Assembly (NCBI GenBank): GCA_904420465.1
Contig: CAJFVL010000015.1
Location: 1 to 32,809, forward strand
Length of the DNA: 32,809 bases
From: an uncultured Clostridium sp.
Lineage (GTDB): Bacteria > Bacillota > Clostridia > Oscillospirales > Oscillospiraceae
Reading direction: 5' to 3'
Shown: one piece after another, positions 1 to 32,809 of the stretch
How the letters are laid out: every line of letters starts with the position of its first letter
Numbering within the stretch: the stretch's first letter is position 1
Made by a program: the position numbers and the translations under genes
Notes under the pieces: model-generated
What the model was told of the DNA's origin: nothing
What the model saw: the letters and a program-made list of their open reading frames with translations, nothing else
Databases searched by the model: none

Positions 1-2419
<2,419 letters not shown>

Positions 2420-2438
2420 AATGTAAAATCGACAGATT

Positions 2439-2476
2439 AAAGTGTGCCCCCGGCCTGATGGCCGGGGGCACACTTT
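2439..2476. terminator. Bidirectional intrinsic terminator between rpoC and ferredoxin
   Basis: A perfect 17-bp stem (2439-2455 with 2460-2476) has a TGAT loop. The AAA/TTT ends of the stem provide T-rich flanks on both strands. It lies between the convergent rpoC stop and ferredoxin stop, so it can end both transcripts. Confidence 0.9.
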
Positions 2477-2479
2477 GAT

Positions 2480-2665
2480 TTATTTGTCCACTTCAATGGC
2501 GCTGACGGGACAGCTCTCGGCGGCCTCCTGCACCTGGGGCTCCTGCTCGGGAAAGATCTCGTCCCGGGCGGCGGCGGTCCCTTCGTCGGTCATAGTGAAC
2601 ACCTCGGGGCACATGCTGGCGCACAGTCCGCAGCCGACGCAGGCTCCGTTTACATGGGCGGTCAT
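2480..2665 (-). CDS. Single-cluster [4Fe-4S] ferredoxin
   Basis: A 61-residue soluble electron carrier. The N-terminal motif CVGCGLCASMCP gives Cys at the C-x2-C-x2-C spacing plus a fourth Cys four residues on. The C-terminal half has only one Cys, in ESCPVSAI. This is the pattern of monocluster ferredoxins of the Thermotoga/Clostridium type: three N-terminal Cys and the distal CP Cys bind the cluster, and the extra N-terminal Cys may be non-ligand. The acidic composition fits a ferredoxin. The start has a clear AGGAGG about 7 nt upstream. The redox partner cannot be named from context; it shares a strand with the serpin pair but lies 71 bp beyond it. Confidence 0.93.
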   Translation of the reverse strand: MTAHVNGACVGCGLCASMCPEVFTMTDEGTAAARDEIFPEQEPQVQEAAESCPVSAIEVDK

Positions 2666-2736
2666 GGCAGATCCTCCTTGCCTTTCGGTTTGGAAAGTAG
2701 CTTTCCCACACCGTCAGCCAGATATGCGCCGAAAGG

Positions 2737-3108
2737 TTATTTCTCATCCTCCAGCAGCTGGACCCGGACCACCTGGGTCAGCTGGGCCGGATAGCTCTCC
2801 AGCACCGCGCCGGTGTAGGTAACGGAGATGGTGTCCCCCGGTTCCAGCTCCGCCAGGGTGAGCGGGGCGTGCCGCCACTCCAAAACGGTGTCCTCCTCCA
2901 CTGAGAAGGTGAACTCCCCCCGGTGGTTGATGTCGTTGACCTCCAGGCCGGTGACGGCCAGGGAGCTGCCGCTTATTTGATCCACCGATGCGTAAAAGGT
3001 CTGGCCAAGGGGCTGACTGGGGGCGGAGACCCGTCCAGCCAGGAAAGCCAGCAGGGCGGCGGCCAGAAGGGTGAGCAGCCAGGCCGCGGGGAGAAGAGCT
3101 TTTTTCAT
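2737..3108 (-). CDS. Small membrane-anchored or secreted protein, OB-fold (DUF3221/YobA-like) candidate
   Basis: A 123-residue protein with an N-terminal hydrophobic segment (about residues 5-24) after MKK, so exported or membrane-anchored; no lipobox Cys is visible. The rest is beta-rich. The pattern 'T-V-L-E-W ... LEPGDTISVTYTGAVLESYPAQ' resembles small OB-fold lipoproteins of the DUF3221/YobA type; this is by recall of pattern and is tentative. The ATG at 3108 is preferred over the in-frame codon at 3123 because GAGGAGG sits 6 nt before it; that ribosome site overlaps the end of the upstream serpin gene. The two genes are therefore probably one transcript, translationally coupled. Function unknown. 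Confidence 0.75.
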   Translation of the reverse strand: MKKALLPAAWLLTLLAAALLAFLAGRVSAPSQPLGQTFYASVDQISGSSLAVTGLEVNDINHRGEFTFSVEEDTVLEWRHAPLTLAELEPGDTISVTYTGAVLESYPAQLTQVVRVQLLEDEK

Positions 3109-3119
3109 GGCGGTCCTCC

Positions 3120-4397
3120 TCACTCAAAGGTCCCCAGGAACAGGGGCACGCCGGTCTGCCGGTCTGCGATGCCGTAGAGGAAGGGCCGGTTAAAGTCCAG
3201 CTCAATCCCCTGAGGCTCCTCCTCAGGGGCGGCGGAGCCGCCGACAGCGTCCACCACCGTGGCGGCGGCCGCCTCGGTGCCCATTTCGTTCACTTCGATT
3301 TTGGCGGCGTGGATGACCTGGCTGAGGAAATAGCCGTCGGGGTTGTCCCCCATCCGGGAGAAGTCTGCCGCGCCGAGAGTAAAGGCCAGGTCCAGCCCCA
3401 GGGAGGAGAGCATGTCCTGAAGCTCCCCGCGCCACTCCGCCTCGAATTTGGGCAGGGTCAGCCGCAGGAAGAGGGACTCCTCCTGTTCCCCGGCGGACCG
3501 GATCAGCCGGGACAGCTCCTCCCCGGACAGGCCCTCCAGCCACCCGCCGAAGTCGGCTCCGCTGTCCTCCGGCATCAGGGCGAAAAAGACCAGCCGCCCG
3601 TCGTCATAGGGGAGGAGGGCCCCCACGCTGTCCTCCGTCTCCAGATAAGGGAAGGACTGATCGAAGTGGCGCAGGAAGTCCATCCACTCTGCCTCCCCGT
3701 CCCCGTGGGTGAACTCCAATTCCCAGGTTTCGTCCGGGTCGAACTCGGTCTCCCAGGTGTTTTTCAGGTACAGGGCGTTGACCAGCAGGGCGGCGGACTC
3801 CTCCGGGAAGGGCTGGTCGATGATGCCGGGGATCATCCCCTCGGTGCGGTCGGACACCCAGCCGTTCAAGGCATCCACAATGCCTGGGTCAGACAGCTGG
3901 GCGGAGAGCACCTGGGCGCCGAAGATGCCCATGCACCGGCCGATGAAGTCCTCCCGGATCTGGCCCTCCGGGTCCACCCACAGGCTGTTGGCGATGGAGC
4001 ACTGGGTGGAGCCCCCCAGCTCCTCATAGGTTTGGGTCAGATCCTGGCAGACGGCATTGAGCACGTCCAGCCCGGCCCCGCCGGACAGCACGGCCTCGAA
4101 TTGGGCCAGGGTGTCCCCCTCCGCTCCATTGGCTGCCATGGACAGGGCCAGCAGGATGGAGAGAGGGGAGAGGAGGGGGGAGGGCTCCCCCTCCGCCCGG
4201 ACCGCCCGAACCAGGTCCAGACCCAGGGAGGCGGCCGCTTGGTCCACGGACTGGGCCAGCTCCGGCGGGCCGTCGTAGTCGACCGCGTACACGGCGTCGG
4301 CGGTGAGCTCCTCGTACCCGGCGGCCGCCGGTCCGCAGCCGGGGAGGAGGGACAGAACCAGGGCACACAGCAGGGCGAGAGACAGGGTGCGCTTCAT
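3120..4397 (-). CDS. Serpin-family protease inhibitor, predicted lipoprotein
   Basis: A 425-residue serpin. Residues 1-21 form a lipoprotein signal (hydrophobic stretch ending LLPGC, Cys21), predicting anchoring outside the cytoplasmic membrane. Serpin landmarks include SPLSILLALSMAANGA (helix B region), NALYLKNTWETEFDP (breach/strand region) and the family signature FNRPFLYGI (402-410). The reactive loop starts with an inhibitory-type hinge, GTEAAAAT (373-380): Gly at P15, Thr at P14, Ala at P12-P9. Aligned with alpha-1-antitrypsin, P1-P1' falls near Gly387-Ser388. The segment after it is several residues longer and acidic (APEEEP), so the scissile bond is uncertain. Small residues would fit an elastase-like target. 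The start has AAAGGAGG upstream. Gut bacterial serpins are known to inhibit host or competitor serine proteases; the target here is inferred only. Confidence 0.95.
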   Translation of the reverse strand: MKRTLSLALLCALVLSLLPGCGPAAAGYEELTADAVYAVDYDGPPELAQSVDQAAASLGLDLVRAVRAEGEPSPLLSPLSILLALSMAANGAEGDTLAQFEAVLSGGAGLDVLNAVCQDLTQTYEELGGSTQCSIANSLWVDPEGQIREDFIGRCMGIFGAQVLSAQLSDPGIVDALNGWVSDRTEGMIPGIIDQPFPEESAALLVNALYLKNTWETEFDPDETWELEFTHGDGEAEWMDFLRHFDQSFPYLETEDSVGALLPYDDGRLVFFALMPEDSGADFGGWLEGLSGEELSRLIRSAGEQEESLFLRLTLPKFEAEWRGELQDMLSSLGLDLAFTLGAADFSRMGDNPDGYFLSQVIHAAKIEVNEMGTEAAAATVVDAVGGSAAPEEEPQGIELDFNRPFLYGIADRQTGVPLFLGTFE

Positions 4398-4520
4398 TGC
4401 AATTCCTCCTTTGTTGATCGGGTGAGTGATCCTGCCGTTTCATTATGATAGACGAAAAGGGCGGCGGCAGGTTGCGCCTCAGAGCAAAAAAATTTGGAGG
4501 GATGGGACAAAGGTTTGTCC

Positions 4521-4549
4521 TTGACAGGGGAGAGGCTGTCTTTTAAGAT
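4521..4549 (+). promoter_or_regulatory. Sigma-A promoter of the aldo/keto reductase gene
   Basis: TTGACA at 4521-4526, a 17-nt spacer, then TAAGAT at 4544-4549. The predicted start gives a leader of roughly 35 nt before the ATG at 4593. The 4398-4592 gap between the divergent serpin and reductase genes otherwise holds no recognisable gene. Confidence 0.85.
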
Positions 4550-4592
4550 ACAGGGGAGGAGAAATCTGGAAGAACAGAGGAGGAAGCACACT

Positions 4593-5606
4593 ATGTCAGC
4601 GATTACATTGGGAAAGACTGGTCTGGTCATCGAGAAGAACGGCTTTGGGTGCCTGCCCATCCAGCGCATCACCAAGGAGGAGGCCGTCCGCCTGCTGCGC
4701 ATGGCATACGACGGCGGGATGAATTATTTTGACACCGCCCGGGCCTACACCGACAGCGAGGAAAAGGTGGGGGAGGCCTTTGCCGGCATGCGGGACAAGG
4801 TAGTCCTGGCCACCAAGACCCAGGCCAAGACGGGGGAGCAGCTGAAGCGGGACCTGGAGACCAGCCTGCGCATGCTGCGCACGGATTACATCGACGTCTA
4901 CCAGTTCCACAATCCCGCCTTCTGCCCCAGGCCAGGCGGGGAGGACGGCCTGTATGACACCGCCCTGGAGGCCCAAGCCCAGGGGAAGATCCGCTTCATC
5001 TCCATCACCAACCACCGGCTGGCGGTGGCCCAGGAGGCCATTGACTCCGGTCTGTACGCCACTCTTCAGTTCCCCTACAGCTACCTCTCCGGCGTCCAGG
5101 AGGAGATGCTGCTGGACGGCTGCGTCCAGGCGGGGATGGGCTTTATTGCCATGAAGGCCCTGGCCGGCGGCCTGATCCGGAACGGATTGGCGGCGGCGGC
5201 CTTTATGGCCCAGCAGCCCGGCGTGGTGCCCATCTGGGGCGTGCAGCACCAGTGGGAGCTGGAGCAGTTCCTGACCTGCGTCAGGCGGGACCCGGAGATG
5301 ACCGGGGAGTACAGGGCGGTGATTGAGAAGGACCGGAAGGAGCTCTCAGGAGACTTCTGCCGGGGCTGCGGCTACTGCATGCCCTGTCCGGCGGGCATCG
5401 AGATCAACACCTGCGCCCGCATGTCCCTGCTGCTGCGCCGCTCCCCCGCCCAGGGATGGCTCACCCCGGAGAGTCAGGCCATGATGGCCAAAATCGAGGA
5501 CTGCCTCCACTGCGGCCAGTGTAAGTCCAAGTGCCCCTACGGCCTGGACACCCCCCGGCTGCTGGAGGAGAACTACCGGGACTACAAGACCTTTCTGGCC
5601 CGCTGA
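4593..5606 (+). CDS. Aldo/keto reductase with C-terminal 4Fe-4S clusters
   Basis: A 337-residue oxidoreductase. The N-terminal TIM-barrel AKR domain carries the catalytic tetrad Asp47 and Tyr52 (in FDTARAYTDSE), Lys75 (ATKTQ) and His106 (YQFHNP). From about residue 255 there are two ferredoxin-like Cys groups, CRGCGYCMPCP and CLHCGQCKSKCP, which should bind one or two [4Fe-4S] clusters. This architecture is common in anaerobic Clostridia and suggests electron exchange with ferredoxin as well as nicotinamide; the substrate is unknown. The ATG at 4593 is chosen because AGAGGAGG precedes it and the AKR fold begins right after (ITLGKTGL). The in-frame upstream extension is in the promoter region. 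It is monocistronic; the next promoter begins 25 nt after the stop. Confidence 0.93.
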   Translation: MSAITLGKTGLVIEKNGFGCLPIQRITKEEAVRLLRMAYDGGMNYFDTARAYTDSEEKVGEAFAGMRDKVVLATKTQAKTGEQLKRDLETSLRMLRTDYIDVYQFHNPAFCPRPGGEDGLYDTALEAQAQGKIRFISITNHRLAVAQEAIDSGLYATLQFPYSYLSGVQEEMLLDGCVQAGMGFIAMKALAGGLIRNGLAAAAFMAQQPGVVPIWGVQHQWELEQFLTCVRRDPEMTGEYRAVIEKDRKELSGDFCRGCGYCMPCPAGIEINTCARMSLLLRRSPAQGWLTPESQAMMAKIEDCLHCGQCKSKCPYGLDTPRLLEENYRDYKTFLAR

Positions 5607-5630
5607 GGGACGGAAAGGGGCCGGGAGCGA

Positions 5631-5659
5631 TTGACAGCGGCGGAAGATTCCGGTATGAT
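5631..5659 (+). promoter_or_regulatory. Sigma-A promoter of the cobalamin-riboswitch transcript
   Basis: A perfect -35 TTGACA (5631-5636), a 17-nt spacer and TATGAT (5654-5659). It sits about 25 bp before the riboswitch P1 stem, so transcription starts just upstream of the aptamer. Confidence 0.9.
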
Positions 5660-5683
5660 GGGGAGCGTACAACCACATACCCT

Positions 5684-5880
5684 CCCAAGTGCCTCTTCCG
5701 GCGTCCGGCCGGCGGGGGAGAATAGGAAACCGGGTGCAAGGCCCGGACGGGACCGCCGCTGTAAACGCGTCATGCCCCTCCCGTCGGCGAAAGCCGGTCA
5801 TTGGGGAGACCTGAGAAGGCAGAGAGGGGCCGGGGCCGCTTTTGCGGCCCCAGCGCGGCAAGTCAGAAGACCTGCTTGGG
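5684..5880 (+). ncRNA. Cobalamin (B12) riboswitch aptamer
   Basis: The core matches the family landmarks: AATAGGAAACCGGGTGCAAG (5721-5740), then GACGGGACCGCCGCTGTAAA (the B12-box region) and the closing AGTCAGAAGACCTGC segment near 5861-5875. A P1 stem can form between CCCAAG (5684-5689) and CTTGGG (5875-5880). A GC-rich hairpin (GGGGCCGC-tttt-GCGGCCCC) sits inside. The aptamer should bind a corrinoid and repress the downstream surface-protein gene through the terminator at 5946-5980. Confidence 0.95.
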
Positions 5881-5945
5881 AAGGATGTACCCGAGCCCCC
5901 GGGACAGGGGCGGCATGGTACAGCCAAAGGAACCGCGGAAAAAGG

Positions 5946-5980
5946 CCGCGGCAGTCGTCATGGACTGCCGCGGTTTTTGT
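5946..5980 (+). terminator. Riboswitch expression platform: intrinsic terminator
   Basis: An 11-bp perfect stem, CCGCGGCAGTC (5946-5956) and GACTGCCGCGG (5963-5973), with a GTCATG loop is followed by TTTTTGTTT. It lies between the cobalamin aptamer and the ATG at 6043. A second CCGCGG at 5933-5938 is self-complementary to the 5' arm and could act as the antiterminator strand. Confidence 0.92.
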
Positions 5981-6042
5981 TTGGGTTCCGGCGGTTGGCC
6001 GATGGATTTGGCGGCATACCGCCGGAAAGGAAGCTGTGTTTT

Positions 6043-9000
6043 ATGAGGAGAGGGAGAAGCCGTTGGGCCGGCCTGCTGCTGGCCCTGGCGCTGCTGCTGG
6101 GCCTGCTGCCCGGGACGGCCTGGGCGGCGGGGACGGTCGGGCACGTCACATTCTCCATTGAGACAAAGACCATCAATGGGGAATATCTTGTAGAGCCGAT
6201 GGAGGAGGAACTGTATCCGGGGGATACCGTCTATACCATCCTGTCACGGGTTGCCGGAGAGAAAGGAATTTCCGTAACAGGTGCGGATACCGGGTATATA
6301 AGTGAAATTGGAGGTTTTTCGGCCTTTCAATACGGCAATGACAGCGGCTGGCTGATTCTGCTGAATGGGGATTACGAGACGTGGCCGCTGCCAGATTTAA
6401 AAGATGGAGATACAGTTCGTTTTTGCTACACGTATAAAACCTATGGGTATGATATTGTTCTGATTGATTTAGTGGAAGAACTGTATGAAAAAGCAGCGGA
6501 AGCAGATTCATATAGCGGAGATAATTCAGAGGAAGTAACCGCTGCCGCAGAGGCGGCTTCCTCGATGCGGAAGAAAATATCCCAATTCGATACCTATAAA
6601 GATTACATTGATGAACTTGATACAATGGTATATGGGCCGGGTTCCGATGCCGCCAAAATCCAGCAGTTGATCACTCGCCTGGATATTGTACTGGATGGAG
6701 ACAAATATATATCAGTAGATAATGTCACTATCAAGGTACTGGATGAAAGCGGAAGCGAAGCAACAGAATATGTGGCCGGCCGAAGCTACCAGCTCCAGGC
6801 GGTATATGACCCTGTTGATGCCTCGTGGCAGAACGGCTACTGGGAGTTAGGATATGGAACTGGGGTCACAGCGACAATTACGGAAGATGGATGGCTATCG
6901 ATTACCGGCGTGGACAACACATCTTCTTTAAAGATGCTTGTAATCCAATACTTCCATCCAGAACTACAAAATGGATGTGTTAGCAAAAGCATTATAAATC
7001 AATTTAAATTGCCTCAAACCCCGGCCGATCATGTGAACGTCGCGGCAAACCAACTTACCTGGGACACCATCCGGGGGGAGAATACCTCCAGCTACGCCGT
7101 GACCTCGAACCTGACCCTCCCGACCCAACTGACCGTGGAGGAAGAATTGGTGGCCGTTACCTGGTCCTGCGACGACAACACGGGCGCGCTAGGCAGTGGA
7201 GGCTATGTGGTCCGCCCGGCGGCCCAGGACGTGTCCTGCACCCTGACGGCCGAGTTGTCCTACGAAGATGCGACTGCAACAAAGAAGTTCCCCATCACGG
7301 TGAAGGCGGAGGGGGTCAGCGAGGACAAGGTGCCGGTGAACAGCTACAGCAGCATGCTCACCAACATCGCGTCACGCTACGCCGACTCCACCGACCCCTG
7401 GGTGGTGCTGGAGATGGCCGCCTATGACGGGACAAAGCTGACGGGATTCAACAGCACGAGTATTGCTGGGGTACTTGCTGCTGTGGCGACGCAGAACGAG
7501 GTTGACCTTAGTACTTTGTCAAACCATGACTACACCAGTGAGCCCTGGAATATCCCCTATGTCCTGCTGGCCTATGACGCCGCCGGCGCGGACACTGCCG
7601 GCTTTACCAACACACGAGAGGAGTTAAAGGAGTCGCTGGTCAGCCGGTTGAATCATGTCGGAGACAGCACGGATGTGGAGGATGTCACCCCCGCCCTGGT
7701 CGCTCTGGCCCCCTATTATGGCACGGATGACGGCGTAAAAAGCGCAGTGGACAAGGGAGCCATCTGGCTGTCCCAGCACCAGAACCGAGACGGTACCTTC
7801 TCCAGCTACGGAACCAGCAACGCCAATACCTCTGCCCTGGCCGTGGTGGCCCTGTCCGCCCTGGGCATTGACGCCCATGCGGACAGCCGCTTTGTCAAGG
7901 ACAAGAGCGCCCTGGAGGGGCTGTTCTCCTTCGCCCTGGCGGACCACTCCGGTTTCGGCTACAAGGGGAATGTGACTTATAACGAGCTGGCCACCGAGCA
8001 GGGCTTCCGGGCCCTGGTGGCCTACGCCCGGATGAAGGAAAACGGGATGGCCTACAACATCTACCTGGAGGCAAAGGACAGCAGCGGCGTTGTAAAGGCC
8101 CCGGAGGTCAGCGTAGCCCCCTCCGATCCCGGCGGCGGGGGCACTGCACGGCCTGAGACGCCGGAGGAGGCGGAGGTGTCCGTCTCGGTGTCGGTGATGG
8201 TGCCCCCCGAGGGGGGCGCGGAGGGCCAGTATACCTACCGCCACAATAGAAGCGAATACACCAACCTGCTGGGGAGGGCGGCCACAATCGCCGTCCCGGA
8301 GGGGACCACCGCCCTGTCCGTCCTGGAGGAGGCGCTGGACGGCGCGGGGATCACTTACTCGGCTGGCGGCGGATACGTCACCCAAATCGGCGGTCTGGCG
8401 GAATTTGACCACGGCCCCCGCTCCGGCTGGCAGTATCTGGTGGACGGGAGCGCCCCCGTGGAGTCGGCCACCACCTATACCTTCACGGAGGACGCCGGCA
8501 TGGTGTGGTACTACACCGACGACTATGCCCGGGAGGAGAGCGGTGAGCAGTGGGCCGAGCCGGAGCCAGAGGCGCCTGCGGCGGAGGCGCAGGAGGACGG
8601 CACCTATCAGGTGACCATTCCCAGGGACCACAGCGGCCCCTCTGTGGTGGAGATCCCCGGGGCCCGGGAGGGCCAGCTGGTGGTGGTCATCCGGGCGGAC
8701 GGCACGGAGGCGGTGCTGAAAAAGGCCCTGGTGGAGGAGGGCTCCGCCTATCTGCTGCTGGAGGAGGATGCCCAGATCCGGATCGTGGACTATGAAAACC
8801 CCTTTGAAGATGTGTCCTCCGGCGCGTGGTACGCCTCCGCCGTGGACTTTGTCTCCGGCCGGGGGCTGCTCTCCGGGGTGTCGGGGTATTCCTTTGCCCC
8901 GGACGAGGGGCTGAGCCGGGGGATGCTGGTCACCGCCCTCTATGCTCTGGAGGAGCCGGGGGAACAGAGCTGGGCCTCCCTGTTTGACGATGTGGCCGGT

Positions 9001-9348
9001 GGGGACTGGTACGCCCAGGGGACGGCCTGGGCGGCACAGGCCGGGATCGTCTCCGGCTATGGGGACGGCACCTTCGGGCCGGAGGACCCCATCACCCGGG
9101 AGGAGCTGGCGGTGATGCTGTATGGCTACGCCGGTTACCTGGGGCTGGAGACGGCGGGGCAGGCGGAGTTGTCCACCTTTGCCGACAGCGGGGAGGTGTC
9201 CCCCTGGGCGGCGGAGGCTGTGGCCTGGGCGGTGGACGCGGGCATCCTCGGCGGAAAGGACGGGGGCCTGCTGGACCCCGCTGGCGGGGCCACCCGGGCC
9301 GAGGCGGCCGCCATGCTGCAGGCGCTGGTGTCCTGGATGCTGAAATAA
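6043..9348 (+). CDS. Riboswitch-controlled SLH surface protein with transcobalamin-like domains (two DUF4430, alpha/alpha toroid)
   Basis: A predicted 1101-residue exported protein. In order: signal peptide (1-28, cleavage near AWA-A); first DUF4430/transcobalamin C-terminal-like domain (about 32-135, with SGWLILLNGDYE); a short helical segment; an Ig-like region (about 225-325); a bacterial Ig-like domain (about 328-425); a helix-rich region like the prenyltransferase/terpene-cyclase toroid (about 430-690, with QNRDGTFSSYG and repeated helical pairs); a second DUF4430 domain (about 709-829, with GPRSGWQYLVDG); then three SLH repeats (about 919-1101) that bind cell-wall polymer. Toroid followed by the DUF4430 beta-domain is the domain order of intrinsic factor and transcobalamin. 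With the B12 riboswitch upstream, the inferred role is corrinoid capture at the cell surface. The start at 6043 follows AAAGGAAG and opens the signal peptide; the longer frame from 5842 runs through the riboswitch. Bases 6170-7015 are visibly AT-richer than the rest. Confidence 0.9.
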   Translation: MRRGRSRWAGLLLALALLLGLLPGTAWAAGTVGHVTFSIETKTINGEYLVEPMEEELYPGDTVYTILSRVAGEKGISVTGADTGYISEIGGFSAFQYGNDSGWLILLNGDYETWPLPDLKDGDTVRFCYTYKTYGYDIVLIDLVEELYEKAAEADSYSGDNSEEVTAAAEAASSMRKKISQFDTYKDYIDELDTMVYGPGSDAAKIQQLITRLDIVLDGDKYISVDNVTIKVLDESGSEATEYVAGRSYQLQAVYDPVDASWQNGYWELGYGTGVTATITEDGWLSITGVDNTSSLKMLVIQYFHPELQNGCVSKSIINQFKLPQTPADHVNVAANQLTWDTIRGENTSSYAVTSNLTLPTQLTVEEELVAVTWSCDDNTGALGSGGYVVRPAAQDVSCTLTAELSYEDATATKKFPITVKAEGVSEDKVPVNSYSSMLTNIASRYADSTDPWVVLEMAAYDGTKLTGFNSTSIAGVLAAVATQNEVDLSTLSNHDYTSEPWNIPYVLLAYDAAGADTAGFTNTREELKESLVSRLNHVGDSTDVEDVTPALVALAPYYGTDDGVKSAVDKGAIWLSQHQNRDGTFSSYGTSNANTSALAVVALSALGIDAHADSRFVKDKSALEGLFSFALADHSGFGYKGNVTYNELATEQGFRALVAYARMKENGMAYNIYLEAKDSSGVVKAPEVSVAPSDPGGGGTARPETPEEAEVSVSVSVMVPPEGGAEGQYTYRHNRSEYTNLLGRAATIAVPEGTTALSVLEEALDGAGITYSAGGGYVTQIGGLAEFDHGPRSGWQYLVDGSAPVESATTYTFTEDAGMVWYYTDDYAREESGEQWAEPEPEAPAAEAQEDGTYQVTIPRDHSGPSVVEIPGAREGQLVVVIRADGTEAVLKKALVEEGSAYLLLEEDAQIRIVDYENPFEDVSSGAWYASAVDFVSGRGLLSGVSGYSFAPDEGLSRGMLVTALYALEEPGEQSWASLFDDVAGGDWYAQGTAWAAQAGIVSGYGDGTFGPEDPITREELAVMLYGYAGYLGLETAGQAELSTFADSGEVSPWAAEAVAWAVDAGILGGKDGGLLDPAGGATRAEAAAMLQALVSWMLK

Positions 9349-9390
9349 AGCGGCGGTTTTTCCAAAAGCAGTTTAAAATTTTGAAAATTG

Positions 9391-9418
9391 GGAACCTTTT
9401 GGTCAGAGATGCGTCTAA
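9391..9418 (+). promoter_or_regulatory. ECF-sigma-type promoter of the DUF4358 lipoprotein
   Basis: GGAACC (9391-9396), a 16-nt spacer, then GTCTAA (9413-9418). This resembles the RpoE-like ECF promoter pattern (GGAAC ... GTCTAA) rather than sigma-A. It is about 57 bp upstream of the ATG at 9475. The sigma factor is not encoded in the window. Confidence 0.65.
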
Positions 9419-9474
9419 CCCGCTGTACCCGCAAGTGCGGGCCGCATCACAACGACGAAAAGGAGAACCAACGG

Positions 9475-9993
9475 ATGAAACGAATTTTGACTGCCGCCCT
9501 GGCGCTGGCCCTGGTGGTGCTGGCCGGCTGCTCCAGCCAGCAGACTGCCGGCACCGAGCGCACCCCCGAGGAGCTGACCCAGCTCTATGCCGACGCCATC
9601 GCCGAAAACGGCGGAGAGATGGTGGAGTACAACCCGGTGATCTCTCAGGTGAGCGAGGATGACATGTCCGCCATGCTCCTGGAGACGCTGGGACTGAACC
9701 AGGATGACATGACCGCCTTCGGCGTCAGCGCATCCCTGATGAATGTCCAGGCCTATGGAATTGCCGCCGTCATGCCCGCCGAAGGGAAGGAAGAGGCGGT
9801 CACCCAGAGCCTCCAGGGCTATATTGACCAGCAGAAGTCCAGCTTTGAAAACTATCTGGCCGACCAGTACGAGGTGGCCGGCAATGCCAGGCTGGAGACT
9901 CTGTCCGACGGCACGGTCCTGATGGTCATGTGTTCCGACCAGGACACGGTGTTTGACGCCATCAAGACCGCCATCGAGGGCGGAGAGGCGTAA
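9475..9993 (+). CDS. DUF4358-type lipoprotein
   Basis: A 172-residue predicted lipoprotein. The signal MKRILTAALALALVVLAGC ends in a classic lipobox (LAGC, Cys19), followed by a Ser/Gln/Thr linker. The mature part matches the pattern of small clostridial DUF4358 lipoproteins: an alternating alpha/beta domain with PEELTQLYADAI near its start and a C-terminal LSDGTVLMVMCSDQDTVFDAI stretch. The start is set by AAAAGGAGAA ahead of the ATG; the frame extends further upstream but lacks a signal peptide. It is a single gene between a probable ECF promoter and a strong terminator, which suggests envelope-stress-type control. Biochemical function unknown. Confidence 0.85.
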   Translation: MKRILTAALALALVVLAGCSSQQTAGTERTPEELTQLYADAIAENGGEMVEYNPVISQVSEDDMSAMLLETLGLNQDDMTAFGVSASLMNVQAYGIAAVMPAEGKEEAVTQSLQGYIDQQKSSFENYLADQYEVAGNARLETLSDGTVLMVMCSDQDTVFDAIKTAIEGGEA

Positions 9994-10027
9994 GCGATCG
10001 GCGTACAAAATGATGCGTTGAGATGAC

Positions 10028-10058
10028 AGCCCCCGGGCCGCAGAGCGGCCCGGGGGCT
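10028..10058. terminator. Terminator between the DUF4358 gene and cdd
   Basis: A 14-bp GC-rich stem (AGCCCCCGGGCCGC with GCGGCCCGGGGGCT) has a 3-nt loop, followed on the plus strand by TAATTTG. It lies between convergent genes and probably serves both, although the T-tract is short. Confidence 0.8.
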
Positions 10059-10079
10059 TAATTTGTCCTGTGAGGGGCT

Positions 10080-10475
10080 TTAATTCAGGGATTTTGGACC
10101 GAAGCCGTGGGGGAGCAGCTGATCCAGGGGGACAGTCTGGAAGGCGCCGTCCCCCCGGGCGGCGATCACCCGCAGCCCGGGGGCAAACTCGTAGAGCATC
10201 TGCCGGCAGGCGCCGCAGGGCCAGCAGTAGTCCGCTCCCCGTCCGGCGATGGCGATGGCCTCCCAGTCCTCCCGGTGTCCCTCGCTGACGGCCTTCAAAA
10301 GGGCGGTGCGCTCGGCGCATAGGGTGGAGCCGAAGGCGGCGTTTTCCACGTTGCAGCCGGTGAACACCGTCCCGTCCCGGCACAGCAGGGCGGCCCCCAC
10401 GGGGAATTTGGAGTAGGGCACATAGGAGTATTGGTGCATGGAAAAGGCAATCTGGACCAGTTCCTGGTCTGTCAT
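10080..10475 (-). CDS. cdd: Cytidine deaminase
   Basis: A 131-residue pyrimidine-salvage enzyme that deaminates cytidine and deoxycytidine to uridine and deoxyuridine. The zinc and catalytic motifs are complete: GCNVENAAFGSTLCAERTAL (Cys ligand and catalytic Glu of C-A-E) and PCGACRQ (two Cys ligands). SYVPYSKFPVGAAL is the usual substrate-loop region. The length is normal for the small tetrameric form. The start at 10475 is set by AAGGAGG about 8 nt upstream and by family length; the frame continues upstream to 10637 only because a repeat element happens to be open in that frame. Confidence 0.96.
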   Translation of the reverse strand: MTDQELVQIAFSMHQYSYVPYSKFPVGAALLCRDGTVFTGCNVENAAFGSTLCAERTALLKAVSEGHREDWEAIAIAGRGADYCWPCGACRQMLYEFAPGLRVIAARGDGAFQTVPLDQLLPHGFGPKSLN

Positions 10476-10492
10476 GAAAAAAACCTCCTTAA

Positions 10493-10651
10493 GCCTTGCT
10501 TGAAAAATGTCAATACGCCCAAATGGCGGGTCTTTTTCCGCCATACTGCGTTGATTTTCCTTGCAATACACAAAGTATTGCCGCGTCAAATCGCCTTGTC
10601 TGACGAAAAAATCCCTCGCCATTGGGCACATCTCCAACTTTCAAACAAGGC
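10493..10651. repeat. 159-bp element with imperfect 13-bp terminal inverted repeats
   Basis: The ends are GCCTTGCTTGAAA (10493-10505) and TTTCAAACAAGGC (10639-10651), complementary at 12 of 13 positions. Inside are a perfect 7-bp hairpin GCAATAC-acaaa-GTATTGC (10563-10581) and a second hairpin, TGGCGG...CCGCCA (near 10523-10543). No gene is evident. It lies immediately upstream of cdd, between its ribosome site and the pentapeptide gene. It has the look of a small non-autonomous mobile or palindromic element. Copy number elsewhere in the genome is unknown. Confidence 0.6.
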
Positions 10652-10684
10652 CTAGGCCGCCCGGCGGGGCGGTGTGCTGAAACT

Positions 10685-11305
10685 TTATACCACGTCGATG
10701 CCCAGAATCCGGGCCACCACGGCGGCCTGGTGGCTGCCGATGCGGGCCCCCTTCAGCTCGGAGCAGTGCTCTGACAGGCGGATGCCGTCCAGCGTACAGC
10801 CGGACAGGTCCACCCCCGCCAGCTGGGCGCGGAACAGCTCCGCCCCGGTCAGGTCACATTCCTCCAGAATAACACCCTTGGTGCGCAGGCCGGACAGGGC
10901 GGCCTCCTGAAACCCGCAGCGGACCAGGGCGGTCCCATCCCACCGGCTCTCCTTCCAGTTGGTCCAGCGCAGCAGGCAGTCCTCCCACCGCCCGCCCCGC
11001 AGGCGGCTGTGGCGGAAGTCGCACCCCTCCCCCTTGCAGCCCAGTACCTGGACCTCCTGCCAGTCGCCGTCAGAGAGGCGGCAGCGGGAAAAGAGACACC
11101 GCTCCAGACGGCAGCTTTGGAGGGTGAGGCCGGACAGGTCGCAGTCCATAAAGCGGCAGGCGGTGAACGTGACCCCCCGCAGCTCCAGCCGGGACAGGTC
11201 GGCCTCCGCCAGCGCCTCGCCGGAGAAGGAGGCCGCCGTGATGTGGTCGCCGTCATCCTCCCGGGCCCGGCGCAGGGCGGTCGGGAGAGCGTATTCCTCC
11301 GCCAC
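10685..11305 (-). CDS. Pentapeptide-repeat-type protein, Cys-rich
   Basis: A 206-residue protein made largely of degenerate five-residue repeats (A/C-D/x-L-x-x): LSRLELRGVTFTACRFMDCD, LSGLTLQSCRLERCLFSRCR, and LTGAELFRAQLAGVDLSGCT near the C-terminus. These should fold as a right-handed quadrilateral beta-helix. It has about a dozen Cys, many at repeat corner positions. There is no signal peptide or membrane segment. The start at 11305 is a GTG preceded by GGAGGGAAAGGGG; the upstream in-frame codon at 11338 lies in the divergent promoter region. Pentapeptide proteins have diverse roles (for example DNA mimicry against gyrase inhibitors); nothing here tells which applies. Confidence 0.82.
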   Translation of the reverse strand: MAEEYALPTALRRAREDDGDHITAASFSGEALAEADLSRLELRGVTFTACRFMDCDLSGLTLQSCRLERCLFSRCRLSDGDWQEVQVLGCKGEGCDFRHSRLRGGRWEDCLLRWTNWKESRWDGTALVRCGFQEAALSGLRTKGVILEECDLTGAELFRAQLAGVDLSGCTLDGIRLSEHCSELKGARIGSHQAAVVARILGIDVV

Positions 11306-11349
11306 GGAATCACCCCTTTCCCTCCAAGCATACTCCAACAGAAAAAAAC

Positions 11350-11378
11350 TTGCAATCTTCTTTTTTTCGGATTATAAT
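11350..11378 (+). promoter_or_regulatory. Sigma-A promoter of the thiamine operon
   Basis: TTGCAA (11350-11355), a 17-nt spacer and a perfect TATAAT (11373-11378). Transcription would start near 11385, about 30 nt before the TPP aptamer. Confidence 0.85.
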
Positions 11379-11411
11379 AGGGAACGTGCTCCGGGCCGAG
11401 GGCCTGGGGAC

Positions 11412-11500
11412 CAAACAAGGGAGCTCGCAAACGGGCTGAGAGGAAGCTGTGCGCTTCGACCTGTGACCTGATTTGGGTAATGCCAACGTAGGGAGATAAC
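11412..11500 (+). ncRNA. TPP riboswitch (THI box)
   Basis: The conserved blocks are present in order: GGGAGCTCG (near 11419), ACGGGCTGAGAGG (11431-11443), GACCTGTGACCTGATTTGGG (11458-11477) and TAATGCCAACGTAGGGAG (11478-11495). These correspond to the pyrimidine- and pyrophosphate-sensing arms of the thi-box aptamer. It precedes thiM and is followed by a terminator at 11513-11560, so TPP should switch off the whole operon by early termination. Confidence 0.97.
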
Positions 11501-11512
11501 GGTTCGGCTGTT

Positions 11513-11560
11513 CTGCCGCGGGGTGTCTTTCCGTTGACACGCCCGCGGCAGTTTCATTTT
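11513..11560 (+). terminator. TPP riboswitch terminator
   Basis: A long stem, CTGCCGCGGG-GTGTC with GACACGCCCGCGGCAG (11513-11551, one bulged base), is followed by TTTCATTTT. It stops 8 nt short of the thiM ribosome site and is the expected expression platform. Confidence 0.9.
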
Positions 11561-11577
11561 GCAAAGGAGGACACGCT

Positions 11578-12399
11578 ATGCTGGGCCCCTGCTGGGACCG
11601 GGTGCGGGCCGCGGCCCCCCTGATCCACTGCATCACCAACTATGTTACCGTCAACGACGTGGCCAATGTCCTGCTGGCCTGCGGAGCCAGCCCGGTGATG
11701 GCCGACGACCCGGAGGAGGCGGAGGAGGTCACCGCGCTGGCCGCCGGGCTGTGCATCAACATCGGGACGCTGCACCGGCACACCATCCCCGCCATGTTCG
11801 CCGCTGGGGAGCGGGCCAATGCGCTGGGACATCCCGTTGTCCTGGACCCGGTGGGGGCGGGGAGCAGCGCCCTGCGCACCCACACCGCCCTGGAGCTGAT
11901 CCGGACCCTTCGGCCCGCCGTCATCCGGTGCAATATGTCGGAGATGAAGGCCCTCACCGGCCGCCTGGGGGAGGCGCGGGGGGTGGACGCCGCCCCCGCC
12001 GACGGAGTGACCGAGGAGAGTCTGGAGGGGGCTGTCTCCTTTGTGAAGGGAGCGGCCCGCCGCCTGGGGACCGTCGCTGCCGTCACCGGGGCCATCGACC
12101 TGGTGTCCAACGGGGAAACTTGCTTTGTCATCCGAAACGGCCGGCCCGAGATGGGCCGCATCACCGGCACCGGCTGCCAGCTGTCCGCCCTGACCACCGC
12201 CTGTGCGGCGGCAAACCTGGAACAGCCGCTGGAGGCGGCCGCCGCCGCGGTGGCCGCCATGGGGGTGGCGGGGGAGCTGGGCTGGGCCAACATGGCCCCC
12301 GCCGACGGCAACGCCGCCTATCGAACCCGCGTCATCGACGCCGTTTACCACCTGGATGGGGAAGCCCTGGAGAGAGGAGCGCACTATGAACTTCGATAG
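11578..12399 (+). CDS. thiM: Hydroxyethylthiazole kinase
   Basis: A 273-residue enzyme that phosphorylates 4-methyl-5-(2-hydroxyethyl)thiazole for thiamine salvage. Family motifs are PLIHCITNYVTVNDVAN (substrate site), HPVVLDPVGAGSS (nucleotide/Mg region), RCNMSEMKAL, and GRITGTGCQLSA, the anion hole with the catalytic Cys. The start follows AAAGGAGG, just after the riboswitch terminator. The end overlaps thiE by 14 nt. No thiazole-synthesis genes (thiG, thiH, thiS) are in the window, so thiazole may come from salvage. Confidence 0.97.
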   Translation: MLGPCWDRVRAAAPLIHCITNYVTVNDVANVLLACGASPVMADDPEEAEEVTALAAGLCINIGTLHRHTIPAMFAAGERANALGHPVVLDPVGAGSSALRTHTALELIRTLRPAVIRCNMSEMKALTGRLGEARGVDAAPADGVTEESLEGAVSFVKGAARRLGTVAAVTGAIDLVSNGETCFVIRNGRPEMGRITGTGCQLSALTTACAAANLEQPLEAAAAAVAAMGVAGELGWANMAPADGNAAYRTRVIDAVYHLDGEALERGAHYELR

Positions 12400-13027
12400 A
12401 CACAGCTTGCTGCTGTACGCCGTCACCGACCGCAGCCGGCTGGGGGAGCACACCCTGGCCTGGGCGGTGGAGGAGGCCCTGAGGGGGGGCGTCACCCTGG
12501 TCCAGCTGCGGGAGAAGCATCTGGACAAGGACGATTTCCGAACCGAGGCGCTGGAGATCCAGGCCCTGTGCCGCCGGTACGGCGTCCCCCTCCTGATCAA
12601 CGACGACGTGGAGCTGGCCCTGGAGATCGGGGCGGACGGGGTCCATGTGGGCCAGGACGACCTGGAGGCCGGACAGGCCCGGGCCAAGCTTGGCCCGGAC
12701 AGGATCATCGGGGTGTCCGCCCACAGTGTGGAGGAGGCCCTGCGGGCCCAGGCGGCGGGAGCCGACTACCTGGGGGCGGGGGCGGTATTCCCCACCGGGA
12801 CCAAGGGGGACGCCTCCTGCCTGCCTCTGGCCGTCCTGCGGGACATCTGCGCCGCCGTGGACATCCCGGTGGCGGCCATCGGCGGCATTGGGCCGGACAA
12901 TATCGGGAGACTGCGGGGCAGCGGCGCGGCCGGGGTGGCGGTGGTATCTGCCCTCTTTGCCCAGCCCGACCCCTGCCGGGCCGCCCGCACACTGCGGGAG
13001 TTGGCGGCTGAGGCCGTGGGGGCGTAA
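12386..13027 (+). CDS. thiE: Thiamine-phosphate synthase
   Basis: A 213-residue TIM-barrel enzyme joining HMP pyrophosphate and thiazole phosphate to give thiamine phosphate. Diagnostic motifs are LYAVTDR, GVTLVQLREKHLD (pyrophosphate/Mg region), LLINDDVELALEIGADGVHVGQDD, IIGVSAHSVEEA, GAGAVFPTGTKGD and PVAAIGGIGPDNI (phosphate-binding GG). The ATG lies inside the last codons of thiM with GAGAGGAG upstream, so the two are translationally coupled. A 215-bp gap follows before thiD. Confidence 0.97.
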   Translation: MNFDRHSLLLYAVTDRSRLGEHTLAWAVEEALRGGVTLVQLREKHLDKDDFRTEALEIQALCRRYGVPLLINDDVELALEIGADGVHVGQDDLEAGQARAKLGPDRIIGVSAHSVEEALRAQAAGADYLGAGAVFPTGTKGDASCLPLAVLRDICAAVDIPVAAIGGIGPDNIGRLRGSGAAGVAVVSALFAQPDPCRAARTLRELAAEAVGA

Positions 13028-13242
13028 GCCGCTCGGCTCGATCAGATCGACTCTGACCAGATCGGAGCCGGCGAAGCGGGTCTGATCTGGAGAGGAGGGG
13101 CAGGGGAGCGCAGCCCGGGATGGCCGGCAGGCCGTCCCGAGGAGAGCGGACTTTGCCCCGGCAACGCGGCAGCTTGGGGGCACCACCTGCTGTCGCGTAA
13201 TAAAACTTCAATGCGTTGGAACAAAAGAAAGGAGAACAACCC
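13028..13242 (+). other. 215-bp non-coding gap inside the thiamine operon
   Basis: Other junctions in the operon are under 15 bp or overlap. This gap contains an imperfect hairpin, GGCTCGATC (13035-13043) with GATCGGAGCC (13060-13069), and repeated AGATC motifs (CAGATC, CCAGATC, GATCTGG) between 13041 and 13092. A GC-rich purine tract follows. No T-run terminator, ORF with a ribosome site or clear promoter is visible. It could be a decayed repeat insertion or an RNA-processing site. Confidence 0.4.
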
Positions 13243-14040
13243 ATGAAAACAGCATTGACGATCGCTGGGACCGATCCCAGCGGAGGCGCCGGAATCCAGG
13301 CCGACATCAAGACCATGACCGCCAACGGCGTATATGCCATGAGCGCGGTCACGGCCCTGGTGGCCCAGAACACAACCGGCGTCAAAAGCATTATGGAGGC
13401 GGCCCCTGAATTTCTGGCGGAGCAGCTGGACTGCGTCTTTACTGACATCTTCCCTGACGCGGTCAAGACCGGCATGGTCTCCAGCGTGCCGCTGATCCAG
13501 GTGATCGCCCAAAAGCTCAGGGAGTACCGGGTGGACAAGCTGGTGGTGGACCCGGTGATGGTGGCCACCTCCGGCGACCGCCTGATCTCAGAGGACGCGG
13601 TGGCCGCCCTGAAGGAGCTGCTCCTCCCCCTGGCTACCGTCCTCACCCCCAACATCCCGGAGGCGGAGGTCCTCTCCGGCATGACCATCCACGGCCCCGA
13701 GGACATGGAGAAAGCCGCCCGGACCATCAGCGAGACCTACGGCTGCGCCGTGCTGTGCAAGGGGGGGCACGACCTGAACGACGCCAACGACCTGCTGTGG
13801 AGAGAGGGCGAACCCAAGTGGTTCTACGGCCGCCGCATCGACAACCCCAACACCCACGGCACCGGCTGCACCCTGTCCTCCGCCATCGCCTCCAATCTGG
13901 CCAAGGGCTATGACCTGGACGCCTCGGTGGAGCGGGCCAAGGCCTACCTGTCCGGGGCGCTGGCCTCCATGCTGGACCTGGGGAAGGGAAAGGGCCCCCT
14001 GGACCACCTCTTCGACCTGAAGGGGGACTTTGTGAAATGA
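13243..14040 (+). CDS. thiD: Hydroxymethylpyrimidine / phosphomethylpyrimidine kinase
   Basis: A 265-residue ribokinase-fold enzyme that phosphorylates HMP and HMP phosphate to HMP pyrophosphate. Motifs are TIAGTDPSGGAGIQADIKTM (substrate binding), VVDPVMVATSGDRLI, LTPNIPEAEVLSG, VLCKGGHD, and NTHGTGCTLSSAIA (anion hole with catalytic Cys). The ATG at 13243 is preceded by AAAGGAG at good spacing; the TTG at 13216 in the same frame has no ribosome site. The stop overlaps the next gene (ATGA, 14037-14040). Confidence 0.97.
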   Translation: MKTALTIAGTDPSGGAGIQADIKTMTANGVYAMSAVTALVAQNTTGVKSIMEAAPEFLAEQLDCVFTDIFPDAVKTGMVSSVPLIQVIAQKLREYRVDKLVVDPVMVATSGDRLISEDAVAALKELLLPLATVLTPNIPEAEVLSGMTIHGPEDMEKAARTISETYGCAVLCKGGHDLNDANDLLWREGEPKWFYGRRIDNPNTHGTGCTLSSAIASNLAKGYDLDASVERAKAYLSGALASMLDLGKGKGPLDHLFDLKGDFVK

Positions 14041-14648
14041 CCCTCTCCGCCGTCATCACCGCCGTCTTTACGGTGGGCTATCTGGCCGTCACCGCCTGGC
14101 TGTGCCGGGGACTGCGGCTGAACACCCGGGCCTTGTGCTACGGCGGCCTGATATGCGCCGCCACATTGGTGCTGGGCTCCTTCCTCTTCTATCTGCCCAC
14201 CGGGTCGGCTATCAGCCCGGGCTCCTGGATCCCCCTGATGCTGCTGGCCCTCACCTATGACTGGCGCCTGGCCTGCGTCACCGGGTGGGTCACCGGAATC
14301 CTGGCCATCTTCCTCATTCCCGCCTGGGCCCCCGTCCACTGGGCCCAGATCCCGGTGGAGCACCTGGTGGCCTTCTCCGCTTTGGGCTACGCCGGGGTGT
14401 TCGGCAGCGACAAGAAGTGGAAGGTGCTGTGCGGGGTGCTGCTGGCCATCTTCCTGCGCTTCATGGGCCAGATGCTGTCCGGGGTGGTGTTTTTCTCCCA
14501 GAACGCCTGGGACGGCTGGGGAGCCTGGGGGTACAGCATCACCTACCACCTGTCCTGCAAGATCCCGGAGGGCGCCGCCACCACCTTAATTATGCTGGCA
14601 CTGCCCCTGAACACCATCAAAAAAGCAATAGGAGGAAACCGGACATGA
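14037..14648 (+). CDS. thiT: Thiamine transporter S-component (ECF type), ThiT/YuaJ family
   Basis: A 203-residue integral membrane protein with about six hydrophobic helices. The second half aligns by eye with Lactococcus ThiT: VEHLVAFSALGYAG (the Glu of E-H/Y-L-V-A contacts thiamine in ThiT), then GVVFFSQNAWDGWGAWGYSI, the conserved aromatic S-Q-x-A-W-x-G-W-G-A segment that forms the ligand pocket. It binds thiamine and needs the shared energy-coupling module (EcfA, EcfA', EcfT), which is not in the window. It overlaps thiD and tenA by 4 nt each. Confidence 0.95.
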   Translation: MTLSAVITAVFTVGYLAVTAWLCRGLRLNTRALCYGGLICAATLVLGSFLFYLPTGSAISPGSWIPLMLLALTYDWRLACVTGWVTGILAIFLIPAWAPVHWAQIPVEHLVAFSALGYAGVFGSDKKWKVLCGVLLAIFLRFMGQMLSGVVFFSQNAWDGWGAWGYSITYHLSCKIPEGAATTLIMLALPLNTIKKAIGGNRT

Positions 14649-15340
14649 CCTTTCTGGAGGAATGCATCCAGGACAGCCTGCCTATCTGGGAGTCCTGCCT
14701 GGAGACGGAATTTTTAAAGGGGGTGGCCGACGGCTCCCTGCCCGAGGACTGCTTCAAGGGATACATCGTGGACGACAGCCTGTATCTGCGGGAGTACTCC
14801 AAGGTGTTTGCCTGGGGGATCATCCACTCCCGGGACATGGCGGAGATCCGCAACTACTACTCCCTGCTCTCCTTCGTCAACGAGAGCGAGGACGCCACCC
14901 GGCGGTACTACTTGAAGCGCTACGGCATCACCGACGAGGAGATCCAGCCCCTTCCCCTGCGGCCGGAAAACCGGGCCTATGTGGACTGCATGCTGTCCGC
15001 CGCCCGGGAGGGCAAAGGGGCGGCTGAGTGCATGATGGCCTGTCTGCCCTGCATGCTCAGCTACGGCTGGATCTTCGGGGAGGTCATCCGCCGCTCCCCC
15101 GGGGTGAAGGACACCCCCTACTGGCCCTTTGTGGCCGACTACGCCGGCAACCGCTATGACGCCATCTGCAAATCCTGGTCCGACTTCACCAATACGGTGT
15201 GCCGGGACCTGGACCCGGAGCGGGCCCAAAAATGCAAAGAGATCTTCCGGACCTGCTCTCTCCATGAGCTGCATTTCTGGGAGATGAGCGCCCGCCCCAG
15301 AACCGACCTGCCCGCCGCCGGTCGGAATATCGGCCTGTAA
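14645..15340 (+). CDS. tenA: TenA family aminopyrimidine aminohydrolase
   Basis: A 231-residue all-helical thiaminase-II-type protein. In thiamine salvage TenA hydrolyses 4-amino-5-aminomethyl-2-methylpyrimidine to HMP. The [18 protein letters not shown] segment contains the Cys expected to be the catalytic nucleophile (LPC). The C-terminal HELHFWEM carries a Glu in the position of the second active-site carboxylate. [17 protein letters not shown] matches the conserved N-terminal substrate region. The ATG overlaps the thiT stop (ATGA). Adjacent thiC and thiD use the HMP it yields. Confidence 0.94.
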
Positions 15341-15351
15341 GGAGGAAGAAG

Positions 15352-16659
15352 ATGGAACGAAAGTACGCCACTCAAATGGAGGCCGCCCGTCAGGGAATTG
15401 TAACTCTGGAGCTGGAGACCGTGGCCAAAAAGGAGCAGATGCGGATGGAGGAGCTGCTGCCTCTGGTGGCCCAGGGGAAAGTGGTCATTCCTGCCAACCG
15501 GCTGCATACCTGTCTGGACCCGGAGGGAGTGGGCTCCATGCTCCGAACTAAGATCAACGTGAACCTGGGGGTTTCCCGGGACTGTAAGGACTACGATGTG
15601 GAGATGGAAAAGGTGCGCTCCGCCATCCACATGGGGGCGGAGGCCATCATGGACCTGTCCAGCCATGGCAATACCCAGCCCTTCCGCCGCAGGCTGACCG
15701 CAGAGTGTCCGGCCATGATCGGCACCGTTCCGGTATACGACAGCGTCATCCACTATCAGCGGGACCTGAACACCCTGACCGCCCGGGATTTTCTGGATGT
15801 GATCCGCCTCCACGCTCAGGACGGGGTGGACTTTGTCACCCTCCACTGCGGCATCACCCGAAAGACCATTGATCAGATCCGCAGGCACAAGCGGAAGATG
15901 AACATTGTTTCCCGGGGCGGCTCTCTGGTCTTTGCCTGGATGTGCATGACAGGGGAGGAGAACCCCTTTTATGAGTTCTACGACGAAATTTTGGATATCT
16001 GTCGGGAATACGACGTGACCATCTCCCTGGGCGATGCCTGCCGCCCCGGCTGTCTGGCCGACGCCACCGATGTGTGCCAGATCGAAGAGCTGGTCCGTCT
16101 GGGCGAGCTGACCCGTCGGGCCTGGGAGAAGGACGTGCAGGTGATGGTGGAGGGGCCAGGTCATGTGCCCATGGACCAGATTGCCGCCAATATGAAGGTA
16201 CAGCAGACCATCTGTATGGGGGCGCCTTTCTATGTGCTGGGTCCCCTGGTCACCGACATTGCGCCCGGCTACGATCACATCACCGCTGCCATCGGCGGAG
16301 CCATGGCCGCGATGAACGGAGCTGCATTCCTGTGCTATGTCACCCCGGCGGAGCATCTGGCCCTGCCCAACGTGGACGATGTGAAGCAGGGCATCATCGC
16401 CAGCAAGATCGCCGCCCACGCCGCCGACATTGCCAAGGGGGTCCGGGGCGCCCGGGACATCGATGACAAAATGGGAGATGCCCGCCGCCGCCTGGACTGG
16501 GAGGGACAGTGGGCCTGCGCCCTGGACCCGGAGACTGCCCGTGCCATCCGGGATGACCGAGCCCCCGAGCACGATGACACCTGCTCCATGTGCGGCAAAT
16601 TCTGCGCTGTGCGCAGCATGAACAAAGCGCTCAGCGGCGAGTTTATCGACATCCTGTGA
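15352..16659 (+). CDS. thiC: Phosphomethylpyrimidine synthase
   Basis: A 435-residue radical-SAM enzyme converting aminoimidazole ribotide to HMP phosphate. Motifs include [62 protein letters not shown] and [15 protein letters not shown]. The C-terminal non-canonical cluster motif is [10 protein letters not shown] (C-x2-C-x4-C). The length is that of the short bacterial and archaeal form lacking the plant/proteobacterial N-terminal extension. AAGGAGG precedes the ATG; it is the last gene of the TPP-controlled operon and is followed by a terminator. Confidence 0.98.
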
Positions 16660-16684
16660 GGGAGTGCCGTCTGAAACGCAGATA

Positions 16685-16729
16685 GGGAAAAACCGGACGG
16701 CAGTGAATGAACTGCCGTCCGGTTTTCCC
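16685..16729. terminator. Terminator after thiC, shared with the YtxH-like gene
   Basis: AAAACCGGACGGCAGT pairs with ACTGCCGTCCGGTTTT around a GAATGA loop; the stem itself ends in A/T tracts so it can work on both strands. It abuts the stop codon of the opposing small gene. Confidence 0.88.
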
Positions 16730-16915
16730 TTACAGGTCCATGGCCTCGGCCAGGTGGTCCACCGCCTCGTTGACCTTCTGGGCCGCCTTGTGGGCGGCCC
16801 GCTTGATCTGACGCTGGGAGGGGGCCATGGTCATCCCCAGGGCCGCGCCGGCCACCATGCCGGCCGCCATGCCCATGATAAATTTTCCGCCGCCGGAACC
16901 GCTGCAATTTGACAT
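16730..16915 (-). CDS. Small YtxH-like membrane protein
   Basis: A 61-residue protein with one Gly/Ala/Met-rich hydrophobic segment (about residues 11-31, FIMGMAAGMVAGAALGMTMA), then a basic, amphipathic helix (QRQIKRAAHKAAQKVNEAVDHLAEAM). This is the layout of YtxH-type gas-vesicle/stress-like small proteins: a glycine-zipper membrane helix ending in A-P followed by a charged tail. GGAAGGAG precedes the ATG. The function of the family is poorly known. Confidence 0.78.
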   Translation of the reverse strand: MSNCSGSGGGKFIMGMAAGMVAGAALGMTMAPSQRQIKRAAHKAAQKVNEAVDHLAEAMDL

Positions 16916-16999
16916 ACCGCATCGCTCCTTCCACGCGTCCGGGCACTGTATGTGCCGGGGCGCGTGCTATTATTCTTCCCGGAAATCCGGAAAAATCCG

Positions 17000-17028
17000 T
17001 TGCTAAATCCTGTGGATTCCGCTATAAT
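17000..17028 (+). promoter_or_regulatory. Promoter of the pyr cluster, with an inverted repeat in the spacer
   Basis: TTGCTA (17000-17005), a 17-nt spacer and TATAAT (17023-17028). Between the two boxes lies AATCC-tgt-GGATT (17006-17018), a short dyad that could be an operator. The leader down to the ATG (about 65 nt) holds a small AGGGG-catgt-CCCCT hairpin (17054-17068) but no PyrR-type attenuator or terminator that I can recognise. Confidence 0.75.
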
Positions 17029-17098
17029 TTATGTTTAGGCAGAAATAGAATACAGGGGCATGTCCCCTTTGATATGATTCGGAGGAATCAAAGCGGCT

Positions 17099-18376
17099 AT
17101 GAGACTTTTAATACGAAACGGACGGGTGGTCCACCCGGTGACCGGAGCGGTACTGCTCCAGGATCTTCTGGCGGAGGATGGAAAAATTGCCCTGATGGAG
17201 CGGGGCATCGACCTGGAGGCGGATGAAACGATCGAGGCCTCCGGCCTGGTGGTTTCCCCGGGCCTTGTGGATATGCACGTCCACCTGCGGGACCCGGGCC
17301 TGACCTATAAGGAGGACATCCTCACCGGCTGCGCCGCCGCGGCCCGGGGGGGCGTCACCTCCATGGCCTGTATGGCCAACACCAGTCCCACGGTGGATAG
17401 TCCGGAGCAGGTGGCCTATGTGCTGGACCGGGCCAGACAGGCCAACGGGGTCCAGGTGTTTCCCATCGCCGCTTTGTCCCGCGGCCTGCGGGGGGAGGAG
17501 CCCACTGACGCCGAGGCGCTGAAAAAGGCGGGGGCGGTGGCTATCTCCGATGACGGCAGCAACGTGGACAACGCCAACCTGATGCGGGATGTGCTGATCC
17601 GCACCCGCCGGCTGGGGCTGCCCGTGCTGTGCCACTGCGAGGACACCACCATGGTGGAGGGCCGGGCGGTGAACGAGGGCAGCGTCTCCCGCCAGCTGTG
17701 GCTGGAGGGCCGGCCTGCCATTGCCGAGGAGATTATGGTCATGCGGGACGCCATGCTGGCCGAGGAGACGGGGGCCCGCGTCCATGTCTGCCATGTGTCC
17801 ACCGCCAAGAGCGTGGACATCATCCGCAGGATGAAAAAGCGGGGGGCCCCCATTACCTGTGAGACCTGTCCCCAGTATTTCACCCTCACCGAGGAGGAGG
17901 TGCTGACTCAGGGGGCCATGGCCCGGGTTAACCCGCCCCTGCGCACTGCCAAGGACGTGAAGGGCATCATCGCCGGACTGAAGGACGGAACCATTGATGT
18001 CATCGCCACCGACCACGCCCCCCACTCCGCCGAGGAAAAGGCACGGCCCCTCACCCGGGCCCCCAGCGGCATGATCGGGCTGGAGACCTCTCTGGCCGTC
18101 ACCCTGACCCAGCTGTACCACACCCAGAAGCTGGATCTGCCCTCCCTCATCCGCCGCATGTCCACCAATCCCGCCGATATCCTGGGCCTGACCAAGGGGC
18201 GCATGTCTTTGGGGGTGGACGCCGACCTGACCATCTTTGACCCCGACGAGGAATGGACGGTGGACCCGGAGCAGTTTGCCTCCAAGGCCCGCAACACCCC
18301 CTTTGCCGGACGGAAACTGAAGGGCCGGGTGAAATATACCATCGTCAAGGGGAGGATCATTTACCGCGACATGTGA
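17099..18376 (+). CDS. pyrC: Dihydroorotase
   Basis: A 425-residue amidohydrolase of the type I (long) dihydroorotase class, closing carbamoyl aspartate to dihydroorotate. Metal and catalytic motifs are VDMHVHLRDPG (two His ligands), CHCEDTTM, VHVCHVST and VIATDHAPHS (catalytic Asp). The Lys that bridges metals in some members is not evident. NTSPTVDSPEQV is the usual early substrate region. GGAGG lies 13 nt before the ATG, a little far. It opens the pyr cluster behind its own promoter; a repeat separates it from pyrF. Confidence 0.96.
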   Translation: MRLLIRNGRVVHPVTGAVLLQDLLAEDGKIALMERGIDLEADETIEASGLVVSPGLVDMHVHLRDPGLTYKEDILTGCAAAARGGVTSMACMANTSPTVDSPEQVAYVLDRARQANGVQVFPIAALSRGLRGEEPTDAEALKKAGAVAISDDGSNVDNANLMRDVLIRTRRLGLPVLCHCEDTTMVEGRAVNEGSVSRQLWLEGRPAIAEEIMVMRDAMLAEETGARVHVCHVSTAKSVDIIRRMKKRGAPITCETCPQYFTLTEEEVLTQGAMARVNPPLRTAKDVKGIIAGLKDGTIDVIATDHAPHSAEEKARPLTRAPSGMIGLETSLAVTLTQLYHTQKLDLPSLIRRMSTNPADILGLTKGRMSLGVDADLTIFDPDEEWTVDPEQFASKARNTPFAGRKLKGRVKYTIVKGRIIYRDM

Positions 18377-18380
18377 GTAA

Positions 18381-18493
18381 AATGAGGAATTAGGAGTTAG
18401 AAATTAGAAGTTATGGCGTCCGGCTTCGCCGGATATTTGGAACCGTGCGCCGCAGGCGCACACAAAAATTCCTCATTCCTAACTTCTAATTTA
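18381..18493. repeat. AT-rich palindromic repeat element between pyrC and pyrF
   Basis: Two perfect inverted pairs flank a GC-rich core: AATGAGGAATT (18381-18391) with AATTCCTCATT (18467-18477), and AATTAGAAGTTA (18402-18413) with TAACTTCTAATT (18480-18491). The left side also has a tandem copy, AATTAGGAGTTA (18388-18399). The core carries two hairpins, TCCGGC-ttc-GCCGGA (18419-18433) and GTGCGCC-gca-GGCGCAC (18445-18461). The arms are far more AT-rich than the region. This resembles dispersed miniature elements seen in clostridial genomes. Confidence 0.7.
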
Positions 18494-18510
18494 CAAGGGA
18501 GGAAGTTATC

Positions 18511-19434
18511 ATGTCATTCGACGTTCTGCAGGACAAGATCCGCGCCATGAAGAATCCCACGGTGGCCGGGCTGGACGCCCGCATCGAGTATGTGCCCGAG
18601 CACATCCGCCGCGCTGCCTTTGAGGAGCACGGCGTGGGCCTGAAGGGGGCCTGTGAGGCTATTTACCAGTTCAATGTGGGCCTCATCGACGCCCTGTGCG
18701 ACATTGTGCCCGCCGTCAAGCCCCAGAGCGCCTACTACGAGAATCTGGGCTGGCGGGGGATGGAGATGCTGGAGCGCACCATTTCCTACGCCAAAAGCCG
18801 AGGCCTGTTCGTCATCGCGGATATCAAGCGGGGGGACATCGGCTCCACCGCCTCCGCTTACGCGGAGGGCTGGCTGTCCGGCGCCAAGATTGAGGGACAG
18901 GTGTTCAAGTCCTTCGACGCCGACTGCGTCACCCTCAACGGCTATATGGGCTCCGACTCCATCAAGCCCTTCCTGGAGGCGGCGAAGGCGGAGGACAAGT
19001 GCGTCTTTGTGCTGGTCAAGACCTCCAACCCCGGCTCCGGCGAGCTGCAGGACCTGGTGGCCGGGGACCGGCTGGTGTACCAGGCCATGGGCGACCTGAA
19101 CGAGCGGATCGCCAAGGGTACCGAGGGCAAGTACGGCTACACCATGGCCGGGGCGGTTACCGGGGCCACCTACCCCTCCGACATCCGGGCTTTGCGCAGG
19201 CGGCTGGAGCACACCTTCTTTCTGGTGCCCGGCTATGGAGCCCAGGGGGGGACCGCCGACGACGTGCGGTATGCCTTTGACAAGTACGGCCACGGGGCCA
19301 TCGTCAACTCCTCCCGGGGCATCATGTGCGCCTGGCAGAAAACGGGGGGCGACGGACACGACTTCCAGGAGGCGGCAAGAAACGCCGCCCTCGCCATGCG
19401 GGACGACATCCGGCAGTTTGTGACCATCGTGTAA
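18511..19434 (+). CDS. pyrF: Orotidine-5'-phosphate decarboxylase
   Basis: A 307-residue TIM-barrel enzyme that decarboxylates OMP to UMP. The catalytic Lys/Asp array is in VIADIKRGDIGSTASAYA. Other motifs are VAGLDARIEYVPEHI, FNVGLIDALCDIVPAVKPQ, VKTSNPGSGELQD, AVTGATYPSDIRALR, FLVPGYGAQGGTADDV and IVNSSRGIM (phosphate binding). The length fits the longer type-2 subfamily found in Firmicutes and actinobacteria rather than the 240-residue type. AGGGAGGAAG precedes the ATG, immediately after the palindromic repeat. Confidence 0.97.
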   Translation: MSFDVLQDKIRAMKNPTVAGLDARIEYVPEHIRRAAFEEHGVGLKGACEAIYQFNVGLIDALCDIVPAVKPQSAYYENLGWRGMEMLERTISYAKSRGLFVIADIKRGDIGSTASAYAEGWLSGAKIEGQVFKSFDADCVTLNGYMGSDSIKPFLEAAKAEDKCVFVLVKTSNPGSGELQDLVAGDRLVYQAMGDLNERIAKGTEGKYGYTMAGAVTGATYPSDIRALRRRLEHTFFLVPGYGAQGGTADDVRYAFDKYGHGAIVNSSRGIMCAWQKTGGDGHDFQEAARNAALAMRDDIRQFVTIV

Positions 19435-19472
19435 CAGCATTTTCTGCACAAAAGAGGGAGGGTGCGGATGCC

Positions 19473-20075
19473 ATGGCAAAGCCCAAATGTGTGTTCTGCG
19501 GTCGGGAGGTCGGCCTGTTAAGCCGCTGTTCCCTCTCCTTCTGCGGTACCAGCCAGGTGGTTTGTTCCAGCTGCAAGCAGCGCTACGATACTGCCTCTCC
19601 CCTCGACCGGGTCGAGCTGGAACAGCAGATGCTGCGCTCCCCTGACCTGGAGAACCGGGAGGCGGTAGAGGCGAATCTGCCCCGGCAGGAGCGGGAGTGG
19701 GACCTGGTGCACAGGCAGAGCGAGCAGGAACAGGCCGCCCGCAAGTGCCCGGTCTGCGGCAGCAGCCTGGTGTGCAGGCTGAAGGATTTTTCCATCGGGG
19801 CAGACGGCGGGGGCGGTCTGCTCACTCTGCTGGCCGACACATATGTGGTGGACCTGTACGCCTGCCCAGTCTGCGGCAAGGTGGAGCTGTACACCGCCGC
19901 CAGCGTTCTGACCCAGGCGAAGGACGAGGCGGAGCAGGTCACCTGCCCCGTCTGCGGCACCCGGCACAGCCCCCTGATCGGCTGTCCCCGATGTGCCCTG
20001 AACCATGCAGAGAAGAGAGGTTCCGCCCAGGAGCAGAGCGGCGAGACAAGTAGCAAGCCGCCCTGGGAGCGGTAA
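19473..20075 (+). CDS. Zinc-ribbon protein, unknown function (first of a tandem pair)
   Basis: A 200-residue soluble protein with six Cys pairs: CVFC, CSSC, and CPVC three times, then CPRC. These suggest about three structural zinc sites. A charged linker (about residues 45-85) separates the N-terminal pair from the C-terminal ribbons; VVDLYACPVCGKVELYTAAS reads like a rubredoxin/zinc-ribbon finger. The N-terminal 65 residues resemble those of the next gene (CxxCG-E-x-G ... C-x2-C-x-x-RY ... L-x-SP-x-L), so the two are probably paralogues. The ATG at 19473 follows GAGGGAGGG. It is 38 bp after pyrF on the same strand. No known pyrimidine protein matches. Confidence 0.8.
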   Translation: MAKPKCVFCGREVGLLSRCSLSFCGTSQVVCSSCKQRYDTASPLDRVELEQQMLRSPDLENREAVEANLPRQEREWDLVHRQSEQEQAARKCPVCGSSLVCRLKDFSIGADGGGGLLTLLADTYVVDLYACPVCGKVELYTAASVLTQAKDEAEQVTCPVCGTRHSPLIGCPRCALNHAEKRGSAQEQSGETSSKPPWER

Positions 20076-20097
20076 AGAACAGTGGGAGGGCTATAAT

Positions 20098-20574
20098 ATG
20101 GCGGACCATTGTCTGTTGTGCGGAAAGGAACTTGGGCGGTGGGACAGTGGCTCGGCGGAGATCTGCGGGATCGCGCAGCCCCTGTGCCGGGACTGCGAAA
20201 AGAGATATAAGCGGGCAGAGGGGGAGGAAAAAGAGGCGCTGCTCCAGCGCTTGATGTCCTCGCCCGGCCTGGTGGACCGGGATTACATCCGGCAGGTCCT
20301 GGATCGGGAGGCGGAACAGCGCCGCCTGCGGGAGGAGAAAGAACAGCGGGACGCCCGGATCAGGGAGGTCCGGGCCCGGCGGCAGTCCGAGCAGTTGAAC
20401 TGCTGCGGTTTTGAGATGGACGCGCTGGGCGTTGTGACCTTCCAGCTGGGGGAGTACTCCCCTCTGCTGGGCGACCTGAGCCATCTGGTTGCGGGCAGCC
20501 TGGAGCTGGCCATGTTCCGCTGCCCCTGCTGCGGACAGGTAAAGTTTTTTGACCCCGGCATAACCCAGCGGTAA
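20098..20574 (+). CDS. Zinc-ribbon protein, unknown function (second of a tandem pair)
   Basis: A 158-residue protein sharing its N-terminal layout with the preceding gene: MADHCLLCGKELGRWD, EICGIAQPLCRDCEKRY, then LLQRLMSSPGLVDRDYI. A highly charged Arg/Glu helix (about residues 65-102, likely coiled coil) leads to a C-terminal part with CC and CPCC Cys groups. AGTGGGAGGG precedes the ATG. It lies 22 bp downstream of its paralogue and just upstream of pyrK, so it is probably cotranscribed. Function unknown; the pair may be metal-binding adaptors. Confidence 0.8.
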   Translation: MADHCLLCGKELGRWDSGSAEICGIAQPLCRDCEKRYKRAEGEEKEALLQRLMSSPGLVDRDYIRQVLDREAEQRRLREEKEQRDARIREVRARRQSEQLNCCGFEMDALGVVTFQLGEYSPLLGDLSHLVAGSLELAMFRCPCCGQVKFFDPGITQR

Positions 20575-20596
20575 ATGGCACGAGGGTGTGATGATA

Positions 20597-21376
20597 ATGA
20601 AAGTAGAACGCAGATGCAAAATCGTCTCCAAGGAGTGGCTCAACCGCGACGTCGTTTATCTGGTGCTGGAGGCAGGAGACATGGTCCGCACCTCGTGGAA
20701 CGGACCGGGGCAGTTCGTCCATATCAAGTGCGGGGACTCCCTGCTTCTCCGCCGGCCTATCTCGGTGTGTTCCTGTCAGGAGGACGACCCAGATGACTTG
20801 GTGTCCATCGTCTTTGAGGTCCGGGGCGAGGGCACCGACTGGCTCTCCCGCCGGGAGGCGGGCGACACGCTGAACGTGCTTGGGCTGGCCGGAAACGGCT
20901 TTGCCATGCGGCCGGAGGGGCGCTACCTGCTGGTGGGGGGCGGCATCGGCATCCCTCCCATGCGGGGCTGCGCCCAGTACACCCATGGCCGCTCCACCGC
21001 CATTCTGGGCGGCCGGTCGGCGGACAAGATCATCCTGCAAAACTGTTTCGCGGACGAGTGCGCCAAGGTGCTCATTGCCACCGACGACGGCTCCCTGGGT
21101 TACCACGGCTTTGTGGACGCTCTGGTCCGCCAGGAGCTGGAGCAGGACAAAAACTATGACGCCGTCCTGGCCTGCGGCCCCAGGCCCATGCTGCGGAACG
21201 TGGCCGAAGTGGCCCGGGAGTTCGGCCTGCCCTGCCAGGTGTCCATGGAGGAGCGGATGGGCTGCGGCGTGGGGGCCTGCCTGGTGTGCGCCTGCGACAT
21301 GGCTGACGGCAGCCGGAAGCATGTCTGCAAGGACGGCCCGGTATTCAATGCCGAGGAGGTGGACTGGGATGCCTGA
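20597..21376 (+). CDS. pyrK: Dihydroorotate dehydrogenase electron-transfer subunit
   Basis: A 259-residue iron-sulfur flavoprotein that passes electrons from PyrD FMN to NAD through FAD and a [2Fe-2S] cluster. Motifs are GPGQFVHIKC, LLRRPISVCSC (FAD-binding R-x-x-S), YLLVGGGIGIPPM (NAD-binding), VLACGPRPML, and the cluster motif CGVGACLVCACDMADGSRKHVC (Cys at C-x4-C-x2-C ... C). Two ATGs compete: 20591 and 20597. GAGGG at 20582-20586 is better spaced for 20597, which I chose. It overlaps pyrD by 8 nt, as expected for a heterotetramer. Confidence 0.95.
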   Translation: MKVERRCKIVSKEWLNRDVVYLVLEAGDMVRTSWNGPGQFVHIKCGDSLLLRRPISVCSCQEDDPDDLVSIVFEVRGEGTDWLSRREAGDTLNVLGLAGNGFAMRPEGRYLLVGGGIGIPPMRGCAQYTHGRSTAILGGRSADKIILQNCFADECAKVLIATDDGSLGYHGFVDALVRQELEQDKNYDAVLACGPRPMLRNVAEVAREFGLPCQVSMEERMGCGVGACLVCACDMADGSRKHVCKDGPVFNAEEVDWDA

Positions 21377-22433
21377 CAAGCGGTTTCCATATCTCCCGGA
21401 GGCGGAAAACTTTTCCGGGGACGTCATCGGAGGCTCGGAGGACCGGTTCGGCCCTGCCCGGCCTGAACCGGCGGACCGCTCGGTCCGCCCCGCCGCCCCG
21501 GAGGAGCAGCTGCCCCCGGTGGACATGTCTGTGGACCTGGCCGGGGTCACCCTGAAAAATCCCGTGGTGGTGGCCTCGGGCACCTTCGGCTTCGGCCGGG
21601 AATACAACCAGTTTTACGACCTGGGTGAACTGGGGGGCATCTGCGCCAAGGGCCTGACCCTCCACCGCCGGGAGGGCAACCCCGCCCCCCGCATCGCCGA
21701 GACACCCATGGGTATTTTAAACTCCGTGGGCCTGCAAAATCCCGGCGTGGATGCCTTCATCGCAGAGGAGCTGCCCTTCCTGCGGCAGTTCGACACCAAG
21801 GTCATCGCCAATATCTCCGGCAGCACCCCGGAGGAGTACGGCATCATGTGCGAGAAGCTGTCGGCGGCGGGGGTGGACCTGATCGAGGTCAACATCTCCT
21901 GCCCCAACGTGAAGGCGGGGGGACTGGCCTACGGCACCCGGCCCGAGCTGGCCGCCGAGGTGACCCAGGTGGCCAAGGCCCACGCGGGAAAAATTCCCGT
22001 GATGGTCAAGCTGTCCCCCAACGTCACCGACATCACCGAGATCGCCAAGGCGGCGGCCGATGCCGGGGCGGACGCATTGTCCCTCATCAACACCATCCGG
22101 GGGATGCGCATTGACGTGAACACACGCTGCCCCATTTTGAAGATGAACACCGGCGGCCTGTCCGGCCCCGCCGTCCTGCCCGTGGCGGTGCGGATGGTGT
22201 GGGAGGTCCACTGCGCGGTGCCCCGCCTGCCCATTCTGGGCATGGGCGGGGTGTCCAAGGGGGCGGACGCCGCCCAGCTGATGCTGGCCGGGGCCCGCGC
22301 CGTGGCGGTGGGCACCGCACTATTTGCCGATCCTTACGCCCCGCTGAAGGTGCGGGACGGTCTGGAGCAGATCGCCGCCCGGCAGGGGCTGTCCGCCGTG
22401 AGGGAGCTGACCGGAGGGGTCAGGCCCTGGTGA
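21369..22433 (+). CDS. pyrD: Dihydroorotate dehydrogenase B, catalytic subunit, with N-terminal extension
   Basis: A 354-residue class 1B FMN enzyme oxidising dihydroorotate to orotate. The core starts near residue 53 (MSVDLAGVTLKNPVVVASGTFGFG). It has the catalytic Cys in EVNISCPNVKAGG, plus VMVKLSPNVTDI, LSLINTIRGM and GMGGVSKGADAAQLMLAGA (FMN phosphate). Family members are about 300 residues, so residues 1-52, rich in Pro/Glu/Ala and probably disordered, are an extension. The ATG at 21369 overlaps the pyrK end; the alternative at 21525 would give the normal length but has no good ribosome site. Confidence 0.93.
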   Translation: MPDKRFPYLPEAENFSGDVIGGSEDRFGPARPEPADRSVRPAAPEEQLPPVDMSVDLAGVTLKNPVVVASGTFGFGREYNQFYDLGELGGICAKGLTLHRREGNPAPRIAETPMGILNSVGLQNPGVDAFIAEELPFLRQFDTKVIANISGSTPEEYGIMCEKLSAAGVDLIEVNISCPNVKAGGLAYGTRPELAAEVTQVAKAHAGKIPVMVKLSPNVTDITEIAKAAADAGADALSLINTIRGMRIDVNTRCPILKMNTGGLSGPAVLPVAVRMVWEVHCAVPRLPILGMGGVSKGADAAQLMLAGARAVAVGTALFADPYAPLKVRDGLEQIAARQGLSAVRELTGGVRPW

Positions 22434-22529
22434 GCTGCCCCAGGGCCTCTATCCCCGGTTTAAGCTGCGGTTGAACGGGCGGAGAACGGCACACACTAAC
22501 CCATCCGCATCGGATGGGAGGTGTCTGCC

Positions 22530-22847
22530 GTGCTTCATGCCGTCATTCAGCGCATCCTGCCCCCGATCATCTCTTTGTGTGAGCTGATGGGCATTTTTGT
22601 GGTGCTGGTCTCCGCAGGGCAGGCGTTTTTTCTCTACTGCCGGGGGCTTGTCACCCGCATCCCCCGGAATGTGAAGTCCCAGCTGGCCAACGGCCTGGCC
22701 ACCAGCCTGGAGTTTAAAATGGCCGCCGAGATTCTTAAGACCGTCCTGGTGCAGGAGCTGAGCGAGCTGCTGACCCTGGGGGCTGTCATCCTGCTGCGCG
22801 GCCTGCTGTCCCTGCTGATCCATGTGGAGATGCGGGAGGACGGCTGA
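22530..22847 (+). CDS. DUF1622 family small membrane protein
   Basis: About 105 residues with two hydrophobic helices (near residues 13-36 and 78-95) around a central amphipathic part, LANGLATSLEFKMAAEILKTVL. That stretch with its E-F-K-x-A-x-E-I pattern matches the DUF1622 family. I chose the GTG at 22530 because GGGAGGTG lies 6 nt upstream; the GTG at 22521 would overlap that ribosome site. A hairpin (22500-22518) precedes it. Function unknown; it follows pyrD but may be separately expressed. Confidence 0.78.
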   Translation: MLHAVIQRILPPIISLCELMGIFVVLVSAGQAFFLYCRGLVTRIPRNVKSQLANGLATSLEFKMAAEILKTVLVQELSELLTLGAVILLRGLLSLLIHVEMREDG

Positions 22848-22888
22848 CCGGGGCGGGTATCCTGTTTTGTAAAGGAAGCATATCACCC

Positions 22889-24046
22889 ATGACTACCATC
22901 TATCTGATTCGTCACGCCGAGGCCGAGGGCAACCTGTACCGCCGCATTCACGGCTGGTACGACGCGCTGATTACCGAAAACGGCTTCCGCCAGATTGAGG
23001 CCCTTCAGCGCCGCTTTCAGGACGTCCGGGTGGACGCGGTGTGGTCCAGCGACCTCCACCGCACCATGACCACCGCCCGGGCCGTCTATGTGCCCAAGGG
23101 GCTGGAGCTGCACACCGACCCCCAGCTGCGGGAGCTCAATTTCGGGGACTGGGAGGACCAGCCCTGGGGCCAGGTGTACCGCGACGAGCCGGAGCGCATC
23201 GGCCAGTTCAACCGCACCGACCCCGCCTGGCGGGCGCCGGGGGGAGAGAGCCTGGCGGAGGCGGGCCGGAGGGCCGGCGGGGCGCTGGAGCGGATCGCAC
23301 GGGAGCATCCGGATCAAACTGTGGCTGTTTTTTCCCACGGCACCGCCATGCGGCAGCTGCTGGCCAATATCAAGGGCCTGTCCCCCCAGGAGTGGCACAC
23401 CATGGGCCACAGCGAGAACACCGCTGTCACCCGGCTGGAGTGGGATGGGGAGCGCTTCCATATTGCGTTTGAGAGCGATGCCTCCCACCTGGACCCGTCC
23501 ATCGCCACCCTGGGCCGGCAGGCCTGGTGGCGGAAGGACGGGGTGCGCCGGGAGGATGTGAATCTGTGGTACCGGCCCATCCGCTGGCCGGAGGAGCGGG
23601 AGCTGTACCTGGAGGCCCGGCGGGAGGCCTGGCGCTCCACCCACGGGGAGAGTGTTCCCTTTGACGGGGAGGGCTTTTTGCGGGATGCCCAGCTTCACCT
23701 GTCCCGCACTCCCTGGGCGGTGACGGCTGCCATGGCGGGTGAGAAGGTGGCCGGCCTGCTTCAGCTGGACCCGGAGCGGTACAGCGGGGAACATGCGGGG
23801 TACATCCCGTTCTGCTACATCTGCCCGGACCGCCGGGGAATGGGCCTGGGGGTCCAGCTCATCGGACAGGCGGTGTCCTTCTACCGCCCGCTGGGACGGG
23901 ACAGCCTGCGGCTGCGCTGCGCCCCTTATAACAGCCGGGCCCAGCATTTTTATGCCAAGCACGGCTTCCGGAAGATCGGGGAGGAGCAGGGGAGCCGGGT
24001 TCCTCTGGACATCCTGGAAAAGTACATCGGGTATGGAGAGCACTGA
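22889..24046 (+). CDS. Fusion: histidine phosphatase + GNAT N-acetyltransferase
   Basis: 385 residues with two domains. Residues 1 to about 205 are a phosphoglycerate-mutase-like histidine phosphatase: YLIRHAEAEGN (catalytic RH), SSDLHRTMTTA, LRELNFGDWED and VAVFSHGTAMR (second His). From about 215 to the end is a GNAT fold, with motif A in YICPDRRGMGLGVQLIGQA (R-x-x-G-x-G acetyl-CoA binding) and NSRAQHFYAKHGFRKIGEE typical of GNAT motif B. AAAGGAAG precedes the ATG. The substrate of either half is unknown. There is no frameshift between the halves, so the fusion is real in this sequence. Confidence 0.92.
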   Translation: MTTIYLIRHAEAEGNLYRRIHGWYDALITENGFRQIEALQRRFQDVRVDAVWSSDLHRTMTTARAVYVPKGLELHTDPQLRELNFGDWEDQPWGQVYRDEPERIGQFNRTDPAWRAPGGESLAEAGRRAGGALERIAREHPDQTVAVFSHGTAMRQLLANIKGLSPQEWHTMGHSENTAVTRLEWDGERFHIAFESDASHLDPSIATLGRQAWWRKDGVRREDVNLWYRPIRWPEERELYLEARREAWRSTHGESVPFDGEGFLRDAQLHLSRTPWAVTAAMAGEKVAGLLQLDPERYSGEHAGYIPFCYICPDRRGMGLGVQLIGQAVSFYRPLGRDSLRLRCAPYNSRAQHFYAKHGFRKIGEEQGSRVPLDILEKYIGYGEH

Positions 24047-24090
24047 CCCGGCCGGCGGCGAACGCCGGCGCGTACGGAAGGAGCGGACGA

Positions 24091-24849
24091 ATGAAATTCA
24101 TATCCTGGAATGTCAACGGCCTGCGGGCCTGTATGAAGAAGGGCTTTCTGGACGTTTACCAGGAGCAGCGGCCCGACTTTCTCTGCCTGCAGGAGACCAA
24201 GATGGAGCGGGGACAGGCTGATATTCCCCTGGGGGATGGGGTGCTGGAATACTGGAACTCCGCTGAAAAAAAGGGCTATTCCGGCACCGCTGTTTTTACC
24301 CCGCATGCCCCTGCGGCTGTGGCTTATGGAATGGACCGGGATCGGCACGACCACGAGGGGCGGCTCATTACCCTGGAGTACGAGCCCTTCTACCTGGTGT
24401 GCTGCTACACCCCCAACGCACAGAACGGGCTGAAGCGGCTGGATTACCGCATGGAATGGGAGGATGACCTGAGGGAGTACCTCATGTCCCTGGACAAAAC
24501 CAAGCCGGTGGTCTACTGCGGCGACCTGAACGTGGCCCACCAGGAGATTGACCTGAAAAACCCAAAGACCAACCGGATGAACGCCGGCTTCACCGACCAG
24601 GAACGGGAAAAGATGACCCGGCTGCTTGCCTCCGGCTTTACCGACAGCTTCCGATACCTCTACCCGGAGGCGACCGGGGCGTATTCCTGGTGGTCCTACC
24701 GCTTCCACGCCCGGGAGAACAACGCGGGGTGGCGGATCGACTACTTTATCGTCTCCAACCGCCTGCGGGACAAGATCCGCCGGGCGGAGATCCTAAGTGA
24801 TGTGACCGGGAGCGACCATTGCCCAGTATTGCTGGAGCTGGACATTTAA
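24091..24849 (+). CDS. xth: Exodeoxyribonuclease III / AP endonuclease
   Basis: A 252-residue base-excision repair enzyme with the complete EEP-fold site: FISWNVNGLRA (Asn), CLQETKME (metal Glu), YSGTAVFT, VCCYTPNAQ (catalytic Tyr), VVYCGDLNVAH (Asp/Asn), GAYSWWSYRFHARENNAGWRIDY (DNA-inserting loop and Asp) and GSDHCPVLLEL (catalytic Asp-His). The length matches bacterial ExoA. GGAAGGAG precedes the ATG. It lies 44 bp after the phosphatase fusion. Confidence 0.97.
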   Translation: MKFISWNVNGLRACMKKGFLDVYQEQRPDFLCLQETKMERGQADIPLGDGVLEYWNSAEKKGYSGTAVFTPHAPAAVAYGMDRDRHDHEGRLITLEYEPFYLVCCYTPNAQNGLKRLDYRMEWEDDLREYLMSLDKTKPVVYCGDLNVAHQEIDLKNPKTNRMNAGFTDQEREKMTRLLASGFTDSFRYLYPEATGAYSWWSYRFHARENNAGWRIDYFIVSNRLRDKIRRAEILSDVTGSDHCPVLLELDI

Positions 24850-24889
24850 CTGGCGGCAGGCGAACATAAGAAAAGAGGTCCTGAATTTC

Positions 24890-25438
24890 ATGCGTTTTCA
24901 ATACTGTCCCCACTGCGGGACCAAGGCTGTTTTGAAAGAAATCGGAGACGAGGGGCTGGTTCCCTGGTGCCCGGAATGCCGCCTTCCCCTGTTTCCCATG
25001 TTTTCGGTATGTATCATAGCCCTGGCGGTGGATGAGAGGGGCGAGGTGGCCCTGCTGCGGCAGGGCTATATCTCCGCCCAGTATCATGTGCTGGTGTCCG
25101 GGTACATGAAGCCCGGCGAATCGGCGGAGGAGTGTGCCGCCAGGGAGATTCAGGAGGAGCTGGGGCTGGAGGTCACCGGACTGTCTGCCGCGGGCACCTA
25201 CTGGTATGGGAAGAAGGATATGCTGATGATCGGCTTTATTGCCAAGGTACATAAAGGGGCGTTTCAGCTCTCCCAGGAGGTGGATCAGGCGGTCTGGGTC
25301 CGGCCGGAGCAGGCCAGGACCATGCTCCATCCCGACAGTACAGCCATTTCCCGGCTGGTGCTGGAGGAATATCTGCGGCGCGGGGAAAGTGCCCCTCAGG
25401 GGGAAAATATGTTGTCAGAAGGGAGCGGTGCGCGATGA
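24890..25438 (+). CDS. Nudix hydrolase with N-terminal zinc ribbon (NudC-like)
   Basis: 182 residues. The N-terminal zinc ribbon (CPHC ... CPEC, residues 6-30) is followed by a Nudix fold. The Nudix box GYMKPGESAEECAAREIQEELGL keeps the G-x5-E-x7-RE-x2-EE-x-G pattern. The ribbon-plus-Nudix order is that of NADH pyrophosphatase NudC, but the N-terminal NudC domain is missing and the downstream SQPWPxPxS signature is not seen. A nucleotide-diphosphate substrate is therefore only inferred. It overlaps metF by 4 nt (ATGA), so the two are coupled. Confidence 0.9.
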   Translation: MRFQYCPHCGTKAVLKEIGDEGLVPWCPECRLPLFPMFSVCIIALAVDERGEVALLRQGYISAQYHVLVSGYMKPGESAEECAAREIQEELGLEVTGLSAAGTYWYGKKDMLMIGFIAKVHKGAFQLSQEVDQAVWVRPEQARTMLHPDSTAISRLVLEEYLRRGESAPQGENMLSEGSGAR

Positions 25439-26301
25439 AGCTGTGTGAGCTTTTCGGCCGGGGGAGGACGGTATTTTCCTGTGAGGTGTTTCCGCCGAAA
25501 AGGACCAGCCCGGTGGACAGCATCTACCAGACGCTGGACGGATTAAAGGATATCAAGCCGGATTTTATCAGCGTCACCTTTGGGGCCGGGGGGTCCCAGG
25601 TGAACCAGACCACCCGGGAGATCGCCGGCATTATCCAGAATCAGTACCACATTCCCGCCATGGCCCACCTGACCTGCGTGGGGGCCGGAAGGGCCGAGGT
25701 GGATGAGATGCTCTCCCAGTTGAAGGAGGACGGGGTGGAGAATATTCTGGCCTTGCGGGGAGACGTCAACCCCGATGTTCCGCCCAAAACTGATTTTGCC
25801 CATGCCAGTGACCTGGTGGCCTATATCCGCGGGAGGGGGGACTTCGGCGTCTCCGCCGCCTGCTATCCGGAGGGGCATCTGGAGAGCCCTGATCTGGTCA
25901 GCGATATCCGCCATCTGAAGGAAAAGGTGGACGCCGGGGCCCAGCATTTGGTCAGCCAGCTGTTTTTTGACAATGAGGACTTTTTCCGCTTTCTGGAGCG
26001 GGCCCGCATTGCCGGAATCAATGTCCCCATCGAGGCGGGCATCATGCCCGTGCTGTCCAAAAGCTCCATTCAGCGGATGGTATCCATGTGCGGGGCCAGC
26101 ATGCCCCGAAAGCTGACCCGTATCCTGGCCCGGTACGGCGATCATCCAGAGGCGCTGCGGGAGGCGGGAATCGCCTATGCCATTGACCAGATTGCGGATC
26201 TGATTGCCGGAGGGGTGGATGGCATCCACCTGTACACTATGAACACCCCGGAGGTGGCCCGACAGATTGCCGGCAGCCTGTCCTCCATCCGGCGGGTGTG
26301 A
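25435..26301 (+). CDS. metF: Methylenetetrahydrofolate reductase
   Basis: A 288-residue TIM-barrel flavoprotein reducing 5,10-methylene-THF to 5-methyl-THF. Motifs are FSCEVFPPK (catalytic Glu), FISVTFGAGGS, MAHLTCVG, NILALRGDVN, AACYPEGH and LVSQLFFDNEDFFRF, then IEAGIMPVLSKSS. In anaerobes it feeds methionine synthesis and, where present, the Wood-Ljungdahl methyl branch. The ATG overlaps the Nudix stop; GGGAGCGG is the likely ribosome site. No methionine synthase (metH) is adjacent. Confidence 0.96.
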   Translation: MKLCELFGRGRTVFSCEVFPPKRTSPVDSIYQTLDGLKDIKPDFISVTFGAGGSQVNQTTREIAGIIQNQYHIPAMAHLTCVGAGRAEVDEMLSQLKEDGVENILALRGDVNPDVPPKTDFAHASDLVAYIRGRGDFGVSAACYPEGHLESPDLVSDIRHLKEKVDAGAQHLVSQLFFDNEDFFRFLERARIAGINVPIEAGIMPVLSKSSIQRMVSMCGASMPRKLTRILARYGDHPEALREAGIAYAIDQIADLIAGGVDGIHLYTMNTPEVARQIAGSLSSIRRV

Positions 26302-26410
26302 GAGCACAGGGAGTCTTTTGCTGAAATTTATGGAATTTTAAGAAAATCTTCCTTTTTTGCCGTCCTCTCCTGTGATATGCTGTTGATGCCACAGAAGAGG
26401 AGGGAAGCGA

Positions 26411-27103
26411 ATGAAACAACACGCGCGCGTTGCGCTGGTGGCCGCTGTGCTGCTGCTGTGCGGGACAGGAGGCTGGTTTTTATACCGCAGCGGCTTTTTT
26501 GCTCTCACCTCCGCTGAGGAATTGCAGAACTATATCAGCCGCTTTGCCCCATACTCCCATCTATTCTTTTTCCTGGTTCAGTTTTTGTCGGTGGTGCTGG
26601 CCCCCATTCCCAGCAACCTGAGCGCGGCCGCGGGGGGAATGCTCTTCGGGACTTGGCCGGCATTCTTCCTCACCTTTGGAGCGGTGGCGGCAGGCTCCCT
26701 GCTGGTCTTTTGGCTGGCCCGGGTCCTGGGAAGGGACTTTGCCGACCGGCTGGTCAGCCGTCGCCTGTCAAAGAAATATCTGGATGTAATCCGGTCGAAA
26801 ACCACGGTTTTTCTAATCCTGGCTTTTCTGTTCCCTTTTTTTCCCGACGATGTGCTGTGCATCCTGGCAGGACTGACAGAGCTGCCTTTCCGGCGCTTTG
26901 TCCTGATCGTCCTGCTGACCCGCCCCTGGGGACTGCTCTTTGCCAGTGCTCTGGGAGGCGCGGCGCTGTCTGTGCCGCTATGGACCATGGTGCCCATTGG
27001 GTTGGGCGGACTGGCTCTGTTCCTGCTGGGACTGCGCTATGCCGACCGGCTGGAGCAGGCGGTGCTGAAGCGGCTGCGGGGGCGCAGCGATGTTGAGACC
27101 TGA
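26411..27103 (+). CDS. TVP38/TMEM64 (VTT, DedA-superfamily) membrane protein
   Basis: 230 residues with about five or six membrane segments. VTT-family features are PIPSNLSAAAGGMLFG (re-entrant region), LLVFWLARVLGRDFADRLV, FLILAFLFPFFPDDVLCILAGL (the conserved F-P-x-x-P-D-D-x-x-x-x-x-A-G-L motif) and LTRPWGLLFASALGG. Members are lipid scramblase or transport-like proteins, but the substrate is unknown here. AGAGGAGGGAAGCG precedes the ATG. A terminator follows directly at the stop. Confidence 0.93.
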   Translation: MKQHARVALVAAVLLLCGTGGWFLYRSGFFALTSAEELQNYISRFAPYSHLFFFLVQFLSVVLAPIPSNLSAAAGGMLFGTWPAFFLTFGAVAAGSLLVFWLARVLGRDFADRLVSRRLSKKYLDVIRSKTTVFLILAFLFPFFPDDVLCILAGLTELPFRRFVLIVLLTRPWGLLFASALGGAALSVPLWTMVPIGLGGLALFLLGLRYADRLEQAVLKRLRGRSDVET

Positions 27104-27138
27104 ATTTTCGGGCCGAACTGCGGCCCGAAAATTTTTTT
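27103..27138 (+). terminator. Terminator after the TVP38-family gene
   Basis: AATTTTCGGGCCG (27103-27115) pairs perfectly with CGGCCCGAAAATT (27121-27133) around AACTG; five more T follow. The left arm overlaps the last base of the stop codon. Confidence 0.93.
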
Positions 27139-27148
27139 CATTTGCCTC

Positions 27149-27177
27149 TTTACAAACCGGACGTCCTGTGCTATATT
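27149..27177 (+). promoter_or_regulatory. Promoter of perR-rubrerythrin operon
   Basis: TTTACA (27149-27154), a 17-nt spacer and TATATT (27172-27177). It directly abuts the PerR-box palindrome, so a bound repressor would block initiation. Confidence 0.85.
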
Positions 27178-27178
27178 A

Positions 27179-27194
27179 TTATCATAAATGATAA
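27179..27194 (+). promoter_or_regulatory. PerR/Fur-type operator
   Basis: A perfect 7-2-7 palindrome, TTATCAT-AA-ATGATAA, begins one base after the -10 box. The arms match the AT-rich Fur/PerR box pattern. The adjacent gene encodes a PerR-type regulator, so autoregulation with control of the downstream rubrerythrin is the natural reading. Confidence 0.85.
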
Positions 27195-27220
27195 CTAATA
27201 CTATTAATGAGGCGGTAATC

Positions 27221-27643
27221 ATGGAGAGAACAACGCGATACAGCAAAAAGCGTGAGGCCATCTTAACCGCCATCCGCAGCACCAGCTGCCACCCTTCCGC
27301 AGAGTGGGTTTATCAGACCCTGAAGCCGGAACACCCTGATCTGAGTCTGGGCACCGTCTACCGCAATTTGATTTTTTTCCAGCAGCGGGGCGACATCCAG
27401 AGCGTTGGCGTGGTCAGGGGACAGGAACGGTTTGATGCTGTCACGTCGCCTCACAGTCACTTTGTTTGCAACAGCTGCGGTGTGGTTTCCGATCTGCATA
27501 ATATTCAACTGGACGCGGATCTGAACCGTTCTGTCAGCCGGCAATATGGGCTTGCGGTGGAACGCCACGAGCTCACCTTTTACGGACTTTGTCCGGCCTG
27601 TATGCAGAAGAATCAAAATAATGAGGAGGAAGCATTATCATGA
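27221..27643 (+). CDS. perR: PerR-type peroxide-sensing Fur-family repressor
   Basis: A 140-residue winged-helix regulator. The structural zinc site is complete: CNSC (83, 86) and CPAC near the C-terminus. The regulatory-metal residues match PerR: His24, Asp72 (RFD), His78 and His80 (SPHSHF) and Asp91. Asp72 at the PerR Asp85 position favours peroxide sensing over iron-sensing Fur. [13 protein letters not shown] is the recognition helix region. GAGG precedes the ATG at 27221; the in-frame codon at 27188 lies inside the operator. It overlaps the rubrerythrin start by 4 nt. Confidence 0.92.
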
Positions 27644-28182
27644 AAAAGTTTGTCTGTTCCGTCTGCGGCTATGTGTACGAGGGGGCGGCTGCCCCTGAGA
27701 AGTGCCCCCAGTGCGGCGCGCCTGCGTCCAAGTTTGTGGAGCAGGCCGGCGAGAAGACCTGGGCCGCCGAGCATGTGGTGGGCGTGGCCAAGGGCGCCCC
27801 TGAGGAGATTCTCCAGGGCCTGCGGGAGAACTTCCAGGGCGAGTGCTCCGAGGTGGGTATGTACCTGGCCATGGCCCGTGTGGCCCATCGTGAGGGCTAT
27901 CCCGAGATCGGCCTGTACTGGGAGAAGGCCGCCTATGAGGAGGCCGAGCACGCCGCCAAGTTTGCCGAGCTGCTGGGCGAGCTGGTGACCGACTCCACCA
28001 AGAAGAATCTGGAGATGCGTGTGGATGCCGAAAACGGCGCCACCATGGGCAAGTTCGAGCTGGCCAAGAAGGCCAAGGAGCTCAACCTGGACGCCATTCA
28101 CGACACCGTGCACGAGATGGCCCGCGACGAGGCGAGACATGGCAAGGCTTTCGAGGGCCTGCTGAAGCGCTACTTCGGCTAA
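27640..28182 (+). CDS. Reverse rubrerythrin (rubredoxin domain N-terminal)
   Basis: A 180-residue peroxide/oxygen-scavenging non-haem di-iron protein. The rubredoxin domain comes first (CSVC at 6-9, CPQC at 22-25), then a ferritin-like four-helix domain with Glu ligands in [10 protein letters not shown], the E-E-A-E-H of [10 protein letters not shown], and [10 protein letters not shown]. This domain order is the reverse of classical rubrerythrin and is known from PerR-controlled genes of Clostridium. The overlap with perR (ATGA) and the shared PerR box imply induction by peroxide. GAGGAGG precedes the ATG. Confidence 0.95.
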
Positions 28183-28208
28183 GAAAAAGTCCATATTCTG
28201 AACTTTTT

Positions 28209-28243
28209 GAGAGGGAACCGGGTGACCGGTTCCCTCTCTTTTT
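28209..28243 (+). terminator. Terminator after rubrerythrin (copy 1)
   Basis: GAGAGGGAACCGG pairs with CCGGTTCCCTCTC around GTGA, then TTTTT. Near-identical sequence recurs at 29936-29970, after the rubrerythrin remnant. Confidence 0.95.
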
Positions 28244-28300
28244 GCGCTTGCGCTACTACGACATGCAACTTTTTTTGCAGATTTTCTTCACTTAACGCTA

Positions 28301-28329
28301 TTGTATTCCAAAGTATAGTATGATATACT
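28301..28329 (+). promoter_or_regulatory. Promoter of the AT-rich island gene
   Basis: TTGTAT (28301-28306), a 17-nt spacer and TATACT (28324-28329), about 60 bp ahead of the ATG at 28392. The whole stretch 28250-28391 is AT-rich, so chance matches are more likely than elsewhere. Confidence 0.6.
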
Positions 28330-28391
28330 TTTTTAAAAACCCATTATATTTTTATATTTAAGGTGCTTTAAAGCAGGAGGCTGTTGTATTT

Positions 28392-29327
28392 ATGGGGGAA
28401 ACATCTTTAAACTATCAACAGTATAAAGAATATTTCAAACGTGTTAAAGATTTGGAAATTGCGTGCTATCAGCTAACAGAGATGAGCAAAAATCTTCAAC
28501 AGATGAAGTACAGAACAGAACGAAAAAAGTGGACTTTACCTGAATGTCCAGCACGCAGGGCGACTTTTGTAGATTATATTTGTGAATTCCTCTTTACACT
28601 TCTTAAAGTAGCGGTACTTTCTTTCGTGTGTGGATTTGGAGGTGTCATTGTCTGGTTATTCCACAGCGGTAATGGCTTTTGGGACAACTTCATAGGCGGT
28701 GGTGGCGATGCCCCTACTGAACCTTATGTTATTCCAGGTATGATAATTGGGTGTGCAATAGGGTTATTTTCCGGAATACATAAAATGGTCACAGCCAACA
28801 AAGAGTGTGAGAAAAAATATAAAGAGTATCAAAATCAAGTGCATATGATTGAGGCTGCCCACTCAATGAATAATGCATCATTAAAGAATATTGATGCGGC
28901 GTTAATTCAGTGTAACAATGAATTAACACAAACAAGAAATATACTTGATCAATATTATGACTTGGGTTATATCCATAAGTCATATAGAGGATTGGTTCCT
29001 GTTTGCACGATTTATCAATATTTGGATTCTGGCCGTTGTTTTACCTTAGAAGGTCATGAAGGAGCCTATAATTTATACGAGAGTGAATTGCGCATGAATA
29101 TCATCATTGGCAAATTGGATGACGTCATCTCTCGATTGGATGATATTAGTTCAAGTCAGCAACTTTTGGTGGATGAAATAAGAAAAAGCAATGATAAGAT
29201 CGACAGGCTGTGTAATCAAGCAGAAGAAATTCAAAACAGTGCAGCAGTTACACAGTATTATAGCCAAATAACTGCAATGAATACTACCTATTTAACTTGG
29301 GTAAATTTTTTAAAAAGTAAAAAATAA
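28392..29327 (+). CDS. Hypothetical membrane/coiled-coil protein in an AT-rich island
   Basis: A 311-residue protein of unknown function. An N-terminal helical segment (1-45) leads to two hydrophobic segments (about 65-90 and 113-130) separated by a Gly/Asp loop. A long coiled-coil-prone region (135-195) follows, then a conserved-looking block (GYIHKSYRGLVPVCTIYQYL, SGRCFTLEGHEGAYNLYESE). The C-terminal half is again coiled coil (ELRMNIIIGKLDDVISRLDD). I recall similar hypothetical proteins in mobile regions of gut Firmicutes but cannot name a family. AGGAGG lies 13 nt before the ATG. Codon use is far more AT-rich than all neighbours, and the gene sits between rubrerythrin copies with an integrase stub: clear signs of transfer. 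Confidence 0.85.
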   Translation: MGETSLNYQQYKEYFKRVKDLEIACYQLTEMSKNLQQMKYRTERKKWTLPECPARRATFVDYICEFLFTLLKVAVLSFVCGFGGVIVWLFHSGNGFWDNFIGGGGDAPTEPYVIPGMIIGCAIGLFSGIHKMVTANKECEKKYKEYQNQVHMIEAAHSMNNASLKNIDAALIQCNNELTQTRNILDQYYDLGYIHKSYRGLVPVCTIYQYLDSGRCFTLEGHEGAYNLYESELRMNIIIGKLDDVISRLDDISSSQQLLVDEIRKSNDKIDRLCNQAEEIQNSAAVTQYYSQITAMNTTYLTWVNFLKSKK

Positions 29328-29331
29328 ATAT

Positions 29332-29412
29332 TTACTTTACAATGAGAACATAACGGTAAGCCCAATTCCCATTTTTCAATTTGTAGACACCTGCATCATT
29401 CTGTTTTGCCAC
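29332..29412 (-). pseudogene. N-terminal stub of a tyrosine recombinase (integrase)
   Basis: Reading from a GTG at 29412 with AAGGGGG upstream, 26 codons encode a peptide ending in TAA at 29332. It contains AGVYKLKNGNWAYRYVLIV, which fits the start of the arm-type DNA-binding domain of ICE/transposon integrases (G-x-Y-x-L-x-N-G-x-W-x-Y/F-R). The rest of the integrase is missing; the frame stops just before the 3' end of the convergent 311-residue gene. It is read as the scar of a lost mobile element. Confidence 0.6.
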
Positions 29413-29442
29413 AAAAAATCCCCCTTGTGGATTTTTTGCGGC
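29408..29442. repeat. Inverted repeat over the integrase stub start
   Basis: GCCACAAAAAATCC (29408-29421) and GGATTTTTTGCGGC (29429-29442) are complementary at 13 of 14 positions with a 7-nt loop. The hairpin covers the GTG start and ribosome site of the stub. It could be a terminator or a translational block. The rest of 29443-29551 shows no gene. Confidence 0.5.
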
Positions 29443-29551
29443 AAGAATCTGAATTCCAGCGTGTGAAAAATGTCCACTTGTGGATAAAGAAATTTTCTAT
29501 ATTTTCTCTTTTTTGCCTGTTTCCCGGTGTCAAACGGTGAAGCCATTTGGC

Positions 29552-29908
29552 AACTTCACCGGCGAGTTCACCGCGAAATCAGCATGTACCTGGCCATGGC
29601 CCCGTGTGGCCCATCGTGAGGGCTACCCCGAGATCGGTCTGTACTGGGAGAAGGCTGCCTATGAGGAGGCCGAGCACGCCGCCAAGTTCGCCGAACTGCT
29701 GGGCGAGGTGGTGACCGACTCCACCAAGAAGAACCTGGAGATGCGTGTCGATGCCGAGAACGGCGCCACCGCCGGCAAGTTCGAGCTGGCCAAGAAGGCC
29801 AAGGAGCTCAACCTGGACGCCATCCATGACACCGTGCACGAGATGGCCCGCGACGAGGCCCGCCACGGTAAGGCCTTCGAGGGCCTGCTGAAGCGCTACT
29901 TCGGCTAA
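29552..29908 (+). pseudogene. Rubrerythrin remnant (copy 2): 5' end lost, two compensating frameshifts
   Basis: From NFTGEF onward this matches residues 64-180 of the intact rubrerythrin, near-identically after the first 25 residues. The rubredoxin domain and true start are gone; the upstream sequence is AT-rich unrelated DNA. Compared with copy 1, a net +2 shift lies before the internal ATG (29584) and a +1 C in the run at 29600-29603 (four C against three). Together they restore frame but garble about nine residues (KSACTWPWP instead of the GMYLAMA region). An in-frame codon at 29480 exists without a convincing ribosome site, so a functional product is unlikely. Confidence 0.85.
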
Positions 29909-29935
29909 TCCAAACTGGATAAATAAGCACTTTTT

Positions 29936-29970
29936 GAGAGGGAACCGGGAAACTGGTTCCCTCTCTTTTT
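29936..29970 (+). terminator. Terminator after rubrerythrin remnant (copy 2)
   Basis: GAGAGGGAACCGG with CTGGTTCCCTCTC (one G-T pair), GAAA loop, then TTTTT. It is homologous to 28209-28243, showing that the duplication included the terminator. Confidence 0.93.
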
Positions 29971-29991
29971 GCTCTTTGGGGCTGTGAGGAG

Positions 29992-30549
29992 TCAGCGAGA
30001 GGGATGGTCCAGTGTGAGCCAGCAGATTTCCTCCGGAGGGGGCCCCAGACCGCAGACTGCCCCCCGCCAGCCGGGACCGGTGTAGCAGCGGAACCAGAGA
30101 CCGTCCACCTTGTAAAGTCCATGCTCTGCAGTAGGGAGGGGAACGGAAATCTGCGCAATAGGTCCCCGCAGTCCCAGCCCTGACTGCTTGACCCGACATT
30201 CTTTCAGTGCCCACAGCTGGGTAAAGCGGCTCCAGAAATCCACAGGGGATTTCTCCAGCCAGTCTAATTCGATCTGGGAACATACCCGGCGTGGCAGAGA
30301 GGGACGCCATTGTTTCACCACCTGAACATCCACTCCAACCGGAGCGCTGTCCAGCGCGCACAGCGCCAGCGGCCCGCTGTGGCTGAGGTTGAAGGCCCGG
30401 TTTTCCTGGCCGGGGAAAAAGGGCTTGCCGCCCGCCTCACGCTCAATTCCCGGCAGCGGAGAGATCCCCCACGCTTCCTCCGCCGCCTTTGCCAGCAGCT
30501 GATAGGCCTGCCGCTTTTGAACCAGCCCCCGGGTCCCGTATACCGTCAT
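29992..30549 (-). CDS. 4'-phosphopantetheinyl transferase, Sfp type
   Basis: A 185-residue enzyme moving 4'-phosphopantetheine from CoA to a Ser of carrier proteins. The two family motifs are present: GVDVQVV (metal-binding Asp) and FTQLWALKECRVKQSG, equivalent to W-x-x-K-E-A with Cys in place of Ala. FNLSHSGPLALCAL is the usual substrate-proximal His/Ser stretch. The size is smaller than Sfp (about 225) but within the family. AGGAGG precedes the ATG. No polyketide or peptide synthase genes are in the window, so its carrier protein is unknown. Confidence 0.92.
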   Translation of the reverse strand: MTVYGTRGLVQKRQAYQLLAKAAEEAWGISPLPGIEREAGGKPFFPGQENRAFNLSHSGPLALCALDSAPVGVDVQVVKQWRPSLPRRVCSQIELDWLEKSPVDFWSRFTQLWALKECRVKQSGLGLRGPIAQISVPLPTAEHGLYKVDGLWFRCYTGPGWRGAVCGLGPPPEEICWLTLDHPSR

Positions 30550-30623
30550 AGTTCCGCCTCCTTGCCTGTGTTACAGTATAGCAGGGGAAGGAGCGGATGG
30601 GGGAGAGTTAAGTCTGCAAATTT

Positions 30624-31139
30624 TCAGCAGGGAATCTGATACCAGGTTTGAAGGGCCGAGAGGTCGGAGAACAATATGTGCTGGGGAGGCCAGAGAGTGA
30701 ACAGACCGAACAGGATGCCCAAAACCGCCGCTGCCGCTCCCGGGAGCAGCCACAATGGCGCGGGGAAGGGGCCGGAAAACCGGGTGGGAAGCCAGAATCC
30801 CAGCGCCATCAAGGCACCGTAGAGAAGCAGATCCACCCACAGAATGTTTACCTGGAGCAAAATATGAAAGAGAGCGCCCAGGGCAAGCATGGCGGCAATC
30901 ATTCCCAGAAGAACCAGCATCCAGGGCCTGATTCCGCTGGGACGTCCCCGGTTGAGCCAAAGGGCAGCCAGCAGATAGGGCCAGAAGATCAGCTTGCCGT
31001 GCTCCCACAGGCTCTCACAGATGGGGGAGAACAGGGCGGTGAAAGCGTTGGGAATCCATGCGTAGAGAAAGTGGAGGACGCAGCCGGCCAGAATGGCGCA
31101 CACTGCTGCGGCGGCCAGCTTGCGGGGCGGATAGTACAT
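30624..31139 (-). CDS. DUF6512-type integral membrane protein
   Basis: A 171-residue protein that is almost entirely hydrophobic, with about six membrane segments. LAGCVLHFLYAWIPNAFTAL and SPICESLWEHGKLIFWPYLL match the conserved His/Trp and N/C-E-S-x-W-E-H-x-K pattern of DUF6512. The ATG at 31139 follows AGAGGTGAT; the frame stays open to 31517 but overlaps spoVAC and has no membrane features there. It diverges from spoVAC across 135 bp. Function unknown. Confidence 0.82.
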   Translation of the reverse strand: MYYPPRKLAAAAVCAILAGCVLHFLYAWIPNAFTALFSPICESLWEHGKLIFWPYLLAALWLNRGRPSGIRPWMLVLLGMIAAMLALGALFHILLQVNILWVDLLLYGALMALGFWLPTRFSGPFPAPLWLLPGAAAAVLGILFGLFTLWPPQHILFSDLSALQTWYQIPC

Positions 31140-31198
31140 GGCAATCACCTCTTTCAAAGCCCAGGTTATGCAGAGCGGAAATGAAGCATGCCCCGACA

Positions 31199-31227
31199 GC
31201 ATAAAATTTTTGGACCGGCGCATCCTA
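31199..31227 (+). promoter_or_regulatory. Sigma-G-like (forespore) promoter of spoVAC
   Basis: GCATA (31199-31203), a 17-nt spacer and CATCCTA (31221-31227) match the sigma-G pattern G-x-A-T-R ... C-A-T-x-x-T-A. It is about 48 bp ahead of the spoVAC ATG, and SpoVA genes are known forespore-expressed sigma-G targets. Confidence 0.65.
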
Positions 31228-31274
31228 AGTATAAAATTGATGCGTGCCGAACTGGCTGGAAAGGAGGAAAGCAC

Positions 31275-31718
31275 ATGACCAATCAGGAGTATGGAAAATT
31301 GGTGAACGGCCATTCCGCCCCGTCTCCCATGGGCAAAAACCTGGCGTGGGCTTTTTTTGTCGGAGGGCTGATCTGTACTGCGGGACAAGGGCTGATGAAC
31401 CTGTATCAGAGCTGGGGAATGAGCCGGGACGATGCCGGCACCGGGGTGTCTGTGACTCTGATTCTTGTCTCGGCGCTGCTTACCGGGCTGGGCTGCTTTG
31501 ACCAGCTGGCCAAGCACGCCGGAGCCGGAACTCTGGTGCCGATCACCGGATTTGCCAACGCCATGGTCTCCCCGGCGCTGGAGTTCAAAAGTGAAGGATT
31601 GGTTACCGGGACGGCGGCGAAGCTCTTTGTGGTGGCCGGACCGGTGCTGGTGTTCGGCATCAGTGCCAGCGTAATTTATGGACTGATTCTATGCCTGCTG
31701 AATACAGCCGCGGGCTGA
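31275..31718 (+). CDS. spoVAC: Stage V sporulation protein AC (DPA channel component)
   Basis: A 147-residue membrane protein of the spore inner membrane that helps load dipicolinic acid during sporulation and release it on germination. Family motifs are AFFVGGLICTAGQGLMNLY, LLTGLGCFDQLAKHAGAGTL, VPITGFANAMVSPALEFKSE and KLFVVAGPVLVFGI, over about four membrane segments. AAGGAGG precedes the ATG. The usual partners spoVAD and spoVAE do not follow; the downstream 290 bp hold no gene. It could be a stand-alone paralogue or the rest may be elsewhere. Confidence 0.93.
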   Translation: MTNQEYGKLVNGHSAPSPMGKNLAWAFFVGGLICTAGQGLMNLYQSWGMSRDDAGTGVSVTLILVSALLTGLGCFDQLAKHAGAGTLVPITGFANAMVSPALEFKSEGLVTGTAAKLFVVAGPVLVFGISASVIYGLILCLLNTAAG

Positions 31719-32007
31719 GACAGGTGAAAAGGCGGCCTTGCCGCGTTCACGTTTTTGAAGAGAGCAATACACAGGCCAGGACCCAATTTATGTGAGAAGC
31801 GGCATTTCCCGGCGAATATGCCGCCGGAGGCGGCGGGGTTTAGCTCCTGCGCGGCGGACAAAGAAACTCCTTGCGTGAGACCTGTTCTGACAAACTGAGT
31901 CCCCCACCGATGAAAACCGGCGGGGGACTCAGCAATCTGGGGCCGGGAGAACGAGGCAAAATGTGCGTTCTTCCTTCACAGCTGACGCGGAGACAGGATG
32001 CGGGCGC
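31719..32007. other. Non-coding gap between spoVAC and the right-edge gene
   Basis: About 290 bp between convergent genes. It contains small hairpins, GCGGC-ctt-GCCGC (near 31733-31745) and GCCGCC-gga-GGCGGC (near 31820-31834), and the larger hairpin listed at 31895-31932. No ORF with a ribosome site, tRNA or known RNA motif is visible. Confidence 0.6.
31895..31932 (-). terminator. Hairpin, possible terminator of the right-edge gene
   Basis: CTGAGTCCCCCACCG and CGGCGGGGGACTCAG pair at 14 of 15 positions around an 8-nt loop. On the minus strand it is followed only by TTTG, so termination strength is doubtful. Confidence 0.5.
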
Positions 32008-32809
32008 TTAGAAATCAGACTCCTGTGCAAATTCCGCATAATCGTCCAAAACGCTGTCGCTCAGATGAGGCAGATTTTTTTCGCCGCTGAGCTCCCGAAT
32101 TGCGTCGTAGGACAGGTAGGAGCATGATTCCGACATTGGGCCGCTCTCCATCAGGGCAAAGACCGGACGGGATATTTCCTGAAGGACCTTTCCGCGGCGG
32201 GCAGATGGGGCAACGATGTGGGCCTTGATTTTTAGATTTGGCTGCAGACTCATCAAATCCGCCATTCTCAGGAGGCCGGAGTAAATTGAGGTGGAGTGCT
32301 CCACCTCAAATGCCCGAACGACCGCATTCCGCCGAATCCAGAGGATATCAATGTTCTCTATGATCCGGAGGGTTACATTGTCATAATTCAGAGGCAGGTG
32401 TGTCAGAAGGACATGATCGGCAACGGGGCGCCATAGTTCCAGAACCCGCTGGCGGTCTCCGCTGGGAATCCAAAGCCGAAACCCCATTGATTCGCCGATT
32501 TTTGCAAGCGCGGCCTGAATTTGGATGTGTTCGGTCTCTGTCCCCCGCCGGCCGAAGGTCCTTGTGTCCTCATCCGGAATGGAGACTGTAATCTGCCCGG
32601 CCCCAGAATTCACTACGGAGGGGAGCAGCTTTTTCCGGTCGGCGGCAGTCAGCGGATAACGCTTCGGCGATTTTGCCTGGGCTGTTAAGAGCGCCTCTAA
32701 ATATTGCAGTGCGTTGGAGTTGTACCAGGTGATGTCGCTGCGGCACTTCTCCGCCGACCAGCCGTCCCCCCACACTACGTTCAGGGGCGTGCCTACCACG
32801 TGCCAAGTG
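32008..32809 (-). CDS. Probable PD-(D/E)xK-type nuclease domain protein (5' end outside window)
   Basis: At least 266 residues; the frame is open to the right edge, so the N-terminus is missing. The central part reads HIQIQAALAKIGESMGFRLW, an alpha segment, then IENIDILWIRRNAVVRAFEV with EHSTSIYSGLLRMADL and HIVAPSARRGKVLQEISRP. The spacing of I-D-I-L-W and F-E-V-E-H after a beta strand fits a PD-(D/E)xK nuclease core (Asp ... Glu-x-Glu). I recall this block from restriction-like domains, some fused to helicases or methylases, but this is pattern memory, not a search. A 'defence/restriction' role is inference. The GTG at 32799 is not assumed to be the start. Confidence 0.6.
   Translation of the reverse strand, partial: TWHVVGTPLNVVWGDGWSAEKCRSDITWYNSNALQYLEALLTAQAKSPKRYPLTAADRKKLLPSVVNSGAGQITVSIPDEDTRTFGRRGTETEHIQIQAALAKIGESMGFRLWIPSGDRQRVLELWRPVADHVLLTHLPLNYDNVTLRIIENIDILWIRRNAVVRAFEVEHSTSIYSGLLRMADLMSLQPNLKIKAHIVAPSARRGKVLQEISRPVFALMESGPMSESCSYLSYDAIRELSGEKNLPHLSDSVLDDYAEFAQESDF

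Follow-up and report, generated by a model that had tools for sequence, protein, structure and literature searches.

Animal B12 carriers are soluble proteins; they have neither an Ig-like nor an SLH domain and no additional DUF4430 domain at the N-terminus. The surface B12 lipoprotein of Bacteroides, BtuG, has a beta-propeller fold and is partnered with BtuB, and ECF transporters are thought to catch their substrate by the membrane S component alone. In Gram-positive bacteria, Burroughs et al. 2007 (PMC1796856) described secreted or surface proteins in which a toroid is fused to a transcobalamin-type beta-grasp (SLBB) domain, and predicted that they scavenge B12 or its precursors; toroid-plus-beta-grasp B12 scavengers are thus already predicted for this group. 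These fusions are generally located in operons with CbiO/CbiQ-like genes, and their hosts usually lack key B12 synthesis enzymes (PMC1796856).

Here, we analyzed a window of 32,809 nucleotides from an uncultured Clostridium sp., which encodes the exported wall-anchored protein P0001 behind a cobalamin riboswitch. Judged from sequence, P0001 is likely a wall-bound corrinoid capture protein, belonging to a B12-scavenging regulon of an apparent B12 non-maker. B12 is probably caught at the cell surface, because an organism that apparently does not make it has a B12 riboswitch before a carrier-like wall protein. What is new is the form of the protein, anchored by SLH domains and led by a riboswitch, together with a regulon of two loci and the count of DUF4430 against the corrin-ring gene cbiC. 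No riboswitch-led SLH protein of this kind is described in the titles and abstract openings of the literature searched, with most subscription papers and all preprints outside the search, nor does one occur in passages of PMC2667541, PMC3766115, PMC4285132 and PMC11477304.

Leader and domain architecture of P0001

The sequence-only reading had placed a promoter, a cobalamin aptamer and a terminator ahead of one large exported protein, and all of them were recovered by consensus scan, the RF00174 model and folding (Table 1). The -35 element of the promoter is unchanged across five related leaders, and the RF00174 covariance model is covered end to end (positions 1-189 of 189), above its gathering score. 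Downstream of the aptamer, the predicted antiterminator and the terminator hairpin are mutually exclusive, because bases 5946-5951 are common to both. The antiterminator hairpin taken alone folds no better than its shuffles (z -0.76), its support being the conservation among the five leaders. A terminator scan of the 541-base region gives three terminator-like sites, two of them on the opposite strand, against a shuffle mean of 0.7. This anatomy of a terminator with an overlapping hairpin resembles that of the related leaders, and from it ligand-dependent switching is predicted.

Table 1 Features of the P0001 gene and its leader, in window coordinates
Feature	Position	Strand	Basis
Sigma-A-type promoter TTGACA-17-TATGAT	5631..5659	+	11/12 consensus bases; 0.1 expected from shuffles
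Cobalamin riboswitch aptamer RF00174	5670..5893	+	78.7 bits vs gathering score 31.5, E 5e-18
Predicted antiterminator hairpin CCGCGG-AAAAAGG-CCGCGG	5933..5951	+	Near-identical sequence in five related leaders
Intrinsic terminator hairpin and T-rich tail	5941..5978	+	z -4.6, folds far better than own shuffles
Exported wall-anchored protein P0001, 1101 aa	6043..9348	+	ATG start at 6043; Pfam domains
Signal peptide, about residues 1-28	6043..6126	+	Translation judged by eye
First DUF4430 beta-grasp domain, residues 60-130	6220..6432	+	26.9 bits vs cut-off 23.8
aBig_2 Ig-like domain, residues 334-422	7042..7308	+	Pfam, family E 1.4e-11
Alpha/alpha-toroid-like region, residues 469-680	7447..8082	+	Placed by family profile
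Second DUF4430 domain, residues 754-825	8302..8517	+	Pfam; carries conserved G..SGW motif
Three SLH domains, about residues 916-1095	8788..9327	+	Pfam PF00395, three stretches, E 4e-32

The start of P0001 was taken at the ATG, where AAAGGAAG is located 9 bases upstream (read by eye); the program-listed frame, from TTG 5842, has its first codon inside the riboswitch. DUF4430 (PF14478) scores 66.4 bits over the whole protein in two stretches, above the curated cut-off. An NCBIfam scan gives no family above cut-off. At the C-terminus, P0001 carries the three SLH domains that mark an SLH wall protein, and in the PDB search an SLH region of known structure aligns with residues 920-1092. The wall anchoring proposed earlier for the riboswitch-led protein is therefore upheld by the three PF00395 stretches.

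Likeness to transcobalamin

The order of a toroid followed by a DUF4430 domain, pointed out earlier as that of the animal B12 carriers, stands: of 31 fused proteins, P0001 included, 29 have a DUF4430-like domain after the toroid, the fold being indicated by profile only. Such a domain also precedes the toroid in 7 of the 31, again including P0001, whose own N-terminal copy formed part of the training alignment behind this count; the eight aligned N-termini show only weak likeness. Because the N-terminal DUF4430 domain is not conserved, the earlier suggestion that two such domains bind two ligands or clamp one finds no support.

At the level of sequence, both parts are distant from transcobalamin. 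The toroid of P0001 itself has no Pfam match, and residues 556-643 weakly match squalene-cyclase-like proteins in the PDB (E 0.007). The family toroid profile matches squalene-hopene cyclases with E 1.2e-20, while transcobalamin-1 is a weak match (E 0.0096), outranked by designed proteins (E 0.0028). With the joint family profile, transcobalamin-2 is matched by the beta part at E 0.010, covering chain residues 310-402 of 409, whereas profiles of DUF4430 only, run against the PDB, reach transcobalamin at E 1.7 and 0.12, beneath unrelated or designed proteins and not significant. The family Cobalamin_bind (PF01122) has no match in P0001 at E 1. It is reached by 5 of 52 aligned family members at E <=1, the best at 6.6e-5, and among nine relatives scanned by L085 alone, with 19.6 bits against a cut-off of 25. 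With this likeness remote by sequence, corrinoid binding is inferred; the corrinoid would be held between the toroid and the second DUF4430 domain in a sandwich-like manner.

A second riboswitch locus and B12 synthesis capacity

Searching the genome yields two cobalamin riboswitches, on contigs C15 and C25, and two DUF4430 genes, each riboswitch being paired with one of the latter. At the second locus (L005), the riboswitch is followed by a toroid protein, a DUF4430 protein, an EcfT-like protein and a double ECF ATPase with S component, so that EcfT, ECF ATPases and S component all lie behind a cobalamin riboswitch. The toroid protein of this split pair has a hydrophobic C-terminus and the DUF4430 protein an N-terminal hydrophobic anchor, both suggesting membrane anchoring as judged by eye. 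The CbiQ/EcfT-like protein (12547-13419) has no Pfam match of its own; its homologue in locus L071 matches CbiQ (27.6 bits vs 25), and two other homologues do not. The tandem ATPase (13392-16013) contains ABC_tran twice together with PF07155 above its cut-off, and TIGR01166 cbiO is the sole NCBIfam family above cut-off among the best 25 of 196. The other four of five partner-protein queries have no NCBIfam family above cut-off, and the S component is typed to generic ECF families only.

Because the second riboswitch leads the split toroid, the DUF4430 protein and an ECF-type transporter, the importer partner of P0001 is likely this ECF-type system and not BtuFCD. A BtuFCD-type importer elsewhere in the genome, suggested by the sequence-only reading as a possible receiver, was set aside: the sole FecCD permease found is encoded on contig C18, at a locus that also encodes a Peripla_BP_2 protein, and no cobalamin riboswitch was found on this contig; the permease may nevertheless transport B12. 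In one relative (G028, locus L062), a single riboswitch heads a row of genes encoding the SLH fusion, both split proteins and the transporter.

The same association recurs in related genomes. Among 60 genomes, including our own, a DUF4430 match lies after 39 of 66 riboswitches, counted on the same strand within 8.5 kb (a limit chosen by us; the largest distance is 7.4 kb), and 25 of 66 DUF4430 matches are not behind a riboswitch match. Among 45 related loci found by sequence, a cobalamin-type riboswitch is located upstream on the same strand in 27, or in 26 of 36 once nine loci are excluded whose first matched frame has <250 bases ahead of it. In the remaining 18 of the 45 no riboswitch was found, and 10 of these 18 have upstream DNA. 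An EcfT gene is present at 19 of the 45 loci. In addition, transporter operons repeatedly encode the toroid as a protein of its own, adjoining a DUF4430 protein. These recurrences bear on the idea that the toroid-like part resembles a cyclase or serves as a structural spacer, within a general surface protein led by a chance riboswitch. By sequence, the toroid indeed matches squalene-hopene cyclases best, and large SLH proteins are common, but the pairing with riboswitch and ECF genes across 45 loci and 60 genomes, as well as the separate toroid proteins beside DUF4430 proteins, make this explanation highly improbable.

In G031 as in the window genome, the SLH-protein gene and the transporter operon lie at separate places, and the SLH anchor locates P0001 in the wall, at a distance from the membrane. 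Both observations would suit a protein that stores corrinoid in the wall, or withholds it from neighbours, and does not feed uptake. We regard this role as unlikely, as an SLH fusion and an EcfT gene occur together in 8 of the 45 loci (L061, L062, L064, L071, L077, L078, L086 and L099), and a leader that stops transcription at high B12 suits uptake better. The cultured relative Pseudoflavonifractor phocaeensis An901 (L058) has a riboswitch ahead of the SLH fusion gene and two DUF4430 places in its genome. The second place has EcfT, ATPase and S-component frames beside it, and neither a riboswitch nor a toroid gene was found in the surrounding 11-kb stretch; for P. phocaeensis, this argues against a strict regulon of two riboswitches and four parts.

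The DUF4430 genes track the absence of cbiC, a gene found in 2 of the 42 DUF4430-bearing genomes and in 14 of the 18 others (Fisher p 2e-8, shared ancestry ignored). At >=90% completeness, the corresponding counts are 1 of 27 and 11 of 12. The gene occurs in none of the 12 genomes matching the toroid-DUF4430 query, and G003 and G018 are the genomes with both DUF4430 and cbiC. The window genome itself has no CbiC or CobS match and encodes one MetH-type (B12-dependent methionine synthase) protein with both B12-binding domains. Its host seems unable to make B12; because the genome is 88.6% complete, the absent genes are no proof of auxotrophy. With both DUF4430 genes behind the two riboswitches and DUF4430 tracking cbiC absence, the corrinoid-scavenging role put forward earlier is well supported.

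The ligand could in principle be some other compound linked to B12, for example a product of B12 breakdown or a chelated metal, with the riboswitch reporting no more than the corrinoid state of the cell. Cobalt is the best-known cargo of CbiQ/CbiO-type systems, and the generic typing of the S component fits such a cargo too. Moreover, binding of several ligands is predicted for beta-grasp domains of this superfamily (PMC1796856). This alternative nevertheless appears improbable: cbiC is missing in nearly all genomes with these genes, making cobalt for de novo synthesis unlikely, and the toroid and beta-grasp domains are the pair by which transcobalamin sandwiches its corrinoid (PMC1796856).

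Proposed mechanism and relation to known systems

At low intracellular adenosylcobalamin, the antiterminator would fold in the leader RNA and the gene would be transcribed, whereas the terminator would form at high levels. This direction of regulation is in line with Dehalobacter restrictus, clostridial in the wide sense, in which corrinoid starvation raised genes behind terminator-bearing cobalamin riboswitches (PMC4285132). P0001 would be exported and then retained in the wall via its SLH domains, its toroid and following DUF4430 beta-grasp domain sandwiching the corrinoid like the two domains of transcobalamin. The cargo might then be handed inward to the membrane-held split toroid and DUF4430 proteins of the second riboswitch operon, and from this pair to the ECF-type transporter encoded behind the same riboswitch. 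That such an external relay feeds the ECF importer, from wall-anchored transcobalamin-like carrier over membrane-held split copies to the S component, is a tentative proposal to which we give slightly less than even credence. If true, the relay would be the Gram-positive equivalent of both the animal carrier chain and the surface B12 lipoproteins of Bacteroides, and an example of an ECF system with dedicated extracellular substrate-binding proteins. Our analysis points to a concrete system, present in Oscillospiraceae as well as in other Clostridia, and P. phocaeensis An901 is a named strain offering a place to test it.

Compared with the proteins of Burroughs et al. 2007, P0001 is SLH-anchored and riboswitch-led, and in the window genome its gene is separate from the ECF operon; the main text of that work names neither riboswitch nor SLH (term search, figures excluded; PMC1796856). 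ECF-type B12 import, as by CbrT (PMC6593275), is predicted for the window genome, where putative secreted carriers accompany the ECF system. The predicted surface B12 capture resembles that of gut Bacteroides, whose surface B12 proteins are Gram-negative lipoproteins (PMC6143338). With animal transcobalamin, intrinsic factor and haptocorrin, P0001 shares the toroid-then-beta-grasp order and remote profile matches of both parts, while the animal carriers combine PF01122 with a C-terminal beta domain and P0001 is without a PF01122 match.

Domain architecture and leader RNA of the SLH protein

The window gene starts at the ATG at 6043 and encodes a product of 1101 residues. The domain order proposed by the sequence-only reading, a toroid-like region followed by DUF4430 with an extra N-terminal DUF4430 and three SLH domains, is recovered in this protein. 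A TTG start of a longer frame, which falls within the riboswitch, was rejected. DUF4430 precedes the toroid in 7 of 31 fused proteins, and the extra N-terminal domain is thus not a general part of them. The number of beta-grasp domains differs between relatives, as the SLH proteins of loci L066 and L070 have three DUF4430-like stretches C-terminal to the toroid (by Pfam in L066, by profile in both). In Cellulosilyticum ruminicola (L067, 5056-8027), the SLH fusion is split over two overlapping frames, reflecting a break or a sequencing error.

Features of the window, its SLH protein and the partner locus on contig C25
Feature	Position	Strand	Detail
Promoter	5631-5659	+	11/12 consensus bases
Cobalamin aptamer	5670-5893	+	full-length, 78.7 bits
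Hairpin overlapping terminator	5933-5951	+	bases 5946-5951 common to both
Terminator hairpin	5941-5978	+	strong, T-rich tail
Signal peptide	N-terminus of SLH protein		by eye
First DUF4430	residues 60-130		
aBig_2 domain	residues 334-422		
Toroid-like region	residues 469-680		
Second DUF4430	residues 754-825		
Three SLH domains	close to C-terminus		
Serpin gene	3120-4397	-	PF00079, E 3e-74; upstream of B12-riboswitch gene
TPP riboswitch before hydroxyethylthiazole kinase gene; ThiC gene further on	11407-12399 and 15352-16659		riboswitch 55.2 bits, marginally over gathering
Histidine phosphatase and GNAT acetyltransferase domains	22889-24046		within a single frame
Toroid-like protein	C25		342 aa, hydrophobic C-terminus
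DUF4430 protein	C25		228 aa, hydrophobic N-terminus
ATPase/S-component protein	C25		873 aa, two ABC ATPase domains and ECF S-component region

The promoter, cobalamin aptamer and terminator read ahead of one large exported protein were all located, within 5631-5978. The hairpin overlapping the terminator would block it because of the shared bases. In isolation this hairpin folds no better than shuffles, but five leaders, including two that belong to C25-type operons, carry it with an almost unchanged sequence. The C25 terminator stem has a G-C pair versus A-U in the window, with both sides altered (by eye). Judged by its anatomy of aptamer, terminator and mutually blocking hairpin, the leader is a predicted transcriptional off-switch.

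Partner locus and riboswitch association

The window belongs to contig C15 of its genome. Searches of this genome detected cobalamin riboswitches at two sites and DUF4430 over threshold at two places, the second pair being located on C25. There, the riboswitch is followed in order by the toroid-like, DUF4430, EcfT-like and ATPase/S-component proteins. The toroid protein scores below the cut-off for Pfam Prenyltrans (16.4 versus 26.5), and the EcfT-like protein has no Pfam match; one of three EcfT-like homologues scanned matches CbiQ above cut-off. In the relative G028 (L062), one row of genes behind a single riboswitch encodes the SLH fusion, the separate toroid and DUF4430 proteins, EcfT and the ATPase. 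Genome G031 retains the two-locus form, and an aldo-keto reductase resembling the window's copy by eye lies upstream of its fusion gene.

The second DUF4430 locus of Pseudoflavonifractor phocaeensis An901 speaks against a neat regulon picture. The SLH fusion of this strain lies behind a riboswitch (L058). The second DUF4430 gene is found on the same contig at a distance of 69 kb, with EcfT and ATPase/S-component frames downstream of it. Neither a riboswitch nor a toroid frame was found in the 11-kb stretch around this second gene (L107, G060:C22:118000-129000).

The 60 genomes (own included) contain 66 DUF4430 matches and 66 riboswitches, the latter searched with stricter filters that lose weak matches. 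A same-strand DUF4430 match within the 8.5 kb downstream was found for 39 of the 66 riboswitches; of the 66 DUF4430 matches, 41 are so placed behind a riboswitch (18/28 in frames of at least 210 aa, 23/38 in shorter ones). Running a toroid-DUF4430 alignment against genome contigs yielded 45 loci, five of which (L059, L062, L064, L082, L089) apparently come from genomes among the 60, which makes the two sets partly overlapping. A cobalamin-type riboswitch (RF00174, RF01482 or RF01689) is located upstream on the same strand at 27 of these loci, or at 26 of 36 excluding nine with fewer than 250 bases ahead of the first matched frame; among these nine, L082 does have a riboswitch when more of its contig is taken into account (L045). 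Toroid and DUF4430 share a single frame at 30 of the 45 loci, and 25 of these 30 proteins contain SLH. EcfT homologues occur at 19 of the 45, by a profile from five sequences, three of which come from these loci and so match by construction.

An AdoCbl-II riboswitch (L089/L050, same contig, 4067-4141; 38.7 bits versus 36.5) precedes a toroid-DUF4430 frame by ~1.1 kb, and the association may therefore exceed one riboswitch class. Separate toroid and DUF4430 proteins are found at L075 and in Eggerthellales (L081, L091, L093), with EcfT and ATPase frames at L075, L081 and L093 and an AdoCbl riboswitch at L075 and L081. In addition, small stand-alone DUF4430 genes follow cobalamin riboswitches at distances of 209 bases (L042:3314-4436, G007) and 232 bases (L043:10051-11167, G029). 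The gene after each encodes a hydrophobic protein of 171 aa that has no match in Pfam, and this pair is perhaps a second, minimal B12 uptake unit. Five genomes without a match to the toroid-DUF4430 query (G002, G007, G017, G021, G033; e.g. L041, L052, L053) possess DUF4430 frames of ~1460-1510 aa ~3.3 kb behind a cobalamin riboswitch, which represent another riboswitch-led large protein in which no toroid was detected.

Corrin-ring synthesis and a proposed working scheme

The corrin-ring synthesis gene cbiC was counted in an initial 12 genomes, four picked for lacking DUF4430, and then in the whole set. With kinship ignored, it is present in 2/42 genomes with DUF4430 versus 14/18 without, in 1/27 versus 11/12 at completeness of at least 90%, and in 2/25 versus 10/12 within the genus (own included). 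All 12 genomes that match the toroid-DUF4430 query are without cbiC. The own genome (88.6% complete) has no match to CbiC or CobS and encodes a protein of methionine synthase type that carries both B12-binding domains (contig C80). Burroughs et al. 2007 (PMC1796856) already noted that key B12 enzymes are usually missing from bacteria that have proteins of this type, and our count widens this auxotrophy remark within one genus. The window also contains a methylenetetrahydrofolate reductase gene (25435-26301, E 6e-83), which could serve as methyl donor source for the C80 protein.

The working scheme is most likely starvation-induced corrinoid capture. At low adenosylcobalamin both loci would be transcribed, and the SLH protein would keep corrinoid at the wall. 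The split carriers, predicted to be membrane-held, would then receive it from the SLH protein, and the ECF system would import this putative cargo.

Relation to animal carriers and predicted scavengers

Pfam gives no toroid match in the window protein itself, whose toroid-like region has squalene-cyclase-like proteins as best PDB match (E 0.007). A profile of 28 toroid regions retrieves squalene-hopene cyclases (E 1.2e-20) and, ranked lower, alpha-2-macroglobulin (about 1e-4), two designed proteins (0.003), transcobalamin-1 (0.0096) and complement proteins; all of these except the designed proteins are alpha/alpha toroids. A joint profile (52 rows) matches transcobalamin-2 (E 0.010), its positions 258-352, which are the DUF4430 part, aligning with chain residues 310-402. 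DUF4430-only profiles match transcobalamin at E 1.7 and 0.12 at best. Taken together, these profile matches suggest, short of proof, homology to the animal carriers.

The toroid and beta-grasp architecture and its scavenging role were already predicted by Burroughs et al. 2007 (PMC1796856), whose main text uses neither the term riboswitch nor SLH. In the literature searched, no title or abstract opening describes a riboswitch-led, SLH-anchored form, and no experimental test of this kind of protein was found there. As far as this literature extends, the window protein therefore represents a new, riboswitch-led and SLH-anchored version of an already predicted kind of scavenger.
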